Positions 1 through 64,000 of a DNA stretch of 64,000 nt are shown piece by piece; the stretch's first letter is position 1; the number at the start of each line of letters is the position of its first letter. A program made the position numbers and the translations under genes. The DNA comes from Salinisphaera hydrothermalis C41B8 (lineage in GTDB: Bacteria > Pseudomonadota > Gammaproteobacteria > Nevskiales > Salinisphaeraceae), in the NCBI RefSeq assembly GCF_000732535.1, contig NZ_APNK01000007.1, forward strand, positions 1 to 64,000. Direction: 5' to 3'. The notes below the pieces were generated by a model, which saw only the letters and a list, made by a program, of their open reading frames with translations, was not told the origin of the DNA and did not search any database.

Positions 1-2
1 AG

Positions 3-905
3 TGGACGCGAGATCCCCAGCCATTCTTTTATCCGCCAAACCAGTTGTTGGCGGGACTGGACAAATATGCCTGGCTACCGGGGTCACTGGAGCCGGCCGC
101 CCTGGCCGAGCGACTGCTGAACGCGCACGGGCGCGAGTACCCATTCCTTATCGTCAAGGATGTGCTGCAGGATTCGCCGCTGCTGGACGCGCGCGACAAC
201 GCCTATGCCGACGCGTTCCTGCAGGCCTGCCGCGCCGCCGGCTTCGTGCTCATGGCGGGACAAGCGCTGGCCTGGGTGCCGATCGACTTCGCCGATGAAG
301 ACACTTACCTGGCGCGTCTGTCTCGCGGTGCGCGGCGCGATATCCGACGCAAGCTGCGCGTGCGCGACCAGATCGCCGTCGAAACGCTGGCCACCGGCAG
401 CGCGGCGCTGTGCGATCCGGCCACGCTGGACGCTTGCGTCGCGCTCTACGAGCAGGTCTACGCCCAGAGCGAAGTACACTTCGACCACCTGGATGCCGGC
501 TTCCTGCGCGCCGTGCTCGGCGACGCGGACTGCGGCGGCGTGGTCTTCGTATACCGCCACGAGGGCCGCATGATCGGCTGGAACCTTTGCTTCGAGCACA
601 ACGGCATGCTGGTCGACAAATACGTCGGCTTCGATTATCCGGCGGCGCGCGATTTCAATCTCTACGCCGTGAGCTGGATGCACAATCTGGGCTATGCGCG
701 CGAGCGCGGCTTGACGCATTACATCGCCGGCTGGACCGATCCCGAGATCAAGGCGCATCTCGGGGCCCGATTCACGTTCACGCGACATGCCGTGCGGCCG
801 CGCAACCGTCTGTTACGGGCCCTGCTGCGGCGGATCGCCCCTTATTTCGAAAGCGATCGAAACTGGCATGAACAGCGCACTCCTGATGCATCCCGTCGTT
901 CTTGA
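3..905 (+). CDS. GNAT/FemAB-like acyltransferase, 5' partial
   Basis: The frame is open from base 3, so the start probably lies upstream of the window; a TTG at 45 is the first in-window start candidate. The visible protein (about 300 residues) resembles the GNAT-fold group that includes FemAB-like aminoacyl/acyltransferases: an N-terminal lobe, a basic ARRDIRRKLRVRD helix, a core strand-helix segment FVYRHEGRMIGWNLCFEHNG, and a closing DFNLYAVSWMHNLGYARERG segment where an acyl-donor site would lie. The C-terminus is basic (RPRNRLLRALLRRI), which could touch membrane or nucleic acid. It overlaps the next gene by 38 bp, so the two are probably co-translated. The donor and acceptor cannot be told from sequence; the family call is reasonable, the function unknown. 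Confidence 0.7.
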   Translation, partial: WTRDPQPFFYPPNQLLAGLDKYAWLPGSLEPAALAERLLNAHGREYPFLIVKDVLQDSPLLDARDNAYADAFLQACRAAGFVLMAGQALAWVPIDFADEDTYLARLSRGARRDIRRKLRVRDQIAVETLATGSAALCDPATLDACVALYEQVYAQSEVHFDHLDAGFLRAVLGDADCGGVVFVYRHEGRMIGWNLCFEHNGMLVDKYVGFDYPAARDFNLYAVSWMHNLGYARERGLTHYIAGWTDPEIKAHLGARFTFTRHAVRPRNRLLRALLRRIAPYFESDRNWHEQRTPDASRRS

Positions 906-1764
906 TCTCGACGGCTCGGTCGGGCCATTCGACCATTCAATCCGCCTGCCGCTCGACGACTGGGCGGACCAATTGCGCTTCGCCTGCAGCCGCGGCGCCT
1001 TGCGCGGCTTCGCCCGCGAGCTCGCGCTCAAACTGCCGCTGAACCCGGGTCCGGTGTTCATGGGCAGCGGCGACTTCCATCATCTGAGTCTGCCGCTGCT
1101 CGAACGCGCGAGTACGCGCACCGCCGTGGATGTCGTCGTATTCGACAACCACCCCGACAACATGCGTTTTCCCTTCGGGGTGCATTGCGGGTCGTGGGTA
1201 CGGCGGGCGCTCGCCCTGCCGGGCGTCCGCCATGTACACGTGGTCGGCATCACATCAGCCGATATCGGCCTCGGGCACGCCTGGGAGAACTATCTGCGCC
1301 CGTTGTATGCCGGGCGTCTGCACTACTGGTCCACCGGCGTTGATGTCCGGTGGGCGCGCTGGCTGGGCCTCGCCCCCGTCTTTCATGCGTTCGACCACAT
1401 CGAATCCTTGCTGCAGGCGTTTGTCGCGCACATGGCGGACGAGCGCCTGCCGATCTATCTCTCGATCGACAAGGATGTGCTGAGTATCGAGGATGCCCGC
1501 ACCAACTGGGATCAAGGCGTGATGCACGAGTCCCAGCTGATCGCGGCGATTCAGGCGCTGCACGGGCGCCTTATCGGCTGCGACATCACCGGCGAAGTGT
1601 CGGTGGCGCGCTACCCGCAGTGGTGGAAACGCGTGCTGTCGTCTCTGGATCGACAACCGGCGCTGTCGGCCGCCGAAATCAGCGATTGGCAGGCGGACCA
1701 GCAGGCCCTGAACCGACGTCTGCTACCCCATATTCAGGCGGCCTGGCAGCCGGACAGCGCATAG
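868..1764 (+). CDS. Arginase/agmatinase-superfamily (ureohydrolase) protein
   Basis: 298 residues from the ATG at 868, chosen because upstream codons read as the neighbouring GNAT gene in another frame. All classic metal-ligand blocks of the ureohydrolase fold are present in order: GSGDFHHLS (D69, H71) in place of GGDHS, DNHPDNM (D93, H95, D97) in place of DAHxD, and SIDKDVL (D201, D203) in place of SxDxD. A dimanganese hydrolase active site is therefore likely. Sequence between the motifs does not read like arginase, agmatinase or formiminoglutamase, so the substrate (a guanidino or amide compound) is open. Coupling to a GNAT-fold enzyme suggests a shared small-molecule pathway. Confidence 0.75.
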   Translation: MNSALLMHPVVLDLDGSVGPFDHSIRLPLDDWADQLRFACSRGALRGFARELALKLPLNPGPVFMGSGDFHHLSLPLLERASTRTAVDVVVFDNHPDNMRFPFGVHCGSWVRRALALPGVRHVHVVGITSADIGLGHAWENYLRPLYAGRLHYWSTGVDVRWARWLGLAPVFHAFDHIESLLQAFVAHMADERLPIYLSIDKDVLSIEDARTNWDQGVMHESQLIAAIQALHGRLIGCDITGEVSVARYPQWWKRVLSSLDRQPALSAAEISDWQADQQALNRRLLPHIQAAWQPDSA

Positions 1765-1777
1765 CGATGACGCCCGC

Positions 1778-2158
1778 TCAGCCCGGTTCGTCTTCGGATT
1801 CGCTCAAGGCCAGACAGAAGATGCCGGCCACGATGGCCGCCGCGCCCAGCGCCTGGCTCCAGCCAATGGATTCACCGAACACCGGCACCGACAGCAGCAA
1901 TACGCTGACCACCTCGAGATGCGACGCAGCAAACGCCGGGCCGATGGGCGCCCGCCGCAACAGTGTCATCCACGTAAAGAAGGCCCCGATGTAACCCACC
2001 ACGGCCCCGTAGACCCAGGGCTGGGTGAAGACGCGTTCCAGCCATGCGAGATTGGCCTGGACCGGAAGGGCCTGATCGCCGGCGTATTTGAAACTGAGCT
2101 GGGCGAGCGTATCGAAGCCCAGCAGAATCGCGAATCCGATGATATAGAAACGCTTCAT
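1778..2158 (-). CDS. Small EamA/DMT-family membrane protein, second of a pair
   Basis: 126 residues with about four hydrophobic helices and one EamA-type half-repeat (LGFDTLAQLSFKYAG at the first helix; late SxxLGAAAIVAGIFCLAL). Full-length EamA transporters carry two such repeats, so this one should dimerise. Its ATG overlaps the stop of the upstream small DMT gene (ATGA, 2158-2155), so the two are translationally coupled and probably form a heterodimer, as in paired SMR proteins or ArnE/ArnF flippases. The C-terminal tail is acidic (ESEDEPG). The substrate is unknown. Confidence 0.7.
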   Translation of the reverse strand: MKRFYIIGFAILLGFDTLAQLSFKYAGDQALPVQANLAWLERVFTQPWVYGAVVGYIGAFFTWMTLLRRAPIGPAFAASHLEVVSVLLLSVPVFGESIGWSQALGAAAIVAGIFCLALSESEDEPG

Positions 2159-2514
2159 GTACCGGCCCCCACGATCGCTACGCCGAGCGCGACCAGGGCA
2201 ATGCCCAGCACGCGCAGGCGGGTCAGGCGCTCACCGAACAGAAACCGGCCGGCCAGCATGATGACCACGATATTGATCGAGCCGAGCAGAATGCCGCGAC
2301 CCAGCGGAATCAGCGACAGAAACGCGATCCACGCGAGAAACTCGAACAGATAACAGCTGCCGCCCAGCCAGATCCACGGCCGGACCAGCATATGCCGCCA
2401 GTGGTCCAGGCCGCTGCCGTCGATGCCATGGCTGGCCGCGGCCTTGAAGCTCAATTGCCCGGCGGTATCGAACAGCTCGACGATCAACCAGAGAACCAGA
2501 ACCGTCGTCGTCAT
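2155..2514 (-). CDS. Small EamA/DMT-family membrane protein, first of a pair
   Basis: 119 residues starting MTTTVLVLWL at 2514; a longer frame continues upstream but its extra N-terminus (Arg/Pro-rich) does not look like a membrane protein. About four transmembrane helices. The first helix ends in GQLSFKAAA, matching AQLSFKYAG in its neighbour, so the two are paralogous halves. The coupled overlap with the next gene and the 31-bp gap after the esterase gene upstream suggest one minus-strand transcription unit. It could be a flippase or drug/metabolite exporter subunit; nearby GT-C glycosyltransferase context makes a lipid-linked sugar a possible substrate, which is inference only. Confidence 0.7.
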   Translation of the reverse strand: MTTTVLVLWLIVELFDTAGQLSFKAAASHGIDGSGLDHWRHMLVRPWIWLGGSCYLFEFLAWIAFLSLIPLGRGILLGSINIVVIMLAGRFLFGERLTRLRVLGIALVALGVAIVGAGT

Positions 2515-2545
2515 GAAGCGGCCCCGGGCAGGGCCCGCCCGGTGA

Positions 2546-3382
2546 TCATGCGGCGCGCTCGGTCGCGAAGCCAGCGGCCGCGACGCGGGCAAAGAAATCC
2601 GCAACGCCTTCGATCAATCGACGACGCTCTCGATCGATGGTGATCATGTGATAACTGTCATCGAGCCACAGCATCTCGGTGGGCCCGCTAACACGCCGTG
2701 CCACCAATTCGGCATTCCGGCTGGAGGCGATATCGTCCTCGGTCGCGTGCGCGATCAGACAAGGCGCCACCACCCGGCGCAGATCGCGCCGCACCCGACG
2801 CGACATCAGATAAAGCTCGGCCAACGAATGCCAGGGGTTGCCGGGCAAACCGGCTGCGGTGCTATCGCCGCTGGCCATGGCCTCGCTGATTTTCCGGCGC
2901 AGATTCTCGTCGCGTAAGCCATACGGCGGCTGCTCCATGAACATCCGGTCGCGGCCAATACCCAGGCGCTTGAGCATGGGTAGCAAAAAAGACAGCCGGT
3001 TGAGCGCAGGCAGGCTCCAGCCGTCGTAGCGGAACGTGGCCCCCAGCACACCGACGCCATCGACCCAGTCGGGATGCTCTTCGGCCACCCTCAGCGCGAG
3101 CAACGCACCCATCGACAAACCCGCAACGAACATATGCTCGACCGATCCGCGCATCTCGCGGGCCGCGGTTTCCACGCTTCGATACCAATCGGTCCAGCCC
3201 GTGGCGAGCAAATCGTCGACGCTGCCGCAATGACCGGCCAGCTGAACCCCGCGGGTGGTAAACCCCCGATTGTTCAGGCCCTTGCCCAGAATACGCATTT
3301 CCTGGGGCGTGCCGGTCAGGCCATGAATCAGAAGCACGCCGCGATTATCGCCCGGGAAGAAGAATTCGACGTTAGGGATCAT
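2546..3382 (-). CDS. Alpha/beta hydrolase, carboxylesterase/lysophospholipase type
   Basis: 278 residues from the ATG at 3382 (MIPNVEFFFPGDN). Oxyanion-hole region LLIHGLTGTP near residue 20, nucleophile elbow GLSMG, acid near CLIAHATEDD and histidine in DSYHMITID complete a canonical Ser-Asp-His triad. Size and motif spacing match Est30-like carboxylesterases and monoglyceride lipases. A frame continues upstream of 3382 but the extra residues are not hydrolase-like. It sits between the GT-C membrane protein and the small DMT pair on the same strand. A cytoplasmic esterase acting on medium-chain or lipid esters is the likely role; the physiological substrate is not evident. Confidence 0.85.
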   Translation of the reverse strand: MIPNVEFFFPGDNRGVLLIHGLTGTPQEMRILGKGLNNRGFTTRGVQLAGHCGSVDDLLATGWTDWYRSVETAAREMRGSVEHMFVAGLSMGALLALRVAEEHPDWVDGVGVLGATFRYDGWSLPALNRLSFLLPMLKRLGIGRDRMFMEQPPYGLRDENLRRKISEAMASGDSTAAGLPGNPWHSLAELYLMSRRVRRDLRRVVAPCLIAHATEDDIASSRNAELVARRVSGPTEMLWLDDSYHMITIDRERRRLIEGVADFFARVAAAGFATERAA

Positions 3383-3549
3383 CTCGTGTCCTGTGTCGCA
3401 GATTTTGGCCCCGAACGCGTGCGAGCCCTGCTGCATGATGAAACCGGCTGCCTGGGGTTCAACGCTCGAAACGCAGGGCGCACAGTCGTGATCCCAGCAT
3501 TTCACAGCGGGGTTTCAACAGTCTTTCAAGCGGACCGGCGTTATCGGGT

Positions 3550-4965
3550 TCAGGAAACCAATGGTGTTGGAATCGGACGACCGGGGGCCGGCAAGTCGCC
3601 CGCCCGTCGCCCGCGAGGCGACGACGAAACCGGCGAGCGGGTACGTGTCCGGTCTCGTGATTCGTTTGGCTGCCAAGCCATGATCAACAACCCACCAAGC
3701 AAGGCGAAACAGAGCAGACACAAGCCGCCATAAAACCACACAACATTCAGCGCATCGCCCAGGACAGGCACCGACACGGCGAACAGCCCGAACAATGTCA
3801 GCAGACCGCGTGCGAGCCATCGCTTGGCGCGTGCCAACGAAGGGGCGCGATACAGGATCGCGAACAAAGGCAGCAGCAGAAGAATGTAGTAGTGGAGCTC
3901 GGTCACCGGCGCGGCGATCAACAACCAGACCACCAGCGCCGATGTCACGAATAGCGCGTTCTTGTGGGCTGCCCTGCGCTCCACCCGGCAAATTATCAGG
4001 AACAGGCCGACCGAGACGCCATCCGACACCGCTTGGACGTAAGGCTTAAGAGCGGGCACCGCGGCTTCCGAGACTCGGGTCAGGACCGCGTAAAGGGATT
4101 GATTGTGCAGACCGTCGGGCTGTAGCAGCTGGGGGAAATAGGCCGCCTTGCTGCCTGGCGTGAATGCCGGCAGGCCGACCACATGCATCCATTCGATCAC
4201 ATCGTGGACCGCTGACTGCCAGCCGAGTACACAGGCCGGGAACAGCAGGCCGCCGAGGATCATGAAGACTACGCTGAACACACAAAAACGCCAGCGACGA
4301 CGCCATACGAAATAAGCCAGCAATGCCAACGGGAAAACCTTGAGCACGACCGCCACGGCCAGACAACCCGCCGCCCGGACCGGTTGATCGATGGCATCGT
4401 AGTAGAACATCGCGAATACAGCGGCAGCGACCACGACCGATGCCTGACCCCGCGCCAGGCCATCGACGATGAACGGTAATGCCAGCACGACAGGCAGCAA
4501 AGGTTTAGCGCTATCCAATGGGCCGGCGCCGGCACCGACCAATCGGCGGCAATACCGGATACCTAAACTCAACGCGGCCACACAGATCAGAAACCACAGC
4601 AGCACCGAGGCCGGCAAGGGCAGCCGAGTCAATGGCGCGGCCAGAATCGCCAGCGGCGGTAGATAGACATAGGCCCAGTCGCGCTCGTTATGCGCCTTGT
4701 AGATATCGGACCCGTTGCGTATCGCCTGGCCCCCGGCGAGATACGCCGTGAAGTCCGAATGCGTATGGGTCGAGCCGAAAGGGTGGCCAGCCACCGTAGA
4801 CGGCCCGGCACGCCATACGGTGCCCAGGGCCAGGAGTACGGTGATCAGTACCACGAGGCCGCGGAACCACAGGTGCGACGACTTGAAGCGAGATTGTGCT
4901 TGCATGAGCTGTGACAGACTAACGGCGGCCGCCCGAACGACAGTCGCCGGGGCATGCAAGACCAC
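3550..4965 (-). CDS. GT87/DUF2029-type integral membrane glycosyltransferase
   Basis: Up to 471 residues (start at 4965, or 4905 at MQAQSRFK, which better precedes the first membrane helix). About ten hydrophobic segments. Between helices one and two lies the family's acidic loop (HTHSDFTAYLAGGQAIRNG, then SDIY), the catalytic-site region of GT-C polyprenyl-phosphate-sugar-dependent enzymes such as mycobacterial PimE. The C-terminal tail is Arg/Ser/Pro-rich and cytoplasmic. It likely transfers a hexose from a polyprenyl-phosphate donor to a periplasmic glycolipid or glycan acceptor. The nearest downstream genes on the same strand are the esterase and small DMT pair. Confidence 0.7.
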   Translation of the reverse strand: MVLHAPATVVRAAAVSLSQLMQAQSRFKSSHLWFRGLVVLITVLLALGTVWRAGPSTVAGHPFGSTHTHSDFTAYLAGGQAIRNGSDIYKAHNERDWAYVYLPPLAILAAPLTRLPLPASVLLWFLICVAALSLGIRYCRRLVGAGAGPLDSAKPLLPVVLALPFIVDGLARGQASVVVAAAVFAMFYYDAIDQPVRAAGCLAVAVVLKVFPLALLAYFVWRRRWRFCVFSVVFMILGGLLFPACVLGWQSAVHDVIEWMHVVGLPAFTPGSKAAYFPQLLQPDGLHNQSLYAVLTRVSEAAVPALKPYVQAVSDGVSVGLFLIICRVERRAAHKNALFVTSALVVWLLIAAPVTELHYYILLLLPLFAILYRAPSLARAKRWLARGLLTLFGLFAVSVPVLGDALNVVWFYGGLCLLCFALLGGLLIMAWQPNESRDRTRTRSPVSSSPRGRRAGDLPAPGRPIPTPLVS

Positions 4966-5337
4966 GCCGCCCGCGTGGCCCGTCGCAACGACATGAGTCG
5001 ATCGCAGCGTGGCCCACTCGCCTGCCCCGGTTGCAGCAGCAGGCGTTAACTGGCGTACGGGCCCGCGTCATGCCCGCGCGTCGATGGCAGTGTCGTTGCC
5101 GCCCTGGCACCAGGGTCTTGCCCGATGTCTCGTGAATCGAAGACCCGGCGCGACAATCGGCCGGGCAGGACAAGGCGATATTGGCGAGCATTCACAGCTC
5201 CGGTCATGGAAAATCGAGCGCCGCGCGGCCAGACTCGGCCACCGGATGACACCAGCGTCCCAGACCGCAGTTTCGTGAGCCTTTCGTCGGCCACTTAGAG
5301 CCCATTCAAATAGGCCCTCACGGCGATGGGGAGCGGG
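4966..5337. other. Intergenic stretch, no gene seen
   Basis: About 370 bp between the membrane glycosyltransferase start and the end of the ABC-exporter operon. Short open frames here lack family resemblance and a good ribosome site. No clear terminator with a T-run was seen. Confidence 0.4.
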
Positions 5338-6276
5338 TCAGGACGCCCCGTCGCGCAGAATCCGTACCACCACCCGCTGTCCGATCCGCAGATGGGCGGG
5401 GTGGTCGAACGCCAGAACACAGAGCACCGTGCGAACCCCGGCATCCTGGCCGGGATCGGTGTCGAGCGTGGGCTTGCGGAAGACATCGCCGACGCGAACG
5501 ACATGAGCGCGGCCCAACGAAGTCTGGCCGGCATCGTCCAACAACACCTGCGCTGACATACCCTTATGTACGGCGCCCACATACTCCTGGTTCAATTCGG
5601 CGCGGACGATACGCGCACGATCGGGGAGCAATTCGAATGCCGGGGCCGCATCGGCGCCCACCTGGTCGCCCGGCTGGATATTCACCTGCACGATACGGCC
5701 CGCTACCGGCGCCTGAATCCGATGTTGCGTCAGCTGGTGCTGGGCGACCGCCAGATTGCCGTTCGCGATTTCGATCTGGGCACGCGCGCCGTCCCGTTGC
5801 CATTTCAGTTCCCGTGCGGTCTGCGCGGCGGTATCGGCATCGTGTCTCGAGCCGGCGCCAGCGCGAGCTGCGGTTCGAAGTTTGTCGGCCTGGCTGCGCG
5901 CTGCTTTCAACCGATCGTCCAGAATGCGTTCCTGGGTACGCGCTTGCGATAATTTGCCTTGCGCGATATGGACCTGGGCCTGGGCGACCTGCGCATCCAG
6001 GCGGGCGAGAAGCTGCCCTTTCTTGACCGTGTCGCCCGCGTGCACCAGCACTGTATCCACCGCGCCAGACACCGGGACCTGCAGCTTCAACATACCGCCC
6101 TGAACATCAACCCGGCCGCGCGCCACGGCGGCATAGGCGGCCTGGTCACGCGGCTTGGTCTGGGGTGAGGCCGGAGCGCGGTCGGCGGCCCAGGCCACCG
6201 CCAACGCGGCCGTCAGCAGAACAACGAATGGCACCGCGACATAACGTATCCGCCCGGCGTATCGATTCTTGAACAT
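5338..6276 (-). CDS. DevB/HlyD-family periplasmic adaptor of an ABC exporter
   Basis: 312 residues from the ATG at 6276, which has AGGAAA about 7 bp upstream; an alternative ATG at 6303 overlaps the stop of the ATPase gene (ATGA) and would add nine residues. One N-terminal membrane anchor (YVAVPFVVLLTAALAVAWA), then a first lipoyl half-motif (LQVPVSGAVDTVLVHAGDTVKKGQLLARLD), an alpha-hairpin coiled coil of about 80 residues, the second lipoyl half (HRIQAPVAGRIVQVNIQPGD) and beta-barrel domains. It would bridge the inner-membrane ABC pump to the TolC-like lipoprotein encoded in the same operon. It is the last gene of six. Confidence 0.9.
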   Translation of the reverse strand: MFKNRYAGRIRYVAVPFVVLLTAALAVAWAADRAPASPQTKPRDQAAYAAVARGRVDVQGGMLKLQVPVSGAVDTVLVHAGDTVKKGQLLARLDAQVAQAQVHIAQGKLSQARTQERILDDRLKAARSQADKLRTAARAGAGSRHDADTAAQTARELKWQRDGARAQIEIANGNLAVAQHQLTQHRIQAPVAGRIVQVNIQPGDQVGADAAPAFELLPDRARIVRAELNQEYVGAVHKGMSAQVLLDDAGQTSLGRAHVVRVGDVFRKPTLDTDPGQDAGVRTVLCVLAFDHPAHLRIGQRVVVRILRDGAS

Positions 6277-6299
6277 GGCCGTTTCCTGTCGTGGCGGAT

Positions 6300-7022
6300 T
6301 CATCGCGCGCCACGGTCTGAGTCGTCGAGAATGCGCCCGTCTTCCATCGTCAGCACGCGATCGGCATGGCTGATCAGCCGTGGATCGTGGCTGACGCACA
6401 ACACCGTCGTGCCGTGGTTGCGGGCAATGCGATGCAACAGATCGATCACGATCTGCCCGTTGGCAGCGTCGAGCGCGCTGGTCGGTTCGTCGGCGAACAA
6501 CAGCGCCGGCGCCTTGGCCAGCGCCCGGGCGATCGCGACGCGCTGTTTCTCGCCGCCGGACAGGGCCGCCGGGCGAAGATGCTGCCGATGGGCCATGCCC
6601 ATCTCGGCCAGCGCCTCGTCGGCGCGCCGCGTGATCTCTTGCGCCGATAGCCGCATGTACTGCAACGGCAGCTGCACTTGCTCGCGTGCCGTCAGCGCAG
6701 GGAAGAGATTGAAGCCTTGAAATACGAACCCGGTATGGTGCAGACGAAACGCTTCTACGCGTTTGGCATCCATCGCCTGCAGCGACTCCGACAGCGCCAG
6801 AACGCGCCCGTGATCGGGGGCCTGCAGGCCGCTGAGAATCGACAGCAATGTGCTCTTGCCACAGCCCGACGGCCCGGAGATGAGCGTGAGTGCGCCAGCG
6901 CCGATTTCTACCGACAGGTCGTCGAGAACTCGCGTGCTGAGCTGCCCCGACGTAAACGACTTGGTCAGGTTTTCGGCCACCAGCATCGGATTCGGATCGA
7001 TTACGGTATTCGAGTACGGCAT
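6300..7022 (-). CDS. ABC exporter ATPase, DevA/LolD/MacB type
   Basis: 240 residues with a complete nucleotide-binding domain: Walker A GPSGCGKST, Q-loop in FVFQGFNLFPALTARE, signature LSGGEKQR, Walker B LLFADEPTSALD and the switch His in VSHDPRL. These features, including the FNLFPALT loop, place it with the MacB/LolD/DevA mechanotransmission ABC family rather than importers. It starts 4 bp after the permease stop and abuts the adaptor gene, forming an exporter core with both. Confidence 0.93.
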   Translation of the reverse strand: MPYSNTVIDPNPMLVAENLTKSFTSGQLSTRVLDDLSVEIGAGALTLISGPSGCGKSTLLSILSGLQAPDHGRVLALSESLQAMDAKRVEAFRLHHTGFVFQGFNLFPALTAREQVQLPLQYMRLSAQEITRRADEALAEMGMAHRQHLRPAALSGGEKQRVAIARALAKAPALLFADEPTSALDAANGQIVIDLLHRIARNHGTTVLCVSHDPRLISHADRVLTMEDGRILDDSDRGAR

Positions 7023-7026
7023 CCGC

Positions 7027-8163
7027 TCATCTCAACAAGGTGGCCGGGTCGGCGCGTTGCATGCTGCGCATCGCCATCAACCCGGACACAGCGACCAAGG
7101 CCATCACCAGCCCCAGGCAGGCCGCGGCTACGGACGGCTGCATGGCCACGGGCACGTTGTTGCTGTGCGCCAGCCAGATCAGCAACGCCGCGAGCACGCT
7201 GGCCAGCACGACACCGCAGGCGCCGACCCAGAACGCCTGCTCCAACACCACCCAGCGCAGCGAGCGCTTGCCGACACCCAACGCATTGAGCGTGGCGTAT
7301 TCATTGACCGAGGCCGCGACGGCCGCCATGAGCGCTTGGCTGGTGATGATGGCGCCGACCACGAAAACGATGACCGCCAGAAACAGCACGCCGGCACCGG
7401 CGCCGGTATTGAACAGCCAGAACAGCACCGAAAGCCGCGCGAACGCCGGCGCGGTCCAGGCCTGGTAGCGTCCGAAGCCGCTGTGTCCATTGATATCGGC
7501 GACGACCGACGACGCCGCGGCCGGATGACGCAGGCGCGCAACCAGGTAAGTGGGGCCACCACTGTCGCTCGGCGCCGGATCCAGCATGCGCGCTGTCTGC
7601 AGCGACGTGACGATGTCCGCCCCGCCCAGCGCACGCAGACCGCGGGCCGTGCCCACCACGCGCACCAGATGGCCGTTGACGCTGGCCGTGTCCCCGACCT
7701 GTACCCCCAATTTGTTCAAATCGGCCGGATCGACAATGACGGATTCGGGATACGCCAGGCGCGCGCGCAACGCGGGCGTCAGCACACGAGCAAACATCAT
7801 CGCACCCGGCCGCGTCGACACACCGGACACGAACACCGATACGCCACCGGTGCCGTGACCGCCGCGCCAATCGCCATCGAGCAGATAGAACGGCTCGACC
7901 GACTCGATCTGCGGATTCATCTCCAGCAGCGACGCGATATCGCCGTCGATGGGCCGGCCCTGGTCGACGCTCTGGGTGCCGGGATAGCCGACCCAGAGAT
8001 CCGCATTCGAATCCGAGACATACACCGCCGCGCCGCCGAAAATACCGAGCACCAGAGCGGCCTGCAGCAGCTGCAGCAGCGTCGCGAAACTCACCGCCAG
8101 CATCGCCGGCAGAAAGCGTCGCCATTCGTGCAGCAGTGTCTTGCGCGCCAACGAAACCATCAT
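7027..8163 (-). CDS. ABC exporter permease, DevC/FtsX type
   Basis: 378 residues (or 377 from the second ATG). One N-terminal helix, a periplasmic domain of about 200 residues resembling the MacB porter/sabre region, then three helices with the FtsX-core sequence ASVNEYATLNALGVGKRSLRWVVLEQ between them and a terminal MRSMQRADPATLLR, the usual end of DevC/FtsX proteins. The four-helix topology with a separate ATPase matches DevC rather than fused MacB. The start codon immediately follows the stop of the outer-membrane gene (TGAATG). It likely moves a lipid, peptide or small molecule from the periplasmic side through a TolC duct. Confidence 0.9.
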   Translation of the reverse strand: MMVSLARKTLLHEWRRFLPAMLAVSFATLLQLLQAALVLGIFGGAAVYVSDSNADLWVGYPGTQSVDQGRPIDGDIASLLEMNPQIESVEPFYLLDGDWRGGHGTGGVSVFVSGVSTRPGAMMFARVLTPALRARLAYPESVIVDPADLNKLGVQVGDTASVNGHLVRVVGTARGLRALGGADIVTSLQTARMLDPAPSDSGGPTYLVARLRHPAAASSVVADINGHSGFGRYQAWTAPAFARLSVLFWLFNTGAGAGVLFLAVIVFVVGAIITSQALMAAVAASVNEYATLNALGVGKRSLRWVVLEQAFWVGACGVVLASVLAALLIWLAHSNNVPVAMQPSVAAACLGLVMALVAVSGLMAMRSMQRADPATLLR

Positions 8164-9588
8164 TCAGCCCGCACTCTCGATCGCGTGATTGCTCGGCCCG
8201 CCCAGCGCCTTGTAGAGCGCCACGTAGGCGATATCGTGCGCCGTCTGGGCCTGGGTGAGCCGCAGGCGAGCCTGGTTGTAAGCCAGTTCTGCCCCGAGAC
8301 GTTGATCGGGACTGTCGAGCCCGAGCTGGTCGCGGGTCCGGGCCCGGCCTAGCGCGGTCTGCTCACGCTGGAGCACTTGTTGCCGCGTCTGGATTTGTTG
8401 CTGCGTGCTGTTCAGATCGTCGAGCTTGGTTTCCACATCCGCCACGCCCTGCAACACGGCCTCGCGATACGCCAGCGATGCCGCCTTGAGCAAATGTCCC
8501 TTGGCCTGGGCCCGTGCCTTGCGCATACCCCAGTCGAACAGCGGAATATCGATCATCGGGCCGATCGAACCGATGCCGCCGACACCGCTCGACTTGTAGC
8601 TGGCCAGATTCGCCGACGCCACCAGCGAAGCGCCAATCCCGATGCTCGGATAGCGATCGGCCCGCGCCAGACCCAGCTCGCCCGCGGCACGAATCACCCG
8701 AGCCCGGGCCTCGGCGATGCCGGGTCGCGTATAGAGCAGCGTTGCCGGCACCGATACCGGTTCATAGCCTTGCAGCGTGGGCACGTTCGCCGCCTGCAGC
8801 CAGCTCTTGTCGGGCTCGGCACGGCCGGTGAGCAGCGCCAGTTGTTGGGCCGCCGCCACGGCCGCATGCCGAGCGTCCTGCCGCTCCGCTTCCAAATCGG
8901 AGGCTTTCAACAACGGCGCGCTCAACACCGTCGGCGATGCCAGGCCGAGACGAATACGTTCGCGCGCGAGCCGGATTCGATGATGTTGCACGGCCAGCAT
9001 CTGGCCAAGGATCGAGCTGCGCTGCTGCGCGCCGCGCAGATTGATCCAGTCACGCGCAATTTCCGCCACCATCGACACGCGTACGTCGCGCAAATTGCTG
9101 GCCGCGGTAGCGAGATGCCCGCGGGCCACGTTCTTCTTGGCCTCGCCGCGACCGAACAACGGCAGCTCCCAGTTCGCATCGAAGCCCATGAGGAAATAAG
9201 AAGCCCGGGCGTCCGGGTCCACCGGGTCGTCGGTCTTGATGCTTAGCGACGGCTTGTACGGCGCATCGCTATGCAGATACAACGCCCGCGCCGCCAGGAC
9301 CCGCTCGCGCGCCGCGGCCAGATCCAGGTTCGCCTTGAGCGACTCGTCCACCAGCCGATTCAAGCCCGGATCATTCAGTGCCTGCCACCATTCCCGATAA
9401 TCGGGATGCGGCGGTGCCGTCTGCCCGGTTGCATGCACCCAGTGCGATGGCAGCGCGACATCCGGGTGCGGCACCGGCGTCGATGCACAGCCGCCCAGCA
9501 ACAGGGCCATGCCCAAAACGGCGCCGCCGCGAACCCGACGGGGCGACGGCCAGGCTTTCGATGCGTTCGAGGGTATCGTCGCCATCAT
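8164..9588 (-). CDS. NodT-type outer-membrane efflux lipoprotein (TolC superfamily)
   Basis: 474 residues with a lipoprotein signal (VLGMALLLGGC, lipobox LLGGC). Two outer-membrane-efflux repeats follow, each with long helices (DLAAARERVLAARALYLHS; ARVIRAAGELGLARADRYPS) and the family IDIPLFDWGMRKA segment. It should form the trimeric duct for the ABC pump encoded directly downstream. Its ATG overlaps the kinase stop (ATGATGG, 9588 down), so the sensor and the pump are translationally coupled. Confidence 0.92.
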   Translation of the reverse strand: MMATIPSNASKAWPSPRRVRGGAVLGMALLLGGCASTPVPHPDVALPSHWVHATGQTAPPHPDYREWWQALNDPGLNRLVDESLKANLDLAAARERVLAARALYLHSDAPYKPSLSIKTDDPVDPDARASYFLMGFDANWELPLFGRGEAKKNVARGHLATAASNLRDVRVSMVAEIARDWINLRGAQQRSSILGQMLAVQHHRIRLARERIRLGLASPTVLSAPLLKASDLEAERQDARHAAVAAAQQLALLTGRAEPDKSWLQAANVPTLQGYEPVSVPATLLYTRPGIAEARARVIRAAGELGLARADRYPSIGIGASLVASANLASYKSSGVGGIGSIGPMIDIPLFDWGMRKARAQAKGHLLKAASLAYREAVLQGVADVETKLDDLNSTQQQIQTRQQVLQREQTALGRARTRDQLGLDSPDQRLGAELAYNQARLRLTQAQTAHDIAYVALYKALGGPSNHAIESAG

Positions 9589-11018
9589 GAACGCGCCCCA
9601 GCGCGCCCGGCATGCGTCTCGCCCGCGCCGGGTTCGGTTCGCCGCGGCAGGCTGATTCGCACACCGAGACCGCCGAGCGGTGAGCGTTCGAAACGCAGGC
9701 TGCCCTGGTGCTTCAAGACGATATGCCGAACGATCGCCAGGCCCAGACCGGTGCCGCTGCGTCGATTATCCGGCGCCCTAAAAAAACGCTCCCCGAGCCG
9801 CGGCAGGATATCGGCATCCACACCGGGGCCGCTGTCGTCCACCTGGAGACAAAGCTCGTCGGGCGACGTCGTCAGGGCGAGCGTCACGGTCCCGCCACGC
9901 GGCGTGTAGCGCAACGCGTTATCGATGAGATTATCCAGCGCTTCCTGAAGCGCAATCGAATCACCATCGACCCAGGCCCGCTCATCGGTGGTTTCGAAGC
10001 CGAAGTCGATCTCCTGCTCGATGGCCTCCGGCACGCGCTGCCCCGCCAGCTCCGGCAGCAAGACTCGCAGATCGACCGGCACTTTCTGCATCGGGCGCGC
10101 CTCGGCCCGGGTGAGCGCCAGCAGCTGTACCGAGGTCCGCGCCGTACGCCCGGTGAGCTGTTGAATATGCTCCAGCGCTTGCACGGCCCGTGGGTCATCC
10201 GCGTGCTGCAGGGCCCGTTCGACCTGAAGGCGCAAGCCCGCCAGCGGTGTCCGCAACTGATGCGCCGCATCGGCGATGAAACGCTCGTGCAGCGCCATGA
10301 TGTCGCGCAAGCGCGCGAACAGCGCGTCGATGGTATGCGTCAATGGCAACAGCTCGACCGGGACATCGTCGTCCTCGATCGGCGACAAATCATGGTCGCG
10401 ACGGCGCAGACGCTGGGTTAGCGGATCGATGACGCGCAGACCGAAACGAACCCCGAGCCACACGAGCAACAACAGCACGCTGATCAACGCGACCTGCAAC
10501 GAAATATTCAGCAGCAGAATCTGGCGCGCGACCTGCCGGCGCCCCTGAAAGGTCTGGGCCACCGTGATCTCGAGCACGCCCTGCCCATGATTGGGCGCGT
10601 CGATCGTGATGGTGGCGGCGCGCAGAGCGGTATGCCCGATATGCGTGTCGTACAGACGCGGTGCCTGCCCCGGCTTTGGCAACGCGGCTACCGGCGGCAA
10701 CACCCGGCTCCCCGCGATCAGCCCCCGCTGTGGGCTGCGAATCGCGAAATAATTATGGCCGTCCGGGTCGAACTCCAGCAGAAAACGCGCCTGTGGCGAT
10801 ACCGTGCCCTTGAGCGACCGGGTTTGCAGCATCGTCGCCAGCGTACGGGCGTCGTCGGCGAGATCTTCGTCATGCACGCGATTGGCATAGGACAAGGCAA
10901 CGACATAAGTGATGACGGCATCCGCCGTGAGAATGATCAGCATGGGCACCAGCAGAAACAATAAAAGCCGGCGACGCAGACTCGGGCGCCGCGCGCGCGT
11001 CGACATCGTCAAACTCAT
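9585..11018 (-). CDS. Sensor histidine kinase of the exporter operon (QseC/TctE type)
   Basis: 477 residues. N-terminal helix (LLLFLLVPMLIILTADAVITYVV), a periplasmic sensor region of about 125 residues, a second helix (LISVLLLLVWLGVRFGL), a HAMP-like linker, then HisKA with phospho-acceptor H253 in DAAHQLRTPLAGL and a HATPase domain with N-box DNLIDNALRYTP, G1 VDDSGPGVD and G2 GTGLGLAIV. The PMLIILTADAVITYVVALSYANRVHDEDL start is typical of the TctE/QseC kinases that sense small molecules. It overlaps the response-regulator stop by 4 bp and the outer-membrane gene start by 4 bp. Confidence 0.93.
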   Translation of the reverse strand: MSLTMSTRARRPSLRRRLLLFLLVPMLIILTADAVITYVVALSYANRVHDEDLADDARTLATMLQTRSLKGTVSPQARFLLEFDPDGHNYFAIRSPQRGLIAGSRVLPPVAALPKPGQAPRLYDTHIGHTALRAATITIDAPNHGQGVLEITVAQTFQGRRQVARQILLLNISLQVALISVLLLLVWLGVRFGLRVIDPLTQRLRRRDHDLSPIEDDDVPVELLPLTHTIDALFARLRDIMALHERFIADAAHQLRTPLAGLRLQVERALQHADDPRAVQALEHIQQLTGRTARTSVQLLALTRAEARPMQKVPVDLRVLLPELAGQRVPEAIEQEIDFGFETTDERAWVDGDSIALQEALDNLIDNALRYTPRGGTVTLALTTSPDELCLQVDDSGPGVDADILPRLGERFFRAPDNRRSGTGLGLAIVRHIVLKHQGSLRFERSPLGGLGVRISLPRRTEPGAGETHAGRAGARS

Positions 11019-11701
11019 GCTGCTTTGTCATCGACTTTCAGGATATAACCAAGACCACGCACGGTCCGCACGCTGGCGCCGGAATTTTCCAGTTTTCTCC
11101 GCAGCCGGTGAACGGCGATATCCAGGCCGTTGTCGGTGAGCTCCTCGTTCCAGTCGCAAACAGCTTCGATCAGCTGGGATCGGCTCGTGAGGCGTTCCTG
11201 ACGCGCCGCCAACGCTGACAACAACCCGAATTCCCGCGCTGTGAGTTCCAGCTCACGATCGCCGACCCAGCCGCGTCGGCCGGCGATATCCAGGCGCAGC
11301 CGCCCCAGCAGCATTTCCGGCCGGCCGTGCGCCACCTGGCGCCGTAGCAGCGCGCGCACGCGCGCCGCAAATTCGGCATACGCGAAAGGTTTGACGAGGT
11401 AGTCGTCGGCGCCCAGATCCAGCACGCGGATTCTTTCCTCCATGCTGTCTCGTGCCGTGACAATGAATACCGCCAACGGATTCTGTTGCTTGCGCAGCTC
11501 CTGGAGCAGGCGATCGCCGCTGAGATACGGCAAACCGAGATCCAGAACCAATAGATCGTGCGTCCGCTCCTCCAGCGCGACCCGCGCCTGGCGACCGTCC
11601 GCCAAGTGATCCACCGCATGCCCGCTATCACGCAGGCCCGCGCATAAACCCTCGGCAATGGCCGAATCATCCTCTACGACGAGAATACGCATCGATGGCA
11701 A
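11015..11701 (-). CDS. OmpR/PhoB-family response regulator of the exporter operon
   Basis: 228 residues (start at 11701; a second ATG at 11692 is also possible). Receiver domain with acidic pair ED(11)D(12), phospho-acceptor D54 in LVLDLGLPYLSG, the conserved Thr in IVTARD and Lys in YLVKPF. C-terminal winged-helix DNA-binding domain ending DIAVHRLRRKLENSGASVRTVRGLGYIL. This is the QseB/TctD/PmrA class. As first gene of a six-gene operon it likely autoregulates the operon and thus the exporter. Confidence 0.94.
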   Translation of the reverse strand: MPSMRILVVEDDSAIAEGLCAGLRDSGHAVDHLADGRQARVALEERTHDLLVLDLGLPYLSGDRLLQELRKQQNPLAVFIVTARDSMEERIRVLDLGADDYLVKPFAYAEFAARVRALLRRQVAHGRPEMLLGRLRLDIAGRRGWVGDRELELTAREFGLLSALAARQERLTSRSQLIEAVCDWNEELTDNGLDIAVHRLRRKLENSGASVRTVRGLGYILKVDDKAA

Positions 11702-12084
11702 GCCGTCCCGCCCCTCAGTTGCTCGGTGAAGCTATAGGACTACCCAACCATCAATAAGTTCACCCCGATAAAACTATTGGCGGATATTGGCGCTTATACA
11801 AAAATGTGTAACAAAAAAATAACGCTTCTAACGGTTAAAAAACTTATTTTTTACGAACCCGATCATTTAAACGGAAAGACGGGCGCGCCGTCGTTCGTCG
11901 TTGTCGCGAGCGAGACCATGGGGAAGAACGATGGGAGAGTTGCCCCGAGGGGCGATCGCCCCGGTCGCAAGACGTGGCCGGGGACGCGCCGTTGGCATCG
12001 GTCGATGGTGTCAGGTCAGACACGCGGCCATGGCATGCCCGGATTCACAATGCCCGCCGGCGCCTGCTTTTTTACAGGGGATTT
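11702..12084. other. AT-rich intergenic region upstream of the exporter operon
   Basis: About 380 bp. Roughly 11740-11880 is visibly AT-richer than surrounding DNA (runs such as ACAAAAAAATAACG and AAAAAACTTATTTTTTAC), so it probably carries the promoter and response-regulator sites of the minus-strand operon. No conserved protein was found. Confidence 0.4.
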
Positions 12085-12232
12085 GGGGCGTGTCGTCATG
12101 AGATACCCGCCGCACCGGTGCCCACCCCGTCAGGCGGCGTTGCATGCCTTGAGACCGTGAAGCCCGCCGCGCTCGGCGGCATACCCTGCCGTAAAAGCAT
12201 CACAACGCTTCTCGTCAGGTGTAGGTCGGCTT
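12085..12232. repeat. Partial copy of inverted-repeat element family 1
   Basis: GGGCGTGTCGTCATGAGATAC at 12086-12106 is the same end as the adjacent complete element. The block GGCGGCGTTGCATGCCTTGA and the following GCCCGCCGCGCTCGGCGGCAT also match its interior, with roughly 130 bp missing between. It directly abuts the full element in the same orientation. Confidence 0.7.
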
Positions 12233-12502
12233 AGGGCGTGTCGTCATGAGATACACCGCCGCACCCGCGCCCGTGAGGTGGCAAGACAACGCATCCTGAG
12301 CGTCGCGTGGCCCGGCCACGTGAGCGAACGATAACGCCGGATTGCCGCCTCACGGGCACGGGCCCTGCGGGTGAGGCCCGCCCCCCGCGCCAGGCGGCGT
12401 TGCATGCCTTGACCGTGGGGCCCGCCACGCTCGGCGGCATGCGCCTTGCCTGACACGATGGGCGGGCCTCATGCGGTGGCGTCTCTCATGACGACACGCC
12501 CT
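12233..12502. repeat. Inverted-repeat (MITE-like) element, family 1, complete
   Basis: 270 bp bounded by a perfect 19-bp terminal inverted repeat: AGGGCGTGTCGTCATGAGA (12233-12251) and its complement (12484-12502). A TA lies at each outer boundary (TTAGGG / CCCTAG), compatible with a TA target duplication as made by IS630/Tc1-mariner type transposases. No protein of useful length lies inside, so it is non-autonomous. Interior blocks (GGCGGCGTTGC, CGCCTTGCCTGACACGAT) recur in the other two families. Confidence 0.75.
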
Positions 12503-12625
12503 AGGCCGCAGGCCGTAAGCCGACTCCGCCGACTGCGCCACCACTCGGGATTGCCGAGCATGGCGGCTGACGCTTCGCTCATCTGACCTGCGACTGCTCC
12601 CCCTTAAAGTTTGGAAACAGTCCTC

Positions 12626-12924
12626 TAGGGTCTGTTGAGGTTTGGTGCGAGTCCGCGCCAAGCGCAGTTTTGCGGCAAGACGAGGCGTAGCGAACGCGGC
12701 GTAGTCGTTCTACGCGAGAGAGCTATAACGCTGGATTGCCGTCGTGTCGTTAATTTAAGGGCGCTTGTCCCTTCGGGTTGGGCCGCCCATAAAAAATTAA
12801 CTAGGGGCGCCCGGCGGCGTTGCGAGTCTGGGTCGTGGCACGCCACGACGCGGAGACTCGCGCCTTGCCGGACACGATTTGCGGACGCCAACGCGGCGCT
12901 CGCACGAAACCTCAACAGACCCTA
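12626..12924. repeat. Inverted-repeat (MITE-like) element, family 2, copy A
   Basis: 299 bp bounded by a perfect 18-bp inverted repeat TAGGGTCTGTTGAGGTTT / complement (12626-12643, 12907-12924), with TA as outermost bases on both sides. The copy at 48563-48859 is nearly identical inside but in the opposite orientation and with GGGCGTG instead of GGGTCTG at its tips. The right tip supplies the TAG stop codon of the minus-strand fruA gene (12924-12922). No coding capacity. Confidence 0.85.
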
Positions 12925-14688
12925 GGCCGCGCTCGACGAATTCAGCCCCAGCGGGTCGGCGGCCGCAGACGGCGCCGCGTCGGCCGCGGGGCGCCGCTTG
13001 ATGAGCGCATAGAAGCAGCCGGTTACGGCCGAGCCCGCGGCGATAGCGGCTAAATAAAACGCGACATGTGTCACCGCGTGCGGAATCAACAACACGAACA
13101 ACCCGCCGTGCGGCGCCATCAGCTTGCAACCGAAGTACATGCTCAGGCCCCCTGCCGTCGCCCCGCCAAGCACACAACAAGGAATGACGCGCAGCGGATC
13201 CCGGGCGGCAAACGGAATCGCGCCCTCGGTAATGAAACAAAGCCCGAGCACCACCGCGGCCTTCCCGCCTTCGCGCTCGGTCGCGTCGAACTTGGGCCGC
13301 GCGACCAGGCTGGCCAGGCCGAGCCCGAGCGGCGGCACCATGCCGCCGGCCATGATCGCCGCCATCGGCAGATAGGTATGCGTGGACAGCAGCCCCACGC
13401 CGAAGGTGTAGGCCGCCTTGTTGATCGGCCCGCCCATGTCGAAACACATCATGCCGCCGAGCAGCAGCCCGAGCAGCACGGCGTCGGTGGACCCCATGGA
13501 ATTGAGAAATTGCTTGAGCGCTTCCAGGATCGCCGCCACCGGCGTACCGATCACATAGATCATGATGAGTCCGGTGGCCAGACTCGAAAGCAACGGAATG
13601 ATCAAAATCGGCTTGAGCGACTGGATGCTCGCCGGCAACGGCACGTAGCGTTTGACCGCCAGCGCGGCATAGCCGGCCAGGAAGCCGGCTATGATGCCGC
13701 CAATAAAGCCGGCGCCGAGATCGGTCGCCAGCCAGCCGCCAATGAACCCCGGCGTCAGGCCGGGCCGATCGGCAATCGAGTAGGCGATATAACCGGCCAG
13801 CACCGGCACCATCAGCTTGAACGCCGAGCCGGCCCCGATCTGCATCAGGGCAGCCGCGAAGCTGCCCTTCTGATCGGCGGCGTGGATGCCAAACACGAAC
13901 GACAGCGCGATGCACAGCCCGCCGGCGACCACCATCGGCAGCATGAAGGACACGCCGGTCAGCAGATGCTTGTAGACGCCGCGATCCTTGATGCTGCCCT
14001 TGGATTTCGCGGCCGACGGGCCGTAACGGGTGACCTCGTCCGATTCCACCTCGGCCTCGGCGAGCGCGGCCTCGATGGTCGCTTTGGCGCGCTTCAACGC
14101 GGCCCCGGTCGAGGCGCGATAGATCCGCTTGCCGGCAAACCGCGAGTCGTCGACCTCGATATCGCAGGCGAGTAGCACCACGTCGGCGGCTGCGATCTCT
14201 TCCTCGGTGAGGGCATCCTGTGCGCCGACCGAGCCCTGGGTCTCGATGCGCACCTCGTGGCCCATCGCGCGCCCGGCTTCGGTCAAGGCCTCCGCAGCCA
14301 TGAACGTATGCGCCACGCCGGTCGGGCAGGCCGTTACACCGACGATGCGCGCGCCCTGGGCAGGCACATCGTCGGCTTCGGTGTCGGCTCGCGGGGCCGG
14401 ATCGTCGGCCGGGTCGTACGGCCGCGCCGATGTCTGCGCTGTCTCGATCACCTGATCTGGGTCAGCCAGGGCATCGGCCATCTCGGCCCGATACAGCGGC
14501 TGGCCGGCATAGCGCGTCAGGTCGACCGGCGCGCTCGCCGCGACGATGACGAGTTCGCTCGAACGCGTGTCCTCGGCATCGAACACCGCGGTGTGCCCGA
14601 GGCGTTCGGCGGCCCGCGCCAATCGCTGAGCGGCCAGCCAGGACGTGGTACGCCCGCCGGGGCAAGCCGTGACAATAGTAATGTTCAT
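12922..14688 (-). CDS. fruA: PTS fructose transporter subunit EIIB'BC
   Basis: 588 residues from the ATG at 14688, preceded by GAGGAG; upstream in-frame residues are not conserved. Order: a degenerate EIIB' domain (VTACPGGRTTSW), an active EIIB domain with phospho-Cys C121 in VTACPTGVAHTFMAAEAL, then an eight-to-ten-helix EIIC domain containing GGPINKAAYTFG and FITEGAIPFAARDPLR. It imports fructose and phosphorylates it to fructose 1-phosphate, using phosphate from FruB. Third gene of fruB-fruK-fruA. The stop codon TAG is contributed by the outer end of the adjacent repeat element, so the native C-terminus may have been different. Confidence 0.95.
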   Translation of the reverse strand: MNITIVTACPGGRTTSWLAAQRLARAAERLGHTAVFDAEDTRSSELVIVAASAPVDLTRYAGQPLYRAEMADALADPDQVIETAQTSARPYDPADDPAPRADTEADDVPAQGARIVGVTACPTGVAHTFMAAEALTEAGRAMGHEVRIETQGSVGAQDALTEEEIAAADVVLLACDIEVDDSRFAGKRIYRASTGAALKRAKATIEAALAEAEVESDEVTRYGPSAAKSKGSIKDRGVYKHLLTGVSFMLPMVVAGGLCIALSFVFGIHAADQKGSFAAALMQIGAGSAFKLMVPVLAGYIAYSIADRPGLTPGFIGGWLATDLGAGFIGGIIAGFLAGYAALAVKRYVPLPASIQSLKPILIIPLLSSLATGLIMIYVIGTPVAAILEALKQFLNSMGSTDAVLLGLLLGGMMCFDMGGPINKAAYTFGVGLLSTHTYLPMAAIMAGGMVPPLGLGLASLVARPKFDATEREGGKAAVVLGLCFITEGAIPFAARDPLRVIPCCVLGGATAGGLSMYFGCKLMAPHGGLFVLLIPHAVTHVAFYLAAIAAGSAVTGCFYALIKRRPAADAAPSAAADPLGLNSSSAA

Positions 14689-14752
14689 CCTCGACTCCTC
14701 GGCAACACGCGCCGGCCGTTTCGGCCGCCACGCCTCGCCTGGCAATAGCTCT

Positions 14753-15709
14753 TTATTCCACCGCGGCCTCGACCGCGACGGGGTATACCGTCACCGCCCG
14801 AAGCAAAGATTCGAAGGCCGGCGTATCCGAGCGTCCGACGCCGATCCGGGTAACCGCATCGGCCGACAGCGCGACCGCAAAAGCCAGCGTCCGGGCGTCG
14901 GTCCAGCCCGACAGCCGGCCGTGCATCAGCCCGGCCACCAGCGTGTCGCCGGCACAGACCGTGCTCTCGACCGGCACCTCGGGTGCACGCGCGGCCAGCC
15001 CAGCCGAGCCGGCGAGCCAGAGCACACCGTCGGCCCCGCGCGAGATGGCCACCTCGGCCACGCCGCGCCCCTGTAATTCGCGTCCTGCGGCCAGCAGATC
15101 CGCGTCGCAGCCGAGCGACCGACCGACGCAGGCGGCCAGCTCGGCTTCGTTGGGCTTGATCAATACCGGCGCCAACGCCAGCCCGGTTTCGAGCGCCGCA
15201 CCGCTGGCATCCAGCCATAGCGGGATCCCGGCCTCACGCAACGGCGCGAGCGCGCGCTCGAGCATCGGCGCGGTGAGCCCCGGAGGCCAGCTACCCGCCA
15301 TGAGCACCGCATCCGGCGGCGCGCTGGCGATCGCGGCCAGCTCATCGGCCAGCCGCGAAACATCGGCGTCATCGACCGTCGCCCCCGGGGCGTTGATGTC
15401 GGTGACCCGACTATCGGCTTCGGCCAGTTTGACGTTGGTTCGTGTCTCGCCGGCCACGCGCACGAAACGATCTGTCACGCCCCATTCGGCGAACGCGGCC
15501 TCGAACACCGCCGCATTGCCGGCGCCGAGAAACCCCGTCACCAACACCTCGTGGCCGTGTGCGGCGAGCACGCGCGCCACGTTGTTGCCCTTGCCGGCCG
15601 CAGTCGTGCGGCATGCGCTCGCGCGATTGACCTCGCCGGGCGCCAGCCGCCCCAGCCCGATGGACAGATCCAGCGCCGGATTGAGCGTGATGGTTAGAAC
15701 ACGCGCCAT
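14753..15709 (-). CDS. fruK: 1-phosphofructokinase
   Basis: 318 residues, PfkB/ribokinase family. N-terminal TLTLNPALDLS-like start (MARVLTITLNPALDLSIGLG), the glycine-rich AAGKGNNVARVLAAHG segment and the C-terminal anion-hole/catalytic motif TVCAGDTLVAGLMHG (catalytic Asp) are diagnostic. It converts fructose 1-phosphate to fructose 1,6-bisphosphate. Its ATG overlaps the fruB stop by one base (TAATGG at 15711-15706), so translation is coupled; fruA follows 64 bp later. Confidence 0.95.
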   Translation of the reverse strand: MARVLTITLNPALDLSIGLGRLAPGEVNRASACRTTAAGKGNNVARVLAAHGHEVLVTGFLGAGNAAVFEAAFAEWGVTDRFVRVAGETRTNVKLAEADSRVTDINAPGATVDDADVSRLADELAAIASAPPDAVLMAGSWPPGLTAPMLERALAPLREAGIPLWLDASGAALETGLALAPVLIKPNEAELAACVGRSLGCDADLLAAGRELQGRGVAEVAISRGADGVLWLAGSAGLAARAPEVPVESTVCAGDTLVAGLMHGRLSGWTDARTLAFAVALSADAVTRIGVGRSDTPAFESLLRAVTVYPVAVEAAVE

Positions 15710-18582
15710 TACTGCTCGGCCTCGACGGCTTCGCGAACCTCGGCGGCCGTGGCCAGCGACAACAACGCTTCGGCGCGCGTGGACACCTCAGCCTGCGACA
15801 GCCGCCGGATGCGGGCTTTGACCAGCGGCACCTGGCGTGCGTTGACCGACAGCTCGTGTACGCCAAGCCCCACGAGCACGCCGACTGCCTGGGCGTCGCT
15901 GGCCAGTTCGCCGCACACGCCCACCCAGCAGCCGTGCGCCTCGGCGGCCGCCACTGTCATCAGAATCAGCCGCAGCACCGCCGGATGCAGACCGTCGGCT
16001 TGGCCCGACAGGCGCGGATGCCCGCGGTCGATCGCCAGGGTGTACTGGGTGAGATCGTTGGTACCGATGGAGAAGAAATCCACATGCGGCGCCAGCGTTT
16101 CCGCCAGCAGCGCACAGGACGGCACCTCGACCATCACGCCGAGCTGGACGTCGACCCCGTCGAACTCCTGAACCACGCGATCGTAGATGGCCTTGGCCTG
16201 ATGGAACTCGGCCACGTCCTTGACCATGGGGAACATGATGCGCAGCGGGCGTCCCTCCGAGGCCGTAATCAACGCGCGCATCTGAGTTTCCAGAACTTGC
16301 GGCCGGTTGAGCGCCAGCCGGATGCCGCGCAAACCAAGAAACGGATTGTCCTCGGGCGGCACCGGCCAGTAATCCAGCGGTTTGTCACCGCCGACGTCCA
16401 GCGTGCGTGCCACCAGCGGGCGGCCCGGCCCGAGCGCCTCGAAGGCCCGCTTGTATTCGGTGACCTGGGTATCCAGATCGGGCGCGGCCGGATGCGCCAT
16501 GAAGATGAATTCCGTCCGCAGCAGGCCGACGCCTTCGGCCCCGCGCTCGACCGCATCGGCGGCATGCGAGGTATTGCCGAGGTTGGCCCCGACCTCGATC
16601 CGGACGTTATCGGTGGTCACCGCCGGCTCGAAGCGGGCCGTGAAGGCTTCGGCCTCCAGCTCGGCGCGCTCGGCGATCGCCCGGTTGGCCCGGGCGCGGC
16701 GGTCGTCCGAGGGTTGCGGTACAACGCGACCGCGCTCGCCGTCGATGATCATGTCGATGCCGTCGGCCAAAGACAGCACGCTCTCGCCGGCGCCGACCAC
16801 GGCTGGAATACCGAGGCTGCGCGCCAGAATGGCGCTGTGCGAGGTCGCCCCGCCCTTGGCCGTGAGCAAACCGCGCACGCGCTGGGTATCGAGCTGGGCC
16901 ACATCGGACGGGCCGATATCCTCGGCCACTAGAATATAAGGATGATCGGGCGGCTCCGGCATGGACACGCCGCACAGACGACCCAGCACGCGCCGACCGA
17001 CATCGCGCAGGTCGGCAGCCCGCTCGGCCAGTATCCGATCGGCCAGTGCAGCCTGGGCCCGGGCGGAGGCATCGATCGCCTGCCACCAGCCGGCTTCCGC
17101 CGAAGCGCCTTCGTTGATCGCCTCGACCGCGGCCTCGCGCAGCTCGGGGTCGCGCAGCATCTCTTCATGCATCGACAGGATTTCGGCCATGTCGCCGCCG
17201 TCGGCGGCCTGGATCAGCTCGGTGAGCTGGCCGTAGGCTTCGCGAATGGCGGCGTCGAGCCGTTTGCGTTCGCTGATCGAGTCGTCGGACGTATCGGCAT
17301 AGTTGAATTCGGGCAGCCGCAGCACGAACACCGGCGCGATCGCCATGCCGGGCGAGGCCGCCACGGCGTCCAGCGCGGTATCAGCCGCCGGCGCCGGCGC
17401 ATAAACACGCGGCTCGGTCTTGTTGCGCGAAGGCCGGGCTTCGCTGGTGTCTTCCAGCGGCAGCACATCCTCACCGAGGCCACTGCGGACTGCGTTGCCG
17501 ATGGCTTCCAACGCGGTCGCCGCGCCCTCGCCTTCGGCCGAGAACACCAGCATCTGGCCTCGCCGCGCGCCCAGCCCGATCACCTTGGTCAGGCTCGCCG
17601 CCGAGACGGCGTCGGCGCCGCCGGATTCCAGCCGGACGCGGATCGGCAGCCGCTGCTCGCGCGCGATCTGCACCAGATTCTTGGCCGGGCGGGCATGCAG
17701 GCCATGGGCGTTGCGCACGCGCACCCGCAGCACCTCGGCGCCAGCGGACTCGCCCGCGAGCCGGCCGATCAGCTGACCGGTATCGAGCTGAGCCAGACGA
17801 GGCGCCTCGCCGGATTCCAGCACGCCAAGCACGCGTTCGAGCAGACCGCGCGTGACGTCGTCGGCCGCCTCGTCGGCATGCGGCAGGCGTGCCAGTACGA
17901 ACACCGCCGCGGCATCGCCGACCTCGGCCGGCGTGGCAACGCCGAGTGCCGGCTGGGTGACGTCAGCACTGCCTTCGACGAGCCATAGCTTGTCGCCCAG
18001 CGATACCGGCGTCTGGCCCATGATCTGGCCGATGAAACCGGCGCCGGCGACGCCGGCCTCGTACAGCCGCGTGGCCGCCACCGCGGCCAGCCCTTCGCGC
18101 GAGGCGACCGGCACGCGCGCGGCTACCGTGGCCCGGTCGAGTCGGGCCTGGACCGGCGCCCGCGATAGCAGCGCGATGATGTCGGCGGCGTTGTCGGCCG
18201 CGGCCAGGCCTTCCGCCACGCCCGGCGCATCGAGCACATGCGTGAGCCGTCGCAGGATATCCAGATGTTCGTCGTTGGCGGCCGCGATGGTGATGATCAG
18301 CGACACCCGATTGCCGTCGTGCCACTCCAGCCCGTCCGGGTACTGCAACAGACGCAGCCCGGTGGTCTTGACGTAGTTGCGCGAGGCCGGCGTACCGTGC
18401 GGGATCGCGATGCCGTTGCCCAGGTAGGTCGAGCCTTCGCTCTCCCGCTGGAACAGCGATTGGCCATAGGCCGGATCCACAAGACCGGCCCGGGTCAGCG
18501 CCGAGCCGGCCTGAGTCAGCGCATCGCGCCAGTCATCGGCGGATTGATCGAGCAGAACGGCGTCGGAAGTGAGTTCGAGCAT
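15709..18582 (-). CDS. fruB: PTS multiphosphoryl transfer protein (EIIA-Fru, HPr, EI fusion)
   Basis: 957 residues from the ATG at 18582 (GGAG upstream); an earlier in-frame ATG adds 26 unconserved residues. EIIA-Fru domain at the N-terminus with active H62 in GIAIPHGTPAS, a central linker, an HPr domain around residues 285-370 with H296 in GLHARPA, and a full enzyme I from about 410 with H582 in GGATSHSAIL and the PEP-binding RTLDVGGDKPL, LRTEFIFM and GTNDLTQYTLA blocks. It carries phosphate from PEP to FruA without separate PtsI/PtsH. First gene of the operon; its promoter region is shared with the divergent LacI-type regulator. Confidence 0.96.
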   Translation of the reverse strand: MLELTSDAVLLDQSADDWRDALTQAGSALTRAGLVDPAYGQSLFQRESEGSTYLGNGIAIPHGTPASRNYVKTTGLRLLQYPDGLEWHDGNRVSLIITIAAANDEHLDILRRLTHVLDAPGVAEGLAAADNAADIIALLSRAPVQARLDRATVAARVPVASREGLAAVAATRLYEAGVAGAGFIGQIMGQTPVSLGDKLWLVEGSADVTQPALGVATPAEVGDAAAVFVLARLPHADEAADDVTRGLLERVLGVLESGEAPRLAQLDTGQLIGRLAGESAGAEVLRVRVRNAHGLHARPAKNLVQIAREQRLPIRVRLESGGADAVSAASLTKVIGLGARRGQMLVFSAEGEGAATALEAIGNAVRSGLGEDVLPLEDTSEARPSRNKTEPRVYAPAPAADTALDAVAASPGMAIAPVFVLRLPEFNYADTSDDSISERKRLDAAIREAYGQLTELIQAADGGDMAEILSMHEEMLRDPELREAAVEAINEGASAEAGWWQAIDASARAQAALADRILAERAADLRDVGRRVLGRLCGVSMPEPPDHPYILVAEDIGPSDVAQLDTQRVRGLLTAKGGATSHSAILARSLGIPAVVGAGESVLSLADGIDMIIDGERGRVVPQPSDDRRARANRAIAERAELEAEAFTARFEPAVTTDNVRIEVGANLGNTSHAADAVERGAEGVGLLRTEFIFMAHPAAPDLDTQVTEYKRAFEALGPGRPLVARTLDVGGDKPLDYWPVPPEDNPFLGLRGIRLALNRPQVLETQMRALITASEGRPLRIMFPMVKDVAEFHQAKAIYDRVVQEFDGVDVQLGVMVEVPSCALLAETLAPHVDFFSIGTNDLTQYTLAIDRGHPRLSGQADGLHPAVLRLILMTVAAAEAHGCWVGVCGELASDAQAVGVLVGLGVHELSVNARQVPLVKARIRRLSQAEVSTRAEALLSLATAAEVREAVEAEQ

Positions 18583-18661
18583 GACAACTCCGGAAACGGG
18601 TCGAGCCGCAAGCGGCATACAACGTGGCGGCGTGCCCGAGATATGCGCCGATCGGCGCATG

Positions 18662-18675
18662 GCTGAATCGTGTCA
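18662..18675. promoter_or_regulatory. Probable FruR/Cra-type operator
   Basis: GCTGAATCGTGTCA differs by one base from the Cra/FruR consensus GCTGAAWCGWTTCA. It lies in the 180-bp divergent region between fruB and the LacI-family regulator, about 80 bp upstream of the fruB start. A weaker half-site GCTGAAATCG is at 18694-18703. Autoregulation and repression of fruBKA by the adjacent regulator is the natural reading. Confidence 0.6.
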
Positions 18676-18736
18676 CCGCGATTACAGTCGTATGCTGAAA
18701 TCGCTCGCACGAGGAATCAAGTGAAAACCCCGCGCT

Positions 18737-18752
18737 TCAGACAAAAGTCTGA
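18737..18752. promoter_or_regulatory. Short perfect inverted repeat before the regulator start
   Basis: TCAGAC-AAAA-GTCTGA, ending 9 bp before the ATG of the LacI-family gene. It could be an operator or affect translation initiation; it does not match the Cra consensus. Confidence 0.35.
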
Positions 18753-18761
18753 CACACCGAC

Positions 18762-19799
18762 ATGAGTGCCCGTACGCTTGCCGACATCGCCCGGCTGGCC
18801 GGCGTATCGCGCACCACCGCCAGCTATGTGATCAACGGTCAGGCCGAGGCGCGACGCATCAGCCCGGCCACGGTCGAGCGCGTCGAGGCCGTGGTGGCCG
18901 CCCATCATTTTCAGGTGGACGCGCGTGCCGCGGCGCTGCGACGGGGCGAGACCCGCACGCTCGGCCTGGTGGTGCCCGATCTGGAAAACGCCAGCTACGC
19001 GCGGCTCGCCAAACGCATCGAGCGCGGCGCGCGTCAGGCCGGCTACCAAGTCATCATCGTTGGCTCCGACGACGACCCGCTCACCGAACGCAGCCTGGTC
19101 AACGCGTTACGCGCCCGGCGCTGCGACGGACTGATCGTCGCCTCGTGCCTGCAGCGCGACGACGAATTCTACGACGACATCACCCAGGGCGGCCTGCCGG
19201 TGATCGGGCTGGACCGCCCCCTCGACGAAACCCGCTTTCGCAGCGTCGCCTCGAGCAACACCGAGGCCGCTCGCCAGCTCACGGCGTCGGTGCTGACCCG
19301 CGCAACCCGTACCCTGTTGTGGTTGGACGCGGTACCGGGGCTATCGATCACCGAGCGTCGGCGCCACGGCTTTCGGGCCGCCGTGGCCGAACATGGCGGC
19401 GAATGTCGCGCCGATATCCGTACCGCCGACGCGTACGACCGGGCCAGCGGCGCCCGGCTACTGGCGGACTATCTGGCCGAACACCCCATGCCCGACGCGC
19501 TACTCACCGCGGCCTATCCGCTGTTGGACGGTGCGCTCGACGTGCTTCTGGCCGAGAACGCCCCCGCGCGCGGGCTGCCGCGCGCCGGCACCTTCGGCGA
19601 CGACCGCGTGCTCGACTTCCTGCCCATGGCGGTCAACTCGTTGCCGCAACAGCACGACCGGATCGCCGAAATCGCCCTCGACCGCATGTGGTCGGCGCTC
19701 GGCGGCGAAGGCACACCCGGACACGATCGGGTGCAACGAATCCTGAAATGTCGCACCCGCCCTGTTCCACCAGGCGGGAAAAAAGTTCCAAATCCGTGA
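18762..19799 (+). CDS. LacI-family regulator, probable fructose repressor
   Basis: 345 residues. N-terminal LacI helix-turn-helix TLADIARLAGVSRTTASYVINGQ with the hinge helix ATVERVEAVVAAHHFQVDARAAALR, then a periplasmic-binding-protein-like ligand domain (RTLGLVVPDLENASYARLAKRIE...). The N-terminal region resembles Cra/FruR more than LacI or RbsR. Divergent position from fruBKA and the Cra-like site between them indicate control of fructose uptake, probably relieved by fructose 1-phosphate. The sugar symporter gene follows 115 bp downstream on the same strand. Confidence 0.88.
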   Translation: MSARTLADIARLAGVSRTTASYVINGQAEARRISPATVERVEAVVAAHHFQVDARAAALRRGETRTLGLVVPDLENASYARLAKRIERGARQAGYQVIIVGSDDDPLTERSLVNALRARRCDGLIVASCLQRDDEFYDDITQGGLPVIGLDRPLDETRFRSVASSNTEAARQLTASVLTRATRTLLWLDAVPGLSITERRRHGFRAAVAEHGGECRADIRTADAYDRASGARLLADYLAEHPMPDALLTAAYPLLDGALDVLLAENAPARGLPRAGTFGDDRVLDFLPMAVNSLPQQHDRIAEIALDRMWSALGGEGTPGHDRVQRILKCRTRPVPPGGKKVPNP

Positions 19800-19914
19800 G
19801 ACATTAGTATTAGTTGCGCCCTACAGCGATGTGCAGGATCGCTCATCGCGGATATTTTATAAGTACCTACGATCTTTCTCATTTCCCCCACACATTCAAT
19901 CAAGGAGATTCGAT

Positions 19915-21348
19915 ATGGCCGGTGCATCTGGTCCTGTCTCGTCGACATCCAAGTCGGCGCCCGACGCCGTCGCCCACGCCGACATCGTTCCGATGGTCTG
20001 GCTCTCCTGCGGCCTCGCCGCCCTCGCCGGGCTGTTGTTCGGCATGGACATCGGCGTCATTTCCGGCGCCTTGCCGTTCATCAAAAAGGATTTCAACCTG
20101 TCCTCCGCCATGGAAGGCTGGATCGTCTCGTCGATGATGGTCGGCGCAGCCATCGGCGCCCTGTCGGCCGGTTCAATTTCCAAGAGCATGGGCCGTAAGC
20201 GGGCCCTGCTGGCCTCGGCGCTGCTGTTCATCGTCGGCGCGCTCGTCTGCGTGGTCGCCACCGGCCCGACCATGCTGTGGATCGGCCGTATCCTGCTGGG
20301 CCTGGCGGTGGGCGTGGCCTCGTTCACGGCGCCGCTGTATCTGTCCGAGGTCACGCCCGAGCGTATTCGCGGCACCACGATTTCGTTCTACCAGCTGATG
20401 GTGACGGTGGGCATTCTCGCCGCGTTCGTCTCCAATGCCGCGTTCTCCTATATCGAAAGCTGGCGCTGGATGTTCGGCGTGCTGGCGATTCCGGCCGTGT
20501 TGCTGTTCTTCGGCGCCCTGTCGGTGCCCAACAGCCCGCGCTGGCTCGCCGCCAAGGATCGCTTCGACGAGGCCCGTGACGTGCTCTCCAAGCTGCGCGG
20601 CACCTCGGAGGAAGTCGAGTACGAAATGGGCGAGATCCAGGAAGCGCTCGAATCCGAAGCCGATTCCCAGGGGTTTCAGATGTTCAAGAACAACCCGAAC
20701 TTCCGTCGTTCGGTATTCCTGGGCGTGGCGCTTCAGCTCGTGCAGCAGTTCACCGGCATGAACGTGATCATGTACTACGCCCCGCAGATCTTTCAGGCGT
20801 CGGGCTTTCAGGGTACTTCGGCCAGCCTGTGGGCGACCGTGGTGACCGGCCTGACCAACGTGCTGGCCACCTTCATCGCCATCGCACTGATCGACCGCGC
20901 CGGCCGCAAGCCGATTCTGTACGCCGGCTTCCTGATGATGGCCGCCACGATGGCCGTGTTGAGCTACGTGCTGCACGTCGGCGCGACCACCACCGTGCTG
21001 CAGTACACCGGCATGGCCATGGTGCTGCTGTTCGTGGTCGGCTTCGCCATGTCCGCGGGCCCGCTGATCTGGACGCTGTGTGCCGAGATTCAGCCCCTGC
21101 AGGGCCGCGACTTCGGCATCGGCGCTTCGACCGGTGCCAACTGGATCGGCAACTTCTGCATCGGCTTTTTCTTCCCGATCATGTTCGAAGGCATCGGCGG
21201 CGCCTGGACCTTCGGCCTGCTGGCCGCGGTCAACGCGCTGTTCATCATCTTCACGCTCAAGTACGTGCCCGAAACCAAGGGCATCTCGCTCGAGAAGATC
21301 GAAAGAAACCTGCTGGCAGGCAAGGCGCTTCGCGCCATCGGTGTGTAG
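19915..21348 (+). CDS. Sugar/H+ symporter, MFS sugar-porter family (GalP/XylE type)
   Basis: 477 residues from the ATG at 19915, which follows a strong AAGGAG; upstream in-frame residues are discarded. Twelve predicted helices with sugar-porter signatures: GLLFGMDIGVISGALPFI in helix 1, GRKRALL in the 2-3 loop, LYLSEVTPERIRG, PNSPRWLAAKDR, the sugar-binding QQFTGMNVIMYYAPQIF in helix 7, GRKPILYAG and PETKGISLE near the C-terminus. Likely imports a hexose or pentose. Lying behind the fructose-type regulator, it may be an additional route for the same sugar. Confidence 0.92.
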   Translation: MAGASGPVSSTSKSAPDAVAHADIVPMVWLSCGLAALAGLLFGMDIGVISGALPFIKKDFNLSSAMEGWIVSSMMVGAAIGALSAGSISKSMGRKRALLASALLFIVGALVCVVATGPTMLWIGRILLGLAVGVASFTAPLYLSEVTPERIRGTTISFYQLMVTVGILAAFVSNAAFSYIESWRWMFGVLAIPAVLLFFGALSVPNSPRWLAAKDRFDEARDVLSKLRGTSEEVEYEMGEIQEALESEADSQGFQMFKNNPNFRRSVFLGVALQLVQQFTGMNVIMYYAPQIFQASGFQGTSASLWATVVTGLTNVLATFIAIALIDRAGRKPILYAGFLMMAATMAVLSYVLHVGATTTVLQYTGMAMVLLFVVGFAMSAGPLIWTLCAEIQPLQGRDFGIGASTGANWIGNFCIGFFFPIMFEGIGGAWTFGLLAAVNALFIIFTLKYVPETKGISLEKIERNLLAGKALRAIGV

Positions 21349-21372
21349 TAAACTGTTGGCATGACCAACTTA

Positions 21373-21404
21373 ACGACCGGCCTTTGGGCCGGTCGTTTTG
21401 TTTG
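21373..21404 (+). terminator. Rho-independent terminator after the sugar symporter
   Basis: Perfect 10-bp stem ACGACCGGCC / GGCCGGTCGT with loop TTTG, followed by TTTTGTTTG, starting 25 bp after the stop codon. Confidence 0.9.
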
Positions 21405-21472
21405 TGCCGAACGAACAACGGGTCGGCCCGTCCGCCGACAGGGCCGGTCACGTCCCAATACGGGGTTCTGAC

Positions 21473-22291
21473 ATGAGAAATGCCTGGGATCGTGCTTACG
21501 ACAATCGTGCCGCCGTGACCGACGCCGAAGACTGGCTCGCGGCCTGGGAACATGATGCCGATGCCTTTCGTGCGCAGCTTGGCGAGAATCAACCCGCCGA
21601 ACGCACCTACGGCGTCGACGCTCGCGAAGTCTTCGACCTGTTCGAACCGGACGGCGACGCCGCGGGCACGCTCATCTTCGTTCATGGCGGCTACTGGCGT
21701 GCGCTGTCGCGCGAGCTCAATCATCAGTTCGCCGCGGGGGCGCTGGCCCGAAATTGGCGGGTTGCGTTCATCGAATATCCGCTATGCCCGGATGTGACAC
21801 TGGAGTCGCTGGCCGACGCCGTGATTGCCGGCATTCATGCCGTGGCCGGCGAAGTGGACGGCCCGCTCGTACTCGCCGGCCACTCCGCCGGCGGGCATCT
21901 CGTGACGCATGCCGTCACGGCCCACAGCGGCCTGTTGGCTTCGGCCCGCCGCCGCATTCGCCGCGTCATCTCCATCTCCGGGCTGCACGACCTGCGCCCG
22001 ATCGTCGCGACCACCGATATCAACGGCACGCTCGGCCTTTCGGAACATCGCGCCACAGTCGCCTCTCCGGCATTGCAATCGCCGAACCTCGACGGCGATC
22101 TGATCTGCGTGGTGGGCGGCGACGAACTGCCCGAACTCAAACGTCAGACGTATTTGCTGGCCAATATCTGGACCGGCCTGGGCGTGACCACCCGCGCGGT
22201 GGAGCTGGCCGGCGAGCATCATTTTTCCGTGCTGGAAGGCCTGCGCTCGCCGGCCACGGCGCTGACCCGATGGGCGACACCGTCCGATTGA
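21473..22291 (+). CDS. Alpha/beta hydrolase, kynurenine-formamidase-like
   Basis: 272 residues from the ATG at 21473 (MRNAWDRAYDNRAAV); the frame extends upstream through the terminator region and is not real there. Oxyanion motif FVHGGYWRALS, nucleophile elbow GHSAGGHLV and a late histidine in LAGEHHFSVLEGL form a Ser-Asp-His triad. The N-terminal YDNRAAV and HGGYW spacing resemble the BNA7/arylformamidase-like esterase group. No tryptophan-degradation genes are nearby, so a formamidase role is a family-based suggestion; a general esterase is equally possible. Confidence 0.8.
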   Translation: MRNAWDRAYDNRAAVTDAEDWLAAWEHDADAFRAQLGENQPAERTYGVDAREVFDLFEPDGDAAGTLIFVHGGYWRALSRELNHQFAAGALARNWRVAFIEYPLCPDVTLESLADAVIAGIHAVAGEVDGPLVLAGHSAGGHLVTHAVTAHSGLLASARRRIRRVISISGLHDLRPIVATTDINGTLGLSEHRATVASPALQSPNLDGDLICVVGGDELPELKRQTYLLANIWTGLGVTTRAVELAGEHHFSVLEGLRSPATALTRWATPSD

Positions 22292-22738
22292 TACCCGGCC
22301 GCCCCCAAGGCGGCGGTGCGATCGGCAAGCGCCCACGCTACCGCGCTCCTCTTAGCGACCCTCTTCGCTGCAGCTGAAATCACGCCGCGCGTCGCCGGCC
22401 CGCCCCACAGGCGTACGCGCTGACGCAACATGCCGTGAAGTCACGGTACGCGGGCAAGATGTCGCGTCAAAAAATAATTTCTGCCGCCTTACGCGCTCGG
22501 CCGTCTCTGAATACCATTCGAATCGAGTACATCGCGCGCCATCCAAGCGTTCGCGTTTTTTCGAGTCACGTGTTCTTCATATTTCCCGCCTAAGCTCGGC
22601 GCTTGGCCAGAGGGGGCTGGTCCGGCGCTTATCGACCCGGCATAAACGTCTTGTCCAAGACATGCAGAGCATGGCGAGGGCTCGATCCGTCCCCCGGCCC
22701 GATTAACGGATTCAATTCATTAAGAATAAAGGTGACCC
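22292..22738. other. Intergenic, leader of the phosphatase gene
   Basis: About 450 bp with no supported gene. The last 20 bp carry AATAAAGGTGACCC before the ATG at 22739, a good ribosome site. The AT-richer patch near 22470-22580 may hold the promoter. Confidence 0.4.
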
Positions 22739-25024
22739 ATGTTGATCCATCGGGGGACGAGCTTGACCGTGGCCGTGGCGCTAGCCGTCACGCTATCGGC
22801 CTGTAACGACCACAAGAAAAACGTCGAGACCCAAACCGCCGAGCCCGGCGTCCCGCAGGGGCTGGGCTACAGCCAGACCGTCGATAACCCCACGCTGGCC
22901 AGTGGCGAGCAGCCGGTGGTCGACAGCAATCTTTCCGAGACGAACGACAACAACTACGCCATCGCCTACAGCCCGACGCATGATCCCATGCTTCAGATCC
23001 TCAAGGGCTTCGACAAGATCTATACCCTGGGCAACGACACGTGGCTGAACTATGGCTCGGCCAACCTCAAACCCGACAGTCCGAACAATCTCTACAGCTA
23101 TACCGGTGTCGCGGGCGGCGCGACCAAGAAAACGAACGATGTCCTGAGCACGGTCACGTTCGATAACGCCCGGATTCTCGACATGAAAATCTGGAAAGAG
23201 AACTTCGACTACGTCAAGACGCTGACCCGCGCTGGCGCCAGCCAACCCGATGTCGATCGTTCGCAGGTCGCAGCACAGCGCTTTGCCTATCTCGACGACC
23301 AACGCGAGAAGGGTTACAGCATTACCTCCGGGCTCGGCCCGCTGGCCGACGCTTATCGCACCGGCGCCCACTCGCTGACGACGCTTTCGCGCGACAGTGG
23401 CAACGTGAACCTCGTCGACTACAACCCGAGTTCGGGCAACGCGACCTCGTTTTCGATCACCGACAGCAATCACCTGATCAACTCGATCAGCGACGGCGAC
23501 TCCGGCGGCACCAACTACGGCCAGACCGGCTACAGCCTGGATTCGGTCGTCAATTTGCTGAGCACCATCGCGGCCTACGGCGCCTCGACGGAAGCGCCGA
23601 AATATCATTTCGAATCGCCGCGGCCGTGGCGCATCAACGCCAGCGACTATTCGGTCGCCTCGTTCAATGGCCAGGACAAGAGCGCGCTCCAGGAACTCAC
23701 CTGCTACGACCCGGACGGCACCGCGCATAGCAAGTATTTCGAAGAACCCGCCAATCCGCTGGTCCGCACGCTGACCGGCCTGAAGTGCGCTCGTCGGGCT
23801 ACTTATACCGACAACGGCGACGGCACTTATTCGGGCAACTTCGACGGCACCGGGACCTGGAAGTCCAGCCGCGCGAAGGACGGCGCCTTCCCCAGCGGCC
23901 ATACGACGGAAGCCTACGACCGTGGCCTGGGCATGGCCTATGCGATTCCGCAGCGTTTTGCCGAGATGACGGCGCGTGCCGCCGAGCTGGGTGAAAACCG
24001 CATCGTCGCCGCCATGCACTCGCCGCTCGACGTCATCGGCGGCCGCATCATGGGCGAAGCCGTCACGGCCGCGACGTTATACGACCAGAACAATCGCGCG
24101 ATCGCCGACGCCGCGGTATCGCAGGCCCACGCTTATTTCCTGAGCGCCGCCCGTAATGCCGGCTACGACTCGGTCTATGCCTGGGCGCACAGTGCCGACA
24201 ACGCCGCCGACCACGCCGCGATGAAAAAACGCTACCGCGCGTTTCTGACCTACGGCCTGAGCAAGCTGGACGAAAGCGCCAAGGCGCCGGAAGTGCCCAA
24301 GGGCGCCGAAGTGCTGCTGAAATCGCGCTTCCCGTACCTGAATGCCGAGCAGCGTCGCGCCGTTCTGGCGACCACCGAAATCGCCTCCAACTACCCCGTG
24401 ATCGACGAATCGCACGGCTGGGGCCGGCTGGACCTGGTCGCGGCGGCCGACGGCTACGGCGCGTTCAACGGCGACGTCAACGTCTATATGGACGGCACCA
24501 ACGGCACCGGGCTCGAAGCCGAGGACTACTGGCAAAACGATATTTCCGGCAAGGGCCGGCTCCAGAAGGACGGCACCGGGACGCTCCACTTGAACGGCGA
24601 CAACAGCTATAGCGGCGGTACCGTGCTGGTCGACGGCACGCTGGTCGCTGGTTCGGCCAAAGCCTTTGGCAGCAACACGCTGTATCAGAAAGCAGGCACC
24701 GTAAAAGTCGCGATCGCCGACGGCGCGAATACCAGCGCCAAGGGTGTCCTCAAGGTGTCCGACTATGTTCAGAAAGGCGGCACCCTCGCGCTGAATCTGA
24801 ACGACCATGCCCAGCTGAGTGCCGCGAACGGCATTTATCTTGAGGGTGGCACGCTGGCACTCACCGTTCCTGCCACGACGACGAAAGCCACATACACCGT
24901 GGCCGCCGCCGATCATGTCAAAGGCACGTTTGCCAGTGCCACGGCCATCGACAGCCAGGGCAAGACGTATAACGTCTCGATCAGCTACAGCGGCAACAAC
25001 GTGATCGCCACGATTCAGCCCTGA
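22739..25024 (+). CDS. Secreted PAP2-family acid phosphatase with autotransporter-type beta-strand repeat
   Basis: 761 residues. N-terminal lipoprotein signal with LSAC (C22 would be lipidated). The central region has the three PAP2/class A acid phosphatase motifs: [23 protein letters not shown], and [11 protein letters not shown], so a vanadium-haloperoxidase-fold phosphatase active site is complete. The C-terminal 190 residues contain [20 protein letters not shown], the autotransporter-associated beta-strand repeat, followed by Gly/Thr/Ala-rich beta-helix-like sequence ending in IATIQP. No outer-membrane beta-barrel domain follows, so it is not a self-exporting autotransporter. Probably a periplasmic or outer-membrane-anchored phosphomonoesterase. 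Confidence 0.85.
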
Positions 25025-25036
25025 TTCGTGGCTCAC

Positions 25037-25062
25037 CCCGGGCTCGATGGACCGAGCCCGGG
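25037..25062. terminator. Hairpin after the PAP2 phosphatase gene
   Basis: Perfect 10-bp stem CCCGGGCTCG / CGAGCCCGGG with loop ATGGAC, 13 bp after the stop. There is no T-run, so intrinsic termination is uncertain. Confidence 0.5.
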
Positions 25063-25104
25063 ATCACGGCCGCCACCGGCAAAACGGCGACCGTAAAATA
25101 CCGA

Positions 25105-25136
25105 CGCCGGGCTGCGCGAACGAGTGCAGCCCGGCG
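25105..25136. terminator. Second hairpin downstream of the phosphatase gene
   Basis: Perfect 11-bp stem CGCCGGGCTGC / GCAGCCCGGCG with a 10-base loop, followed by CCGTTAAT. Two strong hairpins in tandem may protect the transcript 3' end or terminate jointly. Confidence 0.45.
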
Positions 25137-25310
25137 CCGTTAATCGCCCTGCCGAGTTGCCGATCCAATCAATGGCTCGGCCGACATGACGGCCCGGCCA
25201 AACCGGCATCACGCGGTCCGGATACGGGCCCAAAGCGGCCCCGGCATTCGCCGGCATGTCCGCGCCGCGTATCATCGACAGGCCAATCGCTATATATCGG
25301 TCTCATTGTC

Positions 25311-26351
25311 GTGAAAGCCGTCGTCTTCGAATCGTTCCAAGCGCCCCCGCATATTCAGCAGCTCCCGACGCCGGATCCCGAACCGCACGGCGTTGTCATC
25401 CAAATCGCCGCCTCCGGGCTATGCCGCAGCGACTGGCATGCCTGGATGGGTCATGATCCCGACGTTGCCCTGCCGCACGTACCGGGCCACGAGCTGGCGG
25501 GCACGATTGCCGCCGTGGGCAAGGATGTCGCGCTTTGGCACGTTGGCGATCGCGTCACGGTCCCGTTCGTGGGCGGCTGCGGCGCTTGTGATGAATGCCG
25601 GGCCGGGCAGCAACAGGTCTGTCATGATCAGTTCCAGCCTGGCTTTACCCATTGGGGCTCGTTCGCCGAGTACACCAGCATCCACCATGCCGACCTCAAC
25701 CTGGTGCGCTTGCCGGATGCCATGGATTTCACCACCGCGGCCAGCCTCGGCTGTCGCTTCGCTACCTCATTCCGGGCCGTGGTCGATCAGGGCCGGGTTT
25801 CGGGCGGCGATTGGGTGGCCGTGCACGGCTGCGGCGGCGTGGGGCTGTCCGCCATCATGATCGCGAACGCCGTGGGCGCGAACGTGGTGGCCATCGATAT
25901 CGCCGACGATAAGTTGCAGCACGCCCAAGCGCTGGGCGCCGTGGCCACGGTCAATGCCAGCGAATGCGCCGATGTCGCCGCGGCAGTGGTCGAGCATACG
26001 CGCGGCGGCGCGCATGTATCGATCGATGCGCTGGGCCACCCCAGCACCTGCTTCAACTCGATCATGAATCTCCGCCGACGGGGCCGACACGTCCAGATCG
26101 GGCTGATGCTGGGCGAGCACAAGCGCCCGCCCGTGCCCATGGACAAGATCGTGGCCGAGGAGATCGAGCTGCTGGGCAGCCATGGCATGCAGGCGCATCG
26201 TTACAGCGCCATGCTGGACATGGTGAGCGCCGGCAAGCTCTCGCCCGCCCGTATCGTCGGCCGTCAGATCACGCTCGAAGACGCCTGCGATGCACTGATG
26301 GCGATGGATCGTCATGCCGACGTCGGCGCCACGGTGATTACCGCATTCTAG
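25311..26351 (+). CDS. Zinc-dependent medium-chain alcohol dehydrogenase
   Basis: 346 residues from a GTG at 25311 ([19 protein letters not shown]); no ATG lies nearby and residues upstream are not conserved. MDR fold: catalytic-zinc Cys in [19 protein letters not shown] in [10 protein letters not shown], structural-zinc cluster [20 protein letters not shown], and Rossmann motif [15 protein letters not shown] with an acidic strand end ([10 protein letters not shown]) favouring NAD. Substrate unknown. The stop codon TAG is the first three bases of a solo repeat-element end (TAGGGTCTGTTGAG), so the element marks the 3' end of this gene. Confidence 0.88.
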
Positions 26352-26362
26352 GGTCTGTTGAG
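26349..26362. repeat. Solo end of family 2 inverted-repeat element
   Basis: TAGGGTCTGTTGAG is identical to the first 14 bases of the complete element at 12626. The sequence beyond diverges at once and no matching right end was seen, so this is a remnant or a tip-only copy. Its TAG is the stop of the dehydrogenase gene. Confidence 0.6.
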
Positions 26363-26660
26363 TAAGGCTCTGAGATATCTCCCATAAAGCCCGGGGGCAA
26401 CAGGCGCCGTCACGAAATACGCCGTTATAGTTCGCCCCCAGCTTCAAACCATCGAACCGTCGCGACGCTACCGCCTCGGCGCGCACACAGGGCAAGTAAG
26501 CTCGACCTCCGGCCGGCCCTGAGCTAGACCTTCGCTGCATTGACACCTCCTGCCCCGGCTCGCCAAATGTAAAGGGCGGCACACGGCTTCTGTGAGCGGC
26601 GTGCCCGGCCGGGGAACCGGGATAAAACAATAAAACTCGATCGCGAAGCAGGAGGTTTCG
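26363..26660. other. Intergenic, leader of the sugar ABC importer
   Basis: About 300 bp with no supported gene. GCAGGAGG lies 7 bp before the ATG at 26661, a strong ribosome site. No clear operator seen. Confidence 0.4.
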
Positions 26661-27683
26661 ATGAACAGGATCTCGATCAAATATTTGGCGTATTGTTCGG
26701 CGGCGGGAGCCGCGCTACTCGCCTCGCCCGTCTTTGCCAAGGATGTCAGCGCGTGTCTGATCACCAAGACGGATACCAACCCCTACTTCGTAACCATGAA
26801 GAAAGGCGCCGAACAGACGGCGAAGAAGCTGGGGGTCGACCTGAAAACCTATGCCGGCAAATACGACGGCGATAACCAGACCCAGGTCGACGATATCGAG
26901 ACCTGCATCGCCGATGGCGTCAACGGCATCCTGATCACCGCGTCCGATACCAAAGCGATCGTCCCGGCGGTCGAGAAAGCGCGCAAGGCGGGCATTCTGG
27001 TCGTCGCGCTCGACACCACCTTGCAGCCGACCAACGCCGCCGATGTCACCTTTGCTACCGATAATTTCGAAGCCGGCAAACTGATCGGTGAGTGGGCCAA
27101 GAAGCGTCTGGGCAACAAGAAAGCCCATATCGCCTTTCTGGATCTGGCGGTCAGCCAGCCCTCGGTCGGCGTCCAGCGCGACCAGGGCTTCATGCAGGGC
27201 TTCGGCATCGACATCAAGGACAAGAACAAATGGGGTGACGAAACCGACCCGCGCATCGTCGGCCACGACGTGACCGGCGGCGCCGAGGACGGCGGGCGCA
27301 AGGCCATGGAGAACCTGCTGCAGAAGGACCCGAGCACCAATCTGGTCTATGCCATCAACGAACCCGCGGCCGCCGGCGCCTATCAGGCACTCAAGGCGGT
27401 GGGCCTGCAGGATCAGGCCACTATCGTGGCGATCGACGGCGGCTGCCCGGGCGTGAAGAACGTACAGGAAGGCATCATCGGCGCTACGTCGCAGCAGTAC
27501 CCGCTGCTCATGGCGTCGAAGGGCATCGAGGCGGTCAAGACCTACGTCGAGACCGGCAAGAAACCCCAGAACAGCCCGGGGCTGGATTTCGTCAATACCG
27601 GCGTCAATCTGGTCACCGATCATCCGGTCAAGGGCGTGAAATCCATCGATACGAAGGAGGGGCTGAAACGCTGCTGGGGCTAG
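26661..27683 (+). CDS. frcB: Sugar ABC importer substrate-binding protein, FrcB type
   Basis: 340 residues with a cleavable signal peptide ([14 protein letters not shown], cleavage before KDVSAC). Type I periplasmic binding fold of the CUT2 family: [18 protein letters not shown] at the first strand, [44 protein letters not shown] and the C-terminal [18 protein letters not shown], which resembles FrcB fructose-binding proteins of rhizobia. Delivers sugar to the permease and ATPase encoded next. The fructose assignment rests on this resemblance and on the fructose PTS nearby; ribose or xylose cannot be excluded. Confidence 0.85.
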
Positions 27684-27875
27684 ACGTGGGCGGCGCATGA
27701 CCGCCAGGGGGCGCACGGCATCAGCAGCGCCATGGGAAGCAAGGAACCGGTTCGGGCGTTGGCGCATCGATGCAACAACGCCCGGCCGCCCCGGCCATGA
27801 CCGAGCACATCGGCTCGCCTGGCCAGGCGCGCGAATAAAGGCGGGCAACAGCCGATTCGCGAGGAGGAGGACAAT

Positions 27876-28937
27876 ATGAGCAACGCATCCGGACCGGGGC
27901 GGCCGGCGGCATCCGAGGGCACCGAAGCTTCGTCGTTCGATACGCGCAAGCACACACCGGTCCAGCGTCTCCAGCATTTCCTGCACGGCAATCCGGCGGC
28001 CGTGCCGATGATAGTGGTGGTCGTATCGGTCGTGGTGTTTGCCGCGACCATTGGTCCCAAGTTCTATTCCGCTTTCACCCTCACGCTGATTCTTCAGCAG
28101 GTGGCGATCACCGGCATCGTCAGCGCCGGCCAGACGCTGATCATCCTCACCGCCGGCATCGATCTGTCGGTCGGCTCGATCATGGTGCTGAGTTCGGTCG
28201 TGATGGGCCAGTTCGCCATGCACTACGGCGTGCCGGGCTTCGTGGCGGTGATCGCCGGGCTGGCCGCCGGCGGGCTCTGCGGGTTGATCAACGGGCTGCT
28301 CGTTTCGCTGGTCAAGCTGCCGCCGTTCATCGTCACGCTGGGCACCTGGTCGATCTTCGGCGCGATCACCTTCATTTACTCCGGCAACGAAACGGTCCGC
28401 AGCCAGGACATCGACCAGACCGCGCCCATCCTGCATTTCTTCGGCAACTCGTTTCGCATCGGCCATGCGGTATTCACCTACGGCGTGATTCTCATGGTCG
28501 CGTTATCGGCCTTGCTGTGGTTCGCGCTCAACAAGACCGCCTGGGGGCGGCATGTCTATGCCGTGGGCGACGACAAGAATGCGGCCATGCTGGCGGGCAT
28601 CCGCACCGGGCGGGTCCTGGTGTCGGTGTATGTCGTCACCGGGCTCATCTGCGGCCTGGCGGGCTGGGCGTTGATCGGGCGCATCGGTTCGGTCTCGCCA
28701 CAAGCTGGTCAGTTGGAAAACATCAATGCCATCACGGCCGTGGTGATCGGCGGCACGTCGCTGTTCGGCGGCCGTGGTTCGATTCTGGGCACGTTGTTCG
28801 GCGCCCTGATCGTCGGTGTTTTCTCGCTCGGGCTGCGGCTGCTCGGCACCGATCCGCAGTGGACACAATTGACTGTCGGCGCACTCATCATCATCGCGGT
28901 GGCGACCGACCAATGGATTCGGAAGGTTTCGGCATGA
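27876..28937 (+). CDS. frcC: Sugar ABC importer permease, FrcC/RbsC type
   Basis: 353 residues. After a hydrophilic N-terminus of about 45 residues come eight to ten helices with the CUT2 permease blocks VSAGQTLIILTAGIDLSVGSIM, GLINGLLVSLVKLPPFIVTLGT, YAVGDDKNAAMLAGI and NINAITAVVIGGTSLFGGRGS. A ribosome site GAGGAGGA precedes the ATG. The gene is 192 bp downstream of frcB and overlaps frcA by 4 bp. Confidence 0.9.
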   Translation: MSNASGPGRPAASEGTEASSFDTRKHTPVQRLQHFLHGNPAAVPMIVVVVSVVVFAATIGPKFYSAFTLTLILQQVAITGIVSAGQTLIILTAGIDLSVGSIMVLSSVVMGQFAMHYGVPGFVAVIAGLAAGGLCGLINGLLVSLVKLPPFIVTLGTWSIFGAITFIYSGNETVRSQDIDQTAPILHFFGNSFRIGHAVFTYGVILMVALSALLWFALNKTAWGRHVYAVGDDKNAAMLAGIRTGRVLVSVYVVTGLICGLAGWALIGRIGSVSPQAGQLENINAITAVVIGGTSLFGGRGSILGTLFGALIVGVFSLGLRLLGTDPQWTQLTVGALIIIAVATDQWIRKVSA

Positions 28938-29722
28938 ATACGACCACCCAACCCATCCTCTCCGCCCGTGCCCTGACCAAGAACTACGGCCGGGTGACCG
29001 CGCTGGACAACACCGATTTCGATCTCTATCCCGGCGAAGTGCTCGCCGTGATCGGCGACAACGGGGCCGGCAAGTCGACGTTGATCAAGGCCATTTCCGG
29101 CGCGGTCGTGCCCGATTCGGGCGAAATCCGTCTCAACGGCCAGCCGGTGCAGTTCGTCTCGCCCATGCAGGCGCGCGACGCCGGTATTGAAACCGTCTAT
29201 CAGACGCTGGCGCTGTCACCCGCGTTATCGATTGCCGACAACATGTTCCTGGGCCGCGAGATCCGGCGTAAAGGCGTGCTCGGCAAGTTGTTCCGCATGC
29301 TCGATCGTCAGGCGATGGAAAAATTCGCCCGCGAGAAACTCTCGGATCTCGGCCTGCTGACCATTCAGAACATCGGCCAGGCCGTGGAAACGCTATCCGG
29401 CGGGCAGCGTCAGGGCGTAGCCGTCGCACGCGCCGCGGCCTTTGCGGCCAAGGTCATCATCATGGACGAGCCGACCGCGGCCCTCGGCGTGAAGGAATCG
29501 GGCCGCGTGCTGGATCTCATCCGCGACGTGAAAGCACGTGGGCTGCCGATCGTGCTGATTTCGCACAACATGCCGCATGTGTTCGAGGTGGCCGATCGGA
29601 TTCATATCCATCGGCTCGGCCGGCGTATTGCGGTGGTGGACCCGAAGACGATCTCGCCCTCGGATGCCGTCGCCATCATGACCGGGGCCAAGGCGCCCCC
29701 GGAAGAAGGGTTGGCGGCGTAA
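28934..29722 (+). CDS. frcA: Sugar ABC importer ATP-binding protein, FrcA type
   Basis: 262 residues. ATG overlaps the permease stop (ATGA at 28934-28937). One nucleotide-binding domain: Walker A GDNGAGKST, Q-loop ETVYQTLALSPALSIADNMFLG, signature LSGGQRQ, Walker B VIIMDEPTAAL, switch His in LISHNMPHVFEVADR. The single-domain length is typical of FrcA; RbsA/XylG carry two domains. It energises import as a homodimer. Confidence 0.92.
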   Translation: MNTTTQPILSARALTKNYGRVTALDNTDFDLYPGEVLAVIGDNGAGKSTLIKAISGAVVPDSGEIRLNGQPVQFVSPMQARDAGIETVYQTLALSPALSIADNMFLGREIRRKGVLGKLFRMLDRQAMEKFAREKLSDLGLLTIQNIGQAVETLSGGQRQGVAVARAAAFAAKVIIMDEPTAALGVKESGRVLDLIRDVKARGLPIVLISHNMPHVFEVADRIHIHRLGRRIAVVDPKTISPSDAVAIMTGAKAPPEEGLAA

Positions 29723-29725
29723 CCC

Positions 29726-29754
29726 GACGACGGGGCGTTTGGCGCCCCGCCGTC
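29726..29754. terminator. Bidirectional hairpin between frcA and katG
   Basis: Stem CGGGGCG / CGCCCCG with loop TTTGG, extended by flanking GAC...GTC pairs, in the 48-bp gap between two convergent genes. No long T-run on either side. Confidence 0.55.
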
Positions 29755-29770
29755 CGGCCGACTGGATCGA

Positions 29771-32083
29771 TCAGGTCGTCGCGCGTTGCTTGCGGGCGAC
29801 GTCGAACCGGTCGTGCATCATCACCTTGTTCCAGGCCGCAACGAAGTCGTGCACCAGCTTTTCGTGGCCGCCGCTCTGGGCATAGAACTCGGCCAGCTGA
29901 CGCAGCTGCGAATTGGAACCGAACACCAGATCACAACGCGTGGCCTTGAATCGGGCTTCGCCGCTGTGGCGATCGGTCAGCGTGAATTCCAGGCCATCCT
30001 CGTCGATCTTCTGCCACTCGAAGTCGGGCGACGTCAGATTTTCGAAGAAATCGTTGGTCAACACGCCGGGCTTGTCGGTGAACACGCCGTGCTGCTTGAA
30101 CGGGCCGTCGGCATTGATGTCGAGCACGCGCAAGCCGCCGGTAAGCGCGGTCCACTCGGGCGCGGACAGACCCAGCAGGGCCGCCCGGTCCAGAAATATC
30201 TGCTCCGGCGCGACGTTGTAGCGGATATCGGTCCGATGGAAGTTGCGGAAACCATCGGACACCGGCTCCAGCCAGCGGAAGCTCTGCTCGTCGGTCTGTT
30301 CCGCGGTGGCATCGTTGCGACCCGGCGTGAAGGGCACCTCGATCTCGACGCCGCTGTCGCGGGCCGCTTTCTCGATGGCCGCACAGCCGCCCAGCACGAT
30401 CAGATCGGCCAGCGAGACTTTCTTGTGGCCGGACTGCGCACCGTCGAAGTCGGCCTTGAGACCGGTGAGGGTCGCGACGACCTTGTCGACCTCGCCCGGG
30501 TTGTTCACCGGCCAGTCTTTCTGCGGCGCCAGACGAATACGCGCGCCATCCGCGCCGCCGCGCTTGTCCGAGGTGCGGAACGTCGAGGCCGCACCCCACG
30601 CCACACCGGCGAGCTCGGAGACCGTCAGACCCGAATCCAGAATACGAGCCTTGAGATCGGCCACGTCGCCGGCGTCGATCAGCTCGAAATCCACCGGCGG
30701 GATCGGGTCCTGCCAGATCAGATCCTCGTCCGGCACTTCGCGGCCGAGATAACGCGATTTCGGGCCCATGTCGCGATGCGTGAGCTTGTACCAGGCCCGG
30801 GCGAACGCATCGGTGAAGTAATCGAAATCGGCGAGGAATTTCTCGCAGATCTTGCGATAGGCCGGGTCGACCTTCAGCGCGATGTCCGAGGTCATCATCA
30901 TCAGCGGGTGATCGACGCCTTCCCGATGCGCGTCCGGCGTGCGCGGGGCGTCCTTGTCGACCGGAGTCCACTGCAACGCACCGGCCGGGCTACGCGTCTG
31001 CTCCCATTCGAACTTGAACAGGTTTTCCAGATAGCTGTTGTCCCAGGCCGACGGGTTCTGCGTCCAGGAACCTTCGATGCCGTTGGTCATCGTGTCTTCG
31101 GCGTTGCCCTTGCCGCGCGGGTTGTGCCAACCCAGGCCCTGGGCTTCCATCGGCGCGGCTTCCGGCGCCGGGCCGATCTCGTCGGGCGGCGTCATACCGT
31201 GGGACTTGCCGAAGGCATGCCCGCCGGCGATCAGGGCCACGGTTTCTTCGTCGTTCATGGCCATGCGGCCGAACGTGATCCGGATATCGTGGGCCGAGTC
31301 TTCGGGAATACCCTTCTTGGCCGAGCCTTCCGGGTCGACGTAGATCAGCGCCTGATTAGAGGCCGCCAGCGGCGCCTCGAGATCGTAGTTCTCGTCGCCC
31401 GCCTCGCCGGTCCAGCGCAGACCACGATTGACCATCTGATCCGGGTGGCCTTCCATCGGGCCGGGCGGCGCGTCTTCCGGCTTCTTACCGGTCCAGCCTT
31501 CCGGGCCCCAGTACGTGAGGTTGTCCGGCTCCCAGGCATCGATCCGGCCGCCGGCGAAGCCGAAGGTGGGAAAGCCCATGATTTCCAGCGAGCAGTTGCC
31601 GGTGAGCACAATCAGATCACCCCAGGACAGGGCATCGCCGTATTTCTTCTTGATCGGCCAGAGCAAGCGCCGCGACTTGTCGATATTGCCGTTGTCCCAC
31701 CAGCTGTTGATCGGGGCGAAACGCTGCATGGCTTCGCCCGCGCCGCCGCGGCCGTCGGCGATGCGATAGGTCCCGGCGGAGTGCCAGGCCATACGGATCA
31801 TCTGCGGGCCGTAATTGCCGTAGTCGGCCGGCCACCAGTCGACGGACGACGTCAGCAGTTCCTTGATGTCTTTCTTGACCTCGGCCAGGTCGAGCTTCTC
31901 GAACGCTTCGGCGTAATCGAAGTCCGCGTCCTGGGGGTTGGCCTCGGCCGGGTTCTGATGCAGCAGTTCCACTTTCAGCCGGTTCGGCCACCAGTGTTGC
32001 AACGTCGGCTCGGAACCTGCGGCCCCGCCGACGCTATCGCCGGCGAACGGGCAGCGCCCGCCGATTCTGACTTCTTCACTCAT
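29771..32083 (-). CDS. katG: Catalase-peroxidase
   Basis: 770 residues, slightly longer than usual (720-750). Distal haem site R97/W100/H101 in [13 protein letters not shown]100, Y248 (ALIYVDPEG) and M274 (RMAMND) form the diagnostic Met-Tyr-Trp cofactor; proximal haem ligand H289 in [10 protein letters not shown]. The duplicated C-terminal peroxidase-like domain is complete. It detoxifies hydrogen peroxide. The YVDPEG replaces the common YVNPEG. The Fur-family gene lies directly upstream on the same strand, suggesting peroxide- or iron-responsive control. Confidence 0.97.
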
Positions 32084-32141
32084 GGGTTACGTTTCCTTGT
32101 CGGGATCGAATATCCATCAATTTTGAGTAACACACGACACG

Positions 32142-32633
32142 TCACCCGCGCTCTCCTCCGTCGAGTCGCGACGACTCCCTCGCGTGATTCGTTTCGAAGG
32201 ACCGGTCGTTCGCCCGGCACCTCGCACATACACCCCAGAACACGATCTCCGCCTGATCGACCACGAATCCCGTAGCCGGCTCGGACGCCGGCGTCAGACA
32301 CGGCGCATTCCCGACACGACAGTGCGTATCGACGATCGTGCCGCAACAGCGACATATCAGGTGATGATGGTTGTCATCCTCGTGACGCTCGAACCGTACG
32401 GGGTGCCCGAACGGTTTGATCTGGCGCACGAGCCCCACGTCTGCACAAGCCGATAGCACGTCGTATACCGCCTGCTTGGATACGCTGCCGACGCGATCAC
32501 GCACGCCGTCGCAGACGTCGTTTGCCGTGGCATGCGGATGATCGGCCAGCCAGGAAAGCACGGCGCAACGCACAGCCGTGGCCCGCAGGCCGAGACTGCG
32601 AAGCCGTGCCGCGATTTCCCGTTGTTCGCTCAT
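32142..32633 (-). CDS. Fur-family regulator upstream of katG
   Basis: 163 residues from the ATG at 32633 (MSEQREIAARLRSLGLRATAVR). Winged helix (RATAVRCAVLSWLADHPHATANDV ... SVSKQAVYDVLSACADVGLV), metal-binding HEDDNHHHLICRCCGTI with the first Cys pair, and a second CARC pair near the C-terminus for structural zinc. The position, 58 bp upstream of katG on the same strand, mirrors FurA-KatG of actinobacteria and PerR/Fur-KatG pairs. A peroxide-sensing repressor of katG is the likely role. Confidence 0.9.
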   Translation of the reverse strand: MSEQREIAARLRSLGLRATAVRCAVLSWLADHPHATANDVCDGVRDRVGSVSKQAVYDVLSACADVGLVRQIKPFGHPVRFERHEDDNHHHLICRCCGTIVDTHCRVGNAPCLTPASEPATGFVVDQAEIVFWGVCARCRANDRSFETNHARESSRLDGGERG

Positions 32634-32776
32634 CGCCGGGCGTGCCACCGCCGGTGGACGGACGCCCAACGATCGTCATCGGCCCGGCCGTCATCCCGGT
32701 CGGCAAAGCGTTTCGGTCGCATGGCGCTACATTGATGGGGTGCGTAAAAAGACTACGACCGGTTGCTTGCAATGGA

Positions 32777-32798
32777 TGCAATCCAAAAAAAGATTGCA
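32777..32798. promoter_or_regulatory. Inverted repeat upstream of the Fur-family gene
   Basis: TGCAATC-CAAAAAAA-GATTGCA, with a further GCAATGGATGCAATCC overlap on the left. About 145 bp upstream of the Fur-family start and about 80 bp after the end of the unknown gene on the same strand. It could be the regulator's operator or a weak terminator stem; the sequence does not decide. Confidence 0.35.
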
Positions 32799-32875
32799 CC
32801 CCGCTTTATACCCGCCGGCTTTGGCCACGCCGACCAATCGCCAGCGCGCAGCTCGCCAGTTTGGCCGGAGGCGGT

Positions 32876-33712
32876 TCAGTGCGGGGTGGATGCGTCGCCC
32901 AGATCGTGCGCGACACGCCAGCCCTGTTCGGTGAGTGCGTAGTAACCCTTGGCCTGGGCTTCGAAAAGGCCGGCTTCCGTCAAATCCTTAACGACATAGA
33001 TCCAGCGCAACCGTTCCCGACGATCGCCGGGCGCTTTTCCGGAGCGTCGGCATTCCTCTGGCGTGCGCTCCCAGCCCCATTGCATGTCACAGACCGCCCC
33101 GGGGGCCCACAGGCACTCGTATTCGCCTCGGGCGGCGGCGATCCGGCACAGGCCGCGATGTTGATACACGCATCGCAGCAACGCTTTTTGATCCGCCGTA
33201 AGCACCTTCCGGACGTCTTCTTCGGGAGCGCCGCTGCCGTCGCCGCGCGCCAGGAGCTCTCGCAGCAATGAAATCGTCGTTGCCCGGAACAACGCCTCAT
33301 GCTGCGAACACACGGTGTGCAATTTCACCGCCAGGGCGCTCAAATGACGCCTCGCCTCGGCCTCCGGCAACTGAAAGAAATCATCGGGGTCTCGGGCATT
33401 CGCTCGCACGAACCGCCACTGCTTGAGCAACGCCTCATGCCAAACCTCGTCGGTCGGCACATTCGACTGCCGGAGGTCGAAACGAAGACGCATGAGCGCC
33501 GGGCGCTCGGCCAGCTCGTCATCCGCGATCGCATCGGGAAACAACGCATAAATCGAGGCCAGTGCCACGTGGTCGGGGAGCTGGGCCGCCCACTTCTCGG
33601 TCGCGCGGCGCAAGTCCACGGTCAGCTTATCTCCGCGCAAGCGTTCGAGCACGCCGTTGGCGAGCTTGGTACCGGCGTATCCAAAAAGCCAGGCCTCGAT
33701 TCCGGATGCCAT
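32876..33712 (-). CDS. Uncharacterised protein with possible winged-helix C-terminus
   Basis: 278 residues from the ATG at 33712, with GGAGG 10 bp upstream. I do not recognise the family. The first 35 residues (MASGIEAWLFGYAGTKLANG...) form an amphipathic helix with a Gly-containing hydrophobic face; the middle is helical with conserved-looking Trp/Arg; three Cys (CRIAAARGEYECLWAPGAVC) could bind metal; the last 50 residues (RLRWIYVVKDLTEAGLFEAQ... YYALTEQGWRVAHDL) look like a winged helix. It stands alone between the Fur-katG pair and a PsiE-like gene. Confidence 0.65.
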   Translation of the reverse strand: MASGIEAWLFGYAGTKLANGVLERLRGDKLTVDLRRATEKWAAQLPDHVALASIYALFPDAIADDELAERPALMRLRFDLRQSNVPTDEVWHEALLKQWRFVRANARDPDDFFQLPEAEARRHLSALAVKLHTVCSQHEALFRATTISLLRELLARGDGSGAPEEDVRKVLTADQKALLRCVYQHRGLCRIAAARGEYECLWAPGAVCDMQWGWERTPEECRRSGKAPGDRRERLRWIYVVKDLTEAGLFEAQAKGYYALTEQGWRVAHDLGDASTPH

Positions 33713-34021
33713 GACACGACCTCCACAGCGATTCCCGCTGACGCTCAGCCATCTGCGACACCGACACGGGGGCACGAACCCGTAACAAGCCGAACAGCAC
33801 CGGCCAACGCCGCCCATCCACCGGCGCGACTCACCGGTACGCCACTCACGCGCCCCTTCCAATCCCGACAACTCTGTTCTAGCCGAACGGGCCCCGGCGC
33901 TCAAGCGGCGCTTTCAATCGGCCTGATTTCGATCGGGCACCTGACAACGCCGCAGCCCCTGACGAAAGCCGAGATGGCCCGACTGCAACGCCGATTGCTT
34001 CGACGCCGACGACACGCCATC
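33713..34021. other. Intergenic, nothing recognised
   Basis: About 310 bp between two minus-strand genes. No conserved reading frame or clear hairpin with T-run was found. Confidence 0.35.
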
Positions 34022-34456
34022 TCAGGACTCTTTCCAAGATTTCGGCGGGAAAAAACCGGTAATGCTGCGGGCAATCACCAGCACGATGAGCAGTAGCGCC
34101 AGCACGATCAGCTGCGACGTTTCGAAGGTCTGGCCGTACAACGTCACGAGCATATCGCGCAAGACAAACACGGCAGTCACGTCGATCAACATCGACAACC
34201 GCACTCGACGCACCTTGACGTACTGAACGAAAGTGCTGAACAGCTCGATGATGACGAACACGTCGAGCACGCTCGACACCAGATCCCGAAACTCGGTCGC
34301 ATCCAGCTCGGTGGTTTTGATGGTCGGCAACAACCGAAACAGCCCCGCCGCCACATCGAAAAAGGCGAAGCCCAACGTCACCAGCATGATCAAAACCAGA
34401 CCAATCACCACCACGTCCACGACCGAATCGTAGACCCGCATGATCATGTACTTCAC
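34022..34456 (-). CDS. PsiE-like small membrane protein
   Basis: 144 residues with four hydrophobic helices (VVDVVVIGLVLIMLVTLGFAFF, LVSSVLDVFVIIELFSTFVQYV, IDVTAVFVLRDMLVTLYG, LIVLALLLIVLVIARSI) and the family's ELFSTFVQYVKVRRVRLSMLIDVTAVFVLRDM-type centre, characteristic of phosphate-starvation-inducible PsiE proteins. Function of the family is not established. Monocistronic by spacing. Confidence 0.75.
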   Translation of the reverse strand: MKYMIMRVYDSVVDVVVIGLVLIMLVTLGFAFFDVAAGLFRLLPTIKTTELDATEFRDLVSSVLDVFVIIELFSTFVQYVKVRRVRLSMLIDVTAVFVLRDMLVTLYGQTFETSQLIVLALLLIVLVIARSITGFFPPKSWKES

Positions 34457-34791
34457 GGCACCCTCGAACGTTTCTCGACGAAGAAAGCGAGCTTACACTC
34501 GCCGTTCGAAGCTCATGATTACAGTGGGACCGGCCCGCTGAGCATCTCGATCTCCGTCCCGAGTCGCGCGTTCGCCCCTCGCCGGAAGCTGTCGCGACCG
34601 ACCGCTCACCAGGGCGCCACAAGCATATCGGGCGCCCCGCTTGAATCCCTTCGAACGGCCTGCCGGCTGACCGCCTTACCGAGGCCGGTTTAAACCGGCC
34701 GAATCGTCGATATACATCGGGGGACACGCTGGCATATCCGCGCCCAGCCCTATACAACTCGTCCTGTTCCCAATTCAACGAGGCCCCGTTT
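34457..34791. other. Intergenic between divergent genes
   Basis: 335 bp between the PsiE-like gene (minus) and the oxidoreductase gene (plus). It must hold both promoters; no operator recognised. Confidence 0.35.
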
Positions 34792-35808
34792 ATGAAAGCT
34801 ATCGCCACACGCGGTGCGACCGATATCAACGCCGCCGGCGCGTTCGAAGCCATCGACACCGACATCGCCGAACCCACCGGGCCGGATCTGCGCGTGCGGA
34901 TCGACGCGCTGGCCGTCAATCCAGTGGATACCAAGGTCCGCGCCGGCGCCCTGGGCGAGCTCGAGCAGCCCACCATTCTCGGCTGGGATGCCGTCGGCAA
35001 GGTCGAAGCCATCGGCGATGCGGTCGAGAACTTCAAGGTCGGCGACCGGGTCTACTATGCCGGCCAGGTCGACCGGCCCGGCTGCGACGCCGAACAACAG
35101 ATCGTCGACAGCCGGCTCGTCGCCCACGCCCCCGAGCGGCTCAGCGACGAACAGGCCGCGGCCATGCCGCTGACCGCGCTCACCGCCTGGGAAGGGCTGT
35201 TCGACAAGCTCGGGCTGCAGATGGCGCCCGACGCCCACAGCGAGCAGACCCTGCTGGTCATCAACGGCGCCGGCGGCGTCGGCTCCAGCGTCATCCAGCT
35301 CGCCCGCCAGCTCACCGGCATCCACGTGATCGCCACCGCCTCGCGGGCCGAATCGATCGACTGGTGCAAAAAACTCGGCGCCCACGAGGTCATCGACCAT
35401 CACGAACTCGTATCCGCGCTCAAGGCGGCCGGGCACGACACGGTCGACTACATCTTCAACTGCCACGACATCGGCGTGCACTGGCAGAACATGGTCGATG
35501 CCATCCGCCCGCTCGGCCGTATCGTGGCCATCGCCGAAACCGAGCAGAGCGTGGACCTCAACGCCCTGCAGCCCAAGGCTGCGACCTTCAGCTGGGAATT
35601 CATGTTCGCCCGCGCGCTGCACGGCTACCATCCCGAGCGCCAAGGCGAGATCCTGGCCAAACTCGCCACACTGCTCGACGACGGGCGTATCCAGTCCACC
35701 CTCGGCGACGTCATCGGCCCGCTGAACGTGGATAACCTCACCGACGCCCATCGCCGGCTGGAAGCCGGGCATACCATCGGCAAGCTGGTGCTCACCGCCA
35801 TCGAGTGA
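34792..35808 (+). CDS. Zinc-less MDR quinone oxidoreductase (zinc-binding-ADH family, QOR type)
   Basis: 338 residues. GroES-like N-terminal domain (VNPVDTKVRAG, ILGWDAVGKVEAIGD, FKVGDRVYYAG) and Rossmann domain with NGAGGVGSSVIQLARQLTG, an AxxGxxG-like motif of NADPH-dependent quinone reductases. The catalytic and structural zinc ligands of alcohol dehydrogenases are absent. The TASRAES strand end favours NADP. Monocistronic, followed by a perfect 14-bp hairpin. Confidence 0.9.
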   Translation: MKAIATRGATDINAAGAFEAIDTDIAEPTGPDLRVRIDALAVNPVDTKVRAGALGELEQPTILGWDAVGKVEAIGDAVENFKVGDRVYYAGQVDRPGCDAEQQIVDSRLVAHAPERLSDEQAAAMPLTALTAWEGLFDKLGLQMAPDAHSEQTLLVINGAGGVGSSVIQLARQLTGIHVIATASRAESIDWCKKLGAHEVIDHHELVSALKAAGHDTVDYIFNCHDIGVHWQNMVDAIRPLGRIVAIAETEQSVDLNALQPKAATFSWEFMFARALHGYHPERQGEILAKLATLLDDGRIQSTLGDVIGPLNVDNLTDAHRRLEAGHTIGKLVLTAIE

Positions 35809-35815
35809 TCGGCAC

Positions 35816-35850
35816 GATTCGGCAGCCCGGCGTTTGCGGGCTGCCGAATC
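35816..35850. terminator. Strong hairpin after the quinone oxidoreductase gene
   Basis: Perfect 14-bp stem GATTCGGCAGCCCG / CGGGCTGCCGAATC with loop GCGTTTG. No T-run follows. It lies 8 bp before the next gene's ATG at 35858, so it could also attenuate or shield that gene's ribosome site. Confidence 0.6.
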
Positions 35851-35857
35851 ACACGCC

Positions 35858-36238
35858 ATGAACCTCGCCACGCTGAAAACCCGGACACGTCAGCTCAGGC
35901 AATACACGCTGACGGTGTATTTCGCCGCACGCGACCCGCGCACGCCGTTCCTGGTTCGCGCTTTGGCGATCGTCGTGGCCGCGTATGCGCTGAGCCCGAT
36001 CGATCTCATCCCGGATTTCATTCCCGTCATCGGCCTGCTCGACGACCTGATCCTGCTGCCGCTCGGCCTCGCCCTCGTGGTCCGTCTTACGCCGCCCGAG
36101 GTGATCGAAGCCGCAACAATTCGTGCCCGACAAACAGCCGAGAAGCCCGTCAGCTACCGGGCCGCCGCTTGCGTGATCGGCGTTTGGGTCCTCCTTATCG
36201 CATTCGCCGGGTATGCACTTTTGGGCGGGCACGGCTGA
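35858..36238 (+). CDS. DUF1232 (YkvA) membrane protein
   Basis: 126 residues from the ATG at 35858. The DUF1232 core is clear: RDPRTPFLVRALAIVVAAYALSPIDLIPDFIPVIGLLDDLILLPLGL, with the hallmark SPIDLIPDFIP and a following DD. A C-terminal hydrophobic segment (AACVIGVWVLLIAFAGYALLG) adds a second membrane anchor. Cellular role of the family is not known. Confidence 0.88.
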   Translation: MNLATLKTRTRQLRQYTLTVYFAARDPRTPFLVRALAIVVAAYALSPIDLIPDFIPVIGLLDDLILLPLGLALVVRLTPPEVIEAATIRARQTAEKPVSYRAAACVIGVWVLLIAFAGYALLGGHG

Positions 36239-36567
36239 CAGCAAGGCTGGCGCAATAACGCGATCCGCAACACGCCCCTGCGCCACCCGTTGGGCCATCG
36301 ACTTCGGCGACCGACGCGACGTGATAAGCGGCCCGACGAGGGCATACCAACGAGAACGCTCATACGGCCCGGCCGAAACCCCTCCGTTCGTTCGAGCGGC
36401 CAACCGCGCCGCGAAGCCGGGCTCGGGCGTGACGGACATGACAGAACATGACCTGACCGCTCAGGCGCCCCATCCGCCCGCAGGCGAGATCGTCAGCTTA
36501 CCGTTCAGGTCGTCGGCGTAGAGTCGACTAGACAGATTGCGATACAGCCACCGCTCAGGGAGGCGTC
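36239..36567. other. Intergenic, nothing certain
   Basis: 329 bp. A frame of 27 codons (from the ATG at 36438) was considered but has no ribosome site or relatives I recognise. An AGGGAGG sits 7 bp before the following ATG at 36568. Confidence 0.35.
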
Positions 36568-36981
36568 ATGCATAAGCTTCAACGCAAGACGACCGTCCGA
36601 ATCGCCGCCAGCGCCCTCGCGTTGGCCGGGTTGCTCGTCACCACCTCGGCCTGGGCCATCGATGGCGCCGGCGCACTCGGCCAAGCCACCGGCGCCAATG
36701 GCTCGATGAACGGCAGCATCTACGTGCCGGAACGCCAAGCGACCCATCCTCAATCCATGCAGCCACAGCAACGCTACGGCGGCCGATATCGTCGCGACCA
36801 CGACCGCGACGAGCACCGACGCCCGCGCTACGACCGACGCTATCGCAATGAATATGGTCCGCGCGGCCATTACCGGGTCAATGGCAATACCGGCGGCATT
36901 CAACCAGAGACACGGCGCCCGCTAGACCCCGGCCGTATCAGTCCCGACCGACGCCGGCTGGAGCATCGCTTCGGCGACTGA
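36568..36981 (+). CDS. Small secreted Arg/Tyr-rich protein, unknown
   Basis: 137 residues. Signal peptide (VRIAASALALAGLLVTTSAWA, cleavage before IDGAG). The mature part is low-complexity and very basic (GGRYRRDHDRDEHRRPRYDRRYRNEYGPRG), without recognisable domain. AGGGAGG upstream and the signal peptide support expression. It may be a periplasmic or envelope-associated protein binding polyanions; that is inference from composition. Confidence 0.65.
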   Translation: MHKLQRKTTVRIAASALALAGLLVTTSAWAIDGAGALGQATGANGSMNGSIYVPERQATHPQSMQPQQRYGGRYRRDHDRDEHRRPRYDRRYRNEYGPRGHYRVNGNTGGIQPETRRPLDPGRISPDRRRLEHRFGD

Positions 36982-37284
36982 CGTCTCGAGCCGCGGCCCC
37001 GAAGGCGAAAACACATCGCAAAGCCTCCGGACCGCTGTACTCACGTGGGCCGAAAGTCGCTGGGCAGCCAATTTTGTTCTCGCGTTCCGAGGGGATCGGC
37101 GACCTGGCGTCGGAGCGCGAACACAACCACCCTGGAAGGGTAAAAACCCCTACAGCCACATGCGTTATGGCGTTCTAGCATGGCGGCCGAAGACACCGTC
37201 TTGTTTCCGCCGGGCTGCAATTCTGCATACGACCGTGGGCAGGGCATCGCGGGCGCCTTCGCGGATGGTTCAACTGGAGCAGGT
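36982..37284. other. Intergenic, leader of the MFS gene
   Basis: About 300 bp. A frame in register with the MFS gene runs from 37180 but the residues before 37285 are not membrane-protein-like. No regulator site recognised. Confidence 0.35.
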
Positions 37285-38448
37285 ATGCGTCGATCCTCGG
37301 AATTGGCGATAAGCGGCGCCTGGGCAACAGCGGTTGCTTTTGGCCCAGCGCGCATCGGCTACGGCCTGTTTCTGCCAAAGTTTCGAGAGCTGTTCGGGCT
37401 GTCGCAGTCCAACGCCGGACTGATCGCGAGCGCCGCGTTTGCCGGTTTTTTCGTCGCCTTGTTGTTCACCGGCATGCTCGTCGCACGCCGGGGCGCGCGT
37501 CTGCCGGTGGTTCTCGGCTCGATCACGGCCCTCGCCGGATTTGTGCTCGTCGCGTTCGCCGAGAACGTGACCGTTCTGGCACTTGGCGTTGTACTCGCCG
37601 CCACCAGCGCCGGGTTCTGCTGGACCCCGTTTAACGATGCGGTGGAGCAGGCGGTAGACGAGTCCCGGCACGCACGGACCCTGTCCATCGTCAGTACCGG
37701 CACGACCGTCGGTATCGCCTGCTCGGGTGCCCTGGCCATTGCTGTGGCCGGTTCGTCCCATGGCTGGCGCGCGGTATGGGTGCTGTTCGCAGTCGCCGCC
37801 CTGGTCTCGGCGCTTGGCAACGGTTGGGCGCTACGGAGATTACGCGCGCCGGCCCAGCATGCCACCACACGGAAACTAACCTGGAGTGCCTGGGCACGAC
37901 CGGCGTTGCCGCTTTATGCGATCGCCGGCTCGTTCGGCATCACGAACAGTATCTATCTGTCGTTTGCCGTCGACCGCGTGTCACATAGCGGCGGCCTCCC
38001 CGGGCTTGCCGCAGAGCTGGCCGGGCCAGTGCTGTATGTCGCCTTCGGTTTCGGCGGGCTTTTCGGCCTGCTGACGGCCGATATCAAACAAAGAACCGGA
38101 TTGCCGGCGCTGGTGCGCTTTATCCTGATCTGTTCCTGCGTCTCCGTCGGCCTGATCGGGGGTTGGCCCACCGCGTGGTGGTCGGTGTTGCTGTCGGCCG
38201 CGCTTCAGGGCCTTTGCGTGATGGTGTTGAGCGCGATCTTTTCGTTCTGGAGCGAAAGTCTTTATCCCAGCAAACCGACGCTCGGTTTCACCGTGGTGCT
38301 GTCGTTGTTCGCGGCCGGCAACATCATTGGCCCGGTGCTGGCCGGCTATTCGGCCACGGCGTTCGGTCCGGCGTCGATGTTTTTCGCGACCGCCGCCGTA
38401 TCGCTGATCACTGCGGTGCTGTTCCCTTCTCGCGTCCGCCAGCGTTAA
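37285..38448 (+). CDS. MFS transporter, YbfB/YjiJ family
   Basis: 387 residues from the ATG at 37285 (GGAGCAGGT upstream). Twelve helices. The N-terminal ATAVAFGPARIGYGLFLPKFRELFGLSQSNAGLIAS and the loop GMLVARRGARLPVVLGS are characteristic of the YbfB/YjiJ subfamily. Cargo unknown. Converges with the SDR gene downstream. Confidence 0.85.
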   Translation: MRRSSELAISGAWATAVAFGPARIGYGLFLPKFRELFGLSQSNAGLIASAAFAGFFVALLFTGMLVARRGARLPVVLGSITALAGFVLVAFAENVTVLALGVVLAATSAGFCWTPFNDAVEQAVDESRHARTLSIVSTGTTVGIACSGALAIAVAGSSHGWRAVWVLFAVAALVSALGNGWALRRLRAPAQHATTRKLTWSAWARPALPLYAIAGSFGITNSIYLSFAVDRVSHSGGLPGLAAELAGPVLYVAFGFGGLFGLLTADIKQRTGLPALVRFILICSCVSVGLIGGWPTAWWSVLLSAALQGLCVMVLSAIFSFWSESLYPSKPTLGFTVVLSLFAAGNIIGPVLAGYSATAFGPASMFFATAAVSLITAVLFPSRVRQR

Positions 38449-38506
38449 TCCGTCCCGAGCACGTCATTACCCAGGCTTCGAGGCGTTATCGCGCATCGTG
38501 GGGCGG

Positions 38507-39415
38507 CTAGCCGGCCGCCTTACCGCTCAAAGCATCCCGGCGCGCCTGGCGCCGCCCTTCTTCCAGCTGCGCCTGATCGGGATCGACGGGGTCGTCCGTG
38601 AAGGCCGCCATCAGCTCGGCACAGGATTCCTCCACATCCGGTTTCACTTCCGGATGGGTGAAGATATAGAACGCGTCCCGCTCGATGCCGGCGCGGATAC
38701 GCGCCGCGGCGATCATCGGGTCCATGCCCTGAGGCAGGACCTGCCGAAACAGCTCGGCGCCCTGTAACCGCACCGCCTGCGTCTGCTCGTCCACAGCGCC
38801 CTGAAAACGGGCCTGGCGGTGATCCTCACTCTCGTAGAGCCGCGTCGCCACGGTCCCCGGGCACACTAGCGAAACCGCGATGCCGTGGGGCACGAGATCA
38901 CAACGCAGCGCGTCGGAAAACCCGCGAATCGCGAACTTGCTCGCCGCGTATACCCCCGCGCCGGGCCCGGCAGCGATACCGGCAATGGACGACGTATTGA
39001 CGATGTGGGCGACCTCGCCGTGGGCCTTCATCCGCAGCAGCACGGTGAGCACGCCGTTGACGGTGCCGCCGTAGTTCACGCCCATCACCCACTCGAAATC
39101 CTCGGCGGACGCGTCATTGACGTCGCGTATGACGTTCACGCCGGCATTGTTGTAGAGCAGGTGAATCGGCCCGAACGCCGCCTCGGCCTCGTCCACCGCG
39201 GCCGCCCAAGCGTCGCGATCGGTAACATCCAGCTCGATCAACCGCACCCGCGACGCCGCCGCCTCGAAAGAGGCTCGCGCCTCGTCCAGATGCGCCCGGC
39301 TGAGATCCGCGACCGCCACGTTCATGCCTGCGTCAACCAGCACCCGCGCCACAGCCAGCCCGATGCCGGCGCCGCCACCGGTGACGAAAGCCGTGCGACC
39401 GGATTCAATCTGCAT
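38507..39415 (-). CDS. Short-chain dehydrogenase/reductase
   Basis: 302 residues, classical SDR with a C-terminal extension. Cofactor motif TGGGAGIGLAVA (residues 12-23), NNAGVN, catalytic Ser in NTSSIAG and YAASKFAIRG (Tyr/Lys). ADLSRAH after strand 2 suggests NAD. The LVPHGIAVSLVCPGTVATRLYE stretch is intact. Substrate unknown. Diverges from the next SDR gene across 229 bp. Confidence 0.9.
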   Translation of the reverse strand: MQIESGRTAFVTGGGAGIGLAVARVLVDAGMNVAVADLSRAHLDEARASFEAAASRVRLIELDVTDRDAWAAAVDEAEAAFGPIHLLYNNAGVNVIRDVNDASAEDFEWVMGVNYGGTVNGVLTVLLRMKAHGEVAHIVNTSSIAGIAAGPGAGVYAASKFAIRGFSDALRCDLVPHGIAVSLVCPGTVATRLYESEDHRQARFQGAVDEQTQAVRLQGAELFRQVLPQGMDPMIAAARIRAGIERDAFYIFTHPEVKPDVEESCAELMAAFTDDPVDPDQAQLEEGRRQARRDALSGKAAG

Positions 39416-39644
39416 ATCGCCTCCCGATGGTTATCGGGTCATCAATAACCACCGATCGTACTCCGATATGAGTAGCACTCGGACCTGGAATCCGATGGTT
39501 CAATGGATGCGTTGTCGATCCATCTGCCGAGCGCAGGCCGCGAAACCGTGGTACGTCACCTATGGTTTCTTTCGGGGCCGAGGCCGTCACATACACACCA
39601 CAAGACGTTCTCGCGATACCCTTCCGAAAAACCAAGGTCCCACA

Positions 39645-40430
39645 ATGAATCCATCCCAACAACCGGTCGCCCTGATCACGGGCGCGGGCAGTGCCGACGG
39701 CATTGGCTTTGCTATCGCCCGCGAACTGGGACAAGCCGGCATGGCCGTACTCATCTGCGCCACCAGCGAACGCATTTTCGACCGCGTCGAAGAACTACGC
39801 CAATCGGGCCTGTCGGCGCACGGGTTTATCGCCGATCTCACGATTGAGGCCGAAGTCCATCGCCTGTGTGCCGACGCCGAGGCGCAACATGGGCGGGTCG
39901 ATGTTCTGGTCAACAACGCCGGCATGTCCCAACTCGGGAGCCCGGAACCCTCGGCGGACATCGTCAACACCACACTCGATGAGTGGATGTTGTCTCTGAA
40001 TCGAAACCTGACGACGGCCTTCCTGATCACGCGCGCCCTCCTGCCCGGCATGATCCAACGCGGATACGGGCGCATCGTGAACATCTCCTCCACCACCGGC
40101 ACGACCGGGTCCAACCCCGGAGAAGCCCCCTATGCAGCGGCCAAAGCCGGCATGGTAGGCCTGACCCAAAGCCTGGCACTGGAAACCGCCCAATCCGGCG
40201 TTACCGCCAATTGCGTCGCACCCGGCTGGATCGAAACCGCATCAAGCACCGAGGAAGAAATCCGCGCGGGCCAAAGCTCACCGATCGGACGTCCGGGCCG
40301 CCCCGCAGAAATCGCCGCCGCCGTCGCCTTTCTCGCATCGGCCGGCGCCAGCTACATCACCGGCACCACACTCGTCGTCGATGGCGGTAATGCGATTGTT
40401 GAAAACCTGCATACACAGGGGAAACGCTGA
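39645..40430 (+). CDS. Short-chain dehydrogenase, FabG-like
   Basis: 261 residues from the ATG at 39645; a frame opens upstream but is the shadow of the neighbouring SDR gene. Motifs: TGAGSADGIGFAIA (two-residue insertion within the glycine motif), LVNNAGMSQ, NISSTTGTTG and YAAAKAGMVGL, C-terminal YITGTTLVVDGGNAIVE. Resembles 3-oxoacyl-ACP reductase-like SDRs. The cassette-type islet begins shortly downstream. Confidence 0.9.
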   Translation: MNPSQQPVALITGAGSADGIGFAIARELGQAGMAVLICATSERIFDRVEELRQSGLSAHGFIADLTIEAEVHRLCADAEAQHGRVDVLVNNAGMSQLGSPEPSADIVNTTLDEWMLSLNRNLTTAFLITRALLPGMIQRGYGRIVNISSTTGTTGSNPGEAPYAAAKAGMVGLTQSLALETAQSGVTANCVAPGWIETASSTEEEIRAGQSSPIGRPGRPAEIAAAVAFLASAGASYITGTTLVVDGGNAIVENLHTQGKR

Positions 40431-40648
40431 GTCGAGTTGGCTGCAAGCACAGAGCGGCCGCCGATATGTCGTAGGCCGAGTTTCAAGATAAACCGAGCTC
40501 GGGGCCGTGAATCGCTACGTCAGGTTATTCGGGTGGCGCAAACGATGGCCGCAAACCTAGCGCGCCCCTATCGTTCGCTCGTCGCGGTCTTGCACCAGGA
40601 TGTTGAGCCCACCCGCCGAAGGCAAAACGCAAGACCTGACCCCGAGCC

Positions 40649-41194
40649 TCACGCTATTGCTCGCAAACGGCCATGTTGATTGTAGTCACCACCATGGACG
40701 ATTTTATGCCGGCGTTCGACAAGTGTACTTATCGATCTAAGCAATCGTTTTCTGTATGTGAACTCTTGAGCAGATAACGTTACAGGCTTGGCAAATCCAA
40801 TACACTGATACAGCTTGTCAACGGTTTTAAAATTTTGAGTGACAAAGGTGCCTAAGTGACGCCTCACCATGTTTGAAAGAACCCGTTTCGGGCGCTGATT
40901 ATCAAACATTTCAATCGACTTTCCGAGCGTTAGTCCAGAATCCGAAAGGAGCTGCTTTAGCTGCTTATTGAGGCCATTCTGTCTTATGTATGGAATCAGC
41001 GCTTCGCAGAATCTATCGGTGAAATACGAGTCCATTGCGGCGACAGCAAGAACAATTCCAGCACGGAAGAGATCGTCGTCGGTTTCATCAAGCGCCTTAT
41101 CGGACGAGCGCCATATCTCCCAATGGCGTTTTATCATCCGGACTGACCGATCATGGCTTCTTACAAATTTCTTTGCCGCGCGACTTTGCTTCAT
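40649..41194 (-). CDS. HEPN-domain protein (RiboL-PSP-HEPN-like), probably C-terminally truncated cassette gene
   Basis: 181 residues. Helical protein with LFRAGIVLAVAAMDSYFTDRFCEALIP near residues 42-68, typical of HEPN proteins, and an RX4H motif R162-H167 in RRHKIVHGG, the predicted RNase site of HEPN toxins and defence proteins. Related proteins continue tens of residues past this motif, whereas this frame ends 14 residues later where base composition jumps back to high GC. The start is 3 bp after an integron attC core site on the minus strand, the normal cassette arrangement, but no attC follows. So it reads as the last, 3'-damaged cassette. Function would be toxin or antiviral RNase; activity of the truncated form is doubtful. 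Confidence 0.7.
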   Translation of the reverse strand: MKQSRAAKKFVRSHDRSVRMIKRHWEIWRSSDKALDETDDDLFRAGIVLAVAAMDSYFTDRFCEALIPYIRQNGLNKQLKQLLSDSGLTLGKSIEMFDNQRPKRVLSNMVRRHLGTFVTQNFKTVDKLYQCIGFAKPVTLSAQEFTYRKRLLRSISTLVERRHKIVHGGDYNQHGRLRAIA

Positions 41195-41196
41195 AT

Positions 41197-41259
41197 ATCT
41201 AACGCCTAAGCTCAGTTGTGGCCGCGCCAGCGGGCATCAACTGCAGCGATTTGTTAGGC
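41197..41259 (-). other. Integron attC recombination site 2
   Basis: 63 bp between the second and third cassette genes. Read on the minus strand: R'' GCCTAAC, L'' containing GCTGCAGTTG, a central arm, L' CAACTGAGC and R' GTTAGAT preceded by GGC. L'' pairs with L' except for one unpaired G (GCT-G-CAGTTG against GCTCAGTTG), the extrahelical-base hallmark of attC. Consensus RYYYAAC and GTTRRRY boxes are both met. Confidence 0.8.
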
Positions 41260-41301
41260 AAGCCAAGATAGTAGATGAACTTTTTAACCACATTCACGCC
41301 A

Positions 41302-41580
41302 CTATTTCACTTTACGAAAGCGAAAGCGAACCGGCGGGAGCGACTTTGAACCTTCTGGAAGCGCTTCAGGCGCCATACTAACTTCCCAACCCCTCGCATC
41401 AGCCCAAGTTCTGAGCTCCTTTTCGGCAATTATCGAATGCTCGAAGGTGCGAGGATGAGGATCTTCGGAAGGAAAAGCCTTGGCGACTTCGCTATATGGA
41501 ACTGTCAAATCAACTTTATCGGTTACACCAAGTTCTCGTTCGAGAGTGCCTTTATATTCGTCGGACTCGCTACTAGCCAT
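41302..41580 (-). CDS. Small cassette-encoded protein, unknown
   Basis: 92 residues, lying exactly between two attC sites (start 14 bp after one, stop 43 bp before the next), as expected of an integron gene cassette. Acidic N-terminal half, Lys/Arg-rich C-terminus (PPVRFRFRKVK). No family recognised. Confidence 0.6.
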   Translation of the reverse strand: MASSESDEYKGTLERELGVTDKVDLTVPYSEVAKAFPSEDPHPRTFEHSIIAEKELRTWADARGWEVSMAPEALPEGSKSLPPVRFRFRKVK

Positions 41581-41593
41581 TCTTAAACCCTTC

Positions 41594-41668
41594 GCCTAAC
41601 GCCGGCGTAACGGGCAGATTTGTGAAGCGCAGCGGAACAAACCGGTCCCGTTGACGCATTTGTCAGAC
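41594..41668 (-). other. Integron attC recombination site 1
   Basis: 75 bp, overlapping the stop codon of the first cassette gene. Minus strand: R'' GTCTGAC (one or two bases off RYYYAAC), L'' GCGTCAACGGG, central region, L' CCCGTTACGC, then GGC and R' GTTAGGC. L'' and L' pair perfectly except for one extra C in L'', again the unpaired base typical of attC. Confidence 0.78.
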
Positions 41669-42790
41669 GGACGCGGAGGCATAAGCAGCTTGTAGTTGCC
41701 GTTCCGCCCCCTCTACCGTCAATGGTCCAGCAGACCTTTCCTCAAGAATACCTTTTATATGCTCCCAACACTGATCTATATCAGTTAGATCTGTGTCGGT
41801 AAAAGTGACGGTTGTTATGCCGTACTTTTCAAAATAAGCGTTGCGCTTGTCTGCCTCTTTACTCCACTTCGCCGAAAGCTCTTCGTTGAGCGTCTTTTGA
41901 GTTTTTTTAGTACTCCCTGCAATTGACATATGCGAAGAAGCTGGGCTTATTTCAAAACCGACCATTCTCATGGTGTATGGATTGAGTACTGAAAAATCCA
42001 AACGATAAAGATGCTTGACCTCTTTACCTGCGTACCGAAGCTCCGGAATTAACAAAGGCACAGAGCCTGGGGAGTCGCTTTCTCTGATGTAGTCCAGATA
42101 TCGCGTTGAAATCGCTTGCTCATACTTCGAATTAGAAACGCGAGCCAATACCGTTTGGTAAAAGGTCAGAAACGCCTGAACATCTGGAGACATCACAGGC
42201 TCTTCATTTTCTGGCGCTATCAAGCCAGTCTCCAAAACATGTTCAATGGTCCAGTATGCATAATTTTCACGTCGCATCTGGCTCTTATCATTTGTCCATT
42301 CACCAAAACGATGTGCCGGTGAGATCAAAAGGCCCCAGACCAGCTTGCCCGAACCAAACCAGACTTGCCACAGGTTTTGGTCCGGTTTTGCTCTCACTCG
42401 TGCTTCAAAATTACGGTAGAAATTTCTCTCTAAAAACCGATGAATGTAATCATGGAGAAGCTCGTCCTGAAGCATCTCTGGAATTATTTCTTCTGTTCGC
42501 TTGCGACCCCCAAAATGGCGACGACGGGCGATATACGCTTTTCGCTCAATCACTTGTTGTGTTAGCCCATTAAGCCATCGAGCGATAAAATCTTCTGGAG
42601 AGTGAAATTGCATCCGAACACTATCTACAAAGGTATTGTTATTTCTACCAATATGAGCGTGCATTTGATGAACATTCGATTTACGACCAACGATCTGGGA
42701 AAAGCGAACTAACGCTTCGCCGCGCATATCTTCAAGCCGCAAAGAAAGCTCTTCTTCTTTCCTTTGAATGTCTTTAGTTAGTGTCGTCAT
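41663..42790 (-). CDS. Cassette-encoded protein with possible restriction-nuclease-like C-terminus
   Basis: 375 residues if started at the ATG at 42790, 20 bp after a GTTAGAC core site; an in-frame ATG at 42859 lies upstream of that core and is unlikely. The first 200 residues are helical and basic (WLNGLTQQVIERKAYIARRRHFGGRKR). Residues 245-340 (LIPELRYAG, HLYRLDFSVLNP, MVGFEISP, then KEADKRNAYFEKYGITTVTFTDTDL) have the strand-helix order of PD-(D/E)XK nucleases with E250, D265 and E280, but the canonical Lys after E280 is Ser282. The nuclease reading is therefore tentative. AT-richer than flanking genes. Confidence 0.65.
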   Translation of the reverse strand: MTTLTKDIQRKEEELSLRLEDMRGEALVRFSQIVGRKSNVHQMHAHIGRNNNTFVDSVRMQFHSPEDFIARWLNGLTQQVIERKAYIARRRHFGGRKRTEEIIPEMLQDELLHDYIHRFLERNFYRNFEARVRAKPDQNLWQVWFGSGKLVWGLLISPAHRFGEWTNDKSQMRRENYAYWTIEHVLETGLIAPENEEPVMSPDVQAFLTFYQTVLARVSNSKYEQAISTRYLDYIRESDSPGSVPLLIPELRYAGKEVKHLYRLDFSVLNPYTMRMVGFEISPASSHMSIAGSTKKTQKTLNEELSAKWSKEADKRNAYFEKYGITTVTFTDTDLTDIDQCWEHIKGILEERSAGPLTVEGAERQLQAAYASASV

Positions 42791-42810
42791 ATTCTCATTG
42801 ATTAAACTTC

Positions 42811-42820
42811 GTCTAACGCC
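42811..42820 (-). other. Partial attC (R' end) upstream of the first cassette gene
   Basis: Minus strand GGCGTTAGAC, the L'/R' end of an attC. No matching L''/R'' is found within 80 bp upstream, so the site is truncated. Its position sets the likely start of the first cassette gene. Confidence 0.55.
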
Positions 42821-42831
42821 AATTCGACGAC

Positions 42832-42853
42832 ATATATCTAGCATTAGATATAT
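42832..42853. repeat. Perfect 9-bp AT-rich inverted repeat
   Basis: ATATATCTA-GCAT-TAGATATAT, directly upstream of the partial attC. It may be the scar of whatever removed the rest of the array, or a binding site. Confidence 0.5.
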
Positions 42854-42909
42854 AGCCATCCATATCTATATATCTCCCTCAATCCGACCCGTCAGTCCAA
42901 GCTGAGCGG

Positions 42910-43227
42910 CTACGCCATAAGGCACCGCCAAGCCCGCTCGGCCGGCTGCCAACGACCGCCGGCGCGCCTCACCTGCTCACGCAGCTCACGTTCCTGGTAA
43001 TCGATCTTGACGAGTACGGGTTCCTCGGCCGCCCGCTGCATTAAGTGCTTCTCGCGGCTGCTGGCCGGGCGCCAGGGCACAGTCTCTTCGATGAGTTCGA
43101 CGGTTTTGTGCCGCTGCCCGCTAACCTCGTCGTAGCGATACCGCACACAAACCAGCCGCTCGCCATACTTCTGAACCAATTGCTTGGTCCCGTTCTGGCC
43201 CGGCTTTAGATGCAGTCGAGCTTCCAT
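42910..43227 (-). CDS. Small conserved-looking protein, unknown
   Basis: 105 residues: MEARLHLKPGQNGTKQLVQK, then YGERLVCVRYRYDEVSGQRHKT and ending GGRWQPAERAWRCLMA. I recall proteins with this KPGQxGTKxLVxxYGxxLVCVRYRYD pattern as small uncharacterised ORFs in many proteobacteria; no function known to me. High GC like the host, unlike the cassettes next door. A family 3 repeat element ends 18 bp before its start, so the element may supply or interrupt the promoter. Confidence 0.7.
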   Translation of the reverse strand: MEARLHLKPGQNGTKQLVQKYGERLVCVRYRYDEVSGQRHKTVELIEETVPWRPASSREKHLMQRAAEEPVLVKIDYQERELREQVRRAGGRWQPAERAWRCLMA

Positions 43228-43245
43228 AGGCGCCCCCTCGCGCCA

Positions 43246-43512
43246 GGGCCTGTTGCCGCCTCACACGGCGCCGCGCTGGCAGCCATTTTTCCGCAAGGCA
43301 AGGCGCAACGAGTGGCTTAGTCCGCTCCGAGCAAGCGTAGTCGCAACGCCGTATTACGCAAAAATGGCTGCCGGCCCTTCGGGTTGCAGCCCAAAATCGC
43401 GCCATCCGGCGTTGCAGGACTTGACCGCAGAATGACTGCGGCCGGCGTCCCGCGCCTTGGCTGACACAATTTTGGACCGCAACGCGGCGTCGCGTGAAAC
43501 GGCAACAGGCCC
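43246..43512. repeat. Inverted-repeat (MITE-like) element, family 3
   Basis: 267 bp bounded by GGGCCTGTTGCC (43246-43257) and its complement (43501-43512). Interior blocks GGCGTTGCAGGACTTG, CGCGCCTTGGCTGACACAATTTTGG and CGCAACGCGGCG-like runs correspond in order to those of families 1 and 2, so all three share an ancestor although their tips differ. Unlike the others, no TA flanks. No coding capacity. Confidence 0.7.
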
Positions 43513-43732
43513 CAGCTCTAAATCGACGTTATCGCGATTTAATTGGCAAGTGAAGCCAATAAGTACCGCGGCGAAAGCGGCTCCTCGCTATCGTTTTGAG
43601 AAAGCGAGATTTCTTGAATTATGACGAGGCGATATTGGCAGCGACGCGCGCCCCGCACACGCGCATCGCCACCTTGTTGGCAAGACGGAGACGACCGGGA
43701 CGGACGGCCGCCGCCATGATCCGCTTACTGAC
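43513..43732. other. Intergenic between repeat element and poxB
   Basis: 220 bp, no gene supported. It lies at the 3' side of poxB; no T-run terminator seen. Confidence 0.3.
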
Positions 43733-45460
43733 CTACCGCCCCCACCAGTTCGTCTTACCCAGATCCACCACTTCATCCCCACGCCCGTTCATCACGGCCC
43801 GCAGCATGTACAGCGAAAAGCCCCGTGCCTGCTTGGCCTCGATCTTCGGCGGCATGGACAGTTCCTGCTTGGCGGTGCGGACGTCGACAACCACCGGGCC
43901 GTCGTGTTCGAAGGCTTGCTTGAGCGCTTCGTCGAGGGCGGATGAGGTGGTGACCTTGATACCGCGGATGCCGAGCGATTCGGCGAGTTTGGCGTAGTCG
44001 ACCTGCGGTAGATCGGTGGTGGAGTCGATATAGCCGGCGACTTTCATTTCCATCGCCACGAAGCCGAGGGTTTCGTTGTTGTAGACGATGACCTTCACGG
44101 GCAGGTTTTCGGCCGCGAGCGTGATGAGATCGCCCATGAGCATGGAGATGCCGCCGTCGCCGGCCAGGGCGACGATCTGGCGGTCGGGGAAAGCGACCTG
44201 CCAGCCCAGCGCCGCGGGTACGGCGACGGCCATGGAGCCGTGCATGAAGCTGCCGGTGAGGCGGCGCCCTTCGGTCATACGGATATAGCGGGCGGCCCAG
44301 ACGGTGGGCGTGCCGACGTCGGCCGTGAACACCGCATCGTCGTGTGCCAGCGCGGAGACGCGGGCGGTGAGGTATTGCGGGTGCAGCGGTTCGTTGTCTT
44401 CGCGCGGGGTGGCAAGATCGTCGAGGTTTTCGCGGGCTTTCTTGTAGTGGGCCTGGCAGGAGTCGAGGAATTTGGTGCTGCTGTTTTCCTCGAGCTTGGG
44501 GATGAGCGCGGCGAGCGTGGGGCCGATATCGCCGACCAGGCCCATCGTGAGCGGCGAGCGCCGGCCGAGGTGCGAGCCGCGGATATCGATCTGCACGACA
44601 TTACCGTGCTCGGGGAAGAATTCGCGATACGGGAAGTTGGTGCCCAGCATGACCAGCAGATCGCAGTTTTCCATGGCGTGGTAGCCAGAAGAAAAACCGA
44701 TGAGCCCGGTCATGCCCACGTCATACGGGTTGTCGTATTCCAGCGATTGCTTGCCGCGCAGTGCATGCACGATCGGCGCCTTGATGCGCTCGGCGAACGC
44801 CAGCACTTCGTCGTGATAGCCGTGGCAGCCGTAGCCGCCGAGAATCGTGACTTTCGACGCCTTGTTGATGTGCTCGGCGAGCACGTCCAGCGCGTCGTTG
44901 GGCGGCACAACCGTGGGGCGAACCGGCGGGTGCCAGTTCATGGAATGCTCGGGCGCATCGGCGAGCGCGACGTCGCCCGGCAGCACGATGACCGACACCG
45001 AGCGATTCACGATGGCGCTGTTCATCGCTGCTTCCAGCACCTGCGGGATCTGGGCGGCGTTGGAGACCAGCTCGCAATAGTCGCTGCACTCCTGAAACAG
45101 GTTCTGCGGGTGCGTTTCCTGGAAATAGCCGAGCCCGACTTCGGAGGACGGAATCTGGGCGGCGATGGCCAACATCGGCACATGCGCCCGCTGCGCCTCG
45201 AACAGACCGTTGACGAGATGCAGATTGCCGGGCCCGCAGGAGCCGGCACAGACCGCGAGCCCGCCGTGGGCATCGCCCTCGCCGGCCGCGGCGAGGGCCG
45301 CGACTTCTTCATGACGCACGCCGATCCAGCGGATCGCCTCGCGCTTGCGCAGCGCTTCGGTAAAGCCGTTGAGCGAATCGCCCGGCAGGCCCCAGACGTT
45401 CTTCACACCGGCCTGGATGAGCAGATCCGCGAGCACATCCGCAATCGTGTTTCGGGCCAT
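43733..45460 (-). CDS. poxB: Pyruvate dehydrogenase (quinone) / pyruvate oxidase
   Basis: 575 residues from the ATG at 45460 (AGGAGG 8 bp upstream). Strong overall match to E. coli PoxB (572 residues): RHEEVAALAAAGE (TPP-activating Glu), AVCAGSCGPGNLHLVNGLF, GYFQETHPQNLFQECSDYCELVS, IKAPIVHALRGKQSLEYDNPYDVGMTGLIGFSSG at the FAD region, GDGGISMLMGD...NN (TPP/Mg) and the membrane-binding C-terminus ARGFSLYMLRAVMNGRGDEVVDLGKTNW. It oxidises pyruvate to acetate and CO2, passing electrons to ubiquinone at the inner membrane. Divergent from the TetR gene. Confidence 0.95.
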   Translation of the reverse strand: MARNTIADVLADLLIQAGVKNVWGLPGDSLNGFTEALRKREAIRWIGVRHEEVAALAAAGEGDAHGGLAVCAGSCGPGNLHLVNGLFEAQRAHVPMLAIAAQIPSSEVGLGYFQETHPQNLFQECSDYCELVSNAAQIPQVLEAAMNSAIVNRSVSVIVLPGDVALADAPEHSMNWHPPVRPTVVPPNDALDVLAEHINKASKVTILGGYGCHGYHDEVLAFAERIKAPIVHALRGKQSLEYDNPYDVGMTGLIGFSSGYHAMENCDLLVMLGTNFPYREFFPEHGNVVQIDIRGSHLGRRSPLTMGLVGDIGPTLAALIPKLEENSSTKFLDSCQAHYKKARENLDDLATPREDNEPLHPQYLTARVSALAHDDAVFTADVGTPTVWAARYIRMTEGRRLTGSFMHGSMAVAVPAALGWQVAFPDRQIVALAGDGGISMLMGDLITLAAENLPVKVIVYNNETLGFVAMEMKVAGYIDSTTDLPQVDYAKLAESLGIRGIKVTTSSALDEALKQAFEHDGPVVVDVRTAKQELSMPPKIEAKQARGFSLYMLRAVMNGRGDEVVDLGKTNWWGR

Positions 45461-45573
45461 CGAGCAACCTCCTGGGCGGCGCCGGAAATCCCGCGCCTGA
45501 ATGAATCGCTTCATCGTACACGCAGCTTTCCGGCAACGCTTGGCGCGACCTCGACGAGCCTCGAGCCGAAAGT

Positions 45574-45591
45574 TGACTGAATATTCAGTCA
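45574..45591. promoter_or_regulatory. Perfect 18-bp palindromic operator before the TetR-aguB-aguA genes
   Basis: TGACTGAATATTCAGTCA is a perfect palindrome in the style of TetR-family operators, 60 bp before the TetR start. TTGACT (45573-45578) overlapping it, with AATAAT 17 bp downstream, resembles a sigma-70 promoter, so bound repressor would block it. It lies in the poxB-tetR divergent region and may affect both. Confidence 0.75.
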
Positions 45592-45650
45592 GGATAATAA
45601 TCGGCGTATTGGAAGCGCTTTAACGCGCGTGTTTTTTGAACCGAGCCGCC

Positions 45651-46259
45651 ATGTCCCGCCGACACGACAGCGACGAAACCCGCACCCGCATCCTCGCGGC
45701 CGCCGTGCGTTGCGTGGCCCGGCGCGGGGTGCGCGGGCTGCGCATGGCCGATGTGGGCCGCGAGGCCGGGGTGTCGTCCGGCCTGCTCTACTACCACTTC
45801 GCCGATCGCGACGGGCTGCTCGCGGCCACGCTGGCGCATGTGAACGACACGGCCGCCGCCGGCCGCAGCTCGAACGAAGTCGCCGGCCGGTCCGCGCTCA
45901 TCGACAACCTCGTCGATGAAATCTCGGACGACCCGGAAGTGCGCGACCACGCCGCCGCCTGGCACGAGATCAACGCCTCGGCCGTATTCGACGAGCGCCT
46001 GGCCGCGCCGCTGCGCGAGACCACGGCCGACTGGCAGGCCCGCATCGCCAACGCGCTGGTCGCTACCGCGCCCGCGGACGCGCCCTGCGATCGCGAAACC
46101 GCGGAAGCCGAGGCCGTGATTGTCACCGCGCTGGTCGATGGCCTGCTGCAACGCTGGCTGACCGGTCGCTTGTCCACGAACGATGCGCGCGCGCTGCTGC
46201 GCCGTGCCCTGATTCAGCAATTCGGCGGGTCCGCCGCCGGGAGCAACGCATGCAACTGA
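45651..46259 (+). CDS. TetR-family regulator of the agmatine operon
   Basis: 202 residues from the ATG at 45651. N-terminal HTH: RTRILAAAVRCVARRGVRGLRMADVGREAGVSSGLLYYHFADRDGLLAATL. The rest is a variable ligand-binding domain. It overlaps aguB by 10 bp, so autoregulation with aguBA is likely, through the palindrome upstream. Agmatine or N-carbamoylputrescine would be natural ligands, as for AguR of pseudomonads; inference. Confidence 0.9.
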   Translation: MSRRHDSDETRTRILAAAVRCVARRGVRGLRMADVGREAGVSSGLLYYHFADRDGLLAATLAHVNDTAAAGRSSNEVAGRSALIDNLVDEISDDPEVRDHAAAWHEINASAVFDERLAAPLRETTADWQARIANALVATAPADAPCDRETAEAEAVIVTALVDGLLQRWLTGRLSTNDARALLRRALIQQFGGSAAGSNACN

Positions 46260-47233
46260 TCGAAAACACCCACCCGCCCGCCTCGCTGTCCCGGGCCGAG
46301 GCCTCCGAGCGCGCGCCGCTGCGTGTGGCGCTGATCCAGCATGCCTGGCAGCCGGATCGCGATGCGCTCGTCGCCCATCTGGACGCGGCCATCGGCCAGG
46401 CGGCCGAGGCGGGCGCCAAGGCGGTGTTTCTGCCGGAGATCACGCTGCTGCGCTATCCGGCCGATCAACGCGCCACCGGCACTGCCGCCGACGGCGCGGA
46501 AGACCTGAAAACCGGGCCGACGATGACGTTCGCCCGCGCGGCCGCGAAGCGCTACGGCATCGCCGTGCATGCCTCGCTCTACCAGCGCGACGACGGCGCC
46601 GACGGGCTGGGCCTGAACACGGCGATTCTGATTTCGCCCGAGGGCGAGCTGATCGGCGAGACGCACAAGCTGCATATCCCGGTCACCGAGGGCTATTTCG
46701 AGCACACTTATTTCCGCCAGGGCCCGGCCGACAACCCCTACCCGGTGTATCGCCATGCCGCGCTCGACAACGCGGCCATTGGCCTGCCGACGTGTTGGGA
46801 TGAGTGGTTCCCCGAAGTCGCCCGGGCGTATTCGCTGGGCGGCGCCGAGATTCTGGCCTATCCGTCGGCGATCGGCTCCGAGCCGGATTTCCCCGATTTC
46901 GATACCCAGCCGCTGTGGCAACACGTAATCGTGGGCAACGGCATTGCCTCCGGCACGTTCATGATCGTGCCCAACCGCATCGGTAACGAAGGCCGCATCA
47001 CGTTCTATGGCGGCTCGTTCATCTCCGACCCGTACGGGCGGGTGCTGGTGCAGGCCCCGCGCGACGCCGAGGCGATTCTGGTCACCGATCTGGATCTGGA
47101 CCAGCGGCGCGACTGGCTCACCCTGTTCCCCTTCCTCGCCACGCGGCGACCCGATACCTACGGCGCGCTGACCGCGCCGGTCGACCCCGACCGGCCGCTC
47201 GGCGGCACGCCCGAGGCCCATGACCATGAGTGA
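46250..47233 (+). CDS. aguB: N-carbamoylputrescine amidase
   Basis: 327 residues, nitrilase superfamily with Glu-Lys-Cys triad E63 (FLPEITLLRYP), K140 (THKLHIP) and C182 (GLPTCWDEWFPEVARAYSLGGAEIL). The HIPVTEGYFEHTYFRQG and TCWDEWFPE segments resemble AguB/plant CPA. It hydrolyses N-carbamoylputrescine to putrescine, CO2 and ammonia. Its neighbour aguA makes the substrate; the overlap with aguA (14 bp) couples them. The first 25 residues are an extension relative to short CPAs. Confidence 0.93.
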   Translation: MQLIENTHPPASLSRAEASERAPLRVALIQHAWQPDRDALVAHLDAAIGQAAEAGAKAVFLPEITLLRYPADQRATGTAADGAEDLKTGPTMTFARAAAKRYGIAVHASLYQRDDGADGLGLNTAILISPEGELIGETHKLHIPVTEGYFEHTYFRQGPADNPYPVYRHAALDNAAIGLPTCWDEWFPEVARAYSLGGAEILAYPSAIGSEPDFPDFDTQPLWQHVIVGNGIASGTFMIVPNRIGNEGRITFYGGSFISDPYGRVLVQAPRDAEAILVTDLDLDQRRDWLTLFPFLATRRPDTYGALTAPVDPDRPLGGTPEAHDHE

Positions 47234-48269
47234 TGTGATGACCGGCTGGCGGATGCCCGCCGAAACCGCCCTGCAGACACGCGTCTGGATGGGGTTTCCC
47301 CCGGCCGGGCCGACGGCCGGCGAAAGCGCGCAGGCGCTGGATGAAGCGCGGCGGGCCTGGTGCGCCGTGGCGCATGCGATTGCCGAATACCAGCCGGTGA
47401 CAATGCTGGTGGACCCGGCCGACGAAACCACCGCGCCGCGTTATGTCAGCCAGTACATCGAGCGCGTGACCGTGCCGCTGGACGATGCGTGGCTGCGCGA
47501 TATCGGCCCCAGCTTCGTGCTGGACGACGACGGTGCGCTCGGCGCGGTGAACTGGCGCTTCAACGGCTGGGGCGAGCGCGAGTGGGCGCAATGGGATAAG
47601 GACAACCGCGTGGCCGCCGCGATCGCGGAAATGGCGGGCGCGACGCGCATCGATTCCAAGCTGGTCAACGAAGGCGGCGGCATCGCCGTGGACGGCGCCG
47701 GCACCGTGTTGCTCACCGATACCGTGCAGCGCGACCCGCGGCGCAACGCGGGCATCTCGCGCGCGGCGGTAGAGGCCGAGATGGCGCGCACGCTGGGCGC
47801 CGACAACCCGATCTGGCTGCCGCGCGGGCTGCATCGCGACGCCGAGCGCTTCGGCACTTTCGGCCATGTCGATATCGTCGCGGCCCTAGTGTCGCCGGAG
47901 TGCGTGGCCATCCACGACCAACGCGACCCGGCCCACCCGGACCACGCGATCAGCAGCGAGGCGATGGACGTATTCGAGTGGAAAACCACCGCCGAGGGCG
48001 CGTCCTGGCACATCGCGCGCATACCGGCGCCGCGCACGCTTCGTGATGCCGAGGGCTTCGTCGACTACAGCTATATCAACCACTTGCCGATCAACGGCGC
48101 GGTGATCGTGCCGACCTTCGACGACCCGTCGGATGCCGAGGCGATGGCAATGCTGGCCGATCTGTATCCGCGCCGGCGCATCGTCGGCGTCGACGGGCGC
48201 GAGATCTTCGCCCGCGGCGGCGGCGTGCACTGCATCACGCAGCAGCAGCCGCAGTGTGAAACCGACTGA
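47220..48269 (+). CDS. aguA: Agmatine deiminase
   Basis: 349 residues (or 347 from the ATG at 47226). Guanidino-modifying enzyme fold: TRVWMGFPP near the N-terminus, WLRDIGPSFVLDDDG, NWRFNGWG, NEGGGIAVDGAGTVLLTD, FGHVDIVAALVSPE and the catalytic C338 in GGGVHCITQQQP. It converts agmatine to N-carbamoylputrescine and ammonia. Last gene of the tetR-aguB-aguA unit, followed by a 10-bp hairpin. Confidence 0.95.
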   Translation: MTMSDVMTGWRMPAETALQTRVWMGFPPAGPTAGESAQALDEARRAWCAVAHAIAEYQPVTMLVDPADETTAPRYVSQYIERVTVPLDDAWLRDIGPSFVLDDDGALGAVNWRFNGWGEREWAQWDKDNRVAAAIAEMAGATRIDSKLVNEGGGIAVDGAGTVLLTDTVQRDPRRNAGISRAAVEAEMARTLGADNPIWLPRGLHRDAERFGTFGHVDIVAALVSPECVAIHDQRDPAHPDHAISSEAMDVFEWKTTAEGASWHIARIPAPRTLRDAEGFVDYSYINHLPINGAVIVPTFDDPSDAEAMAMLADLYPRRRIVGVDGREIFARGGGVHCITQQQPQCETD

Positions 48270-48285
48270 ACCGGCCGTGCCGATA

Positions 48286-48317
48286 GACGGCGGGCTTGAG
48301 TTCGTCGGCCCGCCGTC
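48286..48317 (+). terminator. Hairpin after aguA
   Basis: Perfect 10-bp stem GACGGCGGGC / GCCCGCCGTC with 12-base loop, 17 bp past the stop. No T-run, so strength uncertain. Confidence 0.5.
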
Positions 48318-48418
48318 GTCAACGTCGCGCCCATGCGCCGGCGCGCACCGGCCATTCTCGACACCATGTTGCGCCGCAATCCCGGCACGGCGGTCGCGCT
48401 GACATTCTCTGGCCGGGT

Positions 48419-48561
48419 TTAGGGCGCCCCACCCATTGCGCACAGGCCGGCGAGCCGGCGGCACGGCCTGGTCGCCCGGGATGGCTTCATTGCGTTGTCT
48501 CGCCTCTCGTCATTTTGCCGGCCACGCCGGGCACGGGTTCGCACGAAACCTCAACACGCCC
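48419..48561. repeat. Degenerate/partial family 2-type element
   Basis: It starts TTAGGGCG and ends CGAAACCTCAACACGCCC, the exact right tip of family 2, but the interior is shortened and rearranged. It abuts the complete copy at 48563 tip-to-tip, giving a long palindrome (48541-48583). Confidence 0.6.
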
Positions 48562-48562
48562 C

Positions 48563-48859
48563 AGGGCGTGTTGAGGTTTCGTGAGAGCGCCGCGTTGGTG
48601 TCCGAAAATCGTGTCCGGCAAGGCGCGAGTCGCCGCGTCGTGGCGTGCCACGACCCAGACTCGCAACGCCGCCGGGCGCCCCTGGTTAATTTTTTATGGG
48701 CGGCCCAACCCGAAGGGACAAGCGCCCAACAATTAACGACACGACGGCAATACAGCGTTATAGCTCTCTCGCGTAGAACGACTACGCCACGTTCGCTACG
48801 CCTCGTCTTGCCGCAAAACTGCGCTTGGCGCGGACTCGCACGAAACCTCAACACGCCCT
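48563..48859. repeat. Inverted-repeat (MITE-like) element, family 2, copy B
   Basis: 297 bp with a perfect 21-bp inverted repeat that begins AGGGCGTGTTGAGGTTTCG (48563-48583) and returns at 48839-48859, with TA at the right boundary. The interior is nearly identical to the copy at 12626-12924, in reverse orientation, including a stretch reading TAATTTTTTATGGGCGGCC. It ends 36 bp upstream of the FNT gene start. Confidence 0.85.
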
Positions 48860-48895
48860 ACCCTGAGCGGCTGATTATCTTCCCGAGCGATCGTC

Positions 48896-49681
48896 ATGTC
48901 CGAAGATCGAAGTCCCGAGACCCGGCTGTCCGCCCGGGCCGTCTATCAGACCGTGCGCTACGACGGCGAGCAGGAGATGGCGCGGCCGGTCGGCTCGCTA
49001 TGGTGGTCCGGCGTGGCCGCCGGCATCGCGCTCGCGAGTTCGGTGGTCGCCAAGGGGCTGCTGCACATGGAGCTGCCGGACACGCCGTGGCGTGCGCCGA
49101 TCGCCGACATCGGCTATTGCGTGGGCTTCGTGCTGGTGGTGCTGGGCCGCATGCAGCTGTTTACCGAGAACACCATTACCGTGGTGCTGCCGCTGATGGC
49201 CAAGCCGTCCTGGCGCGGCCTGTACTGCACGTCGCGGCTGTGGACGGTGGTGTTCGTCGCCAACATGGTGGGCACGTTCATCGCCGCCCTGTTCGTGAAC
49301 ATGGCCGGCGTGGATGCGCCCAACCAGCTGCACGCGTTCAACGAAGTGGCCGCTCAGGGCGTGCTCGGCAGCGACTGGGTCGGCAACATGCTGCGGGCGA
49401 TCCCGGCCGGTTTCTTCGTCGCGGCCCTGGTCTGGATGCTGCCCAATGCCCGCGGGTTCGAGATCTGGGTGATCATGCTGCCCACTTACATCATCGCGCT
49501 CGGCGGCTTCGCCCACGTGGTGGTCGGTTCGATGGAAGTCTGGCTGCTGATCCTGGCCGGCCAGCTGGGCGTGGTCGACGGCCTGTGGGGCTTTGTAGCC
49601 CCCGCGCTGCTCGGCAACGTGCTGGGCGGCACGGTGCTGTTCTCGCTGCTGGCCTACGGCCAGGTCCGGCGCGAGATCTAA
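48896..49681 (+). CDS. Formate/nitrite transporter (FNT) family channel
   Basis: 261 residues, six helices. FNT features: SLWWSGVAAGIALASSVVAKGLL in helix 1, LGRMQLFTENTITVVLPLM (the conserved FTENTxxxVLPLM loop), NMVGTFIAALFV and FEIWVIMLPTYIIALGGFAHVVVGSMEV with the conserved His in the channel region. Probably a pentameric channel for formate, nitrite or hydrosulfide. No formate enzyme is nearby to indicate which. The repeat element just upstream likely overlaps its promoter region. Confidence 0.9.
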   Translation: MSEDRSPETRLSARAVYQTVRYDGEQEMARPVGSLWWSGVAAGIALASSVVAKGLLHMELPDTPWRAPIADIGYCVGFVLVVLGRMQLFTENTITVVLPLMAKPSWRGLYCTSRLWTVVFVANMVGTFIAALFVNMAGVDAPNQLHAFNEVAAQGVLGSDWVGNMLRAIPAGFFVAALVWMLPNARGFEIWVIMLPTYIIALGGFAHVVVGSMEVWLLILAGQLGVVDGLWGFVAPALLGNVLGGTVLFSLLAYGQVRREI

Positions 49682-49947
49682 ACGGCGCTACGACGGCGGC
49701 CGGCCAGCGTCGACTCCATGAATAGGATGGGCGACGGGGAATCCCCCGCCGCCCGATACCGAGCCGGACCACCAGCCGCATGGGACCGCGACGACGGCAG
49801 GCCAGCCCGATAGGATGCGCTCCGGGCGACGCGCCGGCGCGGGACCAGCGCCGTCTATTCGAAGCGGCTTGGCCCGCGACGTTATCAGCCGCCCCCGGGT
49901 TCTCCAAGCACGAATTGCCGGGGGCCGCTCCAGTCGACATCAACCGC

Positions 49948-50418
49948 TTAAAAACCGCGCGCCGAACCGGCGAAATCGCAGGCGTCGACAAAACGCGCGC
50001 ACAAAGCCTCGATGATGGCCTGATCCGCGGCCGAAAAACGGCCCGGTATCGGGCTGTCGATATCCAGCACGCCCCATAACCGCCCCTCGACCACGATCGG
50101 CACGACCAGCTCCGAACGCGAGGCTGGGTCGCAGGCGATATGGCCGTCGAAGGCATGCACGTCCTCGACGCGCTGGGTCTGCAGACTCCGCGCCGCGGCG
50201 CCGCATACGCCGCGCTCGAACGGAATGGGATTACACGCCGGCAACCCCTGGAACGGCCCGAGAATCAGCACGTTGTCCTGGCGTTGCAGATAGAAACCCG
50301 CCCAGTTCAAATCGGCGAACTGCTGCCGGATAAAGGCGACGGTCTGGGCGGCGTTGGTGAGCCAGTCGCGCGTGTATAGCAGGCTGGCGAGCTGGCGTTC
50401 GAGCAGGTCCGAACCCAT
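49948..50418 (-). CDS. msrC: Free methionine-(R)-sulfoxide reductase (GAF type)
   Basis: 156 residues from the ATG at 50418. GAF-fold fRMsr signature: NWAGFYLQRQDNVLILGPFQGLPACNPIPFERGVCGAAA with its two cysteines, and HIACDPASRSELVVPIV with the third, which together form the catalytic/resolving set. It reduces free Met-R-sulfoxide using thioredoxin. Divergent from the BCCT gene. Confidence 0.93.
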   Translation of the reverse strand: MGSDLLERQLASLLYTRDWLTNAAQTVAFIRQQFADLNWAGFYLQRQDNVLILGPFQGLPACNPIPFERGVCGAAARSLQTQRVEDVHAFDGHIACDPASRSELVVPIVVEGRLWGVLDIDSPIPGRFSAADQAIIEALCARFVDACDFAGSARGF

Positions 50419-50549
50419 CGAAGACTCCGCATAAAAACCGGGCGCCAGCATCGGCCAAAACGGTAACGCTCACAACCGCACCGGTGCGCGCAACATGAAC
50501 CGGCGGGGAAAAACGGTTATTCTGGTCGGTTTTTGCCCTGGTACGTTCA

Positions 50550-52079
50550 ATGACCGATGCCCGTTCCGGCGGCCGAATCGACAAGCTCACGCTGAGCCTG
50601 TCGGTCGGTTTCGTCGCCGTCTTTCTTGTCGCCTCGCTGTTCGATCTTTCCGGCGTTTCCAGCGCCATCAGCGCCGGTTTCAGCTGGACGGCCAAAACGC
50701 TTGGCGCCTACTTCGAATGGTTGCTGCTCGCCACGTTCTTCATCGCGATCGGCATTGCCATCAGCCCGGCCGGGCGGGCGCGCATCGGCCAGGCGGACGA
50801 GCCCGATTTCAGCACGTTCCAGTGGCTTTCGATCATCATGTGCACGCTGCTGGCCGGCGGCGGCGTGTTCTTCGCGGCAGGCGAGCCGGTCTATCACTTT
50901 CTGAATACGCCGCCGGCGTTCGATACCCAGGCCGGCACCGCGGCCGCCGTGCCCACGGCACTGGCCCAGGCGTTCATGCACTGGGGTTTTCTGGCCTGGG
51001 CCATTCTCGGCGCGCTGACCGCCGTCGTGCTGGCGCGCGCGCACTATGACCGCGGCATGCCGCTGCGCCCGCGCGCGCTATTGTCGGGCGTGTTCGGCGA
51101 ACGCCTGATCGCCGGTCCGCTCGGCAGCGTGGTCGATGCCGTGTGCGTAATCTCGGTAGTCGCCGGTACGGTCGGCCCGATTGGCTTTCTGGCCACCCAG
51201 GTGGGTTACGGCCTGCATGTGCTGGTCGGCACGCCCTCCGGGCTCGCGACGCAACTGACCATCGTCGCTGTGCTGGGCCTGGTCTATGTCACGTCGGCCG
51301 TGACCGGCTTGGCGCGCGGCATTCAGTGGCTGAGCCGTTTCAACGTGATTCTGGCGCTCATCATCGGCGCGGTGATCATCGTGTTCGGCGCCACCGGCTT
51401 TCTGATCAACGCCTGGACCGAAGCGATGGGCACTTATATCAGTGCCTTCTTCACCATGGCCACGCAAACGCCGCTGACCGCGCCGGCCGGCTGGCTGAAA
51501 TGGTGGACGATTTTCTTCTTTGCGTGGTTCATCGGCTACGGCCCATTGATGGCGATCTTCGTGGCGCGTATTTCGCGCGGGCGCACGCTGCGCCAGATGA
51601 TCGTCTCGGTCGCGATCCTGGCGCCAATCGCGACCACGGTCTGGTTCACACTGCTCGGCGGTTCGGGCATCTATGGCCAGATGCATGGGGCGTTCGATCT
51701 TGCCAAGCCGCTATCGGCGTTCAAGTTCGATGTCGCCACGCTCACCGTCGCCCAGTCGCTGCCCGGCGGGCTGTTCATGGCGCTGGCGATTCTATTGCTG
51801 ACGTCCATCTTCGTCGCCACCACGGGGGACTCCATGAGCTATGCCATCGCCGTGGTGCATACCGGCGATGAAAACCCGCCGGCCGGCCTGCGTGCGTTCT
51901 GGGGCATTCTGATGGCGGCCATGGCCGCTGTGCTGCTCGCGATGGGCCATGGTCAGATCAGCGCGCTGCAACAGTTCATCGTGATTACGGCCATCCCGGT
52001 ATCGCTGGTGCTCCTGCCCTCGCTCTGGACCGGCCCGCGAGCCGCCATGGCGATGGCCCGCGATCAGGGCGTGGTGTAA
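50550..52079 (+). CDS. BCCT-family transporter
   Basis: 509 residues, twelve helices, at the short end of the family and lacking the long cytoplasmic tails of osmosensing BetP. The BCCT signature region reads WWTIFFFAWFIGYGPLMAIFVARISRGRTLRQ, and LLAGGGVFFAAGEPVYHF carries the usual helix-3 glycines. Usual substrates are betaine, choline, carnitine or related quaternary amines, here undefined. Monocistronic. Confidence 0.88.
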   Translation: MTDARSGGRIDKLTLSLSVGFVAVFLVASLFDLSGVSSAISAGFSWTAKTLGAYFEWLLLATFFIAIGIAISPAGRARIGQADEPDFSTFQWLSIIMCTLLAGGGVFFAAGEPVYHFLNTPPAFDTQAGTAAAVPTALAQAFMHWGFLAWAILGALTAVVLARAHYDRGMPLRPRALLSGVFGERLIAGPLGSVVDAVCVISVVAGTVGPIGFLATQVGYGLHVLVGTPSGLATQLTIVAVLGLVYVTSAVTGLARGIQWLSRFNVILALIIGAVIIVFGATGFLINAWTEAMGTYISAFFTMATQTPLTAPAGWLKWWTIFFFAWFIGYGPLMAIFVARISRGRTLRQMIVSVAILAPIATTVWFTLLGGSGIYGQMHGAFDLAKPLSAFKFDVATLTVAQSLPGGLFMALAILLLTSIFVATTGDSMSYAIAVVHTGDENPPAGLRAFWGILMAAMAAVLLAMGHGQISALQQFIVITAIPVSLVLLPSLWTGPRAAMAMARDQGVV

Positions 52080-52528
52080 GCCGCCCTGCCCGAAGCGCAG
52101 CCCGGCCGGGCTGCGCTCGCTCGATCCCGTCGGGCCGCCGCCAGACCGACGTGGCTGGCCGGCGGGCGTTGCCGCGCGCGCCGCGCGGCAACGCTAGGTG
52201 ATCCTCATCGAGAGTCCGCGCCACTCGCGCCCGGCGCCACAGGGCAGGACTCCGCCCCTGCTCGGTCACCTCGATTACTCGCGTTTCACGAAAAAACGTT
52301 GCCGAGTCAACGCGCCGGCGCCGAAGGCGACCGGCGCTGGCCCGCTGCCGGCCGCATTCGCGACCCCCGACCCGAGCCCGCCGCTGGGTAGCCGATCGTT
52401 CGATGAGCGTATCCGCCGCCGGTTTCCCGTGCTAAGGATAAGATCAAGTGCTGGCCTTGTTTCGATAGATGAATAGTCGTGGATTTTCGGCGGAATGCCG
52501 TATGGGCAAATGATCGAGGGGGCGCAAT
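52080..52528. other. Intergenic upstream of putA
   Basis: About 450 bp without a supported gene. GC-rich until 52430, then an AT-richer putA leader with AGGGGG 11 bp before the ATG at 52529. No repeat element recognised. Confidence 0.35.
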
Positions 52529-55500
52529 ATGAGACCGCAGCAGTCACACACTCCGGAGCTTGTCGATAGCCGGCAGGCCATACGCAACTATTACCTGGCC
52601 GACGAGTACCGGGTAATCCACGAGATGATCGCCGGCGCGCAGCTGTCCGCCGCCGAACGCGAGGCGATTTCCGCCCGCGCGGCCGATCTGGTTCGCCGCG
52701 TGCGCAAGAACGCCGCGCCCACCATCATGGAAAAATTCCTCGCGGAATACGGCCTGACGACCAAGGAAGGCGTCGCGCTGATGTGTCTGGCCGAGGCGCT
52801 ATTGCGCGTGCCGGACAACATGACGATCAACGATCTGATCGAGGACAAGATCACCTCCGGCGCGTGGAGCACGCACCGCGGCAAGGCATCGTCTTCGTTG
52901 ATCAACACGGCCACCGTGGCCTTGTTGATGACCAGCAACCTGCTGAAGGATTCCGAGCGCAACAGCGTGGGCGAGACGCTGAACAAGCTGCTCAAGCGCT
53001 TCGGCGAGCCGGTGATTCGCAAGGTCGCCAACCAGGCGATGAAGGAGATGGGCCGCCAGTTCGTGCTCGGCCGCGACATCAAGGAGGCCCAGCGCGAAGC
53101 CAAGGACTACATGGCCAAGGGCTATACCTATTCCTACGACATGCTGGGCGAAGCCGCGCGCACGGACGCCGATGCCAAGCATTATTTCGAATCGTACTCG
53201 AACGCCATCGACAGCATCGCCAAGGCCTGCAAGGGCGACGTCCGCAAGAACCCCGGCATTTCGGTGAAGCTGTCGGCGCTGCTCGCCCGCTACGAATACG
53301 GCAACAAGGACCGGGTGATGAACGAGCTGCTGCCGCGGGCGCGCACGCTCGTGAAAAAAGCGGCCGCGGCGAACATGGGCTTCAACATCGACGCCGAGGA
53401 GCAGGATCGTCTGGACCTGTCGCTCGACGTGATCGAGGCCATCGTGTCCGATCCGGAACTGAAGGGCTGGGACGGCTTCGGCGTGGTGGTCCAGGCCTAC
53501 GGCAAGCGCGCGGCCTTCGTGATCGACTGGCTCTATGGCCTGGCCGAAAAATACGACCGCCGCTTCATGGTGCGCCTGGTCAAGGGCGCGTACTGGGACG
53601 CCGAGATCAAGCGCGCCCAGGTGATGGGGCTCAACGGTTTTCCCGTGTTCACCCGCAAGGCCTGCAGCGACGTGTCGTTCCTGTCGTGTGCGACCAAGCT
53701 GCTGAACATGACCGATCGGATCTACCCGCAGTTCGCCACGCACAACGCGCATTCGGTGTCGTCCATTCTCGAGCTGGCCAAGGCCAACGGCGTGGACAAC
53801 TACGAATTCCAGCGTCTGCACGGGATGGGCGAATCCCTGCACGACGAGGTGATCAAGGTCAGCGGCGTGCCCTGCCGTATCTATGCGCCGGTCGGCCCGC
53901 ACAAGCATTTGCTGGCCTATCTGGTGCGTCGCCTGCTGGAAAACGGCGCCAACAGTTCGTTCGTGAACCAGATCGTCGATACCAGCATCACGCCGGAAGA
54001 AATCGCCAAGGACCCGATCGAGACGGTCAAGTCGATGGGCGAAAACATTTCCAGCCGGGCGATCGTCCATCCGTTCAAACTGTTCGGCGAGCAACGGCGC
54101 AATTCCAAGGGCTGGGACATCACCGACCCGGTGACAATGGCCGAAATCGACGCGGGCCGAGAGCCCTATCGCGACCACGCGTGGACGGGCGGCCCCATGA
54201 TCGCCGGCCCGGTCTCCGGGACGGAAATACAGGTTGTACACAACCCGGCCGACCCGAACGACGTCGTCGGCCGCGTGACCCAGGCCTCGGAACAAGACGT
54301 CGACACCGCGATCGCCGCGGCCCAGGAGGGTTTCAAGCGCTGGTCGGCCAAGCCCGCCGAAGAGCGCGCGGCCTGTCTGCGCAAGGTCGCCGATCTGTAC
54401 GAAGAACATGCCTACGAGCTGTTCGCTCTGGCCACCCGCGAAGCCGGCAAGTCGCTGGCCGATGGTATCGCCGAGATCCGCGAGGCCGTGGATTTCGCGC
54501 TCTATTACGCCAACGAGGGCGAGCGCTACAAGGACAGCGGCGACGCCCGCGGCGTGATGGTTTGTATCTCGCCCTGGAATTTCCCGCTGGCGATTTTCAC
54601 CGGCCAGATCATGGCCAATCTGGTGGCCGGCAACGCGGTGTTGGCCAAGCCCGCCGAGCAGACGGCGCTGCTGGCCGCGCGCGCGGTGGCCTTGATGCAC
54701 GAGGCCGGCATTCCGGACGACGTGATCCAGCTGTTGCCAGGCGCGGGCGCCACCGTGGGCGGCGCGCTGACCTCCGACCCGCGGGTGGCCGGTGTGTGCT
54801 TTACCGGCTCCACCGCGACCGCGCAGCGTATCAACAAGGCGATGACGGAACATATGGCGCCGGATGCCCCGTTGGTGGCCGAAACCGGCGGCATGAACGC
54901 GATGATCGTGGATTCCACCGCGCTGCCGGAGCAGGTCGTACGCGATGTGCTGGCATCCTCGTTCCAGAGCGCGGGGCAACGCTGTTCTGCCCTGCGCATG
55001 CTGTATCTGCAGAAGGATATCGCCGACAGCTTGCTGGAAATGCTTTACGGCGCGATGGACGAACTGGGCATCGGCGATCCGTGGCTGCTGTCGACCGACG
55101 TCGGCCCGGTGATCGATGAAACGGCGCGCAAGAAAATCGCGGACCACTGCGCCAAACACGAAGCCAACGGCCGATTGCTGAAGAAACTGCCGATCCCGGA
55201 ACAGGGCACGTTCGTGTCGCCAGCCGTCATTCGGCTCGACGGCATCGAGGACATGGAAGAAGAAATCTTCGGCCCGGTGCTGCACGTCGCAACGTTCGCC
55301 GCCAAGGACATCGACAAGGTGGTGGACGCCGTCAACGCCAAGGGCTACGGCCTGACGTTCGGCCTGCATACGCGCGTCGACCGGCGCGTGGAGCGTGTCT
55401 CGAAGCGGATCAAGGTCGGTAATACCTACGTCAATCGGAACCAGATCGGCGCCATCGTCGGCTCGCAGCCCTTCGGGGGCGAAGGCTTGTCCGGTACCGG

Positions 55501-56158
55501 CCCGAAGGCCGGCGGCCCGCACTATGTCCGGCGGTTCCTCAAGGGCGAAACCGTCACGGTGCCGGCGGACACCGACAGCAAGCCGGTGACCGCCGAGGCG
55601 TTGCAGAAACTCATCGACGAGGCCCAGTCGGCCACGGTCCAGCCGCCCGAAGAACGCATGGCCGCCTTGCAGCCCCTCTTCGCGCAGGCGCCGGCCCCGC
55701 TGGACGCTGAAACCGAAGAATTACCCGGGCCGACCGGGGAACTGAACCGCCTGTCGAATCATGCCCGCGGCGTGGTGCTGTGTCTGGGGCCCAACAAGCA
55801 AACCGCACTCGAGCAAGCCGCCACCGCGTTGTCGCAAGGCAACAAAGTGGTGGTGATCGCGCCCGGGGTGGCAAGCGAGGTAGAGCGGGCCGCGAAGGCC
55901 GGATTACCCATCGTCGGGGCAGACGGCCATGTACAGCCGGAGGCGTTGAGCACGGTGACGGGTTTCGAAGCGGTGGCGAGTTCTGCCGAACAGGACACGC
56001 TGCGCACCTATCGACGGGCCCTGGCCCAACGGGAGGGTGCCCTGCTGCCGCTGATCACCGAACACAGGCTCGACCAACGGTTCGTGATCGAGCGCCATCT
56101 CTGTGTCGACACCACGGCCGCCGGCGGCAACGCGAGCCTGATCGCGGCGTCGGAATAA
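52529..56158 (+). CDS. putA: Bifunctional proline dehydrogenase / L-glutamate gamma-semialdehyde dehydrogenase
   Basis: 1209 residues. No N-terminal ribbon-helix-helix, so it is enzyme-only and not an autorepressor like E. coli PutA (1320). PRODH barrel about residues 130-500 (NPGISVKLSAL, AEEQDRLDLSLDVIEAI, RLVKGAYWDAEIKRAQ, THNAHSVSSIL, YAPVGPHKHLLAYLVRRLLENGANSSFVNQ), then a full ALDH module with SPWNFPLAIFTGQI, AETGGMNAMIVDSTALPEQV and catalytic Cys in SAGQRCSALR, EEIFGPVLHV, NRNQIGAIVGSQPFGGEGLSGTGPKAGGP. The last 190 residues are the ALDH-like C-terminal domain of long (type B) PutAs. Oxidises proline to glutamate via FAD and NAD. Confidence 0.97.
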   Translation: MRPQQSHTPELVDSRQAIRNYYLADEYRVIHEMIAGAQLSAAEREAISARAADLVRRVRKNAAPTIMEKFLAEYGLTTKEGVALMCLAEALLRVPDNMTINDLIEDKITSGAWSTHRGKASSSLINTATVALLMTSNLLKDSERNSVGETLNKLLKRFGEPVIRKVANQAMKEMGRQFVLGRDIKEAQREAKDYMAKGYTYSYDMLGEAARTDADAKHYFESYSNAIDSIAKACKGDVRKNPGISVKLSALLARYEYGNKDRVMNELLPRARTLVKKAAAANMGFNIDAEEQDRLDLSLDVIEAIVSDPELKGWDGFGVVVQAYGKRAAFVIDWLYGLAEKYDRRFMVRLVKGAYWDAEIKRAQVMGLNGFPVFTRKACSDVSFLSCATKLLNMTDRIYPQFATHNAHSVSSILELAKANGVDNYEFQRLHGMGESLHDEVIKVSGVPCRIYAPVGPHKHLLAYLVRRLLENGANSSFVNQIVDTSITPEEIAKDPIETVKSMGENISSRAIVHPFKLFGEQRRNSKGWDITDPVTMAEIDAGREPYRDHAWTGGPMIAGPVSGTEIQVVHNPADPNDVVGRVTQASEQDVDTAIAAAQEGFKRWSAKPAEERAACLRKVADLYEEHAYELFALATREAGKSLADGIAEIREAVDFALYYANEGERYKDSGDARGVMVCISPWNFPLAIFTGQIMANLVAGNAVLAKPAEQTALLAARAVALMHEAGIPDDVIQLLPGAGATVGGALTSDPRVAGVCFTGSTATAQRINKAMTEHMAPDAPLVAETGGMNAMIVDSTALPEQVVRDVLASSFQSAGQRCSALRMLYLQKDIADSLLEMLYGAMDELGIGDPWLLSTDVGPVIDETARKKIADHCAKHEANGRLLKKLPIPEQGTFVSPAVIRLDGIEDMEEEIFGPVLHVATFAAKDIDKVVDAVNAKGYGLTFGLHTRVDRRVERVSKRIKVGNTYVNRNQIGAIVGSQPFGGEGLSGTGPKAGGPHYVRRFLKGETVTVPADTDSKPVTAEALQKLIDEAQSATVQPPEERMAALQPLFAQAPAPLDAETEELPGPTGELNRLSNHARGVVLCLGPNKQTALEQAATALSQGNKVVVIAPGVASEVERAAKAGLPIVGADGHVQPEALSTVTGFEAVASSAEQDTLRTYRRALAQREGALLPLITEHRLDQRFVIERHLCVDTTAAGGNASLIAASE

Positions 56159-56734
56159 GCACCGACCGACCGGCCGGCACCCGCGGCGCGGGTGCCGCCC
56201 AGCCCTAGGGTCTGGGCGGGAATCGGCAACCGGCCACCCCAAACGGTGACTAGCCGTCGTATGGCCGTTGGCCGCCGCCCGGACAATCGTAAATACCGCG
56301 CCGAGTCGCGAGGCTCGTTTGACGTCCGGGCGGTATGGCCGCGGCACCGCATACCGCCCATAGCCTGCGCGAACCCCTTCTACGATAAGCCAACGGCGGC
56401 CAGCGCCCACACGCGGACATCGGCCCGCGACCCGTGGCGTAACGCGGGTGTTTCTCCGCTGACGCCTGCGGCCCAGGGTCCGGTAACAATTTTTTACACC
56501 GACCAAGGTCGCAGAATTACCGCGTCCGCCAGGCCTGATATCGCCCTAACTCCTTGATGAATATAACGACCGCCTCGGCTCCGTTCGACGGCCGCCGTAT
56601 ATCGCCACGTACGACGGCGCGACGGATTCGACTTTTAGCCGTACAGTGGTTTCACGGGTTTCAACAGACTGTCATGTTCGCGGACGGGGCTGAGCGACAC
56701 GTGAACCTCAGCGCGACATAAAGACGGTGGCGAC
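56159..56734. other. Long intergenic leader of the decarboxylase gene
   Basis: 576 bp, unusually long here. A hairpin CGGCACCCGC-GGC-GCGGGTGCCG (56175-56197, perfect 10-bp stem) follows putA. The rest has no supported gene and may hold regulatory sequence for the decarboxylase cluster. CTAGGGTCTG at 56206 resembles a repeat tip but too briefly to count. Confidence 0.45.
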
Positions 56735-59512
56735 ATGGATAAAACGACTCGGGCCGAAGCGCCGCATACCGCGCTGGGCTTCTATCACAAGATTTCGCAT
56801 CTGCGCGCGGATACCTGGAATGCACTGACGAACGATCTGGCCGATCTGGAGCGCCTTGGGAAGTCGAACCGGAGCCGCCGGCTGATCAAGGCGATCCGGA
56901 TCAAGCTGACACGGCTCGAGATCATCGAGGATTACCACGCTTTTCCGTCGAGCGAGGATTTCCGGCATCTCTGGTTGCTCTTCAACCAGGGCGATTACGC
57001 GCAGCTGGGGCGCGTGGTGAATCGGTTGGTCCGTGCGCTGGTCAGCGAGTCGTACCGACGGCGGCCGATCGACCTGAGCGATACCGACGCCGAGGATCTC
57101 GAGAGCTACGACGCGCTCGATCGCTTCCGGCGCGGCCACCCGAGCTTCAATTCGTCGAGCCAGCCGTACTTCGAAGTTCTGCTGGTCGATAATCTTTCGT
57201 CCCAGGAAAATGAGGTCGTGCGCGACGCGTTCTATCGCATGCGGCGTACGGAAGACCGGTTCGTGTACGACGTGGTGACCGTACGCAGCTTCGAGGACGC
57301 GCTGATCGCGGTGCTGGTCAATCCGAACATCCAGGCCTGCCTGATCCGCTACGAGTTCCCGTACAAATCGAAGTACAACCTGAGCGCGATCCGCGGCGCC
57401 CTGCAGGGGCTGTCGGAAACCGATATCGAGAACCAGCCCGCGGCCGAGCGCAGCATCCAGCTGGGCGCCATGATTCATCAGCTGCGTCCGGAGATCGACC
57501 AGTTCCTGGTGACCAACGGCGAGGTCGAAACCACGGCCAGCCGCGATATCGATCACTTCACGCGTATCTTTTATCGCGAAACCGACTATATCGAGCAGCA
57601 CCACACCATCCTGCGGGCGATCGACAATCGATACCGCACACCGTTTTTCGATGCCCTGCGCGAATACAGCCGCAAGCCCACCGGCGTATTCCATGCCATG
57701 CCCATTTCGCGGGGCAAATCCATCACCCGGTCGCACTGGGCCGGGCAGATGATCGATTTCTACGGCATCAATATCTTTCTGGCCGAAAGCTCGGCGACCT
57801 CCGGCGGGCTCGATTCGCTGCTGCAGCCCTACGGCCCGATCAAGAAAGCCCAGGAGTACGCGGCCCGCGCCTTCGGCTCGCGCGAGAGTTTCTTCGTCAC
57901 TAACGGCACGTCGACGGCCAACAAGATCGTCGTGCAAGCGCTGGTCAAGCCGGGCGATGTCGTGCTGGTGGATCGCGATTGCCACAAGTCGCACCACTAC
58001 GGGCTGGTGCTCAGCGGGGCCTACGCGAGCTATCTGGATTCGTACCCGCTCAACGATTACTCCATGTACGGCGCGGTGCCGCTCGAGACGATCAAGAAGA
58101 CACTGCTGGCCTATAAACGTGCCGGCCGGCTCGATCAGGTCCGCATGCTGCTGCTGACCAACTGTACGTTCGATGGCGTGGTGTACGACCCGCGCCGGGT
58201 GATGGAAGAGTGTCTGGCGATCAAACCGGATCTGATGTTCCTGTGGGACGAAGCCTGGTTCGCCTTCGCCACGTTCAATCCGACCTATCGACCGCGCACG
58301 GCCATGAACGCCGCCAGCACGCTGCGCGACCGGTATCGCAGCCGGGCCTATCGCCGGGAATACGCGGCCTGGAAAGCCAACTTCGACGCGATGGATCCGG
58401 ACGACGACGCCACCTGGCTGGGCCAGCGCCTGATGCCCGATCCGGATCAGGTCCGTATTCGGGTCTATGCCACGCACTCGACGCACAAGACACTGACGTC
58501 ACTGCGCCAGGGCTCGATGATCCATATCTACGATCAGGACTACCGGCAGAAAGTGGAAGCCACCTTCCACGAAGCCTATATGACCCATACCTCGACCTCG
58601 CCGAACTATCAGATTCTGGCGTCGCTCGATGTGGGGCGCATGCAGGCCGAGATGGAAGGCTTCGAACTGGTTAACGCCCAGATCGAAACCGCCCTGTCGC
58701 TGCGCGAACAGATCTATAACCACTCGCTGCTGAAAAAATACTTCCGGGTCCTCAAGAACGCCGACATGATCCCGGCCGAATATCGCCAGTCGGGTGTGGA
58801 CAGCTATTACGACCGCCACCGCGGTTGGCATCAGATCGAAGAAGCCTGGTCGCAGGATGAATTCGTGGTCGATCCGACCCGGGTGACGATCGCCATCGGC
58901 AACACCGGCGTCGACGGTAATCAGTTCCGCACCGATTACCTGATGAACCAGTTCGGTATTCAGATCAACAAGACCTCGCGCAATACCGTGCTGTTCATGA
59001 CCAACATCGGCACTTCGCGCAGTTCCATCGCTTATCTGATCGACGTACTGATCCGCCTGGCCAAGGATTTCGAACGCCGCTGGGAAGATAGCGGGCGCAG
59101 CGAACGCAAGGTGATCGAGCAGCGGGTGACCTCCCTGACTCAGGATCTACCGCCTCTGCCCGATTTCAGTCGCTTCCACGACGCGTTTCGGCCGTCGCCG
59201 GACAGCACCACGCCGGAAGGCGATATCCGGCGGGCGTTCTTCCTCAGCTACGACGACGAAAACACCGATTATCTGCGCTTCGACAACGGGGCGCTGCAAC
59301 GGGTCATGGAAGAAGGCCGCGACGTGGTCTCGGCGAGTTTCGTCATTCCCTACCCGCCGGGCTTTCCGGTGCTCGTGCCCGGGCAGGTCATCAGCCACGA
59401 AATTCTTGATTTTCTGAAGGCGCTGGACGTCAAGGAAGTGCATGGGTACCGGCCGGAGCTCGGGCTTTTGGTTTTCAATGAACAGGCATTGTCAAAGGCG
59501 TCGAATCCATAG
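56735..59512 (+). CDS. Orn/Lys/Arg decarboxylase-family PLP enzyme, long form
   Basis: 925 residues, longer than the usual 715-755 because about 160 residues precede the receiver-like wing domain (PYFEVLLVDNLSSQENEVVRD from about 165). PLP-binding K585 in ATHSTHKTLTSLRQGS, with FFVTNGTSTANKIVVQALVKPGD, RDCHKSHHYGLVLSGA and LMFLWDEAWFAFATF typical of fold-type I acid-amino-acid decarboxylases. C-terminal domain PPGFPVLVPGQVIS is intact. It would produce a diamine or agmatine in the cytoplasm; substrate among Orn/Lys/Arg not decidable. First gene of the run up to the window end, 225 bp ahead of the amidase. Confidence 0.92.
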   Translation: MDKTTRAEAPHTALGFYHKISHLRADTWNALTNDLADLERLGKSNRSRRLIKAIRIKLTRLEIIEDYHAFPSSEDFRHLWLLFNQGDYAQLGRVVNRLVRALVSESYRRRPIDLSDTDAEDLESYDALDRFRRGHPSFNSSSQPYFEVLLVDNLSSQENEVVRDAFYRMRRTEDRFVYDVVTVRSFEDALIAVLVNPNIQACLIRYEFPYKSKYNLSAIRGALQGLSETDIENQPAAERSIQLGAMIHQLRPEIDQFLVTNGEVETTASRDIDHFTRIFYRETDYIEQHHTILRAIDNRYRTPFFDALREYSRKPTGVFHAMPISRGKSITRSHWAGQMIDFYGINIFLAESSATSGGLDSLLQPYGPIKKAQEYAARAFGSRESFFVTNGTSTANKIVVQALVKPGDVVLVDRDCHKSHHYGLVLSGAYASYLDSYPLNDYSMYGAVPLETIKKTLLAYKRAGRLDQVRMLLLTNCTFDGVVYDPRRVMEECLAIKPDLMFLWDEAWFAFATFNPTYRPRTAMNAASTLRDRYRSRAYRREYAAWKANFDAMDPDDDATWLGQRLMPDPDQVRIRVYATHSTHKTLTSLRQGSMIHIYDQDYRQKVEATFHEAYMTHTSTSPNYQILASLDVGRMQAEMEGFELVNAQIETALSLREQIYNHSLLKKYFRVLKNADMIPAEYRQSGVDSYYDRHRGWHQIEEAWSQDEFVVDPTRVTIAIGNTGVDGNQFRTDYLMNQFGIQINKTSRNTVLFMTNIGTSRSSIAYLIDVLIRLAKDFERRWEDSGRSERKVIEQRVTSLTQDLPPLPDFSRFHDAFRPSPDSTTPEGDIRRAFFLSYDDENTDYLRFDNGALQRVMEEGRDVVSASFVIPYPPGFPVLVPGQVISHEILDFLKALDVKEVHGYRPELGLLVFNEQALSKASNP

Positions 59513-59737
59513 GGGATCGGCGCAGTCGCGCGCCGCGCTGCGATTGGGGCGGCGCGCAATGAAGCAACGGCACGAGCGGCCTCGGCGCTCGTCCCCTTTG
59601 GATACACAAGACGTTAGGTGGAGTAGCGCGGTATCGCGAGCATCGTGAAATCTGAATTTATCCGTTTTTTCAGGGCGTTCGGCACCGTGTTGCTTTACCC
59701 TTTTACTTAATCGATCGAAATTGTGAAGAAGAGGACT

Positions 59738-60688
59738 ATGACGCCGTTCGCTATTGCAGGCATCCAGATGTACGTTTCCGCCACGAGCAGCAACGTCGAA
59801 GGTATGAGAAACCGAATCGACGCGCTCATGGCAGTTTATCCATGGGTCCAGATGGTCGTGTTCAGCGAGCTGGCCGTGTGTGGCCCTCTGACCTCGAAAG
59901 CGCAGTCGCTGCCCGGGTCGGCCGAGACCGCACTGGCCGAAGCCGCGGCGAAACACCAGATATGGCTGGTCACCGGCTCGATGTTCGAGCGGGCCGAGGA
60001 CGGCAGTATCTACAATACGGCCTCGGTCATCGACCCGAATGGCGACGTCGTGGGTCGCTACCGCAAGATGTTCGTCTTTGCGCCCTACGAACAGGGTGTC
60101 GCGCCCGGCGAGGAATTTTTCGTATTCGACGTGCCAGGCGCAGGCCGCTTCGGCATGACGATCTGCTACGACACCTGGTTCCCGGAAGTCACGCGGACGC
60201 TGGCCTCCATGGGCGCGGAGGTCATCCTGCGCCCGACGCTGACCGGCTCGATCGATCGCGATGTCGAACTATCCATCACGCGGGCATCCGCTGCCATAAA
60301 CCAGTGTTATCTGTTCGATATCAATGGCCTGGGCGCCGGCGGCAATGGCCGTTCGATCGTATGCAATCCGCATGGTCAGGTCCTGCACCAAGCCGGCAGC
60401 AGCGAGGAATTCATCCCGCTGGAGATCGACTTCGACAATGTTCGCCGCTCGCGTGAACGTGGCGTGCTGACCCTGGGCCAGCCGCTCAAGAGCTTCCGCG
60501 ACAAGCCGGTTGAATTTCCCATTTATCAAGCGGGCGCCCATTCCCCGTATCTCGATTCACTCGGTCCGTTGACAAAGCCCCAGCGGCTATCTATCAATCA
60601 ATGTTCAAGCGATACCGATGGCGCGTCATCCGGCGCCTATTCCGCCGCCATGTCCGACGCCGATACGCCGACGCAAGAAAACTCATAA
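59738..60688 (+). CDS. Nitrilase-superfamily carbon-nitrogen hydrolase
   Basis: 316 residues from the ATG at 59738, with AAGAAGAGG just before it; a GTG at 59723 would add five residues. Complete triad E44 (VFSELAVCGP), K110 (RYRKMFVFAPYEQGV) and C143 (MTICYDTWFPEVTRTL). The first core differs clearly from AguB in this window. The C-terminal 40 residues (QCSSDTDGASSGAYSAAMSDADTPTQE) are low-complexity, probably disordered. Same-strand neighbour of the decarboxylase and the ATP-grasp gene (14-bp gap). Probably cleaves or transfers an amide or carbamoyl group of a pathway intermediate. Confidence 0.88.
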   Translation: MTPFAIAGIQMYVSATSSNVEGMRNRIDALMAVYPWVQMVVFSELAVCGPLTSKAQSLPGSAETALAEAAAKHQIWLVTGSMFERAEDGSIYNTASVIDPNGDVVGRYRKMFVFAPYEQGVAPGEEFFVFDVPGAGRFGMTICYDTWFPEVTRTLASMGAEVILRPTLTGSIDRDVELSITRASAAINQCYLFDINGLGAGGNGRSIVCNPHGQVLHQAGSSEEFIPLEIDFDNVRRSRERGVLTLGQPLKSFRDKPVEFPIYQAGAHSPYLDSLGPLTKPQRLSINQCSSDTDGASSGAYSAAMSDADTPTQENS

Positions 60689-60702
60689 AGGGGGAACCAG
60701 CC

Positions 60703-62205
60703 ATGGGGCATCCGAATACCGACGCCACTCAATCCACTCAAACGCTCCATGGCCTTTCCGATATACGGCGGTTCTTCCGTCGTAACGAAACGCCGATTTA
60801 TTTCATCAGCGCGACGAATTTCAATCTGCTGGGCGCCGATGAATGGGTACACCATTTCAAGTACATCAATTACATCGACTGCTTCGACGGTCAGCATCCG
60901 AATCTCTTCGTGCCGCCCGAGATTGCGCACAAGGAATTCCAGAGCATCGAGGACATCAACAACTACCTGCTCGAGCACAAAGCGGTAGCCGACTATGTCC
61001 ACAGCCGTGGTCCGGGCAAGGCGCTCTTCCTGATGTTCGACGAGACCACCGAGCAGCTCGCCCGCGAGCTGGATCTCGAAGTCTGCTTGCCGCCGGCCAG
61101 CCTGCGTCAACATCTGGACGACAAACTGGTGACCACCCGCATCGCGGAAGCCGCCGGCATCAAATGCGTGCCCAATGTCATGGGGACCGTGGACTCTTAC
61201 GAAACGCTGCGTCGCCTGTCCGCCGACCTCGGCGACGAGCTGGTGGTTCAGACCGCGTTCGGCGATTCGGGCCATACCACGTTCATGATTTCCGACGAGG
61301 AAGACTGGGCCGAGCACGCGGACGAGATCGTCGGTGCCGGCGACGTGAAGATCATGAAGCGGATCAAGCCGCGGGGCACGGCGGTCGAAGCCTGCGTCAC
61401 GCGTCATGGCACCATCGTGGCGCCGATCATGACCGAACTGGTCGGCTTTCCCGAACTCACGCCCTATGAAGGCGGCTGGTGCGGTAACGAAATCTTCGCC
61501 AACGCCTTTACCCCCGAGCTACGTGATCAGGCCCGCGACGCCACGCTCGCCATGGGCGAATGCCTGAAGCGTGAAGGCTACCGTGGCTATTTCGAACTCG
61601 ACTTCCTGATCGATCGCGACACCGACGAGCTCTATCTCGGCGAGATGAACCCGCGGATCACGGGCGCCAGCTCGATCACCAATCACGCGGCGTTTGCGCT
61701 GTCCGACATGCCGTTGTTCATGTTCCATCTGCTGGAGTGGATGGGCGTGGACTACACGCTCGACGTGGACGAGATCAACGCGCGCTGGGCCGACCCGGTC
61801 AACATCGATTGCTGGGGCCAACTGGTCATCAAGCACACGGTCGACTCGGTCGGCGTGATCACCCAGGCGCCGCCAACCGGCATCTGGTGGATGGACGGCG
61901 ACGGCAACGTCAACTTCTCCCGCTACGATACGCATCGCTATCACGTGGAAAGCGAGGCCGAGGCGCTGTTCGTGCGCATCGCCGGCATCGGCGATTACTG
62001 GTACGAGGGCGCGGACCTGGGTATTCTCGTCACTCGAGGCCGTCTGATGACCGACGATTTCGAGTTGAATGAGCGCGCCCGCGCCTGGATCGACGGCATC
62101 ACCGCGCATTTCCGGGCTTCGGCGCCCACCGCCGAGAACGTGGGGCATCTGGCTCCCGGCGCGCTGCAGGCCCATCCGGCCCCGGGATCGTTCAAGCTGC
62201 TGTAA
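60703..62205 (+). CDS. ATP-grasp ligase, biotin-carboxylase-like
   Basis: 500 residues from the ATG at 60703 (AAGGGGGAA upstream); the frame extends upstream but overlaps the amidase C-terminus. ATP-grasp layout: LRQHLDDKLVTTRIAEAAGIKCVPNV (pre-grasp Lys), VVQTAFGDSGHTTFMISDEEDW (glycine-rich loop), MKRIKPRGTAVEACV, and the metal-binding FELDFLIDRDTDELYLGEMNPRITGASS. No biotin-attachment or carboxyltransferase domain, so it is not an acyl-CoA carboxylase; carboxylate-amine ligation is more likely. Last 60 residues lack motifs. Confidence 0.88.
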   Translation: MGHPNTDATQSTQTLHGLSDIRRFFRRNETPIYFISATNFNLLGADEWVHHFKYINYIDCFDGQHPNLFVPPEIAHKEFQSIEDINNYLLEHKAVADYVHSRGPGKALFLMFDETTEQLARELDLEVCLPPASLRQHLDDKLVTTRIAEAAGIKCVPNVMGTVDSYETLRRLSADLGDELVVQTAFGDSGHTTFMISDEEDWAEHADEIVGAGDVKIMKRIKPRGTAVEACVTRHGTIVAPIMTELVGFPELTPYEGGWCGNEIFANAFTPELRDQARDATLAMGECLKREGYRGYFELDFLIDRDTDELYLGEMNPRITGASSITNHAAFALSDMPLFMFHLLEWMGVDYTLDVDEINARWADPVNIDCWGQLVIKHTVDSVGVITQAPPTGIWWMDGDGNVNFSRYDTHRYHVESEAEALFVRIAGIGDYWYEGADLGILVTRGRLMTDDFELNERARAWIDGITAHFRASAPTAENVGHLAPGALQAHPAPGSFKLL

Positions 62206-62460
62206 TACAAGGCACTGGAGTCGACCGCGAGCGGGAGTGCGATGCGCAGCGCTTGCGGCCGACTCGGCTCTGGCGGCTGCAGAAAACGCGCCGTCGGCCG
62301 ATACGAAACCGCGAACGGGCTTTTATCTGTTCGTGATGCCCTCATACTGGGGGCTGTGGCGCTTGGCCGGCACCTCGTGTCATCGAGGTATTCACGCCTG
62401 TATTCGGCCCTTCTTCAAGCCAGGCGCCTCCCCGAGCACGCCAGACCAGAGGTTAACGGG

Positions 62461-63477
62461 ATGAGCGGTCCAACTTCATCAACGCTGCACGCGCCCGGCG
62501 CGTACCGCCTGGCCTCGATCGCAGAGGACGCGCCCGGCCCCAAGTGGCGAGCCCTGTTCAACGCGCATTGGCCCCAGTATCAGACCTGGTTTCTGTCCGA
62601 AGGCGAACTCGCGCGCCCGGGATACATGACGTCGGTACGCCATCTGCGCCAGGCGATGCCCGAGCTCATGCCGGTTTACGAGCAATTGGTCGAACTGGCC
62701 GGCGGCGGCGATCTGGCCGCGCGCTTCCTGAGTTTCTATCGGCCACCGCCCTATCTGCTGGGTTGCTCGCAAGCCGTATGGCGCGGCCCACATCCGCTGC
62801 TGGTGCGCAACTACGACTACAGTCCGATCCTGTTCGAATGGGCGTTGCTCAAGACATGCTGGCTGCGCCCCGTGATTGCCATCAGCGACTGCCTCTGGGG
62901 CGTGCTGGACGGTATCAACGACGCCGGTCTGGCCATATCGCTGGCCTTTGGCGGGCGTAAAACCACGGGTGATGGTTTCGGCGTGCCGTTGATCGTGCGC
63001 TATCTGCTGGAAGTGTGCGACGACGTTCGGCAAGCCTGCCTGGTGTTGCGGCGCATCCAGGTGCACATGGCGTACAACCTGACGTTGCTGGATCGATCCG
63101 GCGTTTTCGTCACCGCTTATCTGGCCCCCGATCGTAAGCCACGCTTCGTGCGCTCGCCCGTCAGCACGAACCACCAGGATCGTGTCGAATGGCCGGCCTA
63201 CGCGCGCATGAGCGCCAGCATCGAGCGCCGAACCTTCCTCGAAGACCGGCTGGCCGATCGTCACGAGACCGCGACGCGTTTCGTGAATCGGTTTCTGCAG
63301 CCGCCGATCCATCGTGTCCGCTACGATCGCGCATTCGGCACGCTCTACACGGCCATCTATCACCCGACCGAGGGACGGGTGGAATATCGCTGGCCCGGCG
63401 GCCTGCGCTTGCAACAGTCCTTTGCCTCCTTCCACGAAGGACAAACGCCCGTGCATCTGACGCAATCGGCAGCCTAG
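62461..63477 (+). CDS. C45-family acyltransferase/hydrolase (isopenicillin acyltransferase-like Ntn fold)
   Basis: 338 residues from the ATG at 62461. The nucleophile is probably C102 in LLGCSQAVW; cleavage at G101-C102 would mirror Gly102-Cys103 autoprocessing of isopenicillin-N acyltransferase. Further family blocks: RNYDYSPILFE, WGVLDGINDAGLAISLAFGGRK and VSTNHQDRVEWP. It probably hydrolyses or transfers an amide bond, in line with the amidase and ligase next to it. The 255-bp gap upstream has no gene. The stop TAG is the first bases of a short repeat-tip sequence. Confidence 0.85.
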   Translation: MSGPTSSTLHAPGAYRLASIAEDAPGPKWRALFNAHWPQYQTWFLSEGELARPGYMTSVRHLRQAMPELMPVYEQLVELAGGGDLAARFLSFYRPPPYLLGCSQAVWRGPHPLLVRNYDYSPILFEWALLKTCWLRPVIAISDCLWGVLDGINDAGLAISLAFGGRKTTGDGFGVPLIVRYLLEVCDDVRQACLVLRRIQVHMAYNLTLLDRSGVFVTAYLAPDRKPRFVRSPVSTNHQDRVEWPAYARMSASIERRTFLEDRLADRHETATRFVNRFLQPPIHRVRYDRAFGTLYTAIYHPTEGRVEYRWPGGLRLQQSFASFHEGQTPVHLTQSAA

Positions 63478-63502
63478 GTCGTGTCGTCACGAGATACGCC
63501 CT
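63475..63502. repeat. Tip-only copy of family 1 inverted-repeat element
   Basis: TAGGTCGTGTCGTCACGAGA (two mismatches from the family 1 tip), followed by TACGCCCTA, the opposite tip's last bases. It looks like an element deleted to its ends. Its TAG is the stop codon of the C45 gene. Confidence 0.6.
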
Positions 63503-63577
63503 AGCGCACGATCCGGCCATCGCTCGCACCCAAAGCCACCGAGTGAACATCCCGCCCACCACGTCGGGACGCAGTGT

Positions 63578-64000
63578 ATGCAGACCTCCGGCGATACCAG
63601 TCGCCACGACCTAACCGCCCGCCCCTGGCATATCGTCGGCGCGGGCCGCATCGGCGCGTTGGCCGCCTTTTATCTCCAACGTGCCGGCGCCCAAACGATT
63701 GGGGTCCGCCCCGGGTCGGCGCATACACGACGCTTGTCGATCGGCTTCGACCAGCACGAGGACGGTGCGGGCTCACACCTTGCCCTTCGGGTCATTCCAC
63801 CGAGCGAATGCGCATCGGTCTCTCGACTGATCGTGGCCTGCAAGACACCCTATACCGACGCCGCGCTGGCCCGGGTATCGCTGACCGACGACGCGACCGT
63901 CGTGCGGCTGCAGAACGGGATGGGCAGTCTCGACGGCCGGATCACCGGACATCAGCGGATGATTGGTGCCGTGACCGCCAGTGCCGTGATGAGCGAAACG
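63578..64000 (+). CDS. Ketopantoate-reductase-like (PanE/ApbA) protein, 3' partial
   Basis: 141 residues from the ATG at 63578, open to the window edge. N-terminal Rossmann motif WHIVGAGRIGALAAFYLQRAG, then LIVACKTPYTDAALARV (catalytic Lys of the family in VACKT) and VVRLQNGMGSLDGRI (the conserved NG-G). NADPH-dependent 2-oxoacid reductase is the family activity. The C-terminal domain, which would set substrate, lies outside the window. Likely part of the decarboxylase-amidase-ligase-C45 run. Confidence 0.8.
   Translation, partial: MQTSGDTSRHDLTARPWHIVGAGRIGALAAFYLQRAGAQTIGVRPGSAHTRRLSIGFDQHEDGAGSHLALRVIPPSECASVSRLIVACKTPYTDAALARVSLTDDATVVRLQNGMGSLDGRITGHQRMIGAVTASAVMSET

Follow-up and report, generated by a model that had tools for sequence, protein, structure and literature searches.

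The question raised by the last part of the window, i.e., the 64,000-nucleotide stretch of Salinisphaera hydrothermalis C41B8 DNA analysed here, is whether the genes grouped between positions 56735 and 64000 act together in one pathway. A first-pass annotation had described five same-strand genes in this region, and all five were found there. The OKR gene (56735..59512, + strand) encodes an Rv2531c-type PLP decarboxylase of 925 aa (PF01276, E 1e-78). NIT (59723..60688, +), which starts at GTG 59723 or ATG 59738, encodes a carbon-nitrogen hydrolase (amidase) of the CN_hydrolase family (PF00795). ATPG (60703..62205, +) encodes an ATP-grasp ligase (NCBIfam NF005096); its ORF opens at 60601, but 60703 is a better start, preceded by GGGGGAACC. 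C45 (62461..63477, +) encodes an Ntn-type hydrolase/acyltransferase (PF03417, NF040521), and its ORF opens at 62242, with 62461 as the likely start. A PanE-like gene (+; TIGR00745 score 160, cut-off 141) begins at 63578 and runs past the window end; extending the sequence past 64000 completed it, to position 64493 of the contig (304 aa). The PutA protein for the conversion of proline to glutamate is encoded upstream (52529..56158, +; NF008869 score 1445, cut-off 747), as context and not as part of the core.

The idea that all five genes make up a pathway stood for four of them. The PanE-like gene had a tblastn match (E ≤ 1e-5) in none of 120 other loci, and it was rejected as a member of the unit; it is an incidental neighbour. 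OKR, NIT, ATPG, and C45 are almost certainly a real, conserved module. Among 82 well-flanked ATPG loci, i.e., those whose sequence extends 6.5 kb or more beyond ATPG in both directions, C45 was near ATPG in 80, OKR in 75, and NIT in 73, an unrelated amidase (AMD) being found in a further two; OKR and C45 were both present in 73 loci, and OKR, C45, and NIT in 66. Five repeat loci had been removed beforehand and a few near-copies stay, and these counts are tblastn recounts, our own ORF picker having lost some genes. Of 287 matches, the best 80 supplied the loci from named genomes, a choice that biases the sample to close relatives. The co-occurrence of ATP-grasp and C45 proteins across genomes and the synteny in unrelated genera that the first-pass annotation had looked to are thus both seen, the latter for the four families and over several phyla: the unit is present in Pseudomonadota, Bacteroidota, Planctomycetota, and Deinococcota, and its genes are arranged in several ways. 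Over the 120 loci, 15 order patterns were counted, some of them caused by contig ends, and patterns with OKR directly before ATPG account for 80 loci.

The association was also seen in 398 genomes evenly drawn from the phylum, with the window genome included and apparently the same set for both searches. ATPG (E ≤ 1e-20) was detected in 11 and the Rv2531c-type OKR (E ≤ 1e-90) in 17, and all 11 ATPG genomes had both (Fisher P 1.4e-17). The view that these are incidental neighbours of separate function, which holds for the PanE-like gene, is hardly tenable for the four core genes, being refuted by these co-occurrence counts and by recurrence over several phyla and gene orders.

The composition of the unit is nevertheless variable. 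Since ATPG has no OKR nearby in 7 of the 82 well-flanked loci, OKR is not indispensable. Neither NIT nor AMD is near ATPG in seven of these 82 loci. An amidase-signature enzyme lies near ATPG in 5 of the 120 loci, and none of these five has NIT; this enzyme swaps for NIT in some genomes. Six of the 398 genomes have OKR without ATPG, with OKR proteins of only about 46% identity. In all five of the six that were fetched, from three genera, an Asp-Al_Ex-like exchanger adjoins OKR (Pfam run on loci L215, L216, and L218); a search of open-licence PMC papers returned no paper on AspT exchangers. In the genus of the window itself, 3 of the 14 genomes searched carry the ATPG of the unit. The best reading is a mobile and conserved module of four enzymes.

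Concerning the enzymes themselves, the PLP lysine of OKR is K585, and an alignment with 10 ordinary decarboxylases (drawn from six genomes and partly near-copies) showed an intact fold-I PLP site, with the STHK lysine, the DEAW aspartate, and the CHK histidine. OKR resembles the E. coli-type LdcI, AdiA, and SpeC in having the PLP lysine in STHK and the DEAW and DCHK or NCHK motifs, but it differs from them in that FHAxPxxR(G/A) replaces WHxPGHxGG, Asn stands for Glu526 of LdcI, and its scores fall far below the equivalog cut-offs (best NCBIfam decarboxylase score 216.6, cut-off 968). R326 and R591 are invariant in 98 of 98 family rows, and N745 and R749 in 97 of 97, whereas the ordinary decarboxylases have G, S, E, and F/L at these positions in 10 of 10 cases; the alignment places these four residues, putatively, in the OKR pocket. 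The acidic residue at LdcI 526 / ODC 532, which we take to have a role in Lys and Orn decarboxylases, is therefore absent, N745 occupying the position in every family row with a letter there (97/97) as against Glu in 10 of 10. AdiA (2vyc) has no acidic residue there either, and since it carries Thr, arginine stays compatible with N745 as a substrate. Because the acidic residue has been lost and three invariant arginines have been gained, a diamine is doubtful as the OKR product, and with it the di- or polyamine first attributed to this decarboxylase. Glutamate, citrulline, glutamine, and N-acetyl-diaminobutyrate were considered as substrates, and the present data do not separate them. In PMC8503589, PMC7866039, and PMC4832331, the passages that deal with residue roles do not name Glu526.

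The best solved relative of OKR is Rv2531c of M. tuberculosis (PDB 9n0n/9n0o), a full-length match (E 7.5e-251, 838 bits, residues 13-921). It shares R326, R591, and N745 but has Ile at the position of R749. According to a passage of PMC12910592, its activity is not established.

ATPG exceeds the cut-off of the NF005096 'biotin carboxylase' model (750.7 against 684), a name that is annotation only. In agreement with the first-pass annotation, domain and NCBIfam profile searches gave no biotinyl domain for this protein. Its AlphaFold model (pLDDT 85.5) has the PurK/PylC/biotin-carboxylase fold, and the predicted structure matches these enzymes with Z about 22-25 at 9-16% identity, PylC (Z 24.4) about as well as PurK-type enzymes (24.6). 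The ATP-grasp residues E314, N316, and R318 are retained, but where biotin carboxylase (7kct) reads RIQVEH, with the catalytic Glu, ATPG reads RITGAS, as seen in a secondary, weakly aligned segment; ATPG was thus rejected as a true biotin carboxylase. The complete E-K-C triad reported earlier for NIT is formed by E49, K115, and C148, each at least 99% conserved (87 rows), and NIT scores under every NCBIfam cut-off listed. C45 exceeds NF040521 (157.1 against 85), with C102, R116, N117, and D119 (RNYD motif) invariant in 25 rows; C102 would be the nucleophile after a propeptide, by putative self-cleavage. The C45 model (pLDDT 90.8) is closest to isopenicillin N acyltransferase (2x1c), and the Penicillium enzyme shares its fold (TM 0.71, 14% identity) and N-terminal-nucleophile cysteine, but the two sequences are too distant to be matched by phmmer at E 0.1. 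We have seen nothing pointing to the beta-lactam-like or pantothenate-like amide that had been suggested as a product.

The surroundings of the unit provide further clues. In one gammaproteobacterial family (f16), with ATPG in 40 genomes, the unit is placed inside the ectoine-degradation operon: DoeA and DoeB are encoded within 7 kb in 23 of the 25 loci fetched. Gene content and a paper passage suggest that this family is the Halomonadaceae. In one such locus (L105), DoeA (670, cut-off 613), DoeB (492, 403), EhuR (600, 480), and EutB (466, 413) all exceed their cut-offs. Across the family, DoeC, DoeD, and the AsnC regulator were assigned by position and blastp likeness, not by an equivalog. 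The doeABX-doeCD genes of ectoine catabolism that surround the unit in these 23 loci occur in H. elongata without the unit, the doeA, B, X, C, and D genes being consecutive there (Helo_3665-3661), according to passages of PMC3187862. The window locus has no adjacent DoeA and DoeB, and no DoeA over cut-off was found in its genome. Counted with the ORF picker, an aminotransferase is near 37 of the 82 loci, mostly of DoeD type in the ectoine operons of that family.

Outside this family, 58 well-flanked loci show a GabT-type gene nearby in 14, a GabD-type gene in 9, and an aminotransferase or semialdehyde dehydrogenase (GabT, DoeD, GabD, DoeC, or KauB type) in 19; in L053 both GabD (843, cut-off 828) and GABA transaminase (TIGR00700; 596, cut-off 507) pass. 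In the Thiothrix and Thiofilum genomes no Rv2531c-type OKR was found, but a gene set for arginine to guanidinobutyrate to GABA adjoins NIT-ATPG-C45 (AruI 755, cut-off 500, in L029; the Thiofilum set was assigned by likeness), and thus GABA would have another source there. PutA adjoins the unit in three Salinisphaera-type loci, a lineage-specific trait, lying upstream in the window and L111 and downstream in L020 (L020 and L111 proteins 87% and 86% identical).

Altogether, the four-enzyme unit points to a candidate undescribed amide-handling pathway. Our tentative proposal is that it handles the amide of a small omega-amino acid, possibly and in first place GABA. Firstly, OKR would take the alpha-carboxylate off an amino acid whose side chain is acidic or neutral, likeliest glutamate or a derivative, yielding GABA or a GABA derivative. 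ATPG would then join a carboxylate and an amine using ATP, C45, self-activated at its cysteine, would cleave or transfer the acyl group, and NIT, or the amidase-signature enzyme in some genomes, would hydrolyse the amide to ammonia or an amine. Finally, GabT/GabD, or DoeD/DoeC in ectoine operons, would pass the omega-amino acid to central metabolism. We infer all the substrates, which way the flux runs, and how these steps are ordered. The GabT/GabD and ectoine-degradation neighbours, the arginine-to-GABA gene set of Thiothrix and Thiofilum, the changed OKR signature, the exchanger beside OKR in the OKR-only genomes, and the glutamate-making PutA next to the unit in Salinisphaera-type loci favour this proposal; that GabT/GabD-type genes are near in only 19 of the 58 loci outside f16 weighs against it. 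In the ectoine operons beta-alanine fits as well as GABA, because the pathway there ends in aspartate, not glutamate. A role of C45 in deacetylating gamma-N-acetyl-diaminobutyrate in these operons was discarded, since it leaves the loci without ectoine genes unexplained.

The Puu pathway processes gamma-glutamylated putrescine by ligating, processing, and hydrolysing it to GABA, and by analogy the unit may follow the same logic with other ligase and hydrolase families. In such a diamine catabolism, OKR would be an Arg/Orn/Lys decarboxylase, ATPG would acylate the diamine as a protecting group, the free end would be oxidised to the acid, C45 would remove the acyl group, and GabT/GabD would finish. 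OKR falls in the Orn/Lys/Arg family, and a ureohydrolase adjoins the unit in L029 (210) and L074 (214), above the agmatinase cut-off of 174, and is labelled on the maps of L022, L025, L033, and L185. PuuD-like and gamma-glutamylputrescine-synthetase-like genes, both below cut-off, lie downstream on the window contig, and passages of PMC12910592 call Rv2531c distantly similar to arginine decarboxylases. However, the asparagine and three-arginine signature of OKR weakens its role as an ordinary diamine-forming enzyme, no PuuB-like oxidase was noticed in the unit or, as a recurring gene, among the clustered neighbours, NIT has no evident role, and Thiothrix appears to make GABA without a diamine. 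We keep this explanation as a rival and regard it as unlikely.

Somewhat less probable still is a tethered decarboxylation of the kind used for the butirosin side chain, which is built by the Btr scheme (BtrJ/BtrK/BtrH), but here outside antibiotic biosynthesis. ATPG would attach glutamate by its gamma-carboxyl to an amine acceptor, and OKR would convert the gamma-glutamyl amide so formed into a GABA amide, which C45 would transfer or hydrolyse, with C45 and NIT dismantling it. The position of OKR directly before ATPG, its presence in all 11 ATPG genomes, the match of ATPG to the amino-acid amide ligase PylC, which is about as good as that to PurK-type enzymes, and N745 in place of Glu, which would suit a neutral side chain, all favour it. 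Against it, passages of PMC8503589 describe BtrK as the decarboxylase of a glutamate residue but list it with decarboxylases that we read as alanine-racemase-fold, a different fold; moreover, the six genomes with OKR and without ATPG, though their OKRs are divergent, and the seven loci with ATPG and without OKR argue against a tether. If true, central nitrogen/osmolyte metabolism would gain a new GABA route or a GABA amide as a new metabolite, and the Rv2531c type of decarboxylase a first function.

With the same low probability, the unit might build an amide product (an osmolyte, storage compound, or signal) that C45 and NIT only recycle. This is consistent with its location inside the ectoine operon, with several named hosts whose name or known ecology marks them as marine or salt-adapted, and with the make-and-recycle pattern of an ATP-dependent ligase plus hydrolases. 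The known neighbours are nevertheless catabolic, i.e., ectoine degradation, GabT/GabD, and DctM-type uptake (12 of the 58 loci outside the ectoine-operon family), and the freshwater Aquitalea has the trio too.

The first-pass annotation had put forward no named pathway with this set, and in the open-licence PMC papers searched we found no description of the four enzymes together; the passages on ectoine in PMC3187862, PMC5320631, PMC13188858, PMC6815383, and PMC5924519 do not mention a unit inserted in the operon. The proposed handling of an omega-amino acid amide provides a common, testable function for four enzyme families whose annotation is poor. One of them includes Rv2531c, with a solved structure and no established activity, and another is named 'biotin carboxylase' in NCBI annotation despite the absent carboxylase motif. 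The unit also marks an unstudied step in or beside ectoine degradation in part of one gammaproteobacterial family, whose members, if they are the Halomonadaceae as their genes suggest, are of industrial interest for ectoine.

All five genes of the run at 56735-64000 were found as the first-pass annotation had described them. They encode OKR, an Rv2531c-type PLP decarboxylase of 925 aa (56735-59512, +), NIT, a nitrilase-fold amidase (59723-60688, +), ATPG, an ATP-grasp ligase (NF005096) (60703-62205, +), C45, an Ntn hydrolase/acyltransferase (62461-63477, +), and a PanE-like protein (from 63578) whose gene, when the contig is read onward, ends at 64493, past the window end. A 130-aa ORF follows, beyond which the genes lie largely on the opposite strand. 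Catalytic residues are kept in OKR (K585 within STHK), NIT (E49-K115-C148), ATPG (E314-N316-R318), and C45 (C102 plus RNYD). Right after the C45 stop codon, a 28-33-base stretch at 63473-63507 has 91-93% identical copies on three further contigs of the same genome and is probably a short dispersed intergenic repeat.

An ATP-grasp scan of named genomes yielded 287 related places. The best 80 were carried forward, and in most of these loci OKR, NIT, and C45 adjoin the ATP-grasp gene, where the contig is long enough. The closest named relative among them is a Salinisphaera MAG (ATP-grasp 90% identical). Adding 45 further stretches and removing five repeats gave 120 loci, 82 of them well flanked (at least 6.5 kb on either side). 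Near ATPG in these 82 we found OKR in 75, C45 in 80, NIT in 73, and an amidase-signature enzyme in two, with OKR and C45 together in 73 and all three partners in 66. PanE was near ATPG in none of the 82. The proposal that the gene set belongs together stands for OKR, NIT, ATPG, and C45 and falls for the PanE-like gene. Gene order varies over the 120 loci, being NIT-OKR-ATPG-C45 in 47, NIT-ATPG-C45-OKR in 25, and OKR-ATPG-C45 in 18, plus others. In an even draw of 398 genomes from the phylum (window genome counted), 11 carry ATPG and 17 carry OKR, and every one of the 11 has both (Fisher P 1.4e-17); four of the six genomes with OKR and no ATPG belong to one genus. ATPG is shortened in L191 (217 aa, C45 adjoining) and split in L162 and L164 (G906 pieces, two contigs), which may reflect decay or assembly breaks.

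The unit is patchy: ATPG was present in 3/41 genomes of the relatives search (window genome counted), 9/337 genomes of one class, 6/63 of one order, and 40/151 of f16, a gammaproteobacterial family that is putatively Halomonadaceae. The 117 ATPG proteins placed in a quick tree come from Pseudomonadota and Bacteroidota, with a single row each from Planctomycetota and Deinococcota, and the Salinisphaera rows group with Bacteroidota and Trueperaceae, apart from other Pseudomonadota (SH-aLRT 96, midpoint root). The window OKR is ~80% identical to the f16 copies, whereas NIT, ATPG, and C45 are ~60, ~57, and ~53% identical (medians, L103 counted with f16), so that in the window OKR seems to have a history separate from that of the other three and to have been joined with them. 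This mosaic ancestry argues for a coupling beyond what shared descent would give.

The best solved relative of OKR is Rv2531c (838 bits), described in PMC12910592 as a decarboxylase without assigned activity. R326, R591, N745, and R749 occur without exception in the OKR rows that have a residue at the position (98, 98, 97, and 97, respectively), and ten of ten ordinary decarboxylases have other residues at these positions; Rv2531c shares the first three and has Ile in place of R749. N745 aligns with Glu526 of the lysine decarboxylase LdcI and with about residue 532 of the Lactobacillus enzyme (positions from alignment ranges); the arginine decarboxylase AdiA has Thr there. Glu at this position binds the distal amine of the substrate. 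An Asp-Al_Ex-kind exchanger adjoins OKR in 5/5 fetched OKR-only genomes (Pfam-confirmed in L215, L216, and L218); in the known aspartate-alanine case, an exchanger of this sort trades the amino acid for the product of its decarboxylation. PutA, whose product is glutamate, adjoins the unit in 3/3 Salinisphaera-type loci. Altered residues, exchanger, and PutA together would favour an acidic or glutamate-derived OKR substrate rather than a basic one. A route through a protected diamine seems doubtful, and a tethered decarboxylation of glutamate slightly more so. In L215-L219, the Rv2531c-type decarboxylase and the adjoining Asp-Al_Ex-like exchangers possibly form a decarboxylation-antiport pair; in L218 the decarboxylase also adjoins an aminotransferase-fold protein, taken for an aspartate decarboxylase.

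An amidase-signature enzyme is present in 5/120 loci, none of which has NIT, and this swap supports a role in amide hydrolysis. Members of a small protein family recur in the neighbourhood of ATPG, of C45, and of the amidase that replaces NIT (L183 5778-6506, L192 9018-9389, L193 11699-12118, L031 12527-13006), with no Pfam match in the two members tested. The ATPG structure model (pLDDT 85.5) matches PurK, PylC, and biotin carboxylase nearly equally (Z 22-25, 9-16% identity), and the RIQVEH segment of biotin carboxylase is replaced by RITGAS. The C45 model (pLDDT 90.8) is nearest to isopenicillin N acyltransferase (TM 0.71). Read most simply as a pair, ATPG would make an amide and C45 would cleave or move an acyl group; synthesis of an amide as the final product is about as improbable as the tethered route.

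In f16, DoeA and DoeB of ectoine degradation lie within 7 kb of the unit in 23/25 fetched loci, the mapped order being DoeA, DoeB, an AsnC/Lrp regulator, NIT-ATPG-C45-OKR, an aldehyde dehydrogenase, and a class III aminotransferase, followed in some loci by EutB and EutC; in L105, DoeA, DoeB, EhuR, and EutB all score above equivalog cut-offs. The doeA-B-X-C-D loci of H. elongata are consecutive, with no inserted unit (PMC3187862), in contrast to these f16 loci. Outside f16, a GabT-type gene is near 14 and a GabD-type gene near 9 of 58 well-flanked loci, and a GabT- or GabD-kind enzyme (DoeD/DoeC/KauB types included) near 19/58, indicating a GABA link in a minority of them. A DctM-type uptake gene is near 12/58, and an XRE-cupin regulator and a USP gene recur in some non-f16 loci. 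On the window contig, the continuation L005 carries a second nitrilase-like gene and an XRE-cupin regulator (10135-11040, -; 11297-11959, -), kin of genes adjoining the unit in some other genomes. Further on, L005 15593-18731 (window contig 71592-74730) includes a PuuD-like (gamma-glutamyl-GABA hydrolase-like) gene (203 vs equivalog cut-off 266) and a gamma-glutamylputrescine-synthetase-like gene (213 vs 650), possibly a Puu-type route close to the unit. Thiothrix and Thiofilum, in whose genomes no OKR of the Rv2531c type was found, have NIT-ATPG-C45 ahead of genes for a permease, ureohydrolase, 5-guanidino-2-oxopentanoate decarboxylase, aldehyde dehydrogenase, D-amino-acid dehydrogenase, and ornithine-racemase/arginase-like fusion protein. 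In the Thiothrix arginine cluster, the protein encoded at L029 15561-17420 resembles ornithine racemase in its N-terminal part (390 bits vs cut-off 480) and arginase in its C-terminal part (79 bits vs 228).

No description of the OKR-NIT-ATPG-C45 set was found in the open-access literature searched. GABA and related compounds are the single class common to the readable contexts of the unit, and we tentatively propose that the unit may serve a GABA-centred amide route.
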